A stretch of DNA of 64,000 nt, taken from the NCBI RefSeq assembly GCF_900111765.1, contig NZ_FOIB01000011.1, positions 186,001 through 250,000 of the forward strand, written 5' to 3'. Origin of the DNA: Myxococcus fulvus. Its GTDB lineage: Bacteria; Myxococcota; Myxococcia; Myxococcales; Myxococcaceae. Below, piece by piece: positions 1-64,000 of the stretch. Both the position numbers and the translations under genes were made by a program. Under the pieces are notes generated by a model. The model saw nothing but the letters and a program-made list of their open reading frames with translations, made no database searches and was not told the DNA's origin. Each line of letters begins with the position of its first letter. The stretch's first letter is position 1.

Positions 1-1
1 A

Positions 2-2146
2 GAAGCTCGTCTCGCGGAAGAGGCTCGTCTCGCTGACGAAGCCCAGCGCGCCGAAGAGCTCCGACTCGAAGTCGACCGTCGCAGGGCAGACGCGGTCCGC
101 CGCGCGAAAGAGGCACGTCAGGCCGAACAGGCCCGCCTCGCGGAAGAACAGCACCAGGCCGAACAGGCCCGCCTCGCGGAAGAACAGCTCCACGCCGAAC
201 AGGCCCGTCTCGCGGAGGCCCAGGCCCTCCAACTCCCAGCCCCCACGGCCTCCCCCCAGGAGGACATCGGCGAGCTGATGCTCGACGTCGGCGACATCAT
301 CCCCGCCGACGACGTCGAGGAAGTCTCATCTCCCTCCTCTTCCCGCGCCTCCAACGTCCCGCCGCTCGCGGCTTCCTCGCAGTCCGGACTCCCCCTCCAT
401 GGCGAGAGCCGCGAAGCCCTGCGCTCCGCGAGGGACCGCGCCCAGGCCGAGCTCCTCCACGACATGGAGGAGGCCCTGCGCCGTTCGAAGTCACAGCCGC
501 TCGAGCCCTGGCTCGCGGAAGAGCCGGCGCGCTCCGTCGTCCCGCCCACCCGCACCAAGGACCAGGTCCCCGTCCAGGACGAGTCCTGGCGCGCGACGCA
601 GACCTCCCTCACCCCAGCGCCGGAGCCCGAGGACCTCCCCCTGCTCGAGGCCGAGCCCGAGCCCGAACTCTGGGCGGAGGCCGTCCCCGCCGCCGAGCCG
701 CTCCCCACCCCGCCGCCCCGCGCCGTCTCCGGTCCCCCCGTCCTCACCCCGGTCGACCCCCCGGTCCTGACGCCGGACATGGACACCCTCATCGAGGGCG
801 CTCCCGAGGATGCCGACGATGACAGCCTGTGGGCCTCCCGCCCGGCCCCCGTCGCCGCGCCGCCCCCCTTGCGCCTGGGCCCCACGCCCGCCAAGAACAA
901 GCGGGCCAGCGAGGATGACCTGTGGCGCATCGTCTCCTTCGACAAGGACGAGGCCGCCGAAACCCTGACGGCCTCCTTCGAGGCCGCCCTCCAGCAGGTG
1001 GATGCCCACCTGGAAACGCTCGTCCGCTCGGATGTCAATCAGGCGAACGTCGGCGCGGAGGAGCCCCCGGTCGAAGCCATCGTCGAAGCAACCATTGAAG
1101 CGGACTTCGAGACCTTCCCCGGTGACAACACCGGCCCAACTGGCGAGACTGCGTGGTCCGAGCCGTCCGGAGACTTGGACGACTGGGACTTCGACGAGGA
1201 CGACGTGGCGGCAGACCCCTCCAATCCCGACGAGGCCGCGAAGCTCCGGCGCCAGCGCCTGCTGCGCCGTGCGATGGAGAACATGGGCGTGCTCGGAGGA
1301 CGCGGGACCCCCGCCGCCCCCGTGGGCACCGCCCCCGTCACCGAGTCCGGCCCCGCCGCGCCCGCCGCCCCCACCGAGCCCCCCAAGCCGGACGAGGCCC
1401 GTCAGGCCCAGCTCATCGAGCAGCGCTACGCCGACGTGCAGGCCCGCAAGGACCACTTCTACGTCCTGGGCGTCCCGCAGGATGCCCCCAGGGACCAGGT
1501 GAAGGCCGCCTTCCTGAGCCTGGCCAAGGTCTTCCATCCGGACCGGCTCCCGCCGACGCTGCCGCACCTGGCGCAGAAGATAACGTCCGTCTTCGAGGCC
1601 ATCCGCGAGGCCTACGAGGTCCTCTACGACGACGCCCGCCGCAAGGCCTACATCCAGACCCTCCAGGCCCAGCAGGCGCTGCCCAAGGCGCCGCCAGCGC
1701 CGGGCGGGTCCACCGGGGCCGCGCGCCCCGCACCGGGACGTCCGGAGAGCAGCCCCGATGACCTCTACAAGATGGGCGAGGTCTACTTCCGCAAGCGCGA
1801 CTTCACCACCGCGTCGGAGCACTACGAGCGCGCCCACGCCCTGGACCCCAAGGCCACCTACCTGGCCGCGCGCGCCTGGGCCATCTACATGGACCCCGCC
1901 CGGAAGGCGGACATGCCCAAGGCCAAGCAGATGATGCTGGACGCGGTCAAGACGGACCCGAACTGCGACCGCGCGCACTACCAGCTGGGCGTCATCGCCC
2001 GCGTCGAGGGCGACATGGACCGGGCCGAGCGCCACTTCCGCGAGGCGGTCCGCGCCAACTCCAAGCACCTGGAGGCCAACCAGGAGCTGCGGCTGATCGA
2101 CATGCGCAAGAAGAACCCACCCAAGAAGGGCGGGTTCTTCCGCTGA
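2..2146 (+). CDS. J-domain/TPR protein, 5' end outside window
   Basis: The reading frame is already open at base 2, so the gene starts upstream; the ATG at 278 is internal. The visible N-terminal part is a charged, probably coiled-coil stretch of repeated EQARLAEEQ-type units. A long acidic, Pro/Ala-rich linker follows. A J domain is encoded around 1430-1670, with the HPD signature in KVFHPDRLPP (about 1528-1557) that in DnaJ-type proteins stimulates Hsp70 ATPase. Two or three TPR-like helical repeats close the protein (KMGEVYFRKRDFTTASEHYE; YQLGVIARVEGDMDRAERHF). No zinc-binding CXXCXGXG repeats are seen, so this is not canonical DnaJ. It probably recruits an Hsp70 to a TPR-bound client. Its role is unknown, and any N-terminal domain lies outside the window. 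Confidence 0.85.
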   Translation, partial: EARLAEEARLADEAQRAEELRLEVDRRRADAVRRAKEARQAEQARLAEEQHQAEQARLAEEQLHAEQARLAEAQALQLPAPTASPQEDIGELMLDVGDIIPADDVEEVSSPSSSRASNVPPLAASSQSGLPLHGESREALRSARDRAQAELLHDMEEALRRSKSQPLEPWLAEEPARSVVPPTRTKDQVPVQDESWRATQTSLTPAPEPEDLPLLEAEPEPELWAEAVPAAEPLPTPPPRAVSGPPVLTPVDPPVLTPDMDTLIEGAPEDADDDSLWASRPAPVAAPPPLRLGPTPAKNKRASEDDLWRIVSFDKDEAAETLTASFEAALQQVDAHLETLVRSDVNQANVGAEEPPVEAIVEATIEADFETFPGDNTGPTGETAWSEPSGDLDDWDFDEDDVAADPSNPDEAAKLRRQRLLRRAMENMGVLGGRGTPAAPVGTAPVTESGPAAPAAPTEPPKPDEARQAQLIEQRYADVQARKDHFYVLGVPQDAPRDQVKAAFLSLAKVFHPDRLPPTLPHLAQKITSVFEAIREAYEVLYDDARRKAYIQTLQAQQALPKAPPAPGGSTGAARPAPGRPESSPDDLYKMGEVYFRKRDFTTASEHYERAHALDPKATYLAARAWAIYMDPARKADMPKAKQMMLDAVKTDPNCDRAHYQLGVIARVEGDMDRAERHFREAVRANSKHLEANQELRLIDMRKKNPPKKGGFFR
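122..229 (+). repeat. 36-bp tandem repeat, 3 copies, coding
   Basis: Copies begin at 122, 158 and 194, each starting gccgaacaggcccg. Each copy encodes 12 residues of the AEQARLAEEQ type inside the J-domain gene. More degenerate units of the same kind occur upstream to the window edge. The copies are nearly identical in DNA, which suggests recent slippage or unequal recombination in a coiled-coil segment. Confidence 0.8.
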
Positions 2147-2303
2147 GGCCGCTCTCGTAGCGCTTCACCCCGCGCCCGGGCGGCCGGGGGGCAGCCAGTC
2201 CCCCGCGCGCTCCAACCCATTGACATGCCTGGAAAGCGGGCAGGATGCTCCCCCGCGCCGGGCTCTTCCGCGAATCGTCCTCCGTAGATGAAAGGCAAGT
2301 AAC

Positions 2304-4976
2304 GTGGCCAAGCAGCACCTGCTCCTGGTGGATGGGGACGCGAAGAGTCTCCGCGTGATGGAGGTCAGCCTGAAGAAGGCGGGCTTCTCCGTGACGACGG
2401 CCATCCACGGCAAGGACGCCATCGAGAAGGTGCAGATCAGCCCACCGGACCTGGTGCTCGCGGACACCAAGATGCCGGAGATGGACGGCTTCGAGCTGTG
2501 CAAGGCGCTCAAGTCCGACGAGCGCTTCAAGTTCATCCCGTTCGTCTTCCTGACGAGTCAGAAGTCGGTCGAGTTCAAGGTGCGCGGCCTGGAGCTGGGC
2601 GGCGACGACTACCTGACCAAGCCGATCTACATCAAAGAGATCGTCACCCGCGTGAAGATGATCCTCCAGAAGGCGGAGAAGGAGAGGATCGAGAAGCGGG
2701 AGACGACGAAGGGTGGCTTCGGCGGCAGCCTCGCGGACATGGGCGTGGTGGACCTGGTCCAGACGTTCGAGATCGGCCGCAAGACGGGCGTCATCTCCAT
2801 CCAGGGCGAGCGCACCGGCACCGTCTACTTCAAGGAAGGCCGCGTCATCGACGCGGAGCTGGGCCGGCTCAAGGGCGAGAACGCCTTCTACCGGCTGCTC
2901 AACACCTTCGAGGGACAGTTCGACGTCCAGTTCACCTCGCTGGACCGCCCCGAGCGCATCGAGATCTCCACGCAGGGCCTGCTGATGGAGGGCATGCGTC
3001 GCCTCGATGAGTGGGGCCGCATGCTCGAGCAGCTGCCTCCGCTGGAGACGGTGTTCGAGATCGACTACCACCAGCTCGCCGACCGGCTCTCGGAGATTCC
3101 CGACGAGGTGAACGGGCTGTTGCGCCTGTTCGACGGCAAGCGCGCGCTGAGCCGCGTGGTGGAGGACTCGGACTTCGAGGACCTGGCCGCGCTGGGCATC
3201 ATCAGCAAGCTGTACTTCGAGGGCCTCATCCGGGAGCTGGGCAACGCGCCGCTGGAGCCGGTGCAGAGCAGCAAGCCCGGCATCGAGCAGTGGCTCAACG
3301 CGGCCCCGCCGCCCACGCCCATCGAGCCCGCGCCCCCTGTCGCGCCGCCGGAGCCCGTCGCCCCTGTGCCGGAGCCCGCCGCGCGGGTGATGCCGCCCAG
3401 CGTGCTCGCGCCGCCCGCGGGCGTCGAGGAGGAGCCCGTCACGGCTCCGCCCGAGGAGCCCGAGCCCACGCCCGCCGCCCCCGTGCACGCGGTGCCCGCC
3501 AACGTCGTCGTGTTCCCCGCGCGTCCCAAGCGCCCCCTGGGCATGGTGGACGAGACGGGCGCGGACGCGGACGGCGAAGCGCCCACGCTGCCCCCGGCCG
3601 TCGCGGAGGGCTCGTCCTTCCTCGTGGAGCCGCCGCCCGCGCATCGCGCCACGGAGCACGCGCGCCGCAGCCTGCTGCTCGACTGGAACCGCGTGGACAC
3701 CGAGGGCATCAGCGCGCCCACCACGTGGGGGCCGTCCTCCGTCTGGGCCTCGGGGCCACGAGGCTTCGGAGGGCAGGGTGGCTCCGCGCCGCAGCCCGCG
3801 CCCGTCTCCGAGCCGCCCGCGCCCGCGCGAGCGCCCATCTTCGGAGGCGCGGCGGTGGGGCCCAACCCGTTCCCTCCCGTGCCGCCGCCCGCGCCCGCGC
3901 CTCCGTCGTCCGAGGTGACGCTGGTGAGCGGCCGCGACGTCCCGGCCGTCGACGTCGACACCATCCCCGAGGTGGAAGAGGTCCCCGCCGCGCCGCCGCA
4001 GCAGCTCGCCCTGCCTCCCTATCCGGGACATGGCGCGCCCGAGCGCCCGGTTGCGGCCCCCGCCATCCCGGAGGAGCCGCTGACGCCAGCCGCCCCTCCG
4101 CCCACGCTCATCACCCCCGCGACGCCGCAGCCCATCGTGGCGCCCACGCCCGTGGCGCCTCCGGTGATTGCGCAGACGCCGAAGCCCGCGACGCCGGCTC
4201 CGACGCCGCCCGTGGCTCACGCGGAGGACGCGGCTGCCGTGCGCCCGCGTCGCACGGGCCTGTACGTGGGAGGCGCGCTGCTGCTCATCGGCGCGGTGGT
4301 CGCGGTGGTGGCTTTCGGCGGTGGGGACAAGCCGCCCGCCGAGACGCCGCCGAAGGTGGAGACGGTCCAGACGCCCGAGCCCCAGAATCCTCCCGCGGTC
4401 GTCGCGCCGGTGGCCGAGCCCGACTCGGGCACCACCGCCGTGGTCCAGGCCCCGGTCGACGCGGGCGCGCAGGTGACGCCCGACGCGGGCAGCGCCGTCG
4501 TCGAGACGCCGCCTGCGGCCGTGGACGCCGGTACCGCCGTGGTCGAGGCGCCGCCCTCCGGCGCGGACTCGGGCACCCCCGTCGCCCCGGCGGTGGATCC
4601 GGAGGTCGAGTATGCGAGCCTCATCAAGCAGGCCAAGAGCGCCACGGTGGGCGGACGGCACAAGACGGCGGCCGCGAGCTACCGCAAGGCGATGGGCCTC
4701 AAGCCGGACTCCACCGAGGCGAAGGCCGGGCTGGGCATCGCCCTGGTGAACGGCTTCGAGTCCGAGTCCGCCTTCCGCGAGGCCACCAAGCTGCTGGTGG
4801 ACGTGGTCCGGGACGACGAGAAGAACGCCCGGGCCTGGCTGTCGCTCGGCATGGCGTACCAGTCCATCGGCAAGAATTCCGAGGCGGGACGGGCCTACAA
4901 CCAGTATTTGAAGCTGGAACCGTCGGGGGCCTCCGCCAACGAGGTCCGCGCCATGCTCAAGTCGCTCGGCAACTGA
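2304..4976 (+). CDS. Receiver-DUF4388(PATAN)-TPR regulatory membrane protein
   Basis: The GTG start gives [12 protein letters not shown], the first strand of a receiver domain (residues 1-120). The phosphoacceptor is D54 ([13 protein letters not shown]), and YLTKPI is the conserved Lys motif. A DUF4388/PATAN-like domain follows (about 137-240; [20 protein letters not shown]). Next comes a long Pro/Ala-rich linker, one transmembrane segment at about 652-674 ([18 protein letters not shown]), more Pro-rich sequence and C-terminal TPRs (about 770-890). This arrangement is common in myxobacteria, where such proteins are thought to scaffold signalling or motility machines. Phosphorylation by an unlinked histidine kinase is inferred, as no kinase lies next to it. 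It follows the J-domain/TPR gene by about 160 bp. Confidence 0.85.
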
Positions 4977-5031
4977 GCGGGCGGCGGACGTCCTGGTCGC
5001 TCCCGCCCTGCTGGAAGTGAAGTGAGTCGCC

Positions 5032-6027
5032 TTGCTCGTCCTCGGCCTGGAAACCTCCTGTGATGAGACCGCCGCCGCCCTCGTGGAGGACGGCCGGCGC
5101 GTGCTCTCGGACGTCGTCTCCACCCAGGTGGACATCCACCGTCGCTGGGGCGGGGTGGTGCCGGAGCTCGCCTCGCGCAACCACATCGTCCAGGTGATGC
5201 CGGTGGTGCACGAGGCGCTCACGCGCGCCCAGAAGACGCTCGACGACGTGGACCTCATCGCCGTCACGTCCGGTCCGGGGCTCATCGGCGCGCTGCTGGT
5301 GGGACTCCAGGTGGCCAAGGGGCTGAGCCTCGCCACCGGCAAGCCCTTCGTGGGCGCCAACCACCTCGAGGGCCACCTGCTCGCCATCCGGCTCCTGGAG
5401 GACGCGCCGGAGCCGCCGTTCCTCGGGCTCGTCGTCTCCGGGGGGCACACCAGCCTCTACGAGGTGAAGGAGTTCGGGCACTACCGGCTGGTGGGCAGCA
5501 CGCGCGACGACGCCGCGGGCGAGGCCTACGACAAGACGGCGCGCATCCTCGGGCTGCCGTACCCGGGCGGGCTGCCCATCGACCTGCTCGCGCAGAAGGG
5601 AAACCCGGAGGCCATCCGCTTCCCGCGCGCGCTGCCCGGCGACAACTTCGATGTCTCCTTCTCCGGCCTGAAGACGGCGGTGCTGCAGCACACGAAGAAG
5701 CACGGCGTGCCGGAGGGCCAGGCGCTCGCGGACTTGTGCGCGTCCTTCCAGGAAGCCGTGGCGGACGTGCTGTCCAAGAAGCTGGTGGCCGCCGCGCGCC
5801 GGCTGGGCCACAAGCAGTTGGTGCTGTGCGGAGGCGTGGCCGCCAACTCGCGCTTGAGGGCCCTGTGCCAGCAGCGCGCCGAGGAGCGGGGGCTGCGGAT
5901 GTTCCTGCCGCCGGTGCGTTTGTGCACGGACAATGGCGCGATGATCGCCGTCGCGGGGTATGAGGCGTGGCGCCGCGGCTTGCGCGGTGATTTCCGCCTG
6001 GCGGCCGACCCCGCCTGGCGCATGTAG
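5032..6027 (+). CDS. tsaD: tRNA N6-adenosine threonylcarbamoyltransferase TsaD
   Basis: TsaD transfers the threonylcarbamoyl group to A37 of ANN-decoding tRNAs (t6A modification) together with TsaB, TsaE and TsaC. The TTG start gives MLVLGLETSCDETAAAL, the canonical N-terminus. The metal-binding histidines are H111 and H115 in NHLEGHLLA, and the ASKHA nucleotide-binding motifs are present (VVSGGHTSLY; LVLCGGVAANSRL). Length (331 aa) is normal for the family. rsmA follows 15 bp downstream, so two RNA-modification genes are probably cotranscribed. Confidence 0.97.
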   Translation: MLVLGLETSCDETAAALVEDGRRVLSDVVSTQVDIHRRWGGVVPELASRNHIVQVMPVVHEALTRAQKTLDDVDLIAVTSGPGLIGALLVGLQVAKGLSLATGKPFVGANHLEGHLLAIRLLEDAPEPPFLGLVVSGGHTSLYEVKEFGHYRLVGSTRDDAAGEAYDKTARILGLPYPGGLPIDLLAQKGNPEAIRFPRALPGDNFDVSFSGLKTAVLQHTKKHGVPEGQALADLCASFQEAVADVLSKKLVAAARRLGHKQLVLCGGVAANSRLRALCQQRAEERGLRMFLPPVRLCTDNGAMIAVAGYEAWRRGLRGDFRLAADPAWRM

Positions 6028-6042
6028 AAGAGGGACACCCGG

Positions 6043-6921
6043 GTGGAATCGCCGCGAGACATCCTCAAGCGCCATGGCCTGCGCGCCAAGTACAGCTGGG
6101 GCCAGAACTTCCTCGGAGACGAGGACGCTCTCTCCACCATCGCCGACGCGCTGCACCTGCGCGAGGGCGAGCCCGTCGTCGAGCTGGGCCCGGGCCTGGG
6201 CCACCTCACGCGCTTCCTCGCCGCCACGGGCGCGAAGGTGACGGCCGTGGAGCGCGACCGGGACATGGTCACGGTGCTGGAGAAGGAGGCGATTCCCGGC
6301 GTGCGCGTGGTGGCCGGCAACGCCGCCACCGTGAACTTCGCCGAGGTGGCCGGCGCGCCCGACGTGGCTGTCGCGGGCAACCTGCCGTACCACCTCACCA
6401 GCTCCATCCTCTTCCAGGTGCTGGCGCAGCGCGCGCAGGTCTCTCGCGCCGTCTTCACGCTCCAGAAGGAGGTGGTGGAGCGCCTGGCCGCCGAGCCCGG
6501 CTCGCGCGACTACGGCCTGCTCACCGTGCTGCTCGGCCTGCACTTCGACGCGGAGAACGTGCTCACGCTGGAGGCTTGGCGCTTCCATCCGCCGCCGAAG
6601 GTGGACTCCGCGGTGCTGTCGCTCACGCGCCGCGCGACGCCCCGCGCGCCCATCATCGACGAGGCCCGCTTCACCCGCGTGGTGAAGGCCGCCTTCGCCC
6701 AGCGCCGCAAGACGCTGCTCAACTCGCTCAAGTCCGACAAGACGCTGGCCACGCCCGACGCGCTCCTCGCCGCGCTCCAGGCGGCGGGCATCGACCCGCA
6801 GCGCCGCGCGGAGACGCTCGCGCCGGAGGAGTTCGCCGCCCTGGAGCGCGCGCTGGGGCCGGTGGCTCCGGGCAGCTCGCCGCCGCCGGTGGACTTCTCG
6901 GACGACAGCTCGGACGAGTAG
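6043..6921 (+). CDS. rsmA: 16S rRNA dimethyladenosine transferase RsmA (KsgA)
   Basis: RsmA dimethylates the two adjacent adenines of the 3'-terminal helix of 16S rRNA late in 30S assembly. GTG start: MESPRDILKRHGLRAKYSWG, then QNFL, the usual N-terminal signature. SAM-binding motif I is ELGPGLGHLTRFLA (about residue 47) and the catalytic motif IV is NLPYH (about residue 114). The last roughly 20 residues are acidic and Ser/Pro-rich and look like a lineage extension. The gene sits 15 bp after tsaD. Confidence 0.96.
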   Translation: MESPRDILKRHGLRAKYSWGQNFLGDEDALSTIADALHLREGEPVVELGPGLGHLTRFLAATGAKVTAVERDRDMVTVLEKEAIPGVRVVAGNAATVNFAEVAGAPDVAVAGNLPYHLTSSILFQVLAQRAQVSRAVFTLQKEVVERLAAEPGSRDYGLLTVLLGLHFDAENVLTLEAWRFHPPPKVDSAVLSLTRRATPRAPIIDEARFTRVVKAAFAQRRKTLLNSLKSDKTLATPDALLAALQAAGIDPQRRAETLAPEEFAALERALGPVAPGSSPPPVDFSDDSSDE

Positions 6922-6946
6922 GGCAGGGGGCCGCCGTGGGCCGGCC

Positions 6947-7225
6947 CTACCGGCCTCGCAGCCCGAGGAGCTGACCCAGGCCGCCCTGCTGCTCGAGGAA
7001 CGCCCGGAACTCGTCCTCGGGGATGCGCATGCGGGTCAGCACGTCGCGGAGGATGTCCTCCACGGAGCCGTCCTTGCGGCGCTTGAGCTCCAGCGCCGTC
7101 TTCAGCAGCACGACGCCATAGAGCGGATCCGCCTCCATGGGAGGTGGAGTCTCGGCCTTGGGCGTGGCGCTCGGGCGAGCCTCCTCGAGCCGCACCACTG
7201 TCTTCGCCCGCTGCCTCCCACTCAT
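6947..7225 (-). CDS. Small hypothetical protein
   Basis: A 92-residue product from the ATG at 7225 (MSGRQRAKTVVRLEEA); an upstream in-frame ATG at 7249 would add eight residues. The N-terminal part is Pro/Ala-rich. The C-terminal half looks helical and conserved-like (VVLLKTALELKRRKDGSVED, then ILRDVLTRMRIPEDEFRAFL). No recognised domain, signal peptide or membrane segment. It converges on rsmA with a 25-bp gap. The 239 bp upstream, up to the divergent kinase gene, would hold its promoter; I see no strong -35/-10 pair there. Confidence 0.6.
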   Translation of the reverse strand: MSGRQRAKTVVRLEEARPSATPKAETPPPMEADPLYGVVLLKTALELKRRKDGSVEDILRDVLTRMRIPEDEFRAFLEQQGGLGQLLGLRGR

Positions 7226-7464
7226 GACCGAAGGGCACCCCGCGCACACGCCATGGAATCGCGCGGCAACCTAGGGGGAGCCCACCCATAGCGTCAAGCG
7301 AGCCCTGGGATTCCCGCCGCCACCCCGGGCATGGAAAAATCGCCGGACCCCGGTGCCCAGGTTGTGTTATCCGCGCCCCCACGCGTGGCCCCGCGACCTG
7401 TTTTCCCAGGTGGAGAATCACCGGGGCCTCATCGCGCGTTTTCCGGGTCGGGAGGCCTCGGCGG

Positions 7465-8109
7465 ATGGACTACCGGTACATCGTGGTCGAGGGGCCCATT
7501 GGCGTCGGCAAGACGAGCCTCTCCAACATCCTGTCCGAGCGGCTGAGCGCGCGTCGCGTGCTCGAAGTCGTGGAGGAGAACCCCTTCCTGTCCAGCTTCT
7601 ACACGGACCGGCAGAAGTTCGGCTTCCAGACGCAGATCTTCTTCCTCCTGTCGCGCTTCCGGCAGCAGCAGGAGCTCTTCCAGCAGGACCTGTTCCGCTC
7701 CGTCACGGTCAGCGACTACCTGTTCGCCAAGGACCGCATCTTCGCGCACCTCAACCTGGACGCCCACGAGCTCGCCCTCTACGAGCGCGTCTTCGAGGCG
7801 CTCGGGCCCCGCGTCACCAAGCCCGACGTCGTCGTCTACCTCCAGGCCCGCCTCGACGTGCTGCTGCAACGCATCAAGAAGCGCGGCCGCGAGTTCGAGC
7901 GCAAGTTCGACTCCGGGTACCTGGAGGGGCTCGTCCACGCGTACAACAACTTCTTCTTCCACTACACGGAGACGCCGCTCCTCGTGGTGGACACCTCGGA
8001 CATTGATTTCGTGAATAACGAGGCTGACCGGGAAGACCTGTTGGCGGCCATCCGCAAGGCGAAGCCGGGGACGCAGCACTACCTGCCCAAGGCGTCGCGG
8101 CGTCCCTGA
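7465..8109 (+). CDS. Deoxynucleoside kinase (dAK/dGK family)
   Basis: Phosphorylates deoxynucleosides with a nucleoside triphosphate in purine or pyrimidine salvage. The ATG start gives a textbook P-loop, GPIGVGKT, at residues 10-17. VEENPF at about 38-43 supplies the catalytic-base Glu region, SDYLFAKDRIFA is the DRS-like motif, and an Arg-rich LID segment follows (LQRIKKRGREFE). Length (214 aa) matches bacterial deoxyadenosine/deoxyguanosine kinases; exact substrate preference cannot be read from sequence. About 165 bp separates it from panB. Confidence 0.88.
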   Translation: MDYRYIVVEGPIGVGKTSLSNILSERLSARRVLEVVEENPFLSSFYTDRQKFGFQTQIFFLLSRFRQQQELFQQDLFRSVTVSDYLFAKDRIFAHLNLDAHELALYERVFEALGPRVTKPDVVVYLQARLDVLLQRIKKRGREFERKFDSGYLEGLVHAYNNFFFHYTETPLLVVDTSDIDFVNNEADREDLLAAIRKAKPGTQHYLPKASRRP

Positions 8110-8275
8110 AATCGGGCTCCCGACGGGTCGCCCGCTTGTTGAGGCCCCACGGCCGGGGCGAGGGCGTTAGAGTGCGGGGGTCGGCTTCGAAGCTTCCGGC
8201 GATCCCTGACGGGACGGCGAGGGGCCCGGGGTCGGCACTCCGCCGTATCCACCCTCACCCAACAGGAGGTGAACC

Positions 8276-9196
8276 GTGAAGGACAAGGTCACCATCCATT
8301 CGCTGAAGCGCCTGAAGCAGATCGGTCAGAAGATCTGCATGGTCACCGCGTACGACGCCACGTTCGCCCACATCCTCGACCAGTCGGGCGCGGACGTGCT
8401 GCTCATCGGTGACTCGCTGGGCATGGTCATCCAGGGCCATGACTCCACGCTGCCCGTGACGATGGACCAGATGGTCTACCACTCGGCGGCGGTGGCCCGC
8501 GGCACCAAGCGCGCCCACGTCGTGGCCGACCTGCCGTTCATGAGCTACCAGGTGTCCATCCAGGAGGCGGTCCGCAACGCGGGCAGGCTCATCTCCGAGG
8601 GCGGTGCGGGCAGCGTGAAGCTGGAGGGTGGCGCCGAGTTCGCGGACACGGTGCGCGCCATCGTCCGCGCGAGCATCCCCGTCATGGGCCACCTGGGCCT
8701 GACGCCCCAGTCGGTGCACAAGATGGGCGGCTATGTCGTCCAGGGGCGCGACGAGGACCAGGCGCGGCAGCTCGTGGAGGACGCGCTCGCGCTGGAGGCC
8801 GCGGGGGCCTACGCGCTGGTGCTGGAGGGTGTGCCGCTGGAGCTGGCGCGCACGATTACGCAGAAGCTGAGCATCCCCGTCATCGGCATCGGCGCGGGTC
8901 GTCACTGCGACGGGCAGGTGCTGGTCTGCTACGACCTGTTGGGGATGAACCCGGACTTCAAGCCGAAGTTCGTCAAGCGCTACGCGGACCTGCACGGCTC
9001 CATCACCGGCGCCGCCAAGGTCTACTTCGACGAGGTCCGCCAGGGCGCGTTCCCGGACGACGACCACTCGTTCAAGGCGGCCAAGACGCTGCGCGCCGTG
9101 GCGCCCGCGGTCCCCGTGCCCGGCCCGCGTGCCGAGGTGCCGGTGGCGGCCGAGGGTGAGGAGAAGATCGGCCCCGTCTACGGAATCCCGGTCTAG
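8276..9196 (+). CDS. panB: 3-methyl-2-oxobutanoate hydroxymethyltransferase PanB
   Basis: First step of pantothenate synthesis: ketopantoate from alpha-ketoisovalerate and methylene-tetrahydrofolate. The GTG start is fixed by a strong upstream aggaggtg. Family motifs include [30 protein letters not shown] (metal-binding Asp), [12 protein letters not shown] and the catalytic Glu in VLEGVP. At 306 aa it is about 40 residues longer than the E. coli enzyme. The extra part is a Pro/Ala/Val-rich C-terminal tail after TLRAVAPA, probably disordered. panC begins 3 bp after its stop. Confidence 0.97.
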
Positions 9197-9199
9197 CGC

Positions 9200-10054
9200 A
9201 TGGCGCCCGCCGTCCTGCGAACCGTGGAGGAAGTGAAGGCGTGGGCGGCGGGCCTGGCCCGTGAGGGGCGCCGGCTCGCGCTGGTGCCCACCATGGGCTA
9301 CCTGCACGAAGGGCACCTCTCGCTCATCCGCGAGGGGCGCCGTCGTGCCGACGTGGTGGCCGTGTCCATCTTCGTCAATCCCACCCAGTTCGGGCCCCGC
9401 GAGGACCTCTCGCGCTACCCGCGCGACTTCGAGGGGGACCTGACGAAGTGTGGCGAGGCGGGAGCGGACGTCGTCTTCGCGCCCACGCCCGAGGTCATGT
9501 ACCCCCCGGGCTACCAGACGTACGTCGAGGTGACGGAGGTGAGCCAGGGGCTGTGTGGTGAGCGGCGCCCGGGACACTTCCGGGGCGTGGCCACCATCGT
9601 CACGCAGCTGCTCGCGCTCTTCCGGCCGGCCGTCGCGCTCTTCGGGGAGAAGGACTACCAGCAGCTGCAGGTCATCAAGGCCTTCAACCGGGACCTGCAC
9701 CTGGGCGTGGACATCGTCGGAATGCCGACGGTCCGCGAGCCCGACGGGCTGGCGATGAGCAGCCGCAATGCCTACTTGTCCACCGAGGAGCGGCAGCGGG
9801 CGCTGTCCCTGTCGCGAGGACTGCGGGCGGCGCTCACCCTTCTTCACGGAGGCACGCGGGATGCCGTGGCCCTGACAGGCGCTGTGCGGCACGAATTGGC
9901 CGCGGCGGGCCTGCGCGAGGATTACGTCGCGCTGGTGGATGCCGAGCGCCTGACGCCGCTGGACGTGATAACGCCGGGGCGGGCTGCTCGTCTGCTCGTG
10001 GCGGCCTTCAGCGGCAACACACGCCTCATCGACAACATGGCACTGGGCGGTTAG
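9200..10054 (+). CDS. panC: Pantothenate synthetase PanC
   Basis: ATP-dependent condensation of pantoate with beta-alanine. The class I synthetase-like nucleotide-binding signature is LHEGHLSLI (HxGH), with MSSRNAYLS as the KMSKS-like loop and FVNPTQFGP in the substrate pocket. Length (284 aa) is typical. The ATG lies three bases after the panB stop, so the two are almost certainly translated from one message. smpB follows after 16 bp, which makes panB-panC-smpB-sspB a plausible transcription unit. Confidence 0.97.
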   Translation: MAPAVLRTVEEVKAWAAGLAREGRRLALVPTMGYLHEGHLSLIREGRRRADVVAVSIFVNPTQFGPREDLSRYPRDFEGDLTKCGEAGADVVFAPTPEVMYPPGYQTYVEVTEVSQGLCGERRPGHFRGVATIVTQLLALFRPAVALFGEKDYQQLQVIKAFNRDLHLGVDIVGMPTVREPDGLAMSSRNAYLSTEERQRALSLSRGLRAALTLLHGGTRDAVALTGAVRHELAAAGLREDYVALVDAERLTPLDVITPGRAARLLVAAFSGNTRLIDNMALGG

Positions 10055-10070
10055 GAGACCCACGACACGT

Positions 10071-10559
10071 ATGGCATCGGGTGGAAAGTCGAAGGGGCCG
10101 GCGGGCGGCGAACAGGTCAGGCTCATCGCCGAGAATCGGCGTGCGCGCTTCGACTACACCGTGGATGAGAAGGTCGAAGCCGGACTGGAGCTGACGGGAA
10201 GCGAGGTGAAGTCGCTGCGTGACGGGGTGGCCAATCTCTCGGACTCGTATGCCCTGCCCAAGGGCAACGAGCTGTTCCTGCTCAATGCCCACATCGGCTC
10301 CTACAAGGCCGCCAGCGCGTTCGACCATCTGCCCACGCGCGGCCGGAAGTTGCTGATGCATCGGGCGGAAATCGACCGGTGGACCACGAAGGTGCGGGAG
10401 CGTGGGTATTCCATCATCCCGCTGATGCTGTATTTCAAGAATGGGCGCGCGAAGGTCGAGCTCGGGTTGTGTCGGGGCAAGACACACGAGGACCGGCGCC
10501 AGGACATCAAGGAGCGGGAGACGAAGCGGGAGATGGACCGGGTCGTGCGCCGACGCTGA
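10071..10559 (+). CDS. smpB: SsrA-binding protein SmpB
   Basis: SmpB binds tmRNA and delivers it to stalled ribosomes in trans-translation. Conserved signatures: ENRRARFDYTVDEKVEAGLE, LTGSEVKSLRDG, NAHIGSY and the basic C-terminal tail starting GKTHEDRRQDIKERETKRE, which enters the empty mRNA channel. Length 162 aa is standard. Its RNA partner ssrA is in the same window (47802-48164). The next gene encodes an SspB-type adaptor for tagged proteins, so rescue and disposal factors are adjacent. Confidence 0.97.
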   Translation: MASGGKSKGPAGGEQVRLIAENRRARFDYTVDEKVEAGLELTGSEVKSLRDGVANLSDSYALPKGNELFLLNAHIGSYKAASAFDHLPTRGRKLLMHRAEIDRWTTKVRERGYSIIPLMLYFKNGRAKVELGLCRGKTHEDRRQDIKERETKREMDRVVRRR

Positions 10560-10594
10560 CGTGGCGTGCCCGAATTTCTCTTCGCCGTACACCG

Positions 10595-11122
10595 ATGGAC
10601 GACAAGAAGGATTTGGACAAGAAGGAGCGGCTGATCGCCTCGCTGGACCAGGGGATGGTGATGATCCACCTGGACGCGCGCAGGCCCGGTGTGCTCGTTC
10701 CCGCTTCATTGCGAGGAGAGGCGCACCTGCGCCTCAACCTCTCGTATCGCTTCGACCCGCCGGACCTCACGGTGGGCGAGTGGGGTGTGCGCTGCACGCT
10801 GAGCTTCTCGGGTTCGCGGTTCAAGGTGGCGGTGCCGTGGTCGGCGCTGTTCGCCATCGCCAGCCACGTGACGAAGGAGTCGTGGATGTACATGGAGGAC
10901 ATGCCCCCGGAGCTGCTCCAGCAGCCGGTGGCGGCGCGTCCTCAGCCGCAGCCGGTGCCGGTGGCCTCGGAGCGTCCGCGCACCTTCCTGCGTGAGGTGC
11001 CCGCGGAGCCGGTGGCCGAGGAGGCTCCGGTCGCCACACCGCCGCCTCCGGAGGTGACTCCCGAGGGGCCGAAGGATGACTCTCCGCCGCCGCGTCGGGG
11101 ACACCTGCGTCTGGTGAAGTGA
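10595..11122 (+). CDS. sspB: SspB-type ClpXP adaptor (stringent starvation protein B)
   Basis: SspB tethers ssrA-tagged proteins to ClpXP. The 175-aa product from the ATG at 10595 shows the SspB fold signature: PGVLVPASL, then LRLNLSYRF, DLTV, VRCTLSFSG and VAVPWSALFAI. This lines up with E. coli SspB PGVQVP...IVLNI...VRFNARFGG...VSVPLAAVLAI. After a Pro/Glu-rich flexible linker (about 105-165) the protein ends RRGHLRLVK. E. coli SspB ends GRPALRVVK, the ClpX-docking (XB) motif. No strong Shine-Dalgarno precedes the ATG. The gene lies 35 bp after smpB. That it recognises tags from ssrA at 47.8 kb is inference. Confidence 0.85.
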   Translation: MDDKKDLDKKERLIASLDQGMVMIHLDARRPGVLVPASLRGEAHLRLNLSYRFDPPDLTVGEWGVRCTLSFSGSRFKVAVPWSALFAIASHVTKESWMYMEDMPPELLQQPVAARPQPQPVPVASERPRTFLREVPAEPVAEEAPVATPPPPEVTPEGPKDDSPPPRRGHLRLVK

Positions 11123-11250
11123 GGGCTGGAGGGGCCGCTTCACGCGGCCCACTTCAGGAACGTCGGCTCGCGCCGCGCTGATGCCCCAAAAAGGTACGGA
11201 CCCCTCCGCGCGACTCGGACAGCGAAGGGCTTCGTGTGCGGGGCTCCCTG

Positions 11251-11487
11251 CTGCAGCGTCGCCGCGAGCCGTGCAGGCTCGCCTCCGAGGAGGGGGCGTT
11301 GCCGCGAGCGGCCACCGTGCCGCTCACTGCTGAGCGTCACCTCGAGCCGCCGCCCCCTGTGTTCAGGGAGGGGGCCTTGCCGCAGGCGCCATTCCGTGCG
11401 GTTCACCGCTGCAGCGTCGCCTCGAGCCGCGCGGGCTCGCCTCCGGGGAAGGTGCCCTTCCACAGGCGGTAGCCCTTGAGCCGCACC
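11251..11487. repeat. 79-bp imperfect tandem repeat, 3 copies
   Basis: Copies begin at 11251 (ctgcagcgtc), 11330 (ctgagcgtc) and 11409 (ctgcagcgtc), an exact 79-bp spacing. The third copy is the 3' end of the kinase gene on the minus strand (GGEPARLEATLQR then stop). The first two lie between sspB and that stop and contain diverged versions of the same coding end (GGEPARLAATLQQ). The repeat includes the stop codon, so it looks like duplication of the gene terminus. The rest of 11123-11250 shows nothing I can identify. Confidence 0.8.
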
Positions 11488-13391
11488 TGCACGGCGACGG
11501 GGCCCTCGGGGTAGAGGTTGTCGAGCGCCAGCGGCGTCGTGCCCACCGGCTTGTCGCCAATCAACACCGTCGCGCCCGAGGGCTCGCTCGTGAGCATGAG
11601 CACGGGCGGCGGCATGGGGCGGTTGACGCTGGCCATGAGGCGATTCGCGACGGTGGTGCGGTGCGGCCACAGCCACACGCTGCCGCCCACGGCGACGGCG
11701 ACACCCACGAGCAGGACGATGCGACGTCCCCAGCGCCGAGGCGCCGCGGAGGCAGGGACCTCATCCCAGGTGCTCTCGGGACGCGGAGCCCGCTCCTCGA
11801 GCTCCAGTGCATCGCCACGCGCTTGCGTCACGCTCGGAGCGGCAGGGCGACGAGGCCCGGCGTCGATGCTGTCCGCGAGTGACGAGGTGGTGGCGCCCGA
11901 TCCGCCCGAAGCAGGCCCGGAACCGCGAGCACTCCTGGGGGACGCGTTCGCCGCGCTGGCACTACGAAGCGAGCCCGAAGGCGTGTTTCCCGGGCTCGCG
12001 TGAGCACCCTCGCGCGAGGTGTCCGAAGTGCCAGGTGACAGAGGCGCGGAGCCATCCATCTCCAGGGCTTCATCATCCGCGGCGAGGAAGCCACCCTGAG
12101 GCGCGAAGGGAGACTCCACGGAGGTGTCGAAGGCCCCCGGAGTCGGCGGCGCGAGTCGCTCGGCGCAGACGGAGCAGGGCGCGCGAGCCGCGGACAGGAG
12201 CGAGCCACACCGCACGCAGCGGTGCAGGAGCCGTCCACTCGAGCTCATCTCGATGCCCGCGAGCCCCGACGCCTCGTCCTCCTCCGCGCCCGGAGCCTGT
12301 GAATCCTCATGTCCAGGCAGCGCCCCTGTTCCCGCCGATGCACCCCGGGCGAGCGCCTCCGCGAGAGGCCCCATGCGCGTCGGCGCCGAGTGCGCGGAAG
12401 GGTCGTTCGTGGCCGGGCGCAGGCTCGCGCTCGCACGAGACGGTGATGCACCGCTCTTCGACCCCGCGCCTCCAGCCTTCTCCCTCAGCGTGGGAGGAGG
12501 AGGCAGGGCCGCGAGGAACGCGGTGAGCCCCTGTGCGCTCGCGGGTTCACCGGTCTGCGCCAGCCACCGTGCCAGCACCTCACCGAGGGCCTCGGGCGTG
12601 GGGAAGCGGGCCTCGGGCGCACGGGCGAGCATGCGCCGAACGATGTCCGCGAGGGACGCGGGAATCTCGGGAGGCAGCGGCGGCACGTCGCGCGACACGA
12701 TGGCCAGCGCGACCGAGCCACCTGACTCCGTCGTGGACGAGAACGGATGCGCGCCGGTGAGCAGCTCATGGAGGACGAGCCCCAGGGAGAACTGGTCACT
12801 CAACAGGGTGGCGGGCTGGCCCTGGAGGACTTCGGGAGCGCTGTAGGCCTCCTTGCCCTTGAAGTGGCCGGGCGCGGTGTGGGACGCGCCGCTCAGCCGG
12901 GCGATGCCGAAGTCCGTCACCTTCACCTCGCCCTCGCGGGACACGAGGATGTTGGACGGCGACACGTCCCGGTGGGCCATGAGCAACGGCCGCCCCTCGT
13001 GGAGCTTGCGGTAGGCGTGGTGCAGCCCCGCGAGCACGTGGAGCGCGATGTGTGCGGCCAGGTGCGGCGGGAAGCGGCGCCCCAGCTTCGAGGTCTGGCG
13101 CAGCAGCACGCCCAAATCCCAACCGTCCACCAGCTCCATCACCAGGAAGAGCCCCGAGGCGCTCTGGGCCACGTCGAACACGGTGGCGATGTTCTGGTGT
13201 TGCAACAGCGTGGCGAGTCGGGCCTCGGCCAGGAACATCCGCGCGATGTCGGGCTCCTGGGCCAGGTGGGGGAGGATGCGCTTGATGGCGACGGTGCGCT
13301 CGAAGCCCTCGGCGCCCTTCGCCACGCCGAGGAAGAGCTCCGCCATGCCTCCGGTGGCCAGGGGACTGACGAGCCGATAGCGTTCGTTCAC
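11403..13391 (-). CDS. Ser/Thr protein kinase with zinc ribbon, TM and PEGA domain
   Basis: Eukaryotic-like kinase domain at residues 5-270: glycine loop LATGGMAELFLG, ATP-binding K37 (VAIKRIL), catalytic loop HRDVSPSN with D142, DFG and the APE-like SAPEV. The Ser in place of the usual Lys after HRD is common in myxobacterial kinases. A Cys4 zinc-ribbon-like motif follows (CVRCG...CSVC, about 395). Then come a Ser/Gly-rich linker, one transmembrane helix (about 567-590; IVLLVGVAVAVGGSVWLW) and a C-terminal PEGA domain (MLTSEPSGATVLIGDKPVG) on the other side of the membrane. Likely a membrane signalling kinase; substrate unknown. Its 3' end lies in a 79-bp tandem repeat. Confidence 0.92.
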   Translation of the reverse strand: MNERYRLVSPLATGGMAELFLGVAKGAEGFERTVAIKRILPHLAQEPDIARMFLAEARLATLLQHQNIATVFDVAQSASGLFLVMELVDGWDLGVLLRQTSKLGRRFPPHLAAHIALHVLAGLHHAYRKLHEGRPLLMAHRDVSPSNILVSREGEVKVTDFGIARLSGASHTAPGHFKGKEAYSAPEVLQGQPATLLSDQFSLGLVLHELLTGAHPFSSTTESGGSVALAIVSRDVPPLPPEIPASLADIVRRMLARAPEARFPTPEALGEVLARWLAQTGEPASAQGLTAFLAALPPPPTLREKAGGAGSKSGASPSRASASLRPATNDPSAHSAPTRMGPLAEALARGASAGTGALPGHEDSQAPGAEEDEASGLAGIEMSSSGRLLHRCVRCGSLLSAARAPCSVCAERLAPPTPGAFDTSVESPFAPQGGFLAADDEALEMDGSAPLSPGTSDTSREGAHASPGNTPSGSLRSASAANASPRSARGSGPASGGSGATTSSLADSIDAGPRRPAAPSVTQARGDALELEERAPRPESTWDEVPASAAPRRWGRRIVLLVGVAVAVGGSVWLWPHRTTVANRLMASVNRPMPPPVLMLTSEPSGATVLIGDKPVGTTPLALDNLYPEGPVAVQVRLKGYRLWKGTFPGGEPARLEATLQR

Positions 13392-13419
13392 GAGGAGGCG
13401 CTCCGGGCTCGTGGGCCCT

Positions 13420-13758
13420 TCAGGAGATGGGCTGCGTGACTTCGCGCAGGAGCTTCCAGGGGTAGATGCCGGTGGTGTGCCCGTCGCTGAAGTTGAACGT
13501 CAGCGCGTAGTTGCCCACCTGCTGCAGCTGCTTCACGCGCAGGTCCGCGGGCACCTTCGTCTGGTCCAGCGTGCGTTGGTTCGTCCACTCGTCCACGCAG
13601 GCCGCGCACGGGCACTGCTGGCGCAGCAGCTGCGCGGTGGCGGCGCTCCGGGCACCGTCATCCCACGTCAGCTCCAGGCGGGAGCCGTCCGGAGACAGGC
13701 GGGTGTCCGTCGCGGTGGCGGCGGGAGTCGAGGGCTTGATGCGGTCCCAGAAGCTCAA
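13420..13758 (-). CDS. DUF971 (gamma-butyrobetaine hydroxylase-like N-terminal) protein
   Basis: A 112-residue protein with the DUF971/GBBH-like fold: LELTWDDGARSAATAQLLRQ, the two-Cys motif CPCAACVDEW, then NYALTFNFSDGHTTGIYPW. This domain is found alone in bacteria and in iron-sulfur carrier (Mrp/ApbC) contexts; its biochemical role is not settled. The start is TTG (TTG AGC TTC TGG), preceded by aaaggtg as a plausible ribosome site. The gene lies immediately upstream of, and on the same strand as, the Ser/Thr kinase (28 bp), so the two may be cotranscribed. Confidence 0.85.
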   Translation of the reverse strand: MSFWDRIKPSTPAATATDTRLSPDGSRLELTWDDGARSAATAQLLRQQCPCAACVDEWTNQRTLDQTKVPADLRVKQLQQVGNYALTFNFSDGHTTGIYPWKLLREVTQPIS

Positions 13759-13830
13759 CGTTGCACCTTTCAGAAGCTCAACAGCGGTGCGCCCTCCCTA
13801 CCATCCTTCGGGCGCGGGGAGGCGTGGGAC

Positions 13831-15540
13831 TCACGAGGCCAGCTTGACGGGCTGCCGGTGGCCCTCCAGCCGCACGCCCTTCTTGGCCAGCACCCGTCGC
13901 AGCGCGGCCACCACCTGCGGGTCCAGCTGCGCGCCGGTGAGGGTGTCCAGAATCTCCATCGCCTTCTCCAGCGGCATGGCCTTCTGGTAGGGGCGCGTCG
14001 ACGTGCAGGCGTCGAAGGTGTCCGCGCAGCCGACGATGCGGGCGAGCAGGGGGATGTCCTCGCCCTTGAGCCGGTCGGGGTAGCCGGTGCCATCCCAGCG
14101 CTCGTGGTGGTGGCGCACGCACGCGCGCACCGCGCCCAGGAAGCTCACCGGGCCGATGATGGCGTCGCCGATGGCCGGGTGCTCGCGCATGATGGCCATC
14201 TCCTGGTCCGTCAGCTTCGTCTGCTTGCAGAGGATGGACTCGACGATGCCAATCTTGCCGATGTCGTGGAGGATGCCGCCGTACTGGAGCTGGCGCAGCT
14301 CGCGCTCGGTGAGGTTCAGCTCCCGGCCAATCTCCACCGCCACGTCGCCCACCCGCTGGCTGTGGCCGCGCGTGTACGCGTCCTTCGAGTCGATGGAGTT
14401 GGCCAGCGCGACGATGGTCTCCAGATAGCCCTTCTCCAGGCTCTCGTAGAGGCCGCGGTTCTCCATGTCGTACGCGAGCAGCTGCTTGCTCATGTAGTTG
14501 AATGTCTGGGCCAGCTCCCCGACCTCGTTCTTCTGGGTGATCTTCACCTCGACGCCGAACTTGCCGCGCGCCAGCTCCAGCGCGCCCTCGGTGAAGACCT
14601 TGAGCGGCCGGGTGAGGGTGCGCGAGAAGAGCGCCGCCAGCACCAGCGCCACGAGGATGGCCGCGCCCAGCCCCACGAGGATGCGCCGCTCCATCGTCTC
14701 CACCTGACGATAGGCGTGCTCCACCGGCTGCTCGGAGATGATGGCCCAGCCCGTCTCCGGGAGCACCGTGTACCCGCCCACCACCGCGTCGCGCCCCTCG
14801 CCGAAGTTGCCCACGTGGAACAGCTCCGCGTCGGGCGTGGTGGCCAGCTGTCGAAGCAGGTGCGCCACGGGGCTGCGCTGCGAGACGTCGCCGCCGAGCG
14901 CGCCCACGCCACCTCCGCCGACGACGAGGCGCCCGAGGTGGTCGGTCAAATACGCGAAGCCGGTGCTGCCCACGCGCTCCTGCTCCAGCATCTGCCTCAG
15001 GCCCGACAGCAACAGGTCCGCGGAGATGAACCCCTTGACCGGCTCACCCACGGGGAATGCCAGCGTCACCACGGGCCCGGCTTCCTTCGGGGCCACCACG
15101 ACGTCCGAGTAGCGCAGCGTGTCCATGCCGCCCGCGAGCAGCGCCCGGCTCCGCTCCTCGTGTGCGGCGAGCGCGGTGGGGGACACGTCATGCCGCGAGA
15201 AGGCCTGCAGCCCGGGCAGCCGCTTGCCGTCCGGACCGAAGACGGTGATGGCCAGCACCTCGCGGCGCTGCGAGAGCACCGACGCCAGGTGGGTCTGTTG
15301 CGCCTCGATGGGCAGCAAGAAGAAGTCCGGCACGCGCGCCAGGCCCAGCACCGCGTCGGTGGGCTCGCCCAGGAAGATTTCGGCCTTGAGCCGCAGCTGC
15401 TTCACGCGCTCCTGCGCCAGCTCCTGGGCGTCGCGGACCAGGAGCTCCCGCGTATGGGACACGGAGAGCCAGCCCACCATGAGGGTCGGGACGATGCTGA
15501 CCACCAGCATCAAGAGGAGCATGGCTTTGAACAGGCGCAC
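13831..15540 (-). CDS. HD-GYP domain c-di-GMP phosphodiesterase with periplasmic sensor and HAMP
   Basis: GTG start. A first membrane helix (about 5-24; MLLLMLVVSIVPTLMVGWL) and a second (about 285-305; GLGAAILVALVLAALF) flank an extracytoplasmic sensor of about 260 residues, probably Cache-like. A HAMP segment follows, then the HD-GYP domain. This has the metal-binding HD pair at H425-D426 (GILHDIGKIGI), the HHERWDGTGYP signature and IPLLARIVGCADTFDA. All residues expected for c-di-GMP hydrolysis are present. It is the last gene of a FecR / LysM-like / HD-GYP operon, 18 bp after its neighbour, which points to envelope-state sensing coupled to c-di-GMP turnover. Confidence 0.92.
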   Translation of the reverse strand: MRLFKAMLLLMLVVSIVPTLMVGWLSVSHTRELLVRDAQELAQERVKQLRLKAEIFLGEPTDAVLGLARVPDFFLLPIEAQQTHLASVLSQRREVLAITVFGPDGKRLPGLQAFSRHDVSPTALAAHEERSRALLAGGMDTLRYSDVVVAPKEAGPVVTLAFPVGEPVKGFISADLLLSGLRQMLEQERVGSTGFAYLTDHLGRLVVGGGGVGALGGDVSQRSPVAHLLRQLATTPDAELFHVGNFGEGRDAVVGGYTVLPETGWAIISEQPVEHAYRQVETMERRILVGLGAAILVALVLAALFSRTLTRPLKVFTEGALELARGKFGVEVKITQKNEVGELAQTFNYMSKQLLAYDMENRGLYESLEKGYLETIVALANSIDSKDAYTRGHSQRVGDVAVEIGRELNLTERELRQLQYGGILHDIGKIGIVESILCKQTKLTDQEMAIMREHPAIGDAIIGPVSFLGAVRACVRHHHERWDGTGYPDRLKGEDIPLLARIVGCADTFDACTSTRPYQKAMPLEKAMEILDTLTGAQLDPQVVAALRRVLAKKGVRLEGHRQPVKLAS

Positions 15541-15558
15541 GGCGCGACTCCTCCAGAC

Positions 15559-16452
15559 CTACTGCCAGGGGCCCTTCTGGACCTCGAGTGGGATGCTTTC
15601 GGGCACCAGCTCGAACCGACGCGCCCCAGAGGGCTCCGAGCGGCCCGAGGCGCCCACCGCCCTCACCGTCCACCAGTAACGTCCCGCCGGCAGCGGCGGC
15701 AGCTTCACCTCCGCCATGGTGGGCGTCAGGGTGAGCACGGAGGCCCCGGGCGCGTCCCGGGCGACCTCCACCTCATAACGCTCCACGCCCTGCTGCGCCG
15801 CCCAGGAGAGCTTCACGGGCCCCAGGTGCCGCTTCGCGTCCGCCCGCCGCTTCAGCGTCACGCCATCCTCGGGTTGCTCCAGCCGGGGCACCGACGGCGG
15901 AGGCGCCGCGGGAGGCCGCCCCTTCTCCACGAGCACCGTCTCCCCGGGCGCGACGGGGCGGGTGACGCCCTCGGCCTCCACGCGCACGGGAGGGCCTCGG
16001 GTGACGTTGACGGTGGTGGTGCCCGCGTCGGGCTCCACCTGGACGCTGAAGGTGGAGGGCTGGGGCGCGCGGCCCTGTGTCACCAGGGTGCCCGCGGCGT
16101 TGGCGGCCTCGGAGGCCTGCGCGTAGCGCGCGGTGCGGAAGTGCACCTCCGCTTCCTTCAGGCGGGTCTCCGCCTCGGCGGGCCCACCCGAGCCCCGCGC
16201 CTGGGCGACGAGCGTGCGCGCGGTCTCCAGCGCCTTGAGCGCCAGCGCCCGCTCCTGACCGGGCAGCTTCAGCCGTGTCCCGGGAGAGACGGCGTCCGAG
16301 GACAGCGCGTTGAGCGCGCGCAGCTCCGCGGTGGCGCTCGCGTCTCCCAGGGCGCGCTCGGCCACGTCGCGCAGCGACTCCTGGGGCCCCACCACGGTGG
16401 TGTCGGGAGGCGCGGCGCACAGCCACGCGAACAGGAACAGGGTCGTCCTCAT
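15559..16452 (-). CDS. Exported LysM-like protein paired with FecR lipoprotein
   Basis: A short N-terminal signal-like sequence (MRTTLFLFAWLCAA) precedes a degenerate LysM motif (GPQESLRDVAERALGD ... LNALSSDAVSPGTRLKLPG, about 20-66). A helical region rich in Ala/Glu follows (about 68-130), then a beta-rich C-terminal half resembling a fibronectin-type fold (LSWAAQQGVERYEVEVARD; AGRYWWTVRAVGASGRS). It starts within the FecR stop (ATGA overlap) and is followed by the HD-GYP gene. It is probably periplasmic and may bind peptidoglycan; no enzymatic motif is seen. Confidence 0.75.
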   Translation of the reverse strand: MRTTLFLFAWLCAAPPDTTVVGPQESLRDVAERALGDASATAELRALNALSSDAVSPGTRLKLPGQERALALKALETARTLVAQARGSGGPAEAETRLKEAEVHFRTARYAQASEAANAAGTLVTQGRAPQPSTFSVQVEPDAGTTTVNVTRGPPVRVEAEGVTRPVAPGETVLVEKGRPPAAPPPSVPRLEQPEDGVTLKRRADAKRHLGPVKLSWAAQQGVERYEVEVARDAPGASVLTLTPTMAEVKLPPLPAGRYWWTVRAVGASGRSEPSGARRFELVPESIPLEVQKGPWQ

Positions 16453-16922
16453 TGGAAGACAATCTCCCTTCCCGCCTGGATGGTGGCCCCGGGCGTGGTG
16501 ACGGACAGCGACTGTTCGGCGGGCTTCTTCAGCTCCGCGTCGATCCGGCCTCGCAGCACCGTGAGGTCCGTGCGCGAGCGGCCCGGCCTGGGCCGCGTCT
16601 CGGCGATTCCGATGAGCGAGTCACCACCCAGGTGCACCGTGCTGCCGTTGGCCTGGAAGACCAGGTCCGCGCCCGCGCCCGCCTCGGTGCGGACCTTGTC
16701 GTTCTCGAAGAGGGGCACGCCGTCGCTGGCGGTGCTCCACTCGTCGGCGGTGGCGCGCTTGATCTGGACGTTGCCCTTCAGTCCCCTCAGGTGCGCGCGC
16801 GGCACGGGCGCCGGAGCCTGCGTCGCCGCGGGCATGGCGGGCGCATCCTCGGCGGTGCAGCCGAGCGGTGAAGCCGGGAGCGCGAGCACGAGCAGCATGG
16901 GGAGCCAGGGTCGACCATTCAC
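16449..16922 (-). CDS. FecR-domain lipoprotein
   Basis: GTG start, hydrophobic signal peptide and a lipobox (ASPLGCTA; Cys at about 22) predict an outer- or inner-membrane lipoprotein. The remaining 130 residues match the FecR fold (LRGLKGNVQIKR ... LFENDKVRTEAGAGADLVF ... TVLRGRIDAEL ... VTTPGATIQAGREI). No sigma-factor or TonB receptor gene is nearby, so this is not a classic iron-citrate regulator. In myxobacteria FecR domains often accompany LysM proteins, as here. It overlaps the downstream gene by 4 bp. Confidence 0.85.
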   Translation of the reverse strand: MNGRPWLPMLLVLALPASPLGCTAEDAPAMPAATQAPAPVPRAHLRGLKGNVQIKRATADEWSTASDGVPLFENDKVRTEAGAGADLVFQANGSTVHLGGDSLIGIAETRPRPGRSRTDLTVLRGRIDAELKKPAEQSLSVTTPGATIQAGREIVFQ

Positions 16923-16934
16923 GAGAATCCCAGG

Positions 16935-17738
16935 CTAATCCAATCGGCGGTGTCGCAGGCAGGGCAGGTCGCGTCGGATGCGATTCAGGAGCTCCGGGTC
17001 GACCGGCGCCACGGCCAGTCCCTCGCCCTCCGAGGCGCGCGCCGTCACCAGCCCCCACGGGTCCACCACCATGGCGTGGCCATATGTGAGCCGCTGCGCC
17101 GAGTGTCGGCCTCCCTGGGCGGGCGCCAGCACGTACGCCTGGTTCTCGATGGCCCGGGCCCGCAGCAGCACCTCCCAGTGGTCCTTCCCGGTCATCATCG
17201 TGAAGGCCGCCGGGACGGCCAGCAGCGTCGCCCCGTCCTTCGACAACCGCCGGTACAGCTCCGGGAACCGCAGGTCGTAGCAGATGGACATCCCCAGCCG
17301 ACCCACCGGCGTGTCCGCCGCCACCACCTCCGTCCCCGGCGCCACCGCCGCGGACTCCTGGTAGGTCGCACCGTCACCTACCTCCACGTCGAACAGGTGC
17401 ATCTTGCGGTAGACACCCAGCCGCTCACCCTCCGGGCCGAACAGGACGCTGGTGTTGTAGAGCCGACCGCCGGGGGCCCCCGCCTCCAGCACGCTGCCGG
17501 ACAGGAGCGTCAAACGAAGCTCCCGGGCCAGCTGCGCCATCCGGGACAGGGTGGGGCCCTCGAGCGTCTCGGCGGCGCCTGGGCGCTCGGCCTCCGGGCC
17601 CATCCAGGCGAAGTTCTCCGGCAGGCCCACCAGCCGGGCGCCCAGCTCACGGGCCCGTCGGACGAGCCGGGTGGCGACTTCCAGGTTGTGGGCCTTGTCC
17701 GCGGTGGACACCATCTGGGCGGCGGCGATGAGGTGCAT
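16935..17738 (-). CDS. Nitrilase-superfamily amidase (Nit1 / deaminated glutathione amidase type)
   Basis: The ATG at 17738 gives MHLIAAAQMVSTADKAHNLE. The Glu-Lys-Cys triad is E41 (LVGLPENFAW), K112 (YRKMHLFDVEV) and C153 (SICYDLRFPELYR). The DLRFPELYR and HLFDV motifs are typical of the Nit1/YbeM branch, which hydrolyses deaminated glutathione as metabolite repair. Length (267 aa) fits. The frame stays open far upstream of 17738, but that part is antisense to rimP-nusA and is not coding. It is separated from the FecR gene by 12 bp and divergent from rimP across 210 bp. Confidence 0.9.
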   Translation of the reverse strand: MHLIAAAQMVSTADKAHNLEVATRLVRRARELGARLVGLPENFAWMGPEAERPGAAETLEGPTLSRMAQLARELRLTLLSGSVLEAGAPGGRLYNTSVLFGPEGERLGVYRKMHLFDVEVGDGATYQESAAVAPGTEVVAADTPVGRLGMSICYDLRFPELYRRLSKDGATLLAVPAAFTMMTGKDHWEVLLRARAIENQAYVLAPAQGGRHSAQRLTYGHAMVVDPWGLVTARASEGEGLAVAPVDPELLNRIRRDLPCLRHRRLD

Positions 17739-17948
17739 GGGCCCGTTATAACGCCCGTCCTCCCTCGTGGAACCCCTGGGAATTCCTGGTCCTGTTGGGC
17801 AGGTTTCAAGGGGCCGTAGAGGGAGCGTCCTTCCTTTACACCCCTCTGGGGGGTGTGTTACGGACGCGCCCGACATTTTTCGATGTGCACCTCGAAAAGT
17901 GGGCCGCCGTGCCCGCTTTTCGCGTTTTTGGAGTCTGGTTTCCCGGTT

Positions 17949-18434
17949 ATGTCGGAGAAGAACCTCAAGCAGACGGTGGAGGAGCGGGCGAGCGCGGTGC
18001 TCGACCCCATCGTTGCGGGCGAGGGCCTGGAGCTCGTGGACCTGGAGTTCGTCCGGGAGCGCGAGGGGTGGGTGCTGCGGCTCTTCATCGACAAGCCAGG
18101 GGGCCGGGTGGGACTGGACGAGTGCAGTCAGGTTTCCCGCGCGGTGGACCCCATGCTGGACGTGGAGGATTTCATCCCCCACGAGTACAGCCTGGAGGTC
18201 TCCAGCCCTGGTGTGGACCGGCCGCTGAAGAAGCCGGCGCACTTCGAGCGGGTGGTCGGTCAGCGGGTGAAGGTGAAGACCTTCGGCCCGTTGGGCGAGC
18301 CGCCGCGCAAGAACTTCGCCGGCAAGCTGGCCGGGGTGGCGGGCGACGGCATCTCGGTGGAGGTGGAAGGCGCCGGAACCTTCCACATCCTCTTCAAGGA
18401 CATCGCGAAGGCGAACCTGGAGTTCGAGTTCTAG
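17949..18434 (+). CDS. rimP: Ribosome maturation factor RimP
   Basis: RimP acts in 30S subunit maturation. Recognisable features are LVDLEFVREREGWVLRLFID, GLDECSQVSRAVDPMLD and the YSLEVSSPGVDRPL signature, followed by the Sm-like C-terminal domain. Length 161 aa is typical. It is the first gene of the rimP-nusA-ylxR-infB block. The 210-bp gap to the divergent nitrilase should carry the operon promoter. It contains a small hairpin (acacccc-tct-ggggtgt type, near 17838) but I could not settle a -35/-10 pair. Confidence 0.95.
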   Translation: MSEKNLKQTVEERASAVLDPIVAGEGLELVDLEFVREREGWVLRLFIDKPGGRVGLDECSQVSRAVDPMLDVEDFIPHEYSLEVSSPGVDRPLKKPAHFERVVGQRVKVKTFGPLGEPPRKNFAGKLAGVAGDGISVEVEGAGTFHILFKDIAKANLEFEF

Positions 18435-18494
18435 ACGTCGACATACAGGGCACCCTGCCGCGCGGGGGGCCCGTGGCCCATTCAGGAGAAGACC

Positions 18495-20195
18495 ATGCCC
18501 ACGCAGCAAGCCAACCCGAGCGTCAACCTCAACCTCGTCCTGGACCAGGTCGCCAAGGACAAGGGCATCGACCGGGCTGTGCTGATTGCCACCCTCGAGG
18601 ATGCGATGAAGACCGCGGCCAAGAAGCACTTTGGCCAGGACCGCAACCTCGAGGCCAAGTACGACCCCGAGAAGGGCGTGGTGGAGCTGTTCCAGGCCAT
18701 CACCGTGGTGGAGGAGATCACCGACCCCGTGCAGGCGGTGAATCAGATCACCCTCGGTGAGTCCCACAAGAAGGGCATGGAGGTGGAGCCCGGCGACGAG
18801 CTCGTCTTCCAGATCTTCTACCGGGACGAGGACGCCAACGAGGCCAAGGCCCAGGACGACCAGTACGGCGACATCCTGCGCCTGAAGACCTTCCGCCGCG
18901 GCTTCGGCCGCATCGCCGCGCAGACGGCCAAGCAGGTCATCCTGCAGCGCACCCGCGACGCCGAGCGCGAGAACGTCTTCAACGAATACAAGGACCGCAA
19001 GAACGAGATCGTCACGGGCATCGCCCGCCGGTTCGAGCGCGGCAACATCATCGTGGACCTGGGCCGCGCGGAGGCCGTCCTGCCGGTGCGCGAGCAGGTC
19101 CCGCGTGAGACGTACCGCCCGGGCGACCGCGTCCAGGCCTACGTGCTGGACGTGCTGCGCGAGTCCAAGGGCCCGCAGATCGTCCTGTCCCGCGCGTCCG
19201 TGAACCTGCTCACCAAGCTGTTCGAGATGGAGGTGCCCGAAATCGCCGAGGGCATCGTCGTCATCGAGGCCGCCGCGCGCGAGCCGGGTGGCCGCGCGAA
19301 GATCGCCGTCTCCAGCCGGGACTCCGACGTGGACCCGGTGGGCGCGTGCGTGGGCATGAAGGGCAGCCGCGTGCAGGCGGTGGTGCAGGAGCTGCGCGGG
19401 GAGAAGATCGACATCGTCCCGTACGACGAGGACCCGGCGCGCTTCGTGTGCTCGGCCCTGGCCCCCGCGGAGGTCAGCCGCGTCATCATCGACGAGGCCA
19501 ACCACGCCATGGAGCTCATCGTCCCGGACGACCAGCTCAGCCTGGCCATCGGCCGGCGCGGCCAGAACGTGCGCCTGGCGGCCCAGCTGACGGGCTGGAA
19601 GCTGGACATCAACAGCGAGAGCCGCGTGCGGGAGATGCGCGAGTTCGCCAACCGCTCGCTCGGCGCGCTACCGGGCGTCAACGAGATGCTGGTGGAGACG
19701 CTCTACGCGCACGGCTTCCGCCAGGCCCGGGACGTGGCCGAGGCCAACGCGGAGATGCTGGCGCAGATCCCCGGCGTGGACCCCGCCCGCGTGCCCTCCA
19801 TGCAGGAGGCCGCCCGGAAGCGGATGGTCGAAGACCAGGCGGAGCTGTCCCGCATGGATTATGAAAGGGAGCAGGCCCGCATCGCCGAGGCGCGCCGCCA
19901 CCCCGACGAGCTGAACCAGTCCGAGCGGATGGCGCGCGTGCGCGGCGTTGGCGAGAAGACCATCGAGCAGCTGCAGTCGTCCGGCTACCGCACGGTGGAG
20001 GACATCGCCAACGAGAAGGACCTCGCGAAGCTGGGCGACGTCCCGGGTGTGGGCATCAAGAAGGCCCGCCAGCTCAAGAGCGCGGCGGAGAACTACCTTG
20101 TGGAGGAGGCCAAGCTGCGCGCGGAGCTGAACGCCGAGCGCGGTATTTCGGCGGCGACCCTGGACGGTGGCGCGGAAGCCACCAAGTCGCCGTAA
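18495..20195 (+). CDS. nusA: Transcription termination/antitermination factor NusA
   Basis: 566 aa with the standard order: N-terminal RNA polymerase-binding domain ([20 protein letters not shown]), S1 domain (about 125-200), two KH domains ([38 protein letters not shown]) and C-terminal helix-hairpin-helix acidic repeats ([32 protein letters not shown]). Modulates pausing, termination and antitermination. Located 60 bp after rimP in the conserved bacterial order. Confidence 0.97.
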
Positions 20196-20215
20196 GCTAG
20201 AAGAGGAGAGGGGAC

Positions 20216-20494
20216 GTGGGGCGCCCGACTGGCCGCTCGGAGCCAGCAGCAAGCGCGGAGTCAGGCCCGGTCCGGATGTGCGTCGGATGCGGGTCCAAGC
20301 GACCGCAAGCAGAGCTCACCCGGTTCGTGGTAGGCCCCGGGGGCGCCATCGTGGTGGACAGGGAGCGGCGGCTGCCCGGACGGGGCGCCTACCTGTGCGG
20401 TGTCGGTTGCATGACGGCAGCGCTGAAGCGGAAGGCGTTTGCAAGGGCCTTTCGCGGGAAGGCGGGGTTGTTAGACCCGTCGCAGCTCGGGTAG
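20216..20494 (+). CDS. ylxR: YlxR/RnpM family RNA-binding protein
   Basis: The 92-aa product from GTG carries the YlxR signature MCVGCGSKRPQAELTRFVV, GRGAYLC and LKRKAFARAFRGK. YlxR proteins bind RNA and have been reported to modulate RNase P; they usually lie between nusA and infB, as here. An aggagag-type ribosome site lies about 8 bp upstream of the GTG. The 137 bp between its stop and infB includes no recognisable gene. Confidence 0.93.
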   Translation: MGRPTGRSEPAASAESGPVRMCVGCGSKRPQAELTRFVVGPGGAIVVDRERRLPGRGAYLCGVGCMTAALKRKAFARAFRGKAGLLDPSQLG

Positions 20495-20631
20495 GCAGAG
20501 CAGCCTGCGCCATGAGGGCGGAGGGGTGTTGGGGGGGAGTGGGTGTTAAGGACCACTCGCACACATTTTCGGGTTTGAGCTAGGGTGCTGCGCCCCGGAG
20601 TCGCCGGGTGCGGCAGGCCAACAAGGGCAAT

Positions 20632-23600
20632 ATGTCGAAGAAGCGCGTCCACGAAATCGCCAAGGAGCTCAAGGGCCACGGCATTGAGCTCGACAACAAG
20701 GAGGTCGTAAACGAGCTGTCCGCGCTCGGGTACGACGTCAAGAGCCATTCGTCCTCCCTCGATGACGACCAGGCGACCGCCGCCGTCCAGAAGATTTTGG
20801 ACAAGCGCAAGCCGAAGCAGGCCGCGCCCCCCGTGACGGCGAAGGGGTTCGTGGTGCGCCGCAAGGTGGGCCCCCCCGCCGGCGCGTCGGGTGACGCGGG
20901 CATGGAGTCCCAGTCCGCCGATGCCGGGTACGAGGGTGTGCCCGAATCGGCGCCCGAGGCTCCGCCCCAGGCCGTCAGCCACACCATCGAAGCGGCCCCG
21001 CCGACCGTCGAGGAGCCCCCTCGCCACGTCGAGCCGCCCGCGCCCGCCGTCGAGTCGGCTCCCGCCCCTGTGGCGGAGTCGGCCCCCGTCGCCGCCGCGC
21101 CCGTGACCCCGCCCGCCTCCACGGTGGCCGAGTCGCCCGCGCCCGTCGCACCCCCTGTCGCAGCCGAGGCCCCCAAGGCCCCGGTCGAGGCGCCTCGCGC
21201 GCCTGTCGCCCCTCCCGCTGCCGCCGCGCAGCCTCGTCCCCCTTCTCAGGAGAGTACCCACTTGCCCCAACCCCCTCCGCGCTCGCCGGTTCCGCCGACT
21301 GTCCGGACGCCTTCTTCCCCGTCTTCGTCCGCGACCGTCGTGTCCCGAGGCCCCGCGCCGGGCTACGGGCAGCGGAGCGGTCCTCCGGGCAATCGCCCGG
21401 GTGGCCCCGGTGGTCCGGGTGGACGTCCCGGTGGTCCGGGCGGTCCGGGTGGACGTCCCGGTGGTCCGGGCGGTCCGGGTGGCGGGCGTCCGGGTGGTCC
21501 TGGCGGCCAGGGTGGTCGTCCGGGCGGTCCGGGTGGGCGTCCGAGCTATCCGTCGTACCAGGGCCAGGGCGCGCGTCCCGGCCAGGGTCCGGTGCGGCCC
21601 AGCACGTCTCCGTCCGCGCAGGCCTCGGCCGGCGGCACTGCGGCGCCGCAGGGTCCCACCATCATGGTGGGCGGTGTTCCCCACGCGCAGGTGACCCCCA
21701 CGGGTGGCCAGGCGCGGCCCACGGCCACGCAGGCCGTCGTCATCTCGCGCCCGCTCATCCAGGTGCGGCGCGTGACGCCCACTGCGGGTCAGGCCAAGCA
21801 GTACCCCATGGCGCCGGGCCGCGCGGGCATCCCCGAGCGGCGTGAGTACAAGGTGGTCCCGGACCACCTGGGCCGTGGCCGCGAGCTGGTGGACGTCTCC
21901 AAGAACAAGGAGCGTGGCCAGCGCAAGCGCACCAGTGGCGATACGACCAGCGTGTCCAAGCAGGAACTGACGGACATGGTCTGGGGCCGCGTCACCATCC
22001 CCATCCGTGGCAAGAAGCGCAAGCCCACGAAGAAGGGCGCCAAGACGCAGATCACCCAGATGGCCGAGGAGAAGAAGGTCATCAAGCTGCAGGAGGGCAT
22101 CTCGGTGTCCGACCTGGGCCAGCGCATGGGTGTGCGCACCCCGGAGATCATCAAGAAGCTGATGAGCCAGGGGAAGATGGCCACGGCGAACCAGATGGTG
22201 GACGCCGACACCGCGGAGCTCCTCGCCACCGACTACGGGTGGAAGGTCGTGCGCGTGGGCTTCGAGGTGGAGGACTACCTGCCCGAGGTGGAGGCCCGTC
22301 CCGAGGACGAGCGTCCGCGGCCGCCGGTCGTCACCATCATGGGCCACGTCGACCACGGCAAGACGAGCCTCCTGGACGCCATCCGCAGCGCCAACGTGGC
22401 GTCGGGCGAGGCGGGCGGCATCACCCAGCACATCGGCGCGTACAGCATCACCACCGCGCGCGGTGACGTCACCTTCCTGGATACCCCGGGTCACGAGGCC
22501 TTCACGTCCATGCGCGCCCGCGGCGCCAACGTGACGGACATCGTGGTGCTGGTGGTGGCCGCCGACGACGGCGTGATGCCGCAGACGGTGGAGGCCATCA
22601 AGCACGCGAAGGCGGCCGAGGTGCCCATCGTCGTCGCCATCAACAAGATGGACGTGCCGGGCGCCAACCCGGACCGCGTGAAGAAGGACCTGGCCAACCA
22701 CGAGCTCACCCCGGAAGAGTGGGGCGGCGACACCATCATGGTGCCCGTGTCGGCCAAGACGAAGCAGAACCTGGACCTGCTGCTGGAGAACCTGGCGCTG
22801 CAGGCCGAGGTCCTCGAGCTCACGTCCAACCCGAACCGTCCGTCGGTCGGCGCCATCATCGAGGCCAAGCTGGACCGCGGCCGTGGCCCGGTGGCCACGG
22901 TGCTGGTGCAGGAGGGCACGCTCAAGCTGGGCGACGCCGTCGTCACCGGCTCGCACTACGGCCGGGTCCGCGCGATGAACAACAGCCGCGGCGAGCAGGT
23001 GAAGGAAGTCAAGCCGGGCTACTGCGCGGAGGTCATCGGCCTGTCCGGTGTCCCCAGCGCGGGCGACGCCATCAACGTGGTGGCGGACGAGAAGGCGGCC
23101 AAGCAGATCGCCGAGCACCGCAACATGAAGGAGCGGCAGACCGAGCTGTCCAAGGTCAGCCGCGAGTCCCTGGAGCAGCTGTTCGCCAAGACGAAGGCGG
23201 GCGGTGGACCCAAGGAGCTGCGCGTCGTCATCAAGGCGGACGTGCAGGGCTCGGCAGAGGCCGTCAAGCAGGCGGTCCAGAAGCTGTCCACGCACAAGGT
23301 CAAGGTGGAGATCGTCCACACGGGCGTGGGCGCCATCACCGAGGGCGACGTGATGCGGGCGGCCGCCTCCAAGGGCGTGGTGCTCGGCTTCAACGTGAAC
23401 CCGGAGTCCGGCGCGGAGGCCGCGGCCAAGGCGCAGGAAGTCACCCTGCAGAGCTACTCCATCATCTACGAGCTCATCGACGGGGTGCGCTCGCAGATGG
23501 AGGGCCTGCTGGAGCCCATCCGCACGGAGAAGAAGCTGGGCCGCGCGGAGGTCCGCAACACCTTCAACGTCCCCCGCCTGGGCACCATCGCCGGCGCGGC

Positions 23601-23826
23601 GGTGCTGGATGGTGTGATGAAGCGCGGCGCCTTCGTTCGCCTCATGCGCGAGAACAAGCAGCTGTTCTCCGGCAAGATGGCGTCGCTGCGTCGCTTCAAG
23701 GACGACGTCAAGGAGGTCGCGCAGGGCTTCGAGTGCGGTATCGGCATCGAGAGCTTCAACGACCTCAAGGCCGGCGACATCATCGAGGCCTACGAGATCG
23801 AGGAGACCCGGCAGAGCCTCACCTAG
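20632..23826 (+). CDS. infB: Translation initiation factor IF-2 with long Pro/Ala- and Gly-rich N-terminus
   Basis: I prefer the ATG at 20632 ([20 protein letters not shown]) over an in-frame GTG at 20608, because it starts directly at the conserved IF2N subdomain. A long Ala/Pro/Val/Glu-rich stretch and a Gly/Pro/Arg-rich tract (about 255-310) follow. Then come a second IF2N motif ([20 protein letters not shown]) and the GTPase domain: G1 GHVDHGKT at about 571, G3 DTPGH, G4 NKMD. Domains II-IV follow to the C-terminus. IF-2 recruits initiator tRNA and promotes subunit joining. The unusual N-terminus is typical of myxobacteria. Confidence 0.97.
21421..21480 (+). repeat. Perfect 30-bp tandem duplication in infB
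   Basis: Bases 21421-21450 and 21451-21480 are identical (each begins ggacgtcccggtggtccggg). They encode the ten-residue unit [10 protein letters not shown] twice. Shorter ggtccgggtgg-type units extend the tract from about 21397 to 21540. This is a slippage-prone segment in a low-complexity part of IF-2. Confidence 0.9.
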
Positions 23827-23937
23827 TCGTCGCTCGACCGAGTCCTCTTCGCCTCCGGGATGGCCCCACCTTCCCGGAATGGTTTCGCCCGGGAGACCTC
23901 GCGACTTCGCGGGGTCTTCCGAGGCCGGGGGATTGGC

Positions 23938-24555
23938 ATGTTCGTGGGTGTCGCACGTCTGACCCTCCAGATTCCGGAGAGCGGCTCGCTGAAGTCCAAG
24001 CGGCAGGTGCTCCGCCGGGTGATGGACCGGGTGAAGGTCCGCTTCAACGTGGCCATGGCGGAGGTGGAGGACCAGGACCTCTGGCAGAAGGCCACGCTCG
24101 CTCTGTCGGTGGTGGGCAACGAGCGCCGCCACGTGGACGAGCAGCTCGAGAAGGTCATCCACTTCATCGAGGAGATGTACGTCGCCCCGCTGATGTCGCG
24201 GGAGACGGAGATACTCGCCTTCGGAGACCAGCTCTTCGCGGGAGGCCCTTCGCAGGCCTCCTCGCTCGGGGCGAAGTCCGCGCGGCAGGTGTTGGACGAG
24301 GAGGACGAGGCGCTGTCTCCGGAGGAGGCGGCGGCCGAGTCGGAAGCGGCGATTGCCCGCTTCCTCAGGGGTGAGCGGGCTTCGTTGGCGGAAGCCGAGG
24401 GACTGGGAGATTGGGAGCGCCGTCATGACGGCGACAACGACGGTGGCCCCGGTACGGGCCGCCCGTCTCCGTCGGGCGGTGGACGGATGACGCTGGACGA
24501 GGCACGGGCTCGCGCCCGCGCCCTGCGCAACCCGCGAGACTGGGAGAAGAAATGA
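23938..24555 (+). CDS. DUF503 (YlxP-like) protein with C-terminal extension
   Basis: Residues 1-95 match the DUF503 family: [20 protein letters not shown], then [20 protein letters not shown] and [16 protein letters not shown]. Family members are about 95 aa and sit between infB and rbfA in many bacteria; their function is unresolved. Here about 110 acidic and Arg/Gly-rich residues are added at the C-terminus, ending [14 protein letters not shown]. The stop overlaps the rbfA start by 4 bp (ATGA), so translation is probably coupled. Confidence 0.88.
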
Positions 24556-24911
24556 CGACGCATTCCCGACCTGAGCGAGTGGGGCAGGAAATCCAGGCGG
24601 CGCTGGGGGCCTTGCTGGCCCGCGGCGAGCTGCGCGACCCCCGCATCGGCTTCATCACGATTACGGGCGTGAAGGTCTCCCCGGACCTGCGCGTGGCCCG
24701 TGTCTTCTATTCGATGATGGGCACGGCGGAGGAGCGCTCCGAGACGCAGAAGGGGCTGGAGGCGGCCAAGGGCTTCGTGCGCCGCGCCGTCACCGAGGCC
24801 GTCAACCTGCGGGTGTCGCCCGAGGTCTTCTTCTCGTTCGACGAGTCCGTCGGCGAGGGGGACAAGATCGACCGTCTGCTGCGCGAGGTCCGGAGCAAGG
24901 AAGGCTGGTAG
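24552..24911 (+). CDS. rbfA: Ribosome-binding factor A (RbfA)
   Basis: Cold-shock-associated 30S maturation factor. The 119-aa product has the KH-like fold signatures [40 protein letters not shown] and ARVFYSMMG. The start overlaps the preceding stop (ATGA). truB begins 32 bp downstream. Confidence 0.95.
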
Positions 24912-24943
24912 TTCTGGCGCCAGCCCCACAATATTGACCGGAC

Positions 24944-25816
24944 ATGGACGGCGTCCTCGTCATCGACAAGCCCACAGGCCCCACGTCTTTCGACGTGGTG
25001 CGGCAGGTGCGTTCGCTGCTCAAGCTGAAGAAGGTGGGCCACACGGGGACATTGGACCCCATGGCCACCGGGGTGCTGCCCCTGTGTCTGGGGGAGGCCA
25101 CCAAGGTGGCGGGCTTCATCACCGAGGGCGACAAGGCCTACGACGCCACGGTGCGGCTGGGCGCGGAGACGGACACCCAGGACGCCGAAGGCCAGGTGAC
25201 GGCCCGGGCGCCGGTGCCCGCGCTGACGCCCGCGCTGCTGGAGGCCGCGCTCGCGCGCTTCCGGGGGCCCTTCGAGCAGGTGCCGCCCATGTATTCGGCG
25301 GTGAAGGTGGCCGGCAAGCGGCTGTACGAGCTGGCCCGCGCGGGTGAGGAGGTGGAGCGCGCCGCGCGGCAGGTGACGGTGTACGAGCTGGTGCTGCGCG
25401 ACTTCTCCGCGGACCGGCTCCACTTGTCCGTGCGCTGCTCCAAGGGCTTCTTCGTGCGCACCCTGGCCTTCGATCTGGGCCGCGCGCTGGGCTGCGGTGC
25501 GCACCTGGAAGCGCTGCGTCGCACCTCCAGTGGCCCCTTCACGCTGGCGCGGGCGCTGCCCCTGACGGACGTGGCGTCCCTGGCGAAGGAGGGCCTCCTG
25601 GCCCAGCGGCTGGTGTCGCTCTCCGACGCGCTGGTGGACATGCCCGAGGTGCGGGTGAACGCGGACGAGGCGCGCCGTGTCTCCCACGGCGTCCCGGTGG
25701 AGGTCCCCGCCTCGCTCAAGCCCGGGCGCGTGCGGGTGATGGGCCCGGACGGTGCGCTGCTCGCCGTGGCCGAGGGCGTGGCCGGCCGGCTTCGCTACCT
25801 GCGGGTGCTCGTCTAG
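24944..25816 (+). CDS. truB: tRNA pseudouridine(55) synthase TruB
   Basis: Isomerises U55 in the T-loop of tRNAs. The N-terminus MDGVLVIDKPTGPTSFDVV and the catalytic motif GHTGTLDPMATGVLP (nucleophile D38) are canonical, as are the later YSAVKVAGKRLYELAR and VRCSKGFFVRTLAFDLG motifs. At 290 aa it includes a short C-terminal PUA-like domain. Part of the nusA-infB-rbfA-truB order shared by many bacteria. Confidence 0.96.
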   Translation: MDGVLVIDKPTGPTSFDVVRQVRSLLKLKKVGHTGTLDPMATGVLPLCLGEATKVAGFITEGDKAYDATVRLGAETDTQDAEGQVTARAPVPALTPALLEAALARFRGPFEQVPPMYSAVKVAGKRLYELARAGEEVERAARQVTVYELVLRDFSADRLHLSVRCSKGFFVRTLAFDLGRALGCGAHLEALRRTSSGPFTLARALPLTDVASLAKEGLLAQRLVSLSDALVDMPEVRVNADEARRVSHGVPVEVPASLKPGRVRVMGPDGALLAVAEGVAGRLRYLRVLV

Positions 25817-25888
25817 GCGCCCGTTGCCCCGGGTTGTGCGTCTTCTCACGCTCCCAGGGCTGGGGAGCGCACGGGCAGGCGTCCAAGG

Positions 25889-25917
25889 TTGACCCTGGGT
25901 AGGGTGAAGCTTATAAG
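25889..25917 (+). promoter_or_regulatory. Sigma-70-type promoter upstream of rpsO
   Basis: TTGACC at 25889-25894 and TATAAG at 25912-25917 are separated by 17 bp, close to the housekeeping consensus. Transcription would start near 25924, leaving a leader of about 100 nt before rpsO. It would give rpsO expression independent of the upstream nusA-truB message. Confidence 0.7.
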
Positions 25918-26026
25918 CCCCCCGCTCGTTAGAAGCATGAGCATGAGACCCGGTCTGTACCCCTCCGCGGACCTGGGTGACTCAAGTGGTATCCACGCCG
26001 GAGCGGGACAGAAGGACGAGAATCAC

Positions 26027-26296
26027 ATGTCGCTGCATCAGGAGCGCAAGTCGGAGCTGGTGACGAAGTTCAGGACCCACGAGTCTGACACGGGGTCCCC
26101 CGAGGTGCAGGTGGCGCTGCTGTCCGAGCGCATCAACATGCTCACCGAGCACTTCAAGACGCACAAGAAGGACCACCACTCCCGCCGCGGTCTGCTGAAG
26201 CTGGTCGGTCAGCGTCGTCGGCTTCTGGACTACCTGAAGTCGAAGGACGTCACCCGGTACAAGAAGCTCATCGAGGGCCTCGGCATCCGCAAGTAG
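26027..26296 (+). CDS. rpsO: 30S ribosomal protein S15
   Basis: 89 aa from the ATG at 26027 ([20 protein letters not shown]), standard S15 length. Conserved [20 protein letters not shown] and [20 protein letters not shown] are present. S15 binds the central domain of 16S rRNA. In-frame upstream starts exist, but S15 proteins begin at this position. A good promoter lies about 110 bp upstream and a GC-rich hairpin follows the stop. The rpsO-pnp order is the widespread one. Confidence 0.97.
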
Positions 26297-26313
26297 GCAT
26301 CTCGGCAGCAAAC

Positions 26314-26346
26314 GGGGCGCTGGTTGAACCAGCGCCCCGCGCGTTT
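26314..26346 (+). terminator. Hairpin after rpsO
   Basis: A 10-bp perfect stem GGGGCGCTGG / CCAGCGCCCC (26314-26323 and 26329-26338) with a TTGAA loop, followed by gcgcgtttt. The T-tract is short and offset, so it may be a weak terminator or an RNA processing/stability element between rpsO and pnp. Confidence 0.6.
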
Positions 26347-26672
26347 TGAGAAGGACGAAGCAGTTTCGAGTCGCGGTGGGTGGTGGCGGGCGAGGGAGTG
26401 GTGCCGTCGGAGGTTTTGGTTTCCGTTCGGACCGGCTGACCTGGGGTGTGAGGTCGGCCGGTGCGGTCAGGGATCAAAAGTTCCGAGACATCCCTCCGGC
26501 GCTCCGCAAGCGCCCTTCCGCAGTACAGGCTGGCGGTTGCCTGTCATGTGCCTTTTCGGGCCTTGGCGACCGCTCATACACCCCGAGGGCCCTCCCGGGG
26601 TGCCGGGTCCATTGGCAGCGGACCGGGTGCGTGCGGTGGGGTCCTCGCCCGAAGAAATATCGAGGCAAGGAC
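26347..26672 (+). other. Non-coding pnp leader
   Basis: 326 bp without a credible gene between the rpsO hairpin and the pnp start. The pnp frame is open through it, but the translation is not PNPase-like, so it is an untranslated leader. A GC-rich imperfect hairpin (ccccgaggg...ccctcccgggg, about 26581-26602) lies 70 bp before pnp. PNPase leaders are often processed by RNase III and autoregulated; that is knowledge from other bacteria, not shown here. I see no convincing promoter. Confidence 0.5.
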
Positions 26673-28841
<2,169 letters not shown>

Positions 28842-28888
28842 TGCCCCTGGGCACCCGGGCCCGCTCGTAGGGCCTCCGGGCAGCCTCG

Positions 28889-28930
28889 CACCCCCTTCCG
28901 CCACCTGCGCGGGAGGGGGTGTTTTCGTTT
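28889..28930 (+). terminator. Rho-independent terminator after pnp
   Basis: Stem CACCCCCTTCC (28889-28899) pairs with GGGAGGGGGTG (28911-28921) with one G-T pair, followed by ttttcgttt. It lies 47 bp after the pnp stop and probably ends the operon that began with rimP. Confidence 0.8.
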
Positions 28931-28965
28931 CCGGGGAGACTGGCTTAGACCTGGACGGGGGGCGC

Positions 28966-29793
28966 GTGCGTTGGAGGTGCGAGCCCCGCTTCCCGGAGGC
29001 CCGGTTGCCGCCTGCTCCACCGCCCAGCTCCACTGGATTCGTCACCGACGTTTCGCGTCTGCTGGGAGGCTTCCGGTGGGCGTTCATGCCGCTGGGGCTG
29101 CTCGCGCTCGTCGCGGTGGGCGTGCACGCGGCGGCGGACACGCTGGATGACCGGCTCTTGTCGCTGGTGGACCGCGCGGACGCGGCCTTCGACGGAGTGG
29201 TGGGCCGCCATGATTTGACGGCGCCCATGGTGGAGTGGGTGTCGCTGGAGCTGCGCACGGAGATCGCGCGGGCCCTGGCCCTCCTGTGGGAGCTGGCCGC
29301 GGACCTGGTGCTGGCGCTGCCCGCGCTGGGCTACCGCGAGGCGGCGGCCGCGAAGCCCGCGGAGGCGTGGCGCGTGGCGCTGGAGGGAAAGCAAACTCAA
29401 CCCTCGTGGCGCGCGTTGTGGCGGCGGTGTCTGCGTCAGCCCACGCCCATGCGGTGGCTCCGGCCCTTGTCCACGGCGGCGGTGGTGGTGGCGGGCGCGT
29501 GCACGGTGGCGCGGCTCCTCCAGGGCACGGTGTACCTGTCCTGGCGCGAGCTGATGGGCGACCGCGTGGCGGACTGGGGCGCTCGCGGACTGGCGCTCGC
29601 GGTGCTCGTGGGGGTGCTGGCCACGCTGGGCTGGCGCGCGGTGCTGCGAAACCTCCAACACGCGGACGAGGCCTGCGCGAGCGTGTCCGGACGCAAGGCC
29701 TTCACCCGGGGCCTGCTGGGGTGCGCGGTGGTGGCGCCACTGGCGGTGGCCGCGGTGCTGGACGCCTCTCCACTGCTGTCCTTCCTTCGCTAG
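28966..29793 (+). CDS. Hypothetical membrane protein
   Basis: 275 residues from the GTG at 28966; the start is uncertain, since the first about 40 residues are low-complexity and a later start would be possible. At least three hydrophobic helices are visible: near 40-57 ([17 protein letters not shown]), about 165-182 ([17 protein letters not shown]) and about 208-225 ([17 protein letters not shown]), with another at the C-terminus ([17 protein letters not shown]). No family recognised. The next gene, an M23 peptidase, starts 9 bp downstream, so the two are probably cotranscribed and may act together at the envelope. Confidence 0.7.
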
Positions 29794-29802
29794 GGGCCCG
29801 TC

Positions 29803-30813
29803 ATGTTTCCGCGCCAGGCCCGAGGACTGCTGGACTTCGTGATGGCGGTGCTGTGCGTATGGACGGCGTACCACCACACGCCCGCGGGCGCGCTGGTGCG
29901 CAAGGCCTCCGCGTGGGCCTTCTCCACGAAGAGCACCGCCCGCCCGCTGCTCGCGTACTACGACGGCGTGACGGGCACCTCGCTGGCGGCGCCCGTGCTC
30001 GCGCCCGAAATCTCCATCGTGCGCCCGCTGACGGACGCCGAGGCCCTGGCGTGGGGCACGCACCTGGCGCTGAAGGGCCTGGATGCGCGGGCGCGCGAGC
30101 CCTCGGCGGCGCTGGCCCAGGAACTGGGCATCCCGATGACGACGCTGTTGGACCCGGTGGAGGGCCCTCGCGCCGCGCGCAGGCTGCACGCGGCGCTGGC
30201 GGGGGACTTCCCCCTGGAGGAGGCGCGGCTCGCCGCCCTCTTCGTCGGCCGCGTCCCCGCGCGCTATGCCGTGGAGCGCGTGGCGGCGGAGGGGAGCACT
30301 CCGACGCTGGAGGCGCTGAACCGTCAGTTGCCGCCGGGCTTCGAGGGTGCGTCCGTCGGCGCGGCGCAGGCGCTCGCTCTGTCCACGACGTTCGGCCTGG
30401 GCTGGCCCGTGTACGAGAGCGCCCGCGTGACGAGCCCCTTCGGCGAGCGCCACCACCCGGTGCTGGGCACCCGGAAGATGCACACGGGCGTGGACCTGGG
30501 CGTGCCCGTCGGCACGGAGGTCTTGGCGGTGGCCGAGGCCGTGGTGCGGCGGGCGAGCGAGGACGCGGTGAACGGCCGCGTCCTCGTCCTGGACCACGGG
30601 CGCGGCGTGACGACGGCGTACTGCCACAACTCGGAGCTGCTGGTGCGGGTGGGCGAGAAGGTGACGCGGGGGCAGCTCATCGCCCGCTCCGGCAACACCG
30701 GGCGCTCCACCGGGCCTCATCTGCACTATCAGCTCGAGCTGGCCTCCCGGCCCATGGACCCGCTCAAGTTCCGCGCCACGGTGCGCGCCATGTCCCAGGA
30801 CACCGCGCCCTGA
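29803..30813 (+). CDS. M23 family (LytM-type) metallopeptidase
   Basis: 336 aa with a hydrophobic N-terminal anchor or signal ([16 protein letters not shown]) and a C-terminal LytM/M23 domain (about 205-325). Zinc ligands are visible in [12 protein letters not shown] (HxxxD) and HLHYQLEL (HxH), and the usual [19 protein letters not shown] entry motif is intact. Family members cleave peptidoglycan cross-links or regulate such cleavage. The central region (about 60-190) has no recognised domain. Located just after a membrane protein gene and before dut. Confidence 0.9.
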
Positions 30814-30934
30814 GCGCGTCCGGGACGGGCTTCCGGACCTGGAAGACTGCCCGTGCCTGTCGTCCCTTCCGGGGACAACCCGTGACGTCGGCACGGGAAC
30901 TGGAGACGGGGCAGGGGTGTGGTACATCCGCGCC

Positions 30935-31390
30935 ATGGCCTCGCCCTTGATTGTGCAGGTGCGCCGTGTGCGGGCGCATCCGGAGCCCTTGCCGCTTCCC
31001 CGCTACGAGACGGAGCTCGCCGCCGGGCTGGACCTGCGCGCCGACATCGACGGGGAGCGGGTGCTCCGGCCCCTGGAGCGGATGGCGGTGCCCACGGGGC
31101 TCGCGCTGGGGTTGCCCCCGGGCTACGAGGGGCAGGTGCGGCCCCGCTCGGGGCTGGCGCTGCGCCACGGGGTGACGCTGCTCAACGCGCCCGGGACGGT
31201 GGACGCGGACTACCGGGGCGAGGTGCAGGTCATCCTGGTCAACCTCTCCAGCGAGCCCTTCACCCTGCGTCGGGGCGACCGGGTGGCCCAACTGGTGGTG
31301 GCGCCGGTGACCTCCGTCGGCCTGTCGGAAGTCGAGGTCCTCGACGCGACGGCGCGGGGTGGAAATGGTTTCGGCTCCACCGGCCGCTAG
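30935..31390 (+). CDS. dut: dUTP diphosphatase
   Basis: All five dUTPase motifs are present: AGLDLRAD (1), RPRSGLAL (2), [17 protein letters not shown] (3), [10 protein letters not shown] (4) and the P-loop-like [11 protein letters not shown] (5). The trimeric enzyme hydrolyses dUTP to dUMP, limiting uracil in DNA. I use the ATG at 30935 (151 aa, family length); an in-frame GTG at 30917 would add six residues. Confidence 0.96.
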
Positions 31391-31510
31391 GACGTTCGTC
31401 GGAAGCCTCCGGCATCGTTCCTTGATGACAGGGGAGCGTGCAGAATATGAGGCCTGGACCGCGTCCCCGCCTGCGGTCCTCCCTCGACCGGCCCCTGGAG
31501 TCCGACTGCT

Positions 31511-34141
31511 TTGCTCTGCTACCGCTGCGGCAGCCACGTCCCCGAGACGACCGACACCTGTCCCACCTGCGGGATGAAGTACGACGCGACCGCTCGCCAG
31601 GCGGCCGGCGTCGCTCGCAAGCGTGGATTGGAAGGCGCCCCCTACAAGCCGGGGGACGTCCTCGCCGGCCGCTACGCCATCCAGGAGGTGGTGGGCTCCG
31701 GCCCCATGGGCTTCGTCTTCCGCGCGCAGGACCAGGAGATCGACGTCGAGGTCGCCCTGAAGACGGTGCACCCGCGCCTGGTCCAACAGCCCGAGGAGCG
31801 CACCCAGTTCTCGTTCTCCATGCGGGTGGGCAAGAAGCTCAACCACCCGAACCTGCTGCGCGTCTACGAGGAGGGGCTCGACGGTGAGCGGCCCTTCTTC
31901 ACCATGCAGCTCTTGGAGGGCATGACGCTGCGGCGGATGATGGAGCAGCGCGCCTCGCGCGGGCAGCTCTTCTCGCTCAAGGACGTGGAGCCGCTGCTCG
32001 CGCAGATGGCGGCGGCGCTCGACGCGGCCCACCGCTTCGGCCCGCACTCCGACCTCAAGCCCGAGAACGTCATCGTCCTTCCGGACCTGCTGAAGGTGAC
32101 GGACTACGGCCTGGGGCTCGCCGTGCCGCAGCTGCCCTTCGTCCAGGCGCAGAAGAGCCACCGCGCGGAGGTCTACATCGCTCCGGAGTACGTCGCGGGC
32201 GGTGAGCTGGACACGCGCATGGACGTGTACGCGCTGGGCGTCATCATGGGCGAGATGCTCACCGGCCTGGTCCCCACCGAGGGCGTGGTGCCGGGGCTGA
32301 CGTCGCTGCACGCGGACCTGCCCACGTCCTTCGAGGCGCTCTACCGCCGCGCGCTCAACATCAACCCGCTGGCGCGTCCGAAGTCGGCCGGAGAGCTGCA
32401 CGCCGAGTTCGCCAGCATCCTCTCTCGCTCACCGCCCGCCGTCGTCACGCGCGTGCGCGGCGTGCCTCCGCCCTCGGGCTCCGCGCAGGCCGCGGCCATC
32501 CGCATGTCGGCCCGGCCTCCGCCGCCGGTGCCCACGGGCATGATGCCGGTGGCCACCGGCAGCGTGAGCATCCCGTCCAGGGCCACGTCGCACGAGGAGG
32601 AGCCGCCTCCTCCGGACGCCACCCAGCCGCTCGACGCCGCGACGCTGGCCGCCATCATCGGCGCAAACCCCACCGCGTCCCACCAGCACCTCACCGAGCA
32701 GGCCCTGCCGTTCATCACCGCGTCCGCGGCGAAGGCCGCCACGGAGTCCGCGCGCGCCGAGCCTCCCGCGGGTGCCCGGGGCTCGCCGGAGTCCATCATC
32801 TTCGCGCGCTCCCCGGCTGCGGAGCCGGCCCCCGTCGCGGGTTCGCGAGGCGCGTCGGAGCCGGTCATCTTCGCGCGCTCGTCCGCCGCGGAGCCCTCCG
32901 CTCCCGCGGGTGCACGAGGCTCGCCGGAGTCCATCATCTTCGCGCGCTCCCCGGCCGCGGAGCCCTCGCCGCCGGGCCGCTCGGAGCCCTCCGCGCGTCC
33001 GGCGCCACGGGGCTCGGGGCAGGTGGCCTCGGCCCAGCCTCGCTCGTCGCAGCGGGCGCAGTCGTCGGGGGAGGGGAGTGAGCCCGGGCCCTCCGACTCG
33101 GGGCCCCGCTCCGCGCCCTCCGGTGGTGGCAGGCCGCCGGCTCGCACGCTCGACGCGCCTGCGGTGCCCGCGGTGCCGAGCATCCGGACGGCACGCACGT
33201 TGGAAACCACGCCGGCGATGTCCGGTGCGCGTACCGCGCCCCGCTCCCTCGATGGCTCACCGTCGATGTCGGGCGCGCGCACGATGGATTCGCCCGTCGT
33301 CTCGGGAGCCCGCATCGCGCCCACCCAGCGCGCCACCCGGCCCCGGAAGTCCGCGGCCGCACGGCGTCGCTCGATGTTCATGTGGATGGCGGTGCTGATT
33401 GTCGGCGGGCTCGCGCTGGGCGGCGGAGGCGGGTTCCTGTTCCTGCGCTACTGGGAGGCGCGTCAGGCCGCGAATGCGAAGGTGCCCATCCCGAAGGAGA
33501 TGGCGATGGGGAACCCGGGCGCCGACGTGGACGCTCCACCCGTGGTCGCCCTGGCGGACAAGTGTCCGCCGGAGATGAAGCTGGTCAGCGGTGGAGCCTT
33601 CCGGCGAGGGAAGGCCAAGAACGACACACTGGCGAAGGTGGACGAGCCTCAGTTGGAGAGCGTCCAGCTCGCCTCGTTCTGCATCGACGCGTTCGAACAT
33701 CCGAACAAGCAAGGCGCCAGCCCCACGGTGAACGTCACCTGGGAGAAGGCCCAGTCGCTGTGTGAGGCCGGGGGCAAGCGCCTGTGCACCGAGGACGAGT
33801 GGGAGAAGGCATGCAAGGGACCGGGCCACGCGCGCTTCCCGTACGGCAACGATTACGTTCAGGACACGTGCAATGCCAAGGTCAATCGGGTCGAGTCGGA
33901 GACGGCGCTCGCTCCCTCTGGGACGTACTCGGGCTGCGTGTCGGGTTATGGGGTGATGGACCTCTCCGGCAACGCGGCCGAGTGGACCTCGGCGCGAATC
34001 GAGCACAAGGGGGCCGTCCAGCGGGGCGGTGCCTTCAGCCAGCACCACGAGGAGTCGCGCTGCAGCGCGCGCGCCTTCGGCCCTCCCGAGAAGGCCTCCG
34101 CCACGGTGGGCTTCCGCTGCTGCAAGAGCACGCAGCCATGA
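31511..34141 (+). CDS. Atypical Ser/Thr kinase fused to an FGE-sulfatase (SUMF1-like) domain
   Basis: 876 aa from TTG. A zinc ribbon (C3, C6, C17, C20) precedes a kinase domain at about 45-305 with VALK. The catalytic loop reads HSDLKPEN (D181; the Arg of HRD is Ser) and the magnesium motif is DYG (D198) instead of DFG. A long Pro/Ser-rich linker with three 23-residue repeats follows, then a transmembrane helix (about 623-648). A C-terminal formylglycine-generating-enzyme-like domain completes it (LVSGGAFRRG ... KRLCTEDEWEKACKG ... GVMDLSGNAAEWTS ... GFRCC). In such fusions the FGE fold is usually a ligand-binding module. Activity as a kinase is plausible but non-canonical. It overlaps the next gene by 4 bp. 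Confidence 0.9.
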   Translation: MLCYRCGSHVPETTDTCPTCGMKYDATARQAAGVARKRGLEGAPYKPGDVLAGRYAIQEVVGSGPMGFVFRAQDQEIDVEVALKTVHPRLVQQPEERTQFSFSMRVGKKLNHPNLLRVYEEGLDGERPFFTMQLLEGMTLRRMMEQRASRGQLFSLKDVEPLLAQMAAALDAAHRFGPHSDLKPENVIVLPDLLKVTDYGLGLAVPQLPFVQAQKSHRAEVYIAPEYVAGGELDTRMDVYALGVIMGEMLTGLVPTEGVVPGLTSLHADLPTSFEALYRRALNINPLARPKSAGELHAEFASILSRSPPAVVTRVRGVPPPSGSAQAAAIRMSARPPPPVPTGMMPVATGSVSIPSRATSHEEEPPPPDATQPLDAATLAAIIGANPTASHQHLTEQALPFITASAAKAATESARAEPPAGARGSPESIIFARSPAAEPAPVAGSRGASEPVIFARSSAAEPSAPAGARGSPESIIFARSPAAEPSPPGRSEPSARPAPRGSGQVASAQPRSSQRAQSSGEGSEPGPSDSGPRSAPSGGGRPPARTLDAPAVPAVPSIRTARTLETTPAMSGARTAPRSLDGSPSMSGARTMDSPVVSGARIAPTQRATRPRKSAAARRRSMFMWMAVLIVGGLALGGGGGFLFLRYWEARQAANAKVPIPKEMAMGNPGADVDAPPVVALADKCPPEMKLVSGGAFRRGKAKNDTLAKVDEPQLESVQLASFCIDAFEHPNKQGASPTVNVTWEKAQSLCEAGGKRLCTEDEWEKACKGPGHARFPYGNDYVQDTCNAKVNRVESETALAPSGTYSGCVSGYGVMDLSGNAAEWTSARIEHKGAVQRGGAFSQHHEESRCSARAFGPPEKASATVGFRCCKSTQP
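32780..32986 (+). repeat. 69-bp tandem repeat, 3 copies, coding
   Basis: Copies begin at 32780, 32849 and 32918, exactly 69 bp apart; the first and third are almost identical (ggctcgccggagtccatcat), the middle one is diverged. They encode 23-residue units of the form GSPESIIFARSPAAEP in the linker of the kinase-FGE protein. The repeated IIFARS core may be a short binding motif. Confidence 0.85.
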
Positions 34142-35082
34142 GCCGCCTGGCCCTCGCGCTCCTGCTCTGTCTGGCGCCGGCGCTGGCGTGGGCACAGAAG
34201 GGCGGCCGTCCGCAGGTGGTGGCGGTGAAGTCCGCCAACCTGGCGCCCTACACCTCGCTGCTCGCGGGCTTCTCCGTGGAGGCGCGCGCCGAGGTCCAGG
34301 AGATGACGCTCGACGAGAGCCCGGGCGCGGCCGCGCGCATCTTCAAGAAGCTGGCGGCGCAGAAGCCGGCGCTCATCCTGGCGCTGGGCCCGCTGGCCGC
34401 CAACGCCGCCCGCCGCTCGCTGGGCGAGGATGTGCCCGTCCTCTTCGCCATGGTGCCGTACTACGAGAAGTACGGCCTGGAGGGCCCCAACGTCACCGGC
34501 ATCTCGCTCACCAGTGACCTGGGGCCGGAGCTGGAAGGACTGCTCGCGGTGGCGCCCAAGGCCAAGCGCGTGGGCATGGTGCACGACCCGCGCTTCTCCG
34601 CGAGCACGGTGGCGCTGGCGCAGGCCGCCGCCGCCGCGCGGGGCCTGTCCATCCTCGCGCTGGAGGTGGACTCGCCGGGCAAGGTGACCAAGGCGCTCGA
34701 GGGCGCCGCGGGCCGCGTCGACGCGATGCTGATGGTGGCCGACAAGACGGTGGGCAACGCGGCCGTGGTGCAGGAGCTCATCGCCTTCACGCACGCGAAG
34801 CGGCTGCCGCTCGTCGCGCTCACGCCCAGCCAGGTGAAGGAGGGCGCCACGCTGGCACTGTCCCCCAGCCCGCTGACCATCGGCCTGCAGGCGGGCCGGC
34901 TGGCCAACCGCATCATCCACGAGAAGGTGGATCCGGGAGCGCTGGCGGTGGCGCAGCCCGAGGGGTTGGACCTGTCCATCAACCTCAGCACCGCCAGGAA
35001 GTTGGGTCCGTCCTCCGAGTCCGTACTGGAGCTGCTCCGGTTCGCGGCGCGGAAGGACTTTGCCGTGAAGGTCTACGAGTGA
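34138..35082 (+). CDS. ABC transporter substrate-binding protein (TrpX/DUF534 type)
   Basis: Signal peptide MSRLALALLLCLAPALAWAQ is followed by a periplasmic-binding fold: ALILALGPLAANAARRSLGE, DVPVLFAMVPYYEKYGL, NVTGISL and KRVGMVHDPRFSAS. The family contains binding proteins for amino acids or nucleosides, but no permease or ATPase gene is adjacent. Its start overlaps the kinase-FGE stop (ATGA) and its stop overlaps purB (GTGA). It may work as a ligand sensor with the kinase protein rather than in import; this is inference. Confidence 0.82.
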   Translation: MSRLALALLLCLAPALAWAQKGGRPQVVAVKSANLAPYTSLLAGFSVEARAEVQEMTLDESPGAAARIFKKLAAQKPALILALGPLAANAARRSLGEDVPVLFAMVPYYEKYGLEGPNVTGISLTSDLGPELEGLLAVAPKAKRVGMVHDPRFSASTVALAQAAAAARGLSILALEVDSPGKVTKALEGAAGRVDAMLMVADKTVGNAAVVQELIAFTHAKRLPLVALTPSQVKEGATLALSPSPLTIGLQAGRLANRIIHEKVDPGALAVAQPEGLDLSINLSTARKLGPSSESVLELLRFAARKDFAVKVYE

Positions 35083-36392
35083 TTCCGCGATACAGCCGAC
35101 AGGAGATGTCCAACCTCTGGTCCGACGTGGCCCGCTACCGCCGCTGGCGGGACGTGGAGCTCGCCGCGCTGGAGGGGATGGTGGAGGCGGGGCTGGCCCC
35201 TCGCGAGGCGCTGGAGGACTGCGTCGCGCGCGCCGGCGACTTCACCCCCGAGGACGCAGCGCGCATCGAGGACATCGAGCGCACCACCAAGCATGACGTC
35301 ATCGCCTTCCTCACCTTCATGGAGGAGCGGGTGGGGCCCAGCGCGCGCTGGCTGCACCTGGGCATGACGTCCTCGGACGTGCTGGACACGGCGCTGGCGC
35401 TGACGCTGCGCGACGCGGTCGACCTCATCCTCCAGGATTTGGAGCGGGTGAGGGCCGCGGTGGAGAAGCGCGCCTTCGAGCACAAGCACACGCTGCAGAT
35501 GGGCCGCAGCCACGGCATCCACGCGGAGCCGGTGACGTTCGGCCACAAGCTGGCCATCTGGTACGACGAGCTGGGCCGCGCGCGCACGCGCCTGCTCCAC
35601 GCGCGTGAGACCATCGCCGTGGGCAAGATCTCCGGCGCGGTGGGCACCTTCGCGCACCTGCCTCCGGCCGTGGAGGAGCGCGTCTGCGCGAAGCTGGGCC
35701 TGAAGCACGCCCCGGCCTCCAGCCAGGTGGTGCAGCGCGACAGGCACGCCGAGTTCTTCACGGCGCTGGCGCTGCTGGGCGCGAGCATCGAGAAGTTCGC
35801 GGTGGAGATCCGCCACCTGCAGCGCACCGAGGTGCGCGAGGCGGAGGAGCCCTTCACCGCGGGGCAGAAGGGCTCCAGCGCGATGCCGCACAAGCGCAAC
35901 CCCATCCTCTCGGAGAACCTCACGGGACTTGCGCGCCTGCTTCGCGGCTACGCGGTGAGCGCCATGGAGGACGTGGCGTTGTGGCACGAGCGCGACATCT
36001 CGCACTCGTCCGTGGAGCGCGTCATCGGCCCGGACGCCACCATCCTCGCGGACTTCATGCTGGTGCGCTTCGCACGGCTGATGGAGGACCTGCGCGTCTA
36101 CCCCGAGCAGATGAAGAAGAACCTGGAGCTGCTCGGCGGCGTGGTGAACTCGCAGCGGCTCTTGTTGGAGCTGGCGCGCAAGGGCATGGACCGGCAGGCC
36201 GCCTACGTCATCGTCCAGCGCAACGCGATGAAGCTCTACGAGCAGGGCGTGGACTTCCGGCAGGCGCTGCTCGCGGACGCGGACCTGCTCAAGATGATGA
36301 CGCCCGAGGAGATCAACGACTGCTTCTCCCCGGGCTACCACACGCGGCACATGGACGACATCTTCCGCCGCGTCTTCGGCCGGAGCGAGTAG
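35079..36392 (+). CDS. purB: Adenylosuccinate lyase
   Basis: 437 aa, GTG start overlapping the preceding stop. Catalyses two fumarate-releasing steps of purine synthesis (SAICAR to AICAR; adenylosuccinate to AMP). The fumarase/ASL signature [11 protein letters not shown] lies at about 265; the catalytic His regions are [10 protein letters not shown] and [11 protein letters not shown]. It converges on purC, which encodes the enzyme that makes its substrate. Confidence 0.97.
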
Positions 36393-36416
36393 GGCGCTCC
36401 CGGCCGCGCGCTGGAG

Positions 36417-36435
36417 GGGCTACTTCAGGTAGCCC
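36417..36435. terminator. Possible bidirectional hairpin between purB and purC
   Basis: Inverted repeat GGGCTAC-TTCAG-GTAGCCC covering the purC stop codon, in the 27-bp gap of two convergent genes. There is no T-run on either side, so any termination activity is uncertain. Confidence 0.3.
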
Positions 36436-37379
36436 TTCTGGCGCAGGTTCCGTTCGATTCGCTCGTGCACGTTGCCCGGCTCGAGCGTCAGCGACGTGCC
36501 GGTAATCTGCTCGAAGGCCGCCACGTACTTGGTGGCCAGCTCCACGCGGACGTCATCCGGGATGGCCGGCGGCGTGCCCTGGCCGGAGAAGCCCCGCTCG
36601 CGGATGAGCCACTGGCGGATGTTCTCCTTGTCCAGCATGCGCTGGTCCTCGCCCTTGGCGAAGCGGGTCTCGTACTCGTCCGCCACCCAGTAGCGGCTGG
36701 AGTCCGGGGTGTGCATCTCGTCGATGACGTAGATGTCGTCGCCCACCTTGCCGAACTCGTACTTGGTATCCACGAGGATGAGGCCGCGCGTGCGCGCCCA
36801 CTTCTGGCCCTCCTGGAACAGGCCGCGCGCCGCCTCGGTGATTCGCGCCCAGTCACGGGGGCTGGCGAGCCCGCGCGCGAGAATCTCCTGCTCGGAGATG
36901 GGCTCGTCGTGCTGGCCGTACTCGGCCTTGGTGGACGGGGTGATGATGGGCGCGGGGAAGGCCTCGTCCTTGCGCAGGCCCGCGGGGAAGGGCAGGCCGT
37001 AGGCGGTGTGCGTGCCCTTCTCGTAGTCGCGCCACAGGCTGCCGGTGAGGTAGCCGCGAATCACCACCTCCACCGTGAAGGGCGTGCAGGCGCGCGCCAC
37101 GGTGACGTTGGCGTCCGGTACGTCCAGCACGTGGTTGGGGCAGATGTGCTGGGTGCGCTCGAACCAGAAGGCCGCGAGCCGGTTGAGCACCTCGCCCTTG
37201 AAGGGGATGGTGGTGAGCACGTGGTCGAACGCGGAGAGCCGGTCCGTCGTCACCAGGACCAGGCTGTCGCCCTGCCGGTACGTTTCACGGACCTTGCCGC
37301 GGTAGTGCTGGCCGAGCGCCGGCAGGTCCACCTGCCGGAGCGTGAGGGGAAGCTGAGCGTGAAGTGCGGAGGTATTCAA
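36420..37379 (-). CDS. purC: Phosphoribosylaminoimidazole-succinocarboxamide synthase (SAICAR synthetase)
   Basis: 319 aa, the long form like yeast ADE1 rather than the about 240-aa E. coli type. Motifs: HYRGKVRETYRQGDSLVLVT (nucleotide-binding), TTDRLSAFDHVL, VVIRGYLTGSLWRDYEKGT, LILVDTKYEFGKVGD and IDEMHTPDSSRYW. The start is TTG at 37379; no other in-frame start precedes the conserved N-terminus. Product SAICAR is the substrate of PurB, encoded convergently. Confidence 0.96.
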   Translation of the reverse strand: MNTSALHAQLPLTLRQVDLPALGQHYRGKVRETYRQGDSLVLVTTDRLSAFDHVLTTIPFKGEVLNRLAAFWFERTQHICPNHVLDVPDANVTVARACTPFTVEVVIRGYLTGSLWRDYEKGTHTAYGLPFPAGLRKDEAFPAPIITPSTKAEYGQHDEPISEQEILARGLASPRDWARITEAARGLFQEGQKWARTRGLILVDTKYEFGKVGDDIYVIDEMHTPDSSRYWVADEYETRFAKGEDQRMLDKENIRQWLIRERGFSGQGTPPAIPDDVRVELATKYVAAFEQITGTSLTLEPGNVHERIERNLRQKGYLK

Positions 37380-37451
37380 AGGCGCCTCGCGGCCCGCCCC
37401 TCGGGAAGGTGAAGTCCAGCAGGGAGAGGGGGCTGCTTCGGGCGCGGGACT

Positions 37452-38042
37452 CTACTGGAGCGCGGCCGGCATGGAAGCAGGACCGTAGGCCGCCGCCAGG
37501 TAGAGGAAGGCCGGGTTGATGCGCAGGATGCCGTCCACGTAGGCGACCGCGTAGGGCGCTCCGGACGCGCGGTCCACCTGCACCGCACTCTCGGGCTGGA
37601 TGCCCCAGTGCGCGAGCAGCGTGCGGGCCACCAGCTCCGCCGCCTCCCGCTCGGACAGCCCCTGCAGGCTCTCGCGCCGGTCTTCCGGCCAACGCTCGCC
37701 CGCCCGGGCCTCCAGCACCAGCTGCAGACCCTTGCCCGCGTCCGGCGCCTGGAACAGGTCCATGCGCGCGTCGAAGCCCGGAGCCGCGAGCAGCTCGCCG
37801 TCCTGGCTGATGGGGAAGAGCACCAGCGCCTGCGCCGCCTGCCCGGCCTCCAGGTCCGACTGCCTCGCCACCTCGCGGAACATCTCCAGGCGCGTGGCCG
37901 AGGACTCGAACTCCATGAACTCGGGCGGATGCGTCAGGGCCTGACGGACGCTCATCGTCGCGCGCGCGGGTGTTCCCGCACCGCCACAAGCGGTGAGGAC
38001 CGAGACGAGCGAGAGGAGCAACCCAGGGAGCCAGCGACGCAT
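37452..38042 (-). CDS. Predicted lipoprotein of unknown function
   Basis: 196 aa from the ATG at 38042. MRRWLPGLLLSLVSVLTACG is a lipoprotein signal peptide with the lipobox LTAC. The mature part has no family I recognise; it contains AQALVLFPISQDGELLAAPG and PYAVAYVDGILRINPAFLYL, mixed alpha/beta in appearance. Upstream on the minus strand is a TATATT -10-like hexamer about 10 bp before the start (near 38052-38057), without a convincing -35. purC follows 72 bp downstream on the same strand. Confidence 0.75.
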   Translation of the reverse strand: MRRWLPGLLLSLVSVLTACGGAGTPARATMSVRQALTHPPEFMEFESSATRLEMFREVARQSDLEAGQAAQALVLFPISQDGELLAAPGFDARMDLFQAPDAGKGLQLVLEARAGERWPEDRRESLQGLSEREAAELVARTLLAHWGIQPESAVQVDRASGAPYAVAYVDGILRINPAFLYLAAAYGPASMPAALQ

Positions 38043-38562
38043 ACGGGCGGGAATATACCGATCTACTTCAGGATCAACCAGCGAAACTCGGCGGCATGCG
38101 TCCAAGGGAGCATCTCTCCGTTGTCGTGCTCCCAACGTGCTCGCCCGCGAATCTTCCCGCCTCGTTTTCCGAGGACGGGTCGCCATCGCCCCGCCCGCAC
38201 CGTGGCGCAGGAGACCGTCCGACATGACGCGATGTGGGCGCCCCGGCGTCGTCGCATGACGGACCTCAAGGGGCGGGGGTTGTGCTCCAACCGGCGCCTG
38301 GGAGCGCACCCTCGACGCGGAGCGCGGACCTCACCCCACGCCTGGTGCGCCTACGCGAGTCCCGGGGGGCTCGCGAGGCTCCGCTGTCCGGTGGTGACCG
38401 GCCGAGGTCTCTTCGGGGTGCTGGGTGGAATTCGGTGCGGCGGACCTGGTGCGAGGCGGAGCGGAGCTCACGTCCTTCCAGCACGACAAGGCCGCGGTGG
38501 CGCGGGGGACTGCTCCCTGCATGAGAGGGAGACACGCGCCCCCGGCGCCGGATGCGGACGAC
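38043..38562. other. 520-bp stretch without a supported gene
   Basis: Lies between the lipoprotein start (minus strand) and the 3' end of the zinc-finger gene (minus strand). Several short frames are open on both strands, but they are Arg/Pro-rich, lack ribosome sites and resemble random high-GC translation. I see no inverted repeat, tRNA or transposase relic. Confidence 0.5.
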
Positions 38563-38835
38563 TTACGCCGCGTCCTTCTTGAACGCCTCGCCGTGGTGCT
38601 TCTCGCACAGGCCGGCCTTGAAGGTCTTGATGCGGCACTCCGGCTTGGAGCACGTGCGGTAGCGCGAGTGGGGCAGGTCGCCCTGGCGCCACTGCTTGAA
38701 GTGGAAGAAGCAGTAGTTCTTGGCGCGGTAGGGGCGCTTGCAGCCCTCCACGGTGCACGCCTTCTTGCCGCCGCCCTTCGCGGTGCGCGGCCAGTGGGTG
38801 AGCTTCTTCTGGGTCGTCGGGGTGGCCTCGGCCAT
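38563..38835 (-). CDS. Small tandem Cys/His zinc-finger-like protein
   Basis: 90 aa from the ATG at 38835 (MAEATPTTQKKLTHWPRTAK). The C-terminal 60 residues contain two units with identical spacing. Unit 1 is CTVEGC-x9-CFFH; unit 2 is CSKPEC-x9-CEKH. Both are C-x4-C-x9-C-x2-H. The intervening segment is basic and aromatic (FKQWRQGDLPHSRYRT). This pattern predicts two small zinc sites and probable nucleic-acid binding, but I cannot name a characterised family. The gene stands alone, with HtrA encoded behind it on the same strand. Confidence 0.8.
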   Translation of the reverse strand: MAEATPTTQKKLTHWPRTAKGGGKKACTVEGCKRPYRAKNYCFFHFKQWRQGDLPHSRYRTCSKPECRIKTFKAGLCEKHHGEAFKKDAA

Positions 38836-38982
38836 TGTGGAACTCTCCTGCGAAACGATGCGAGAACCGCGGCGCCACACGGGGTGGACCAACCGCCGGG
38901 TACGAAAAAGGCGCACTGTCTAGCGCCCATGCCACCCGAACGCAAGGACACGCGGGAAGACCCGTGTGGGCTTGGGGCGGCC

Positions 38983-40221
38983 TCAGGGCGCCGGAGCGCC
39001 GTTCTCGGAACCCCAGCCGTCCGGCTCGACTTCCGGCGCGGCCGGAGGCTGCACCTTCTTCCGGGGCACGGGCGACAGCAGGTCGTCCAGCACGGACTGG
39101 GCCCCGGCGGGCCGGCGACCCTGTCGGTGGGCGGCCAGCGCGGTGGCGGGCTGCTCGGTCGGCATCTCCTCCAGCTTCACCTTCAGGTACAGGGGCTTGC
39201 CCAGCCGGTTGACGCGCAGCCGCACGTCATGGCCCACGCCTCGGGCCGCCACCTGCCAACGCAGCGTGTGTGCGCGCTTCACGCGCCGGGTGTCGAGCCC
39301 GACGATGACGTCGCCGCTGTGCAGGCCGGCGCGCTCACCCGGGCCGCCCTCCACCACCTCCGTCACGACCACGCCCGGACCCTGGCGGAGGTTGAACTCC
39401 TCGGCCACCTCCGGCGAGAAGTCCTGCACGCTGATGCCCAGCCAGCCCCGGCGCACGCGCCCGTGCGCCTGGAGCTGCGGAATCACCGTCTTGGCGATGT
39501 CGATGGGGATGGCGAAGCCGATGCCCTGGCCCGCGACATTCACCGCGTTGGCCACCGCCACCACGTCGCCGTGCAAATCCAGCACGGGCCCACCCGAGTT
39601 GCCCGGGTTGATGGAGGCGTCCATCTGCATGTAGTCGAAGTCGCCGTCGCGCCCGTTGGGCGTCACGTCCGTGCGGCCCATGTAGCTGACCACGCCCACC
39701 GTCACCGAGTGGGACAGGCCGAACGGATTGCCGATGACGACAATCCAGTCCGCCGAGCGCACGTGCGACGCGGAGGCGAGCTTCAGCACCGGCAGCCGGC
39801 GCGGCGCCTCGATCTTCAAGAGCGCGCAGTCGGTGCGGTTGTCCTCGCCCACCACCCGGGCCGGGTACTCCTCCGCGTAGCCGCGCGGGTGCATGACGGA
39901 GACCATCACCTCGGAGGCTCCCTCCACCACGTGCGCGCTGGTGAGGATGTAGCCGTCGGCGTGGATGATGAAGCCCGAGCCGATGCCCTTCTGGGGCTCC
40001 TCGCCCGCGGGCGTCTCGTCACTGAGCTGCCGCGTGGTGATGGAGACCACCGAGGGCATGGCCCGTCGGGCCACCTCGCTCAGGGTGGCTCGCTGGTTGT
40101 TCAGCGAACGATTCTGCGCCTCGAGCCACAGCCGGCCGCGACCGGCGGCCTCTGCCGGTGTGGCCAGCGCGCACACGAGCGCGCCAAGAATGACGAATCT
40201 GTTGAAAGGAGCCCCGTTCAT
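38983..40221 (-). CDS. HtrA/DegP-type periplasmic serine protease with one PDZ domain
   Basis: Signal peptide (VILGALVCALATPAEAAG), then a trypsin-like domain with the complete triad H97 (TSAHVV), D131 (RTDCALLKI) and S209 (GNSGGP). One PDZ domain follows (about 270-355; GWLGISVQDFSPEVAEEF; GPGERAGLHSGDVIVGLD) and a Pro-rich tail of about 50 residues ends the protein. One PDZ resembles DegS-type architecture, but the N-terminus looks cleavable. Function: envelope protein quality control or regulated proteolysis. Confidence 0.93.
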   Translation of the reverse strand: MNGAPFNRFVILGALVCALATPAEAAGRGRLWLEAQNRSLNNQRATLSEVARRAMPSVVSITTRQLSDETPAGEEPQKGIGSGFIIHADGYILTSAHVVEGASEVMVSVMHPRGYAEEYPARVVGEDNRTDCALLKIEAPRRLPVLKLASASHVRSADWIVVIGNPFGLSHSVTVGVVSYMGRTDVTPNGRDGDFDYMQMDASINPGNSGGPVLDLHGDVVAVANAVNVAGQGIGFAIPIDIAKTVIPQLQAHGRVRRGWLGISVQDFSPEVAEEFNLRQGPGVVVTEVVEGGPGERAGLHSGDVIVGLDTRRVKRAHTLRWQVAARGVGHDVRLRVNRLGKPLYLKVKLEEMPTEQPATALAAHRQGRRPAGAQSVLDDLLSPVPRKKVQPPAAPEVEPDGWGSENGAPAP

Positions 40222-40307
40222 GCCCCACCTCCGCCCCGACGCCGCCCATCCACCGGGTGCAACCTAGGGAGGGGAGGCGTGTCGCGGAAGCGGGCCTGTC
40301 CGCCAGG

Positions 40308-40589
40308 CTACTTCTTCTGGGCGATGATTCGGTTGACCGCCGCGCGGTCCTCCGCGGTGATCCGCTCGCGCGGGGCCGCATCCGTCGACCGCGAGACAGC
40401 GCCCTTGGCGTCCTCGTACGCGTCCTCCAGCCCCTCCTTCATCCGATCAACGGTGTCGGGCTTCACGGCGCGCTTCCAGGTCCGCTCCATGTGCTGCAGC
40501 GGCGTCCTGCCGTCCACCTGCCCCGAGGACAGGAAGATGCCGAGCCCCACCGCGCAAGCCGTCCAGACGATGAACTTCAAAGCTCCCAT
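40308..40589 (-). CDS. Small membrane-anchored protein of unknown function
   Basis: 93 aa. AGGAGG lies 8 bp before the ATG at 40589 but only 2 bp before the in-frame GTG at 40595, so the ATG is chosen. One N-terminal transmembrane helix (LKFIVWTACAVGLGIFLSSG) is followed by a charged, helical cytoplasmic or periplasmic part (DTVDRMKEGLEDAYEDAKGA). No family recognised. It lies 86 bp upstream of htrA on the same strand and could be cotranscribed. Confidence 0.75.
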   Translation of the reverse strand: MGALKFIVWTACAVGLGIFLSSGQVDGRTPLQHMERTWKRAVKPDTVDRMKEGLEDAYEDAKGAVSRSTDAAPRERITAEDRAAVNRIIAQKK

Positions 40590-40690
40590 GCTCACAGCCT
40601 CCTACGTCGTCTTACATGAGGCGGCGGCGCGTGGCCAGTTTCCGACCGGGGGTGTGTCATCCGCGCTGACAGGTGGGCGGACGGCACTTA

Positions 40691-41767
40691 ATGTCCGCGG
40701 GCTTGCAGCCCGAAGAACTCTTCCAGGCCGCCCGGACGCGTGCGGCGCAGATGGACGTGGGACGTGGAGACGCGGTGGTGGAGCGTATCCGGGCGTCCGC
40801 GTCGGCGTTGTTCACCCGCATCCCCGAGCCCCCCGTGTACCGGCGGGCCGAGGACCCTTCGCGCAAGGCCGCCCAGGCGTTGTTGCCGGAGATGGAGAAG
40901 GTGTTGGCGGAGGCGCTCGCGGCGGGGCGTGACCCGTCGATGGCGCCCGCGCTGGAGAAGCTGGTGGCGGCGCTGCTCGCGCATGGCGAGGCGCTGTGTC
41001 ACACGGCCGGCGGGCGGCTGGAGGCGGCGGAGACCGCGTGGCGACGCGCGCAGGAGCTGGAGCGCGCGGCCCATCCGACGCGGCACCTGGTGACGTCACC
41101 GCCCAGGCCTCCGCCGGTGTTCGACAAGACGTCGGGAGGCTCGCGGTACGACCCCCGGCCCGCGCCGCAGGCGAGCGTGAAGCTGGTGTGCCCCAACACC
41201 GGGTGCAAGCGGGTGGGGGACTACGCCTTCCTGACGAACCACGCGTACAACCGCTTCGTGTGCCCGGTGTGTGGCACGCCGTTCCTGGCGTACTTCGGGG
41301 AGCTGCGCGGGCTGGAGGTGGAGGTCCGGCGCAGCTCGAAGCGCTACTTCTTCACGGTGGACGAGGTGGGCTCCACCAACTCGTCGCGCATCGAGTTCGA
41401 GGAGGCGAGCGGCCAGGAGTTCCCCGCGGCGCGCAGGGACCTGCTCGGCTTCTTGTACACGGAGGCGCGGGAGCTGAAGGTGGTGGTGAACCTCACCAAC
41501 CAGCGGCTCATGTGGGTGAGCCCGGCGTCCTCGTGTTTCGTGGCGACGGTGGCGTTTGGTGAGGGTGCGCCGGAGCTGGTGGCGTTCAGGGCGTACCGGG
41601 ACGACGTGCTCAGGAAGAGTGTGCTCGGGCGCGGGTTCATCCGTGGCTACTATCGCTTCGGTCCGGACGTGGCGCGGTGGGTGTCACGCAGGCCGGTGGC
41701 TCGGAGCGGAGTGCGCTGGATGTTGAGGCAGGTACATGACCGCCTGACCAGGGGTGGATTTTCGTGA
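40691..41767 (+). CDS. CFI-box-CTERM domain protein with central zinc ribbon
   Basis: 358 aa from the ATG at 40691 (an in-frame GTG lies 18 bp upstream). The helical N-terminal half has no known domain. A Cys4 zinc ribbon lies at about 164-190 (CPNTGCK...CPVCG). The C-terminal 65 residues match the CFI-box-CTERM module: CFVATVAFGEGAPELVAFRA, YRDDVLRKSVLGRGFIRGYY and VARWVSRRPVARSGVRWML, with the usual CFIATA box written CFVATV. The module is widespread in myxobacteria, with unknown function. It overlaps the TlpA-like gene by 4 bp (GTGA). Confidence 0.82.
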   Translation: MSAGLQPEELFQAARTRAAQMDVGRGDAVVERIRASASALFTRIPEPPVYRRAEDPSRKAAQALLPEMEKVLAEALAAGRDPSMAPALEKLVAALLAHGEALCHTAGGRLEAAETAWRRAQELERAAHPTRHLVTSPPRPPPVFDKTSGGSRYDPRPAPQASVKLVCPNTGCKRVGDYAFLTNHAYNRFVCPVCGTPFLAYFGELRGLEVEVRRSSKRYFFTVDEVGSTNSSRIEFEEASGQEFPAARRDLLGFLYTEARELKVVVNLTNQRLMWVSPASSCFVATVAFGEGAPELVAFRAYRDDVLRKSVLGRGFIRGYYRFGPDVARWVSRRPVARSGVRWMLRQVHDRLTRGGFS

Positions 41768-42342
41768 CGCAGCAAGGAATCGGCGCGCCGCCGCCCGTGA
41801 AGCCGACGGGCGTGGGGACGAAGGTGTTCATGGCCCTGCTCGCCGGACTGGGGCTGGCGGGGGTGGTGTACCTGGGCGTGTTGGAGGCGCGTCGTTCGCA
41901 GCTCGTGCCGGATGGCGCGGCGGCGCCCTCGTTCGAGATGAAGCGCCACGAGGGTGGCGTGCTGAAGCTGGAGGAGCTGCGGGGCCAGGTGGTGATGCTG
42001 GACTTCTGGGCGACGTGGTGTCCGCCGTGTCGCGAGGAGATGCCGGCGCTGGTGAAGCTGGCGAAGGAGTACGAGTCGCAAGGGCTCGTCTTCCTGGCGG
42101 CGAGTCGCGACGACGGGGACATGGCGCCGAAGCTGGTGGACAGCTTCATCCGCAAGCACCTGCCGGACCTGAAGCCCTACGTCGTCTACGCCGACGACGA
42201 CATGGCGCGGGCGTTCGAGGTGAACGCGCTGCCGACGCTCTACTTTTTGGACCGCGAGGGCAAGGTGACGGACGCGCAGCGCGGCGCCCTGTCCGAGGAC
42301 GCCCTGCGCAGGCGCATCGAGCGGGCGCTCAAGCAGCAGTAG
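41764..42342 (+). CDS. TlpA/ResA-like membrane-anchored thioredoxin
   Basis: An N-terminal transmembrane anchor (VFMALLAGLGLAGVVYLGVL) is followed by an AhpC/TSA-thioredoxin fold with the redox motif FWATWCPPCREEM (C86 and C89) and the cis-Pro region NALPTLYFLD. Such proteins reduce disulfides of periplasmic partners, for example in cytochrome c maturation. The GTG start overlaps the preceding stop, so it is probably cotranslated with the CFI-box protein. Confidence 0.92.
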   Translation: MTQQGIGAPPPVKPTGVGTKVFMALLAGLGLAGVVYLGVLEARRSQLVPDGAAAPSFEMKRHEGGVLKLEELRGQVVMLDFWATWCPPCREEMPALVKLAKEYESQGLVFLAASRDDGDMAPKLVDSFIRKHLPDLKPYVVYADDDMARAFEVNALPTLYFLDREGKVTDAQRGALSEDALRRRIERALKQQ

Positions 42343-42445
42343 CAGGGGAGGGCCCGGCGTCCCGCGTGGATGCATCGACCGACGCCCTCGAACACGCGGC
42401 GCATCGCGAGACGGTGAGGTCTCGCGGCGCCGCGAGTGAGGCGGG

Positions 42446-44527
42446 TTACTTCCCTGGAGTCGTCGCCGGCTTCGAGGTGGTCTCCGGTGCCTTCGTCGCC
42501 GGAGCCGTCTTCGAAGCACCCTCGGGAGGCTTCGTCGCGGGCTGAGCCGTGGCAGGCGCGGTCTTCGCCGCACCTTCGGGAGCCTTCGTCGCCGGAGCCG
42601 TCGCGGGCTTCGAAGCACTCTCGGGAGGCTTCGTCGCGGGAGCAGGCGCACTCTTCGTCGCCGGCGGAGTCGCGGGCGCGCTCTTCGCGCCACCCTCGGG
42701 CGGCTTCGTCGCCGGAGCCTCCTTGCCCGCCGGAGGCTGCTGTCCCGCGGGGACGACGGTCTCCCGGCCCTCGGTCTCCACCTCGGAGCGGATGAGGCGG
42801 AAGTCGACGCGGCGGTTCTTCGCGCGACCCAGCGCGGTGTCGTTCGTCGAGATGGGTCGGTCGAAGCCGAAGCCCTCCGAGCTCAAGCGCTTGCGGTCGA
42901 TGCCCTTGCCCACCAGGTACTCGAGCACCGAGCGGGCCCGCTTGTCGGACAGGCCCATGTTGAGCTGCCGCGAGCCCCGGTTGTCCGTGTGCCCTTCGAT
43001 GAGCACCGGCCCGAGCGTGGGATTCTTCCGCAGCACCGTGGCCACCTCGTCCAGCAGCGGATACGAGCGCTTCTGGATGACGGCCGAGCCCGTCTCGAAC
43101 AGCACGTTGCCCTTGATGCGGATGCGGTCCGACTCGACGAACACGTACGGCGGCGAGTCGAACGGGCAGCCGTTGTTCTCCGGCGGGCCGAACATGTCGG
43201 GGCAGTCGTCCTCGTTGTCGGGCACCTCGTCGCCGTCCGTGTCCGGGCAGCCGTCGTAGTCCTTCGGGCCGGGCTTGTCCGGGCACTTGTCGAACTGGTC
43301 CGTGATTCCGTCGCCGTCGGTGTCCACCTCGGGGCAGCCCTTGAGCTCCTTCGTACCCTTCACGTTGGGGCAGCTGTCCTCGCCGTCCACGATGCCGTCG
43401 TCGTCGTTGTCCGGGTCCGGGCAGCCATCGCTGTCCATGAACCCGTCCTTGTCCTCGGGCTCGTTGGGGCAGCGGTCCCGGTTGTCCGGCACGTTGTCGC
43501 CATCCGAGTCGACGAAGCTCTGGTCGTAGCGCAGCCCGAACATCACGCGCAGCGCCTCGCGCCCGTAGCCGGTGGTGAGGTTGATGCCTCGGCCCACGTT
43601 CAGCTCCAGCCCCCAGTTGCCCCAGACCTTCGTGCGGGCGCCCACGAGCACCTCCCACGGCGTCTTGAGCGTGTCGGACTGGTCGAAGTTGAAGGGGCGC
43701 ACCAGCGGCGTGGCGATGTGCATCTCGGCCGTGGCCTGCACGTCCGTGAAGCGGCCCATGTTCGGCAGCTCCGCGATGACACCACCGCCGAGCGTCAGCT
43801 CGTCATCCACGAGCAGGTTGAGGTATTGGGCCTCCTTGCGAATCCGCACGCCCGCGTTGCCGACGACGCGGATGGGGATGGGCAGCACCTCGAAGCGCTG
43901 CTCCACCGCCAGACGCGGCGCGAAGAGGAAGCCCCGCTCACCGGTGAAGCTGTCCGCGGAGCCGGTGGGCGCGCGCACCTCCGCGATGAGCGACAGGCCC
44001 ACCGGGAACTTCTCGCGGTCCAACAGGTGCACGCGAGGCACCACGCGGATGTCGCCGAGCGTGGTGCGGCTGACGCCCGCGGCTCCCGGGAAGTTCGGCG
44101 CGTCGAGTGCGTCGCGCAAGAGCTTGAAGTTGTCGCCCTGCAGGAGGGTGACGGGCAGGTCGACGCCAATCTCCAGCCGCTCGTGGAGCTGATAGGCGAA
44201 CAGCAGGTGCGCGTCGAGCCGGTACGGCAGCAGGTCGCCGAGCTTCTCGTCGCCGAGCTTCAGGGCGAGGATGCGCCAGTTGAAGTCGAACAGCAGCGCG
44301 CCGCGGAAGCTGCCCACGGGCTCACCGCCGTAGGTGCCCTCGAGCGCGATGCCGCTGTTCTGCGCGGTGGTCGGCTTGTTGGGGACGGCGTCGAAGCCGC
44401 GCGTGAAGGGGTCTGTTTGAGCGTGGGCCGCTACCGAGGCCAGTACGAGGCCAAGCAGGGCAAGTCGGGCGACGGAGCTGCGCAGGGGCCGCCACCAGGA
44501 GAGAGAGCCGGAGCTGGTGCCTCGCAT
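42446..44527 (-). CDS. OmpA-family outer-membrane protein with TSP3 repeats and Pro/Ala/Lys tail
   Basis: 693 aa. Signal peptide ending VAAHAQ; an N-terminal beta-rich barrel-like region (about 40-330); a calcium-binding thrombospondin type 3 stretch (about 340-450; DSDGDNVPDNRDRCPNEPED, DTDGDGITDQFDKCPDKPGP). Then the OmpA peptidoglycan-binding domain (about 475-590; TGSAVIQKRSYPLLDEVATV; IEGHTDNRGSRQLN; LSDKRARSVLEYLVGKG). The last about 90 residues are a repetitive Pro/Ala/Thr/Lys tail built from ATKPPEGA-type units. Family role: anchoring the outer membrane to peptidoglycan. The tail is additional to the family. Confidence 0.92.
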   Translation of the reverse strand: MRGTSSGSLSWWRPLRSSVARLALLGLVLASVAAHAQTDPFTRGFDAVPNKPTTAQNSGIALEGTYGGEPVGSFRGALLFDFNWRILALKLGDEKLGDLLPYRLDAHLLFAYQLHERLEIGVDLPVTLLQGDNFKLLRDALDAPNFPGAAGVSRTTLGDIRVVPRVHLLDREKFPVGLSLIAEVRAPTGSADSFTGERGFLFAPRLAVEQRFEVLPIPIRVVGNAGVRIRKEAQYLNLLVDDELTLGGGVIAELPNMGRFTDVQATAEMHIATPLVRPFNFDQSDTLKTPWEVLVGARTKVWGNWGLELNVGRGINLTTGYGREALRVMFGLRYDQSFVDSDGDNVPDNRDRCPNEPEDKDGFMDSDGCPDPDNDDDGIVDGEDSCPNVKGTKELKGCPEVDTDGDGITDQFDKCPDKPGPKDYDGCPDTDGDEVPDNEDDCPDMFGPPENNGCPFDSPPYVFVESDRIRIKGNVLFETGSAVIQKRSYPLLDEVATVLRKNPTLGPVLIEGHTDNRGSRQLNMGLSDKRARSVLEYLVGKGIDRKRLSSEGFGFDRPISTNDTALGRAKNRRVDFRLIRSEVETEGRETVVPAGQQPPAGKEAPATKPPEGGAKSAPATPPATKSAPAPATKPPESASKPATAPATKAPEGAAKTAPATAQPATKPPEGASKTAPATKAPETTSKPATTPGK

Positions 44528-44603
44528 GATGGCAGCTCATACCATCGGCTCCCGAGGGGCGGAAACAAATGACCCACCCCTCGGGCCGAAATACAGCCTC
44601 GCG

Positions 44604-46211
44604 CTACTTCTCCATGAATGACTGCGCGGGAATGATGGTGACGGCGTCCGCTCGGACGGGGAGCTTGAAGGGGACGATGGACTTGTCCACTTCCAGAAGC
44701 TCCGGCGACTTGTCGGACGCGTAGGTGATGGGGGACGGCGGGCTTGCGCGCAGCGCGTCGGCGAGCCCCTTCGCATCCTGGGTGACGAACGCGAAGGACA
44801 GCGCGCTGGGGTGCAGCCGGCGGCGCAGCACCTCCTGCACGGACTGGGGCGTCATCTTCGTGAGGGCCTGGCGGTACTGCTCCAGGTAGTTCGGCGTCCC
44901 GTAGAAGAGCGAGTCGATGGCGTAGCCCAGCCTGCGCGGGTCCGTCTGCTCCCACAGGCGCGAGTAGCCCTGGAGGAAGCCGCGCATCAGGTCGAATCTC
45001 TCCTGGGGAATCGGCTGGTTGACCAGCTGCTCCAGGTAGTAGACGGCGCCGCGCGTGGCGAACATGCCGTGGGTGGGCTCCACCGGGCGCAGCCACACGG
45101 TGAGGTCCTGCTGCGTGCGCGCGATGTTGGTGCGGTTGTACGTGGTGCCCGGGTCCTCGATGAAGTGCTCGGCGTAGGCGTAGTCGCCGTAGTTGAGGCC
45201 GCGCTTCTCACGCAGCTCGGTGAAGAGCAGGCCGATGGACTGACGGTGCTCTCCCAGGTGCGACAGCGCGAAGGCGAGCGGGAAGAAGTCCGCGTCACCG
45301 CGCCGCACGGGGTTGACGTAGCCCATGCTGACCGCGGTGGAGAGCGTCTGCTTCTGGATGATGACCGCGCGCCCGGCGGTGGAGGGCACGGTGGGCAGGC
45401 TCACGCGCGGCGCGCCCGAGGCGGGCAGGCCCGCAAGGCGCGACAGGAGCGAGTCCTTGAGCGCATCGTCCACCGCGCCGGCCAATCCGACGACGAGCCG
45501 GTCCTGGGTGAAGACGCGCTGGGCGTGGGCCTTCACGTCGTCCAGGGTAATCGCCTTGAGGCCCTGGACGGTGCCGCCGGTGTAGTGGGCGTAGGGGTGG
45601 CCTTCGTAGAGGAGCGCGTCGAGGGCGACCTTGCCGAGCCCCTCGTCATTGGCGCTGCGCAGGCCGTTCTCCACGTCGCTGATGGCGTTGGCGCGCAGGC
45701 GCTCGAGCTCCGCGGCGTCGAAGCGCGGCGCGAGCAGCACGTCGGTGAAGAGCTCCAGGTAGCGCGGCAGGAAGTCCTTGTGGACGCGGCCGGAGAAGGT
45801 GGTGAACTCCTTGTCCGTGGCGACGTCCAGCTCGGCGGCCATGGGGAAGAGCGTCTCGAGCAGCTGCGCGGAGGTGAGCTTCTGCGTGCCGCCTTCGGCC
45901 ATCAGCGAGGCGGTGAGCGCGGTGAGGCCCTCCTTGCCCTTCGGGTCGTCGATGGAGCCCGAGTGGAACACGAGCCGGAACGTGACGATGGGCGTGCCCG
46001 GGCGCGCGAGGACGACCAGCTCCAGGGGCTTGGGCTGCTGGAGCGGAACCGCGGGGACCTCGGTGGGCGGCGTGCTCGCCGTCTGGGCGGGGGCTGCGGG
46101 CGCGGGAGCCTCGGGCGCGGGGGCCTCCGGCGTGGGCGAGGGCTTGGGCGTGGACGCGCAGCCGACGAGGGACGCGAGGGCGACGAGGGACAACAGGCGT
46201 GGGGTCTTCAT
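44604..46211 (-). CDS. M16 peptidase-like lipoprotein, non-catalytic partner
   Basis: 535 aa. Lipoprotein signal MKTPRLLSLVALASLVGCAS (lipobox LVGC) and a Pro/Ala-rich spacer precede two M16 domains. The position of the zinc motif reads LTALTASLMAEGG, so HxxEH is absent. The glycine-rich and Arg/Tyr segments expected of the non-catalytic subunit are kept (LFTELREKRGLNYGDYAYAE). It overlaps the catalytic partner by one base (TGATG), so the two are cotranslated and probably form a heterodimer like mitochondrial processing peptidase or bacterial M16B pairs. Confidence 0.9.
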   Translation of the reverse strand: MKTPRLLSLVALASLVGCASTPKPSPTPEAPAPEAPAPAAPAQTASTPPTEVPAVPLQQPKPLELVVLARPGTPIVTFRLVFHSGSIDDPKGKEGLTALTASLMAEGGTQKLTSAQLLETLFPMAAELDVATDKEFTTFSGRVHKDFLPRYLELFTDVLLAPRFDAAELERLRANAISDVENGLRSANDEGLGKVALDALLYEGHPYAHYTGGTVQGLKAITLDDVKAHAQRVFTQDRLVVGLAGAVDDALKDSLLSRLAGLPASGAPRVSLPTVPSTAGRAVIIQKQTLSTAVSMGYVNPVRRGDADFFPLAFALSHLGEHRQSIGLLFTELREKRGLNYGDYAYAEHFIEDPGTTYNRTNIARTQQDLTVWLRPVEPTHGMFATRGAVYYLEQLVNQPIPQERFDLMRGFLQGYSRLWEQTDPRRLGYAIDSLFYGTPNYLEQYRQALTKMTPQSVQEVLRRRLHPSALSFAFVTQDAKGLADALRASPPSPITYASDKSPELLEVDKSIVPFKLPVRADAVTIIPAQSFMEK

Positions 46212-47572
46212 CACTTCGTCCCTCCGGCGTCGGAGACCTTGGGGGTGAGGCTGAGCAGGGTGAGGTTGGTGGCCTTGAGGTGGCGCTTGGCGAACTCGGA
46301 GAGCTGCGCGGGCGTCACCTTGGCCAGGTTGGCGAGCTGGCGCTGGAGGCCATCGGGCGTGCCGAGGATGCCGGCGTACCAGCCCAACTGGATGCCCACG
46401 TCGCGCGGCGTCTGGAGCGCCATGAGCGCGCCGTAGCGGGCGTTGTCCTGGATGGCCTTGACGCGCGCGGCGTCGACCTTGCCCGCGGCGAGCCGGCTGA
46501 CCTCCTGGAGCAGGGCGAGGCGCACGCGGTCGTAGTCCTTCTCGTTCTTGAGCGTGGCGGTGAGGGAGAACAGGTGCGGGTCGCGGTGCTCCACGTAGTC
46601 GCTGCCGATGGCCTCGACGAGCTGCTTGTCGAGGACGAGCTGCTTGTAGGCGGGGCTGGTGGGGCCGACGAGGTAGGCGACGAGCACCGTCTGGAGGGCC
46701 GAATCGGAGGTGTTGGCGGAGGCCGCGGGCGTGTGCCACGCGAGGACCAGGCGCGGCTGGGTGGGCTGGGGCCAGTCGACGTGGGCGGTGCGCGGCTGCG
46801 TCTGGGGCGGCTCCTTGGGGACCTGGATGGAGGCCGTCTTTCGGTCCCACGGACCGTAGTGCTCGCGCACGAGCTGCATGACCTGGTCATCGTCGAAGTC
46901 ACCGACGATGAAGAGCATCGTGTTGTCGGGGGTGTACCAGCGCTCGAAGAAGTCGCGGCTGTACTGGTAGGCCTCCGGCATGGCCTTGATGTCGTCGTAG
47001 AAGCCGAGCGTGGTGTGGCGGTACGTGTGCTTGGTGAAGGCGGCGGCGTTGAGGGCCTCCTCCATCTTGAGATACGGGGCGGCGGCGTTCTTGTGGTACT
47101 CGCCGAGCACGGCGAGGGCCTCGGTGCGGAAGGACGGCTCGGAGTACTCGAGGTTCCGGAAGCGGTCCGCCTCGATGTCGATGAGGAAGGGCAGGCCGGC
47201 GCTGGGGCCGTACGAGTAGTAGAGGGTGATGTCGTCGGTGGTGAAGGCGTTGTCGTCGAAGCCGAAGGTGCCGAGGATGCGCTCGCGCTCGCCTTCGGGG
47301 TGACGCTTGGTCCCCTTGAACATCATGTGCTCGAAGAAGTGGGCGAAGCCCGTCTTTCCGGCCTCCACCTCGTTGCGCGAGCCGACGCGGACGACGGTGA
47401 CGTACGAGACGATTCCCTGGGACGGGTAGGGCACGCGCACGACAGTGAGGCCGTTGGCGAGCTTCTCCGTCTTGAGGGTGTAGGGGAACGCCTGGGAGCC
47501 GGCCTGGGGCTGCGCGAGCGCGGGGAGCGCGGTGCCCAGGAGCAGGAGGAGGAGGGGTAGGAGTCGTCTCAT
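46211..47572 (-). CDS. M16 family zinc metallopeptidase, catalytic subunit
   Basis: 453 aa with signal peptide MRRLLPLLLLLLGTALPALA. The inverted zinc motif HFFEH is at 78-82, and the distal Glu lies in the conserved EALAVLGEYHKNA helix. The second domain is the usual non-catalytic half. Probably a periplasmic or surface peptidase working with the lipoprotein encoded immediately downstream. Divergent from ssrA across 229 bp. Confidence 0.93.
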   Translation of the reverse strand: MRRLLPLLLLLLGTALPALAQPQAGSQAFPYTLKTEKLANGLTVVRVPYPSQGIVSYVTVVRVGSRNEVEAGKTGFAHFFEHMMFKGTKRHPEGERERILGTFGFDDNAFTTDDITLYYSYGPSAGLPFLIDIEADRFRNLEYSEPSFRTEALAVLGEYHKNAAAPYLKMEEALNAAAFTKHTYRHTTLGFYDDIKAMPEAYQYSRDFFERWYTPDNTMLFIVGDFDDDQVMQLVREHYGPWDRKTASIQVPKEPPQTQPRTAHVDWPQPTQPRLVLAWHTPAASANTSDSALQTVLVAYLVGPTSPAYKQLVLDKQLVEAIGSDYVEHRDPHLFSLTATLKNEKDYDRVRLALLQEVSRLAAGKVDAARVKAIQDNARYGALMALQTPRDVGIQLGWYAGILGTPDGLQRQLANLAKVTPAQLSEFAKRHLKATNLTLLSLTPKVSDAGGTK

Positions 47573-47720
47573 GCGGTGTCCTCGAGGGCTCGGGCGGGGC
47601 GGGTAGGGCGCTGGCCGAGCGAGGGGGCGACCCTACGCGGGTGAGGCGGGAGGGGAAGCGACTTCGAGGGTGAGTGTCCGTCCGCGTGCGGGAACGTGGG
47701 CTGGTGGACGCTCAGGAGGA

Positions 47721-47748
47721 TTGACGAGGGCGCTTCAGCGGTTAATGT
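47721..47748 (+). promoter_or_regulatory. Promoter of ssrA
   Basis: TTGACG at 47721-47726 and TAATGT at 47743-47748 with a 16-bp spacer, close to the sigma-70 consensus. Transcription would begin near 47755, giving a precursor with about 47 nt of 5' leader to be removed by RNase P at 47802. The rest of the 229-bp divergent gap must hold the M16 promoter on the other strand, which I could not assign. Confidence 0.6.
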
Positions 47749-47801
47749 GGAGAAGACGCGGTCGACGTGGTGACCGCCAGTGGAGCAAGCAGTCAACTAC
47801 C

Positions 47802-48164
47802 GGGGGCGACCTGGTTTCGACGGGGGCAAGGAAGTTCGAGACGCGTGCCGAGCTTGTCAGGTAGCTCGTAAATCCAACCCGGCAAAGACACAAAAGCCAA
47901 CGACAACGTTGAGCTCGCGCTGGCTGCCTAAAAACAGCTCTTAGTGCGCGGTCCCCCAGCTCTCGGCCCGTGGGGTTGGGATCGACCGTCATAATGCGGG
48001 CTGGCTGCCGAGGGTGCCTGGACCCGAGGTGGCGAGACCTATCCAGGACCGGCTCCAGGAATCCCGTCCGTGGGAGTCTTGGGGACGTAGCAAATCGCGG
48101 ACTACGCACGTAGGGTCGAAGAGCGGAAGGCTTTCGGACGCGGGTTCGATTCCCGCCGCCTCCA
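47802..48164 (+). ncRNA. ssrA: Transfer-messenger RNA (tmRNA)
   Basis: The 5' end GGGGGCGACCTGGTTTCGAC and the 3' end with T-arm GGTTCGATTCCCGCC and acceptor CGCCTCCA are diagnostic. The acceptor arm pairs GGGGGCG with CGCCTCC (one G-U); the genome continues ACT, so CCA is not fully encoded. The tag reading frame is 47896-47928 with stop TAA at 47929: ANDNVELALAA, preceded in the protein by the tmRNA-borne Ala. It rescues stalled ribosomes with SmpB (10071-10559), and the LAA terminus targets products to ClpXP or ClpAP. Length 363 nt is normal for the one-piece form. Confidence 0.97.
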
Positions 48165-48174
48165 CTGAGTGAGA

Positions 48175-48210
48175 AGCCCAGCAGCCGTGAGGTTGCTGGG
48201 CTTTTTGTTT
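48175..48210 (+). terminator. Rho-independent terminator of ssrA
   Basis: A 12-bp stem AGCCCAGCAGCC / GGTTGCTGGGCT with a GTGA loop, followed by ttttgttt, starting 10 bp after the mature 3' end of the tmRNA. Confidence 0.92.
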
Positions 48211-48371
48211 GCCCTCTTGAGCCCATAAGCCCTCAGTTAGCCCTCTTGCCTCTAGTTCAGAGCGTGGCCGGAGGGCTAGGCCGAGCCGTAGCCGTCCGGT
48301 CAGCGACGTGGCGTGAGCGGTTGAAGATGGACGAGGTCCGTGCCCGACGGACGTCGCGACCGGAAGGGCGT

Positions 48372-48872
48372 TCAAAGCGAGAATTGGAGGTGTGTCTCGG
48401 GCGGACCGGTGGTCTGCCGACGCTTCCACTCGTGCGGCAGCAGCTGTGAAATGCGCGAGTTGGGATGCGTCTGGACGCGCAGCGTTGACGCCGTTGGCCT
48501 CGCAGGTGGCCACCAGCGCGTTAAAGCCCGCGAGCTTCTCTTCCGCGGCCTCGTGCCCGACACAGAGGAAATTCTTCCGGCCCAGGGCTGCTTTTCTCAG
48601 CGCCGCCTCCGAGCGGTTGTTGTCCAAGAGCAGTCGCGCATCCTCGATGAAGCGAGACAGTGCGTCCCATTGCTTCGTCGCATGGGAGAGGGCCTGCCCC
48701 AATGGACTCTTTGGCGGGTATCGAGGCGTCTGAGCTGCGAGCCACGTTCGCAGACGCGCGAGAATGGGAGCGCTGCACTCCTGGCGCAGCACTCGGTGAG
48801 CATCGGTGCCCACGACGCCCGCGTCACGCGCCTGGGCTTCCACGCAGAGTTCGAGGATGAGGTTCGTGGCCG
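48372..48872 (-). pseudogene. IS66-family transposase C-terminal remnant, frameshifted
   Basis: Minus-strand translation of 48872-48490 reads like the IS66 DDE transposase end: PKSPLGQALSHATKQWDALS, LLLDNNRSEAALRKAALGRK and NFLCVGHEAAEEKLAG, up to CEANGVN. The continuing family sequence (LRVQTHPNSRISQLLPHEWK) is in another frame, down to a stop at 48372, so a small deletion near 48485 has broken the frame. No N-terminal half, TnpA/TnpB genes or terminal repeats are seen. The remnant is cut off 4 bp before the stop codon of the M3 peptidase gene. Confidence 0.85.
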
Positions 48873-48875
48873 GGC

Positions 48876-51140
48876 CTATCGGAGGCCGCGCTGGCGCATC
48901 AGGGCCTCGCTGGTGGCGTCCCGGCCGCGGAACGCGCGGTAGCCCTCGAACGGGTCCACGGTGTTGCCCACGGAGAACACGTGCTGCCGCAGCCGCGCCG
49001 CCAGCTCGGGGTCGTGCAGCCGCCGGACCTGTCTGAAGGCCTCGAACGCGTCGGCGGCCAGCATTTCCGCCCAGAAATATCTGTAGATGCCGGCGGCGTA
49101 CGCGTTGCTCGCGAAGACATGGCCGTAGTGCGGTATCCGGTTGCCCATGCCGACCTCCGCCGGGGCCCCGAGCTGCTGGAGCGTGTCGCGCTCGAACACG
49201 TCCGGGTCCAGGGGCTGTTCCTTCGCCAGGTGCAGCTTCATCTCCACCAGCGCTGAGGCGAGGAAACTCACCATGTAGAAGCCCTGGTTGAACGTCTCGG
49301 CCTTCTGGATTTTCGCCAGCAGGGCCGGCGGCATCGGCTTGCCCGTCTTGTGGTGCAGCGCGAAGCGCCCCAGCACCTCGGGCGTCGCCACCCAGCGCTC
49401 CAGCAACTCGCCCGGAAACTCCTGGTAGTCGCTCACCACCCGGCCGCCGCTCAGGGAGGGATAGGACACGTTGGAACTCAGATAGTGCAGGGCGTGGCCG
49501 AACTCATGGAAGAGTGTCTCCGCGTCGCGCCAGCCGACCAGGGCAACCTCGCCGGCTCCTGGCTTCACGAAGGGCATATTCGTCGACACGATGGGGGTGA
49601 CTTCTCCCCGGAACCGCTCCTGGATGCGGAACGGGTCGCTCTGGCCGCCGTTGTACTTGCCCTGGCGCGCATAGGGGTCGAAGTACAGGAGCCCCACGTG
49701 ACGCCCGCTGGCGCGGTCCTTCACCTCGAAGACGCGCACGTCGGGGTGGTAGACGGGCACGCCGTCCGCGGAGGCGAAGGTGAAGCCGAACAGCTCGCCG
49801 GCCACCCAGAACATGCCCTCTCGCAGCTTCTCGAGCTGGAGGTAGGGCTTCACCTCGGTGTCGTCGAAGTCGTACTTCGCCTTGCGCACCTTCTCCGCGA
49901 AGTAGCGGTAGTCCCACGGCGCGATGTCCTCCGTCAGTCCGGAGCGCCGGGCCAGCGTCCGCATCGCGGCGACGTCCGCGCGCACCTGGGCGACGGAAGG
50001 GGCCCAGGCGTCCATCAGCATCTTCAGGGCGCGCTCGGGCGTCGCCACCATGGTCGCCTCGAGCTGCCGGTGCGCGTACGTCGGGAAGCCCAGCAGCCGG
50101 GCCTGCTCGACGCGCAGGGCGTGGATCTCGCTGACGATGGCGTTGTTGTCGTGCGCGTCGCCGTGGTCGCCCCGGCTGTCGTAGTTGCGCCACACTTTCT
50201 CCCGCAGCGCCCTGTCGTCCAGGTACGTGAGGAAGTCCGCCACGGCCGAGCGGGTATTGGACACCACCCACCGGCCCTTCAGGCCGCGTGTCTCGGCTTC
50301 GGTTGCCCCTGCCTTGCGCAGGGCCTCCGGAAGTCCCTCGAGGTCCGCCTCGTTGTCGATGACCACCGCGTCCGCCTCGTCGGCGCGCACGTTCTGACTG
50401 AAGGACGTGTAGAGGGTGGCGAGTCGCTGGTTGAGCTCGGCGATGCGCTTGCGGCCCGGAGCGTCGAGCTTCGCGCCGGAGCGGGCGAAGTCCTGGTAGT
50501 AATACTGGACGAGACGCCGCTGCTCGGGCGTCAGCCGCGCCATCTCGGGCGAGTCGTGGATGGCCTGGACGCGATGGAGGAGGGCGAAGTCCTGGGCCTG
50601 CTCGTCCCAGAAAGCCGCCAGCCGGGGCTCCATGACGCGCTCGACCTGCTGGAAGTCGGGCGTGTTCATCACCTTGGACCAAGCGCTGTAGACCTCGTAG
50701 ACGCGGGTGAACGTCCGGCCCGCGTCCTCCATCGCGGCGATGGTGTTCTCGAACGTGGGGGCCTCCTTGGTGCGGACGATGGCGGCAATCTCGCGCCGGT
50801 TCTCCTCCATCGCGACCTCGAACGCCGGCTCGAACTGCTCGACCTTCACCCGGTCGAAGGGCGGCACTCCGCCATAAGGGCCCGCCCAGGGCTCCAGCAG
50901 CGGGTTGGCGGGGAGGGCCGGAACCGCCCGGATTTCTGGCACGTCGAGGGTGCCTGTCTCATGCCGGACCGGCTCACCCCCGGTCGTCTTCACCGACGCG
51001 GTCTCTTTCTTCACCTCGCCGGTCTGGTGCGCGCCCGCTGAGCAGGCCTGCGAGGTGAGAGTGGCGAGAGCGAGGGCCACGAACGTCGCGAATGTACGAC
51101 CAATCCACGTCGGTTCGATGCGCGCGATTGATTTCTCCAT
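48876..51140 (-). CDS. M3 family oligopeptidase (Dcp-like) lipoprotein
   Basis: 754 aa; ATG at 51140 with gaggagg upstream. N-terminal signal with lipobox-like TSQACSAG (Cys about 33), so probably a lipoprotein, whereas enteric Dcp is soluble. The M3 thimet-oligopeptidase fold covers the rest, with the zinc motif FHEFGHALHYLSS at about 543-555 and the substrate-binding IPHYGHVFASNAYAAGIYRY near 690. Cleaves short peptides. Its stop codon abuts the IS66 remnant, and an AraC regulator gene lies upstream on the same strand. Confidence 0.93.
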   Translation of the reverse strand: MEKSIARIEPTWIGRTFATFVALALATLTSQACSAGAHQTGEVKKETASVKTTGGEPVRHETGTLDVPEIRAVPALPANPLLEPWAGPYGGVPPFDRVKVEQFEPAFEVAMEENRREIAAIVRTKEAPTFENTIAAMEDAGRTFTRVYEVYSAWSKVMNTPDFQQVERVMEPRLAAFWDEQAQDFALLHRVQAIHDSPEMARLTPEQRRLVQYYYQDFARSGAKLDAPGRKRIAELNQRLATLYTSFSQNVRADEADAVVIDNEADLEGLPEALRKAGATEAETRGLKGRWVVSNTRSAVADFLTYLDDRALREKVWRNYDSRGDHGDAHDNNAIVSEIHALRVEQARLLGFPTYAHRQLEATMVATPERALKMLMDAWAPSVAQVRADVAAMRTLARRSGLTEDIAPWDYRYFAEKVRKAKYDFDDTEVKPYLQLEKLREGMFWVAGELFGFTFASADGVPVYHPDVRVFEVKDRASGRHVGLLYFDPYARQGKYNGGQSDPFRIQERFRGEVTPIVSTNMPFVKPGAGEVALVGWRDAETLFHEFGHALHYLSSNVSYPSLSGGRVVSDYQEFPGELLERWVATPEVLGRFALHHKTGKPMPPALLAKIQKAETFNQGFYMVSFLASALVEMKLHLAKEQPLDPDVFERDTLQQLGAPAEVGMGNRIPHYGHVFASNAYAAGIYRYFWAEMLAADAFEAFRQVRRLHDPELAARLRQHVFSVGNTVDPFEGYRAFRGRDATSEALMRQRGLR

Positions 51141-51266
51141 GTCGAAGTCCTCCTCGTGTGACGCGTGCGTTGACTCGGCCCCAGACGCTTCTCGAGCGTG
51201 CGGGTGACGTAAGGGCCCTTCAGAGGCGCACGTTACCCGCCTGCGTGCAGCGGATCTTGAACGCGA

Positions 51267-52157
51267 TTAGGGAGGCCTGCCCTCGCGGCGCGCGGCCGTG
51301 GCGCCCGCCCTCGGCTCGTCACGGGCGTCGGGGACACGGCGCGCATCGTGGGCCGCGCCCCGTACGTCGCGAACGCGTCTCACGTCGGCTGACTGCCGTC
51401 GCAGCGCCCCCGGCGGAGCGCCCCGCTCCAGGCGAATGGCCCGCGTCATATGACTCTGATCGGCGAAGCCGACTGCCGCTGCCGCTTCGGCGAGCACGAC
51501 CCCTCGGTCGATGAGTTCTAGCGCGTGAAACACGCGATGTGCTCGCAAGTAGTGCCGCGTCGTCATGCCCCAGTGGGCGCGAAACGATTGCGCGAGGTGC
51601 ACGGGGTGCGCGCCGACGACGCGCCCGAGCTCGCTCAGCGTTGGCGGCCGGGCCATGTTCGCGATGAGCAGCTCGCGGGCCTCGTCGAGCCAGGCTGGCG
51701 GGCGCGGTCGGGGCATTTCATCGAGCGTGCGCAAGATCGTATTGACCGCATCGCGCACGAGACGGCCCCGGCACGGGCGGGGCTCGCCGAACGCCCGCAC
51801 CAGGAGTCGTCCGAACTCGGAGGCGGTGGCGAGGCTGAGGCGGGGCGGGTCGATCGCGGCGCGCGCCCGTCGGTCGCCGGGGTCCAACTCGACGAGCAGC
51901 AAGCGAGCTCCCTGCGAGTGGTATTGGGTTTCGTGCGAACGGTAGGGTCGACGCGTAAAGAGGGCGAGCGGCGTGTGGCTCTCGAGGTCGAGCCCGGACC
52001 GTTCACTGCCTCCCCCTGCCAGCAAGACGCCGAGCTTCGCCGTGCTGTGCGCGTGCGTGGGCAAGACGAGTGCTGACGCGTGACGCACCTCGATGACACG
52101 CAGCCCGTCGACTTGCACCTCGTCGTCGACGACACCGTGACCCCTAACGAGCTTCAT
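51267..52157 (-). CDS. AraC-family transcriptional regulator
   Basis: 296 aa from the ATG at 52157, which has AGGTGG 8 bp upstream; an in-frame GTG at 52169 would add four residues. The N-terminal cupin-like sensor contains LPTHAHSTAKLGVLLAGGG. The C-terminal double helix-turn-helix is at about 160-255 (PTLSELGRVVGAHPVHLAQS; EAAAAVGFADQSHMTRAIRL). The C-terminal 45 residues are an Arg-rich low-complexity extension. It lies upstream of the peptidase gene on the same strand (126 bp gap); its target is unknown. Confidence 0.88.
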   Translation of the reverse strand: MKLVRGHGVVDDEVQVDGLRVIEVRHASALVLPTHAHSTAKLGVLLAGGGSERSGLDLESHTPLALFTRRPYRSHETQYHSQGARLLLVELDPGDRRARAAIDPPRLSLATASEFGRLLVRAFGEPRPCRGRLVRDAVNTILRTLDEMPRPRPPAWLDEARELLIANMARPPTLSELGRVVGAHPVHLAQSFRAHWGMTTRHYLRAHRVFHALELIDRGVVLAEAAAAVGFADQSHMTRAIRLERGAPPGALRRQSADVRRVRDVRGAAHDARRVPDARDEPRAGATAARREGRPP

Positions 52158-52563
52158 CGCACTGGCCACCTGTTCTTGGTGAGGAGTCCGGTCCCGCCAT
52201 CATGTCTGCATATCACCGTGCGTCACGGCGAGTATGCGGTGTGTGCGAACCTCACGCCGCGCTATCCGGGCAGGAGGCGAAGTTTGCGGACGCTCAATCG
52301 GCGCTCAGGGGCCGTGGACCATGACACCTACCACGGCCTGCGCGAGCTTCATTCCGGGAGTGGGCGTCAGTCGGCTCGAGCGAACCGGAACACCTGGCCC
52401 CTCCGACTCCCATCCAGAGTTCCCGGCCGTTCGCCGCCGGATTTCAGCGGCACCCTGGCTGAGGGTGACGTGGGCTGAGCCATCCGGGCGCATGTGACAG
52501 GGAAGATGTCGCCTCGGCTGACCTGCCGAGCTGACCACTCGATGGGGGTGAGCGCAGGCGGTT
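52158..52563. other. About 400 bp without a supported gene
   Basis: Between the AraC start and the IS3-type remnant. Short frames on both strands show no recognisable protein. Base composition seems lower in GC than the core genome. It may hold the araC promoter and scrambled insertion-sequence DNA, but I can identify neither. Confidence 0.4.
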
Positions 52564-52985
52564 GCAGCGCCGTACACAGACGCATTCAAGACGCAGCTGG
52601 TGAAGAGGATGGTGGGCCCGAGCCCGGTGAGTGCCGCGACACTGGCCCGGCAAGTGGGAGTGGCCCAGCTGACGCTGTCGCAGTGGTTGCGTGCAGCGAA
52701 TAGGGGAGCGGGCATGACGCCCTCGTCCGACGAGAAGAAGCCCGTGCCCGCCCCCGTGCCGAAGAAGTGGACGCCCGAGGAGAAGCTGCGCGTGCTGGCG
52801 GCTGCCCAGGAACTCAAAGGGCGATGGAGGAAGTCAGCCACGGCAGGGGACCGGCGGTGCGGTCCGCACACTTGGCTGGCCAATCAGCTGTCCGAAGTGG
52901 ATCGGCGCCGAATCCTGCGGGTGGCCAACCGCGAGGAGTTCCGGGACGTCTTGCCCAAGCAGATTGTCCCCGGCTTCGCTTCCAC
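52564..52985 (+). pseudogene. IS3-family transposase remnant, orfA joined to part of orfB
   Basis: The plus-strand frame starting at YTDAFKTQLVKRMVGPSPVS and continuing LARQVGVAQLTLSQWL is an IS3-type OrfA helix-turn-helix, followed by KKWTPEEKLRVLAAAQELKG. It then runs directly into an OrfB-like segment (GDRRCGPHTWLANQLSEVDR and RRILRVANREEFRDVLPKQI), which in intact elements lies much further on. After VPGF the match ends. There is no start codon in frame before a stop and no DDE region, so this is a deletion relic. The same frame continues to 53061 as noise. Confidence 0.75.
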
Positions 52986-53115
52986 CTTCGCCGCTGACTA
53001 CGAAGGTCTCTGTGCTGCGCGGATCGTTGCATCGGCGCTCTCAGCTTATCTGGCCGGATGACGCCGTCACATACCACCGGGGAGGGTGGCTCTACCACCA
53101 GGGGGTGATGGTTCT

Positions 53116-53129
53116 CTACACGCCTGTAG
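53116..53129. promoter_or_regulatory. Short palindrome upstream of the DISARM operon
   Basis: CTACA-CGCC-TGTAG, a perfect 5-bp inverted repeat with a 4-bp spacer, 30 bp before the drmD start. The adjacent 53077-53110 also has a near-direct repeat (taccaccgggg / taccaccaggggg). These could be operator elements, but the sites are short and may be chance. Confidence 0.3.
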
Positions 53130-53159
53130 CGGCATGTATCTCCCGTGCCAATCGCTCCC

Positions 53160-56100
53160 ATGCCGTGCGCGGGTGATATCGCGCAGGTCCGACACCGTCA
53201 TTACTTGGTCAATGAGGTCATCGCTCCTTCGGATGTCCGGGAGCAACACACCCTCGTTCGACTCACATGTCTCGATGATGACGCACAGGGACGTCCACTG
53301 TCTGTCTTGTGGGAGCGAGAGCTCGCTGCTCGGGTCATCCGGCCTCACCAGGGTGGACTGGGACCTCCTGCGCGTTTCGATGAGCCGCGGCACTTCGCCG
53401 CGTATCTGCATGCACTCAAGTGGAGCTCCGTCACCGCCACCGACGCGCGGCTCTTCCAGGCGCCGTTCCGCGCGGGCATCCACTTGATGAATCACCAGCT
53501 CACGCCTCTCAAGAAGGCGCTCGAGCTGCCTCGGGTGAATCTCTTCATCGCCGATGACGTGGGCCTCGGAAAGACCATCGAGGCAGGGCTGGTGCTGCAA
53601 GAACTCATCCTCCGCCAGCGCGTGGACCGCGTCCTCATCGTCTGCCCGGCGTCGGTGACGCTCCAGTGGCGCGATGAGATGGAGAAGCGCTTCGGTCTGC
53701 GCTTCGAAATCTTCAACAGCGAGTTCGTCTCCCGCCGCCGTCAGGAGCGCGGCTTCCAGGTCCCCGTCTGGGCCACGCACTCCCGCTTCATCGTGTCGTA
53801 CCAGACGCTGCGGCGCAGCGAGTACTTCGAGCCGCTGAAGACCCTCCTGGAGGAGAAGGGTCACCACAAGTCCTTGCTGGTGCTCGACGAGGCGCACGTC
53901 GTCGCGCCCGCGTCGGCCAGCCGGTACGCCATCGACACGGAGACCACTCGCAGCATCCGCTCCCTGGCGGAGCGCTTCGAGCACCGACTCTTCCTCTCCG
54001 CCACGCCTCACAACGGCCACTCCAACAGCTTCTCGGCGTTGCTGGAGATGTTGGACCCACAGCGCTTCACGCGGGGCACCCGCGTCCGCGAATCCCAGCT
54101 GGCCCCCGTCATGGTGCGCCGGCTCAAGGGCGACCTTCGCGCCCTGGGCAGCTCACAGCGCTACCCCGAGCGGCACGTGGTGGGCGTGCGCCTGACGCAT
54201 GTCTCGGGACGCTGGCACGCCGAGTGGCTCGCACCGGACGGAAAGACCGTCGAGCAGCGTGTCGAACTGGGGGAAGCCTCCGCCCCGGAGCTGGAGCTGT
54301 CCCAGAAGCTCGCGCGCTACACGGAACTCATGGCGCCCGGCACGAAGCAGGGGCGCCTGGTCTTCATCAACCTCCAGAAGCGCCTCCTCTCCAGCATCGA
54401 GGCGTTCCACCGCACCCTCTCCGTCCACGCGGCGGCCTTTGGCTCGGGGCAGTTGGTTCCAGACGGCGGAACTCTTACCGGCGACACGGCTCCTGAGTCT
54501 GAGGAGCACGGCGAGACGGACGACGCCCTCGAGCTGTCGTTCGCGGAGACCATCCGCGAGCACAGTCAGGACCTGTCCGCCAGCGTCCAGGCGCGCAAGC
54601 TCCTGGATGAGATGCTCAAGCTGAGCGCCCGGCACCGCTCGGCCCGGGACGCGAAGCTGCGGGCCCTGCTCCACTGGATTCGCGAGCACCAATGCCCGCT
54701 CACCCGAGGCGCCGAGTGGAAGCCCCGCCGGGTCATCCTCTTCACCGAGTATGGCGACACACTCCGCTACCTCAAGGAACAGCTCACTGCCGCCTTCGAG
54801 GGGACCCAGCGGGGGGATGAGCGCATCCTCACGCTGACGGGCGGCATCGATGACGTGAAGCGCGCGGAGGTGCAGGCCGCCTTCAACGGCTCGATGGAGG
54901 AGTTCCCTGTGCGGGTCCTCCTCGCGACCGACGCCGCGCGCGAAGGCATCAACCTGCAAGGCCACTGTGCGGACCTCTTCCACATCGACGTCCCGTGGAA
55001 TCCCTCACGCATGGAGCAGCGAAACGGTCGCATCGACCGTGCCCTGCAACCCGCGTCCACCGTGCGCTGTGGCTACTTCGTCTACGGCCAGCGCGCCGAG
55101 GATGCGGTGCTCGACACCCTCGCTCGCAAGGTGGAGACGATTACTCGTGAGCTGGGCAGCCTGGGCTGCGTGCTGATGGACCAGATGCACGACGCCCTCG
55201 CCTCGGGCATCACGAAGGGAACGCTGGAGCGCGTCTCCCGCGCCGCGACCTCGACTCGCACGGAGGTGACGAAGCGGGAGCTGGAGCCCCAGCGCACGCT
55301 CCAATCCCTGCGCAAGGAACTGGATTCGATTGGAGAACTCCGCGAGCGCAGCGGCAAGGTGATGGACTTCAATCCCGCCCTGCTGCGCGACGCACTGGAC
55401 GTGGGGTTCGAGCTCGCCGGCGCGGGCCGCTTGGAGCGGGAGGCCATCACGGAAGAGGGCCGGACGCTGGAGGCCTGGAAGGTCCCCGCGCTTCCTGCCT
55501 CGTGGAGCACGACCCTGGATTCCATTCGTCCGCGCCGGGCGCACGACGAGGCCACGTGGGAGTGGCGCAAGCGTCCCCTATCTCCCGTCGTCTTGGAGGC
55601 ACCTCCAGGCGTCTCCAGCAAGCTCGTCCACCTGCACCTGTCCCATCCGCTCGTCCAACGGGTGCTCCAGCGGTTCCTGGCCCAGGGGTTCTCCGCGAAC
55701 GACCTGAGCCGTGTCACGGTGGTCCAGACCCAACGCGACGCCGTGGCTCGCGTCATCGTCTTTGGTCGGTTGTCGCTCTTCGGCGAGGGCGCCGCGCGGC
55801 TCCATGACGAGGTGGTCTCTGTTTCCGCAAGGTGGCTGGACGGCGGCGGCCGCGGGCACCTGAAGCCCTTCGCGGACGAGGCGGACCGCAAGGTCATCGA
55901 CCAACTGGAGACCACGCTGGCGGAAGCGCCCGCGCTCTCCGCGATACCGAAGGCCGTCCAGAAACGGCTGCTTGCCAGTGCCGAGTCCGACTTCTCGAAG
56001 CTCTGGCCCGCCATCGAGGAACAGGCCTCGGTGAGAGAGCAGGGGGCTCGCAAGAAGCTGGCGGCTCGCGGCGCGTCCGAAGCCAAGGCGCTGACACAGA

Positions 56101-56339
56101 TTCTCCTGACGCAGCAGGAGGCCATCCAGGAGGCCTTGAGCGCGCAGCTCGAACTCTCGCTCGATGCCCAGGCCGAGAAGGACCAATGGAGGAGGGACAA
56201 GGTGCACCTCGAACAGCGATTGACGGCGCTCGGAAGGGAGTTGGTCGAACAACCTGAAGCCTTGAAGGCCACCTATGCCGTGCGGGTTGCCCGTCTGGTG
56301 CCCGTGGGCATGGTCTACCTGTGGCCGGGGGCGCGCTGA
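53160..56339 (+). CDS. drmD: DISARM SNF2-like helicase DrmD
   Basis: 1059 aa from the ATG at 53160 (MPCAGDIAQVRHRHYLVNEV); an in-frame GTG at 53145 adds five residues. SNF2/superfamily 2 motifs are all present: Walker A DDVGLGKTIEAGLV (about 134), DEAH in LLVLDEAHVV (about 241), SATPHNGHSNSF and C-terminal motif V/VI LATDAAREGINLQG ... NPSRMEQRNGRIDR. A helical C-terminal region of about 300 residues follows. In class 1 DISARM this gene stands first, followed by the methylase, as here. It overlaps drmMI by one base (TGATG), indicating coupled translation. Confidence 0.88.
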   Translation: MPCAGDIAQVRHRHYLVNEVIAPSDVREQHTLVRLTCLDDDAQGRPLSVLWERELAARVIRPHQGGLGPPARFDEPRHFAAYLHALKWSSVTATDARLFQAPFRAGIHLMNHQLTPLKKALELPRVNLFIADDVGLGKTIEAGLVLQELILRQRVDRVLIVCPASVTLQWRDEMEKRFGLRFEIFNSEFVSRRRQERGFQVPVWATHSRFIVSYQTLRRSEYFEPLKTLLEEKGHHKSLLVLDEAHVVAPASASRYAIDTETTRSIRSLAERFEHRLFLSATPHNGHSNSFSALLEMLDPQRFTRGTRVRESQLAPVMVRRLKGDLRALGSSQRYPERHVVGVRLTHVSGRWHAEWLAPDGKTVEQRVELGEASAPELELSQKLARYTELMAPGTKQGRLVFINLQKRLLSSIEAFHRTLSVHAAAFGSGQLVPDGGTLTGDTAPESEEHGETDDALELSFAETIREHSQDLSASVQARKLLDEMLKLSARHRSARDAKLRALLHWIREHQCPLTRGAEWKPRRVILFTEYGDTLRYLKEQLTAAFEGTQRGDERILTLTGGIDDVKRAEVQAAFNGSMEEFPVRVLLATDAAREGINLQGHCADLFHIDVPWNPSRMEQRNGRIDRALQPASTVRCGYFVYGQRAEDAVLDTLARKVETITRELGSLGCVLMDQMHDALASGITKGTLERVSRAATSTRTEVTKRELEPQRTLQSLRKELDSIGELRERSGKVMDFNPALLRDALDVGFELAGAGRLEREAITEEGRTLEAWKVPALPASWSTTLDSIRPRRAHDEATWEWRKRPLSPVVLEAPPGVSSKLVHLHLSHPLVQRVLQRFLAQGFSANDLSRVTVVQTQRDAVARVIVFGRLSLFGEGAARLHDEVVSVSARWLDGGGRGHLKPFADEADRKVIDQLETTLAEAPALSAIPKAVQKRLLASAESDFSKLWPAIEEQASVREQGARKKLAARGASEAKALTQILLTQQEAIQEALSAQLELSLDAQAEKDQWRRDKVHLEQRLTALGRELVEQPEALKATYAVRVARLVPVGMVYLWPGAR

Positions 56340-59300
56340 TGAGCGGCCAGAGTCTTGGCGGGGACGTCGAGCGTCGCTATCACCAGACCTGGATGGGGAT
56401 GGCGCAGCCCATCGAAGGACTGGTGGTCTCCATCCCGGTCCTCGAAGACGCGCAGTGCATGCAGCGCCTGCCGGTGTCCGCGCAATCGCGGTTCGTCCTG
56501 CTGGCGGGCAGGGATGCCCCTCGCGTGACGGATGTCCCGCGCTTCCTCCGGGAGGTGCTGGGCTATACCGAGGATGATTTCACCACGAGGTTTCCGGAAG
56601 ACCTCCAGCTCGACATCGCGGAGGGGCAACAGACCCTCAAGCCCACACGGGGACTGTTGCGACGCGGGCCTCCTCCCGCGAAGCCCGAAGGGCTGCCGGA
56701 TGACTCCACGCACATCAGCCGCGCCGCGGAAGGCTTCTCGCTCCTGACCTGGGAGCTGCCGGTCGGGTTGGACCTGGACAAGAAGGAAGACACCACGGGC
56801 GCATGGTTCTACGAGCCCACCGCCAAGTTCGACCGACTGCTGCGCGCGGCCCGTGTCCCCATCGGCCTGCTGTTCAACGGGGACTCCGTGCGCCTGGTCT
56901 ATGCGCCCCACGGAGAGACGTCAGGGCACATCACCTTCCGGTTCAAGGACCTCGTCACCGCCGGCGGTCGTCCACTGTTCGACGCGATGGTCATGCTCCT
57001 GCACGCGCGCCGCTTCTTCGGTGTGCTGCCCGAGCATCAGCTTCCCTCGCTCCTGGAGCAGTCACGCCGCCGGCAGGCGGATGTCACCGACGAGCTGGCC
57101 GACCAGGTCCTGGAAGCGCTTGGCATCCTTCTCACGGGCTTCGAGACGGCCGCTGAACGGGATGGCTCCCGGGCCCTGGACGACGCGCTCTCACGAGGTG
57201 AGGCCCATGTCTACGGCGGGCTCCTCTCCACGCTTTTGCGGCTGGTCTTCATCCTCTATGCGGAGGACCGGGGTCTGCTTCCCGTGGGCCAGGAGCCCTA
57301 CCGCGACGACCTGTCGGTGAAGGCACTTCACGCGCAACTCGTCGAGGACTCCAGCCAGTACCCCGACTCGATGAACCGACGGTTCGGTGCGTGGCCTCGG
57401 TTACTGGCGCTCTTCCGGTGCATCTACCTGGGGGCCTCGCACGACAAGCTGCAAATGCCGGCACGGCGTGGACAACTCTTCGACCCCGACGAGTTCCCCT
57501 TCCTGGGGGATGCGAGCTCCGTCGATGCGGAGATGGAAGCGCGGGTGCCTCCCATCGATGACGAGACGGTCCTCCAGGTACTGGAACGGCTCGTCTTCCT
57601 CAAGGGGCAGCGCCTGAGCTTCAAGTCGCTCGATGTGGAGCAGATCGGCTCCGTGTACGAGGGGCTGATGGGCTTCCACGTGAAGCGCCTGACCAGTGCT
57701 GGAGTCTGCCTCAAGCCCTCGAAGGTCTGGGTCTGCGTGGATGACGTCCTGGCCCAGCCCGCGAAGCGGCGTGCGGCATGGCTGGAAGAGGAGGCGGGCC
57801 TCGACGCGAAGGCGGTGAAAGCCCTGTCGAAGGCGCTGGAGCAGGCCTCCACGCAGCAGATGGTCCTGACCGCGCTGGAGCCGTACCGTGTGAGGGGGAC
57901 CGAGACGCAGCGGGCATCCCAGTGGGTCCTCCAGCCTGGCGACGAGCGTCGACGGACCAGCAGCCATTACACGCCTCGAAGCCTGTCAGCGCCCATCGTC
58001 CGCCGGGCTCTAGAGCCTTTGCTCAAGACGATGGGGCCACAGCCGTCTTCAGAACGACTCCTCAACTTGAAGATCTGCGACCCGGCCATGGGGTCGGGGG
58101 CGTTCCTGGTGGAGTCCTGCCGCTTTCTCGCGGACCAGGTGGTCGCCGCTTGGACACGTGAGGGCGTGCTGCAGCGCGACAAGCACGAGGACGAGGTGAT
58201 GCGGGCTCGCCGGCTGGTGGCCCAGCGATGCCTGTACGGTGTGGACAAGAATCCGTGGGCCGTGAAGCTCGCGAAGCTGTCGCTGTGGCTCGTGACCTTG
58301 GCGAAGACCGAGCCCTTCACTTTCCTGGACCATGCGCTCAAGTGTGGGGATTCACTGGTCGGGCTCGACCTGGAGCAGCTTCAAGCGTTCCACTGGGCTC
58401 CGGCGAGCAAGAAGCAGTCGGAGCTGCCCTGGGCGTTCATCTCGCAGGCGCTGAAGAGCTCACTGGAGAAGCGCGAGGAGATCCTCCAGCTCGCGCTCGA
58501 CCTGGAAGGGCCTGCGCGCAAGCCGCTGCAGTTGGACCTGGAGCCCGGCCGGATGAAAGAGGGGCTTCTCCGAGACGCGGACTCGGCGCTGGGGGACATC
58601 AAGCGGATCGCCAATGCGTGCGTCGGGGCGTTCTTCGCCCATGGCTCGGACAAGGCTCGGGAGAAGGAGCGCGTCCGTCGGTTGGACTTGATCGGGACGT
58701 GGCTGTCCAAGGCAAAGAATGGGGTGCTGCCTCCCATGCCAGCGGACATCGCGGCGTTCTCCTCGCCGTCATCGACGTTCCACTGGCCGCTGGAGTTCCC
58801 GGAGGTTTTCCACGGGAGACGGCCGGATCCGCTCGACAACGAGCAGCCCAACAAGGCTGCTTGGGTCGATGGGTTCGTGGGGAACCCTCCGTTCGCTGGA
58901 AAGAACGCCATCGTCGAGACGGGCGGAGAGAACTACCTTCCTTGGCTCCAGGCTGTGCATGAGGGTGCGCACGGCAACGCGGATCTCTCCGCGCACTTCT
59001 TCCGCCGCGCGTTCCATCTGCTGGGGGAACACGGCAGTTTCGGATTCATCGCCACCAACACCATCGCGCAGGGGGACACGAGGGCCACGGGGCTGAAGCA
59101 CCTGGTGGACCACGGCGGCCACCTCTACGACGCCGTGCGCTCCATGAAATGGCCGGTAGATGGCGCCAACGTCTCGGTGTCTGTGGTGCATCTGGCGAAG
59201 GGGCATGTCTCCCTGAATTTGGAGCCTCGCCTTGAGGGGCTGTTCGTGAAACACCTCAACTCTCGACTGAGAGGAAAACCCGAGCGAGCAGATCCCGTGG

Positions 59301-60253
59301 CACTCACCGCGAACATAGGGAAGAGCTTCCAGGGAAGCATCGTCCTTGGAATGGGGTTTGTATTGAGCCCCGAACAGCGCGCGACTCTTGTTTCGAAGTC
59401 ATCAAAGAACGCGGCGCGCATCTTTCGCTACGTGGGGGGCGAGGAACTCAACTCCGACCCGAGTCCAGAACTCGAAAGGCACGTCATCAACTTCGGGCAG
59501 ATGGAACTACTGGAGGCCGAGCGCTGGCCGGAACTCATTCGCATCGTTCGGGAGTTGGTGAAGCCTGAGCGAGACAAGGTCAAGGACAGAGGCGCGAAGC
59601 AGTGCTGGTGGCAATTCATCCGACCTCGCCCCGAACTCTATCAGGCGCTCCGCCCGCTAGGCCGTTGCCTCGCGACCTCCCGACACTCGAAGCACTTGAT
59701 ATTCTCGTGGCAACCGTCGTCTGTTGTATTCAGCGAAGCGGTCATTGTCGTTCCCGTCGAGCAATCCCACTGGCTGACGGCGTTGCAGTCACGGGTGCAT
59801 GAGGTCTGGGCGCGTTTGCTGTCATCCTCCATGCGCAACGACCTTCGGTACGCACCGAGCGACTGCTTCGAAACCTTCCCTTTCCCAAACTCCGCAAGCA
59901 CCTCAGCGCTCGACGCGATAGGTGAACGGCTCCATTTTGAGCGCAGCCAATACATGCAAGCCCAAAACATCGGCCTGACGACGACGTACAACCGGCTCAA
60001 GGACAAGTCGGTCACCGACACCTCGACGCAGTGCCTGCGGGACCTGCACGTGGCTGTGGACCAGGCTGTCCTGGAGGCCTACGGATGGACGGACATCCAC
60101 GTCCCTCCGTACTGCGGCGCCACTCCCAAACAGCTCGAAGCCTTCGAGGACGAGGTTCTCGACCGCCTCTTCGACCTGAACGCGCAGCGTGCCCACGAGG
60201 AAGCCCACCCCGCCGCCCGCCGTCCCTCGAAGTCCCGCGCCCAGACCGCGTGA
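56339..60253 (+). CDS. drmMI: DISARM adenine-specific DNA methyltransferase DrmMI (Eco57I/PglX-like)
   Basis: 1304 aa, ATG overlapping the drmD stop. SAM-binding motif I is CDPAMGSGAFLVESC (about 581) and the catalytic motif is GNPPF (about 849), as in N6-adenine methylases of the Eco57I/type IIG group. The 570-residue N-terminal region and the C-terminal target-recognition part have no nuclease motif that I can identify. In DISARM the methylase marks host DNA as self. Codons and GC drop in about 59200-59950, the likely recognition domain (two sampled 60-base lines are 55% and 53% GC, against roughly 70% in drmD). The stop overlaps the drmA GTG (GTGA). Confidence 0.87.
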   Translation: MSGQSLGGDVERRYHQTWMGMAQPIEGLVVSIPVLEDAQCMQRLPVSAQSRFVLLAGRDAPRVTDVPRFLREVLGYTEDDFTTRFPEDLQLDIAEGQQTLKPTRGLLRRGPPPAKPEGLPDDSTHISRAAEGFSLLTWELPVGLDLDKKEDTTGAWFYEPTAKFDRLLRAARVPIGLLFNGDSVRLVYAPHGETSGHITFRFKDLVTAGGRPLFDAMVMLLHARRFFGVLPEHQLPSLLEQSRRRQADVTDELADQVLEALGILLTGFETAAERDGSRALDDALSRGEAHVYGGLLSTLLRLVFILYAEDRGLLPVGQEPYRDDLSVKALHAQLVEDSSQYPDSMNRRFGAWPRLLALFRCIYLGASHDKLQMPARRGQLFDPDEFPFLGDASSVDAEMEARVPPIDDETVLQVLERLVFLKGQRLSFKSLDVEQIGSVYEGLMGFHVKRLTSAGVCLKPSKVWVCVDDVLAQPAKRRAAWLEEEAGLDAKAVKALSKALEQASTQQMVLTALEPYRVRGTETQRASQWVLQPGDERRRTSSHYTPRSLSAPIVRRALEPLLKTMGPQPSSERLLNLKICDPAMGSGAFLVESCRFLADQVVAAWTREGVLQRDKHEDEVMRARRLVAQRCLYGVDKNPWAVKLAKLSLWLVTLAKTEPFTFLDHALKCGDSLVGLDLEQLQAFHWAPASKKQSELPWAFISQALKSSLEKREEILQLALDLEGPARKPLQLDLEPGRMKEGLLRDADSALGDIKRIANACVGAFFAHGSDKAREKERVRRLDLIGTWLSKAKNGVLPPMPADIAAFSSPSSTFHWPLEFPEVFHGRRPDPLDNEQPNKAAWVDGFVGNPPFAGKNAIVETGGENYLPWLQAVHEGAHGNADLSAHFFRRAFHLLGEHGSFGFIATNTIAQGDTRATGLKHLVDHGGHLYDAVRSMKWPVDGANVSVSVVHLAKGHVSLNLEPRLEGLFVKHLNSRLRGKPERADPVALTANIGKSFQGSIVLGMGFVLSPEQRATLVSKSSKNAARIFRYVGGEELNSDPSPELERHVINFGQMELLEAERWPELIRIVRELVKPERDKVKDRGAKQCWWQFIRPRPELYQALRPLGRCLATSRHSKHLIFSWQPSSVVFSEAVIVVPVEQSHWLTALQSRVHEVWARLLSSSMRNDLRYAPSDCFETFPFPNSASTSALDAIGERLHFERSQYMQAQNIGLTTTYNRLKDKSVTDTSTQCLRDLHVAVDQAVLEAYGWTDIHVPPYCGATPKQLEAFEDEVLDRLFDLNAQRAHEEAHPAARRPSKSRAQTA

Positions 60254-63200
60254 GCCCTCCCATGAATGCCTCTGACACGGGAGCGGTCCGCTCCCACCTC
60301 ATCGATGCGCTCGAAGCGGACCTCGTGGGTCCGTTCCACAAGCCTCCAGGTGCTCCTGTCTCGGACGCCCCGGAGGTGCTTCGCACGCCACCGTCCCGCT
60401 GGTACCTGACGGGCTTCCTCGTCCCTCTCGACCAGGGCGTCATTGAGGATGACCCCGACGACGAGGAAGACGACCTGGCCGCGGGCAATGACGAGGACGA
60501 CGAGGAGTCCTCCCGTCCCGACCCGACCGCCAAGAAGGTGCGCCGCCTGCCCGCGTCCATGGGCCTGTCCGTCTTCGTCCCCGCAGGCACGTCCCAGCTC
60601 ACCGCCCATGTCTGCTGGGCGGACTACCAGCGCATCGATGCAGAGGGGCGCAAGCAGTGGCGCCGCACCTTCCATCAACGCACCGTCACCCTGCGCCTGC
60701 ACGACGCGACTCTGCGGGAAGGACTGTACCTCCAGGACAGCGGCGGCCTGCGCCTGGAAGGTCACGTGGAAGAGACGCGCGAAGGCGAACTCGCGGTCGC
60801 CATCTTCCTCGTCAACGCACGCCCTCCCACCAGCACCTCCGCCGACCGGGATGAGGCCTATGCCTTCCAGACCCACCTCGCCCTGGAATGCGTGCAGGGC
60901 TTCGTCGGCCGACAGGACTCCAGCGACGCCAGGAGCGAGGACGACGACGACCTTGTCAACGACCTCCAGTTCCGCGACCGCCAGCGGTGGGCGGTTGGCC
61001 ATGGCATCTCCGTGCGCGTCCCATCCACTTCCGTCCCCGTTACCCGCGTGGAAACGGATTGGCTGCCACGCGTCGAGGTGCTCCCTGTCGAAGCGCGGCA
61101 GCTCGACGAAGTCATGGTGGGCATGGAGCAACTCGCCGCGTTCACGACACCCTCGGAGGCCGTGGCGGCCTTGCTTCCCCTGGTCCGGGCCTACCGTGAA
61201 TGGGTGGCCGCCCAGGCCACGCTCTCTGTTGGCAGCAAACGCCGCGAGAAGACACGGGATGAGCTTATTCGCGGGGCTCGACGCGCGGCCGATCGCATCG
61301 AGGACGGCATCCAACTCCTGGCCCGGGAACCTCTCGCCTTCGACGCCTTCCGCTGGATGAACAGCGTCATGGCCCAGTCGGAACGCAAGGTCCGGCAGGA
61401 CGAGGCGCCCAAATGGCGACTCTTCCAGCTCGCCTTCATTCTGCTCAACCTCCCCTCCGTCGAGGACGAAGGCCACGCGGACCGTGAGCTCGTGGAGCTC
61501 ATCTTCTTCCCCACCGGCGGCGGAAAGACGCAGGCCTACCTGGGACTCATTGCCTTCACCTTGCTCCTGCGTCGCCTCCGAGGTCAGTCACACCTCCACG
61601 GCGGCCTGGGCGTGGCCGTGCTGCTTCGCTACACGCTGCGGCTGCTCACCCTCGACCAGCTCGGTCGCGCCGCGACACTCATCTGCGCGCTCGAAGTGCT
61701 CCGTCAGCAAGAGCCGAAACGCCTGGGCGCCGTGCGCTTCTCCATCGGACTGTGGGTCGGCCGCTCTGCGACCGCGAACACGCTGGAACAGGCCTCCACG
61801 CAAATCACCGAGTACAAGAACGACAACAGCGCCCGCGCGCAATCTCCGTTCCCGCTCGCCACCTGTCCCTGGTGCGCCACTCCATTCGAACGGGAGTGCT
61901 TCATCCTCCGGCCCTCCAAATCCAGGCCGGAGGAAGTGCTCGTCGGCTGCGCGAACATCGCATGCGCCTTCAACCTCGGCCGCAACCCGGAAGGCCTCCC
62001 CGTCCTCTTCGTCGACGAGCAGATCTACCGCGAGCTGCCGTGCTTCCTCGTCGCCACCGTGGACAAGTTCGCCATGCTGCCGTGGCGTGGAGAGACGGGC
62101 CTGCTCTTCGGTCGTGTCCTCGGTCGCACCGGCAAGCGCTTCGTCGGTCCGTGCAACGATGCCGCGGACGTGAGGGCGGCGCTCGTGATGCTCCCGAAGG
62201 GACTGCCTCCCCCGGAGCTCATCGTGCAGGACGAACTGCACCTCATCTCCGGCCCGCTGGGCTCCATGGTGGGCCTCTACGAAGGCGCCGTCCTGACGCT
62301 CGCGCCCCGGGCGAAGTTGGTGGCCTCCACCGCCACCGTCCGCCGCTCCCGGCAACAAGTCAGTCGCCTCTATGGCCGGGACGTCGCGCTCTTCCCTCCG
62401 CCCGGTGTGGATGCCTCCGAGACGTTCTTCGCCTCCGTGGGCAAGAAGGGCGCGCGCCAATACCTGGGCGTGGCGGCGCCCGGGCGGCCCATGAAGGCCC
62501 TCCTGCTGCGCGTCTATGTCAGCCTGCTCGCGGCCGCCGCGCGCGGAGAACAACTCCACGGCGCCGTGAACGCGGACCCGTACCTGACGCTCGTCGGCTA
62601 CTTCAACAGCCTGCGCGAGCTGGGCGGCATGCGCCGGCTGGTCGAGGACGAGGTGCGCCGACTGGTGATGGACCGCGTCCGCCGTCGTCCCGAGGACTTC
62701 GGCAAGGACGCCGAGCATCCCTGGTACCGCGGCAGGACCATCCGCGGCGAGCCCATCGAACTCACCAGCCGGGAGAAGACCGCCGACATCAAGGCCTCGA
62801 AGAACCGCCTGGAGCTCACGCACGGCCTGCCCCAGAGCATCGACGTCGTGCTCGCCAGCAACATGATCTCCGTCGGCGTGGACATCGACCGGCTGGGGCT
62901 CATGGTCGTGGCGGGACAACCCAAGACGACCAGCGAGTACATCCAGGCGTCCAGCCGCGTGGGCCGCAAGCTGAACAAGCCCGGCCTCGTGGTGACGTGT
63001 CTGAACGCAGCCAAGCCCAGAGACCGCAGCCACTACGAGCGCTTCGGGACCTACCACGAGTCGTTCTATCGCTTCGTCGAAGCCACCTCGGTGACGCCCT
63101 TCTCGGCGCCGGCGCTCGACCGGGGGCTCGCGGGCGTGGTGGTGGCGCTGGGCCGGCTGCTGGACACATCCATGACCGCGCCCCTGGAGTGGAAGTCCCT

Positions 63201-63600
63201 GCAGGCGCACCGCGACGTGCTGGAGCAAGCGCTCGAGACCCTGGCGAAGCGCGCGGGCCGAGGACTGTCCACGGAAGAGGCGGAGCGCGCCAGCGACATC
63301 GTGATGCAGCGCGCGCGAGGCCTGCTCGACTCGTGGCACAACATCATCGAGCAGGCGAAGAAGGACGCCGCCCAGCGCGCGTACTCGCCCTACGACCCGG
63401 AGGGAAAGGGGCTCAAGCCCCTGCTGCGCGGCTTCCTGGACCGCACCGAGAACCTCACCCAGGACGAGCTCAAGTTCGAGGCGCCCACGTCCATGCGTGA
63501 CGTGGAGTCCTCGGTGCACCTGTGGATTTCACGGCAACCCCTGGGCGGCTACCGCGCCCCGAAGGCCGCGACGGAGGAGGTGGCGCATGACGAACCGTAG
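60250..63600 (+). CDS. drmA: DISARM helicase-domain protein DrmA
   Basis: 1116 aa from a GTG that overlaps the drmMI stop (GTGA); an ATG at 60262 is the alternative. An acidic stretch near residues 65-95 (EDDPDDEEDDL) precedes the helicase core. Core motifs: Walker A FPTGGGKTQAYLGL (about 420), DELH at about 661 (VQDELHLISG), STAT and LASNMISVGVDIDRLGLMVV with QASSRVGR as motif VI. A four-Cys zinc site lies between (CPWC ... CANIAC). DrmA is one of the core DISARM proteins and acts with DrmB. Overlaps drmB by 14 bp. Confidence 0.88.
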   Translation: MSPPMNASDTGAVRSHLIDALEADLVGPFHKPPGAPVSDAPEVLRTPPSRWYLTGFLVPLDQGVIEDDPDDEEDDLAAGNDEDDEESSRPDPTAKKVRRLPASMGLSVFVPAGTSQLTAHVCWADYQRIDAEGRKQWRRTFHQRTVTLRLHDATLREGLYLQDSGGLRLEGHVEETREGELAVAIFLVNARPPTSTSADRDEAYAFQTHLALECVQGFVGRQDSSDARSEDDDDLVNDLQFRDRQRWAVGHGISVRVPSTSVPVTRVETDWLPRVEVLPVEARQLDEVMVGMEQLAAFTTPSEAVAALLPLVRAYREWVAAQATLSVGSKRREKTRDELIRGARRAADRIEDGIQLLAREPLAFDAFRWMNSVMAQSERKVRQDEAPKWRLFQLAFILLNLPSVEDEGHADRELVELIFFPTGGGKTQAYLGLIAFTLLLRRLRGQSHLHGGLGVAVLLRYTLRLLTLDQLGRAATLICALEVLRQQEPKRLGAVRFSIGLWVGRSATANTLEQASTQITEYKNDNSARAQSPFPLATCPWCATPFERECFILRPSKSRPEEVLVGCANIACAFNLGRNPEGLPVLFVDEQIYRELPCFLVATVDKFAMLPWRGETGLLFGRVLGRTGKRFVGPCNDAADVRAALVMLPKGLPPPELIVQDELHLISGPLGSMVGLYEGAVLTLAPRAKLVASTATVRRSRQQVSRLYGRDVALFPPPGVDASETFFASVGKKGARQYLGVAAPGRPMKALLLRVYVSLLAAAARGEQLHGAVNADPYLTLVGYFNSLRELGGMRRLVEDEVRRLVMDRVRRRPEDFGKDAEHPWYRGRTIRGEPIELTSREKTADIKASKNRLELTHGLPQSIDVVLASNMISVGVDIDRLGLMVVAGQPKTTSEYIQASSRVGRKLNKPGLVVTCLNAAKPRDRSHYERFGTYHESFYRFVEATSVTPFSAPALDRGLAGVVVALGRLLDTSMTAPLEWKSLQAHRDVLEQALETLAKRAGRGLSTEEAERASDIVMQRARGLLDSWHNIIEQAKKDAAQRAYSPYDPEGKGLKPLLRGFLDRTENLTQDELKFEAPTSMRDVESSVHLWISRQPLGGYRAPKAATEEVAHDEP

Positions 63601-64000
63601 GAAGTGGACCCGGGCCCGCTCGACGCGGCCGCCGGATGGGCGCGTGCGTCAGAGCCAGGTGGTCTCCACCTTCGGTCCGGGCAGCATGCTGGACCTGCTG
63701 AACGACGCGGTCCTCGTGGGCGGCCTGGACTTCTGGCGCCTCAAGGGGCAGGGCGAGGTGGTCAACGAGCCACGGCTCTTGGAGATCGTCGAACCGCTCT
63801 ACCACCGCAACAAGTGGCCGCTCAGCAAGGAGGCCCCCTTCCGCAAGCCCCCCGCTGGGGATGAGCGGGAACCGACGGAGTCCTGCGGCATCCAGGTGTA
63901 TGAGTTTCCGCGCTGGTTCGTCTGCCAGAACCCCCACTGCCGCACGCTGGTGCGGGCCAACAGCCTGGAGCGTGTGAACCAGGAGTACCGCCACCGCTGC
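63587..64000 (+). CDS. drmB: DISARM DUF1998 protein DrmB, 3' end outside window
   Basis: The ATG at 63587, preceded by ggaggagg, opens a frame that runs to the last base (138 codons visible). The N-terminus MTNRRKWTRARSTRPPDGRV leads into RQSQVVSTFGPGSMLDLLND, which fits DrmB/DUF1998 proteins. A Cys pair CQNPHC and a terminal HRC may be part of a zinc site. The position directly after drmA is the DISARM order; drmC (phospholipase D family) would be expected next, outside the window. Confidence 0.8.
   Translation, partial: MTNRRKWTRARSTRPPDGRVRQSQVVSTFGPGSMLDLLNDAVLVGGLDFWRLKGQGEVVNEPRLLEIVEPLYHRNKWPLSKEAPFRKPPAGDEREPTESCGIQVYEFPRWFVCQNPHCRTLVRANSLERVNQEYRHRC

Follow-up and report, generated by a model that had tools for sequence, protein, structure and literature searches.

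Genes and features of the locus

The window, meaning the whole stretch of 64,000 nucleotides that was analysed (C11:186001-250000), lies on a 386-kb contig of a 10.8-Mb Myxococcus fulvus genome with 100% completeness. Positions 53160-64000 are occupied by four long ORFs on the forward strand, none of them with an internal stop, and the last runs across the window edge. The features of the locus are as follows:

47802..48165, forward strand: ssrA, the tmRNA gene, found with ARAGORN
52600..53061, forward strand: short ORF just 5' of drmD with a weak match to a transposase-type HTH (HTH_Tnp_1), NCBIfam score under the cut-off
53160..56339, forward strand: drmD, SNF2/RapA-like helicase of 1059 aa starting at ATG 53160; ORF open from GTG 53145
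56339..60253, forward strand: drmMI, MmeI/PglX-like N6-adenine methyltransferase, likely starting at ATG 56339; ORF open from GTG 56321
59171..59920, forward strand: predicted target recognition domain (TRD) of DrmMI, residues 951-1200 counted from GTG 56321
60250..63600, forward strand: drmA, YprA-family SF2 helicase starting at GTG 60250, the 'short' DrmAS form of NCBI
60430..60558, forward strand: acid-rich linker of DrmA, 17 Asp/Glu per 43 residues
63587..64000, forward strand: first part of drmB, starting at ATG 63587; 615 aa in all (L008:588-2435)

The original prediction had read these ORFs as an SNF2 helicase, an adenine methylase with an NPPF motif, a second helicase with DELH and the start of a DUF1998-type protein, on a single strand with overlaps of 1, 4 and 14 bp. 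The ORF coordinates reproduce these overlaps exactly: the drmD stop ends at 56339, the position of the drmMI ATG (1 bp), the drmMI stop ends at 60253 with the drmA GTG at 60250 (4 bp), and the drmA stop ends at 63600 with the drmB ATG at 63587 (14 bp). When the contig was read beyond position 64000, as had been proposed, drmB was completed; its end is at window-equivalent position 65435 (C11:251434-251435), and the DUF1998/MZB domain is present.

Assignment to class 1 DISARM

PADLOC and NCBIfam models assigned the four proteins, each to the family that had been named for it, with DrmD, DrmA and DrmB above curated cut-offs. DrmD scored 1030 bits with PADLOC and 1071 bits with NF038317 (cut-off 610), and Pfam recognized SNF2 and Helicase_C domains. 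DrmMI scored 1245 bits with PADLOC and contains the Pfam domains MmeI_Mtase and MmeI_TRD, the latter covering residues 1011-1190. The second helicase, DrmA, reached 838 bits with PADLOC and 1103 bits with NF038325 (cut-off 950), and DrmB reached 547 bits with NF038324 (cut-off 240) and carries the MrfA Zn-binding (MZB) domain PF09369, formerly DUF1998. Since the model scores are so high, chance matches can be discounted. Motifs were intact in DrmD (GLGKT, DEAH, QRNGRIDR), DrmMI (DPAMGSGAFL, NPPF) and DrmA (GGGKT, DELH, SSRVGR), and the four-cysteine cluster of DrmB was intact and conserved. Sequence searches of DrmA and DrmB led to no solved relatives other than the Serratia DISARM chains 7s9v/7s9w, with E=1.5e-165 for DrmA against 7s9v chain A and E=1.4e-93 for DrmB against chain B.

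The operon contains the DISARM core genes drmA, encoding a YprA-like SF2 helicase, and drmB, which is a gene of its own and encodes the DUF1998/MZB zinc cluster, along with both genes characteristic of class 1, drmD for the SNF2-like helicase and drmMI for the adenine methyltransferase. The third core component, a PLD-family nuclease gene (drmC) after drmB, is not intact in the window genome. No class 2 genes (drmMII cytosine methylase, drmE) were found in the operon, and its downstream neighbour encodes an EGF/FG-GAP protein. Judged by gene content and by the order drmD-drmMI-drmA-drmB, the operon is a genuine class 1 DISARM system, a family already described, as originally predicted. Assignment of the helicases or methylase to unrelated families, or a completed fourth gene lacking DUF1998, would have spoken against that prediction; neither was seen, because the genes fall in DISARM families and drmB carries the DUF1998/MZB domain.

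Divergence is concentrated in the predicted DrmMI target recognition domain

Copies in Myxococcus (e.g. M. xanthus AM003, M. eversor, M. qinghaiensis), Corallococcus and Citreicoccus have an identical gene order and share 90-97% protein identity in DrmD, DrmA and DrmB. They differ from the window copy in drmC, as described below, and in the TRD of DrmMI, where protein identity between copies is 63-86% and no pair among 13 genomes exceeds 86%. Calculated per 50 residues, the mean pairwise dS of drmMI was 0.12-0.30, rose to 0.77-1.10 at residues 951-1200, and fell back to 0.28 and then 0.23 after residue 1200. In drmD, drmA and drmB, no such segment had a dS above 0.36. The most novel point of the analysis is that this four- to five-fold jump is confined to DrmMI residues 951-1200, with sharp edges on both sides. 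The TRD stretch has a GC content of 0.56-0.59 versus about 0.65, with a dip to 0.60 at 59000-59999.

Hypervariability of this kind could also arise by relaxed constraint or misalignment, with no exchange of cassettes. The dN of the TRD is indeed raised too (0.38 at residues 1101-1150), and some pairs are saturated. However, relaxed constraint cannot lift synonymous divergence, here from about 0.22 to 0.77-1.1 between sharp edges, and it also sits poorly with TRD lengths that stay at 250-255 aa and with the near-site incompatibility of drmMI, which departed from permutation (0 of 500). We therefore consider this explanation unlikely. In the PHI-like test of drmD, drmA and drmB, adjacent informative sites were no more compatible than far ones, a pattern that is neutral as to recombination in these genes. 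The rise in dS indicates imported or long-kept alleles and not merely loose constraint, and the pattern implies that putative specificity cassettes are swapped on a constant DrmD-DrmA-DrmB core.

Because the partner proteins do not vary along with the TRD, the simplest reading points to DrmMI alone as the probable carrier of sequence specificity. By analogy, the TRD of PglX sets both methylation and defence specificity in BREX (PMC11341690). Phages without the methylation motif are still restricted by DISARM, according to work cited in PMC9142583, so the specificity may concern self protection only. A hidden nuclease was sought in the N-terminus of DrmMI, and the AlphaFold model (pLDDT 84) gave no significant Foldseek match (best E 0.92).

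An ssrA-linked site and its history

Homology between the window and 13 same-genus genomes covers only about 53000-65459 and stops sharply at either end. Nucleotide identity is mostly 91-94%; the flank on the ssrA side shows 81-83% identity in G017, G023 and G024. In 10 of the 14 genomes, the cassette is located 3' of ssrA and in the same direction, at a distance of 0.9 to 84 kb. G009 and G003 carry it at another place or on a different contig; in both, 26-30 bp matching the 3' end of ssrA are repeated about 200 bp 5' of drmD. In G008, G007 and G003, the 3' end of ssrA has a tyrosine integrase at a distance of 120-170 bp, and G013 has one next to a copy of the ssrA end; no integrase was found near ssrA in the window genome. 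In the Myxococcaceae MAG L108, ssrA is situated just past drmC in the opposite orientation. The picture is that of a cassette occupying an ssrA-linked variable site, and tyrosine integrases may have moved it. Carriage by plasmids or phages was dropped as a candidate, as megablast of DISARM against these gave no match and viral contigs hold only distant DrmA relatives (29-44%).

Several other elements were observed around the site. Copies of the ssrA 3' end, 23-41 bp long, are scattered in many same-genus genomes (up to about a dozen each) and probably represent att sites left behind by elements that target ssrA, or shared tRNA-like ends. A degenerate IS66 transposase remnant (47989-48843, reverse strand; PF03050, with NF033517 under cut-off) overlaps ssrA on the opposite strand, and the short ORF at 52600..53061 on the forward strand is probably an IS66-related remnant as well. 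The window genome has an M3-family oligopeptidase gene (48876-51140, reverse strand) in the gap between ssrA and the DISARM operon. Copies with 86-88% identity occur elsewhere (e.g. G000:C6, G026:C3, G000 being the window genome), and G004 has none between ssrA and drmD, which suggests a later insertion. Inverted-repeat elements 5' of drmD (about 53060-53130 and equivalents), possibly operators, vary among relatives: the repeat is perfect in G002 (TACATACCCCGCTCGGGGTATGTA), takes the form GCAACATTCC..GGAATGTTGC in G009, and is unclear in the window copy. A conserved palindromic operator was rejected, the signal being strong in G002 and G009 only. A sigma-70 promoter scan gave no match.

With rpoB and two flanking genes as yardsticks for divergence across 13 genomes, the DISARM dS of the window genome was 0.17-0.21 when compared with G004, G017, G023 and G024, whereas that of the two flanking peptidase genes was 0.09-0.13 versus G004 and 0.36-0.48 versus the other three. 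DISARM dS did not track rpoB dS (rho 0.05 over 78 pairs, which are not independent of each other), and copies from Corallococcus and Citreicoccus are almost as similar as copies from within the genus. The near-constant DISARM dS against varying flank dS suggests horizontal exchange. The DISARM tree retains several pairs of the rpoB tree, such as the window genome with G004 at 100/100. Recent horizontal transfer as the whole history was rejected because the tree keeps these well-supported, shallow species pairs; long residence with allelic exchange fits better than recent transfer alone, and would be the best-fitting history. Mean pairwise dN/dS among 13 copies was 0.11 for drmD, 0.135 for drmA, 0.095 for drmB and 0.20 for drmMI. 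The four genes are intact and, on these ratios, under purifying selection.

Truncation of drmC

The drmC gene is a core gene in the original description of DISARM. A phospholipase-D drmC gene had been proposed as something to look for past position 64000; its start would be expected at 65425, 11 bp before the end of drmB, and in the window genome there is only a 26-aa stub, in which homology stops after 12 codons. A 228-aa drmC with an HKD-type motif begins at the expected site in 10 of the 14 same-genus copies, and the one full same-genus drmC that was tested scored 353 bits with the PADLOC DrmC model. The break is near the same place in the sister genome G004 (after 11 codons) and in G014 (after 14), and after about 50 codons in the draft assembly G015. 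The sequence after the break differs among the window genome and these three, and parsimony on the tree requires two losses among 13 genomes. No second drmC was found in the window genome by drmC protein search, and the NF038319 model gave nothing over its cut-off; the genome does have other PLD-family proteins. Directly 3' of the stub is a large EGF-repeat and FG-GAP gene (L008:2631-5180, window-equivalent 65630-68179). G004 has other genes at this position, yet the flank further out is common to both genomes.

Of 80 related loci, drawn from many phyla and searched within 4 kb downstream, 48 had drmC; 15 with at least 1.5 kb of sequence after drmB had no detectable one. A missing drmC is therefore compatible with DISARM membership. 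This survey, together with PMC9142583, which describes drmC as dispensable and frequently absent from DISARM, makes its loss ordinary for these systems.

The loss could alternatively mark the onset of degradation, in a decaying system whose defence is already gone, as the early breaks at nearly the same place in three genomes and the absent integrase near ssrA might indicate. We find this improbable, given that drmC is reported as dispensable (PMC9142583) and that drmD, drmMI, drmA and drmB retain their full length and intact motifs, both in the window genome and in all same-genus genomes that have the genes on one contig. Moreover, dN/dS between the drmC-less sisters, the window genome and G004 (drmD 0.09, drmA 0.10, drmB 0.09), is as low as between drmC-bearing pairs. 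It suggests that the rest of the operon still works despite the stub, provided that the loss is old; the purifying selection may date from before it.

Comparison with known systems and proposed mechanism

The class 1 DISARM system of Serratia sp. SCBI (DrmAB, 7s9v/7s9w) shares the drmA and drmB families with the window operon and differs from it in the drmC stub of the latter. DrmB of Serratia can be aligned over nearly all of the window DrmB. The window DrmA has 1113 aa versus 1325 aa in Serratia and aligns with 7s9v over query residues 88-1090, beginning at Serratia residue 225 and leaving the Serratia N-terminal part unmatched. An EVE-like domain is said to occupy the N-terminal part of class 1 DrmA (PMC12458937). 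DrmAB is autoinhibited (PMC9142583), and the trigger loop responsible is at 176-232 in Serratia DrmA. The 43-residue acid-rich linker of the window DrmA sits in the same place, just before the start of the alignment, and is acid-rich in four relatives as well. From this position, the linker may be the equivalent of the trigger loop.

BREX has a PglX-like methylase (PglX/BrxX) in common with the window operon, whereas its effector gene is absent and DrmMI falls far below the PglX cut-offs. That the operon belongs to BREX or to a related YprA-helicase system (ARMADA, Dpd, Druantia) is scarcely credible: an SNF2 helicase, PglX-like methylase or YprA helicase is common to these systems (PMC12458937) and DrmD also matches the DpdE and BrxH models, but the helicase and DUF1998/MZB parts are on two genes, the DISARM arrangement, the DISARM models are ahead of others by hundreds of bits, and BREX models are far below cut-off.

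The locus is thus very probably best explained as a class 1 DISARM operon in which DrmMI would set the specificity and DrmAB would block, with drmC a stub. From what is known of the family, DrmMI would methylate adenine at N6 within a sequence that its TRD selects, tagging the host genome as self. The DrmAB helicase complex, presumably kept inactive by the acidic loop, would load on unmarked incoming DNA with a preference for 5' single-stranded ends and block or unwind it, and DrmD would act as an accessory SNF2 motor. The DrmAB block may be enough without drmC; given the stub, any destruction of DNA would need host nucleases.

For the Myxococcaceae, we tentatively hypothesize, as a possibility somewhat short of an even chance, that the specificity of the whole DISARM system resides in a swappable DrmMI TRD that recombination exchanges between genomes, while the DrmD-DrmA-DrmB core stays fixed and blind to sequence, and that the system of the window genome works without a nuclease of its own. 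Near-identical operons that vary chiefly in a single methylase domain and in whether drmC is present form a natural allelic series, which would allow DrmMI-only specificity and the role of drmC to be probed in culturable myxobacteria with the rest of the system near constant, and so bears on what DISARM recognizes on DNA and on how the phage genome is destroyed.
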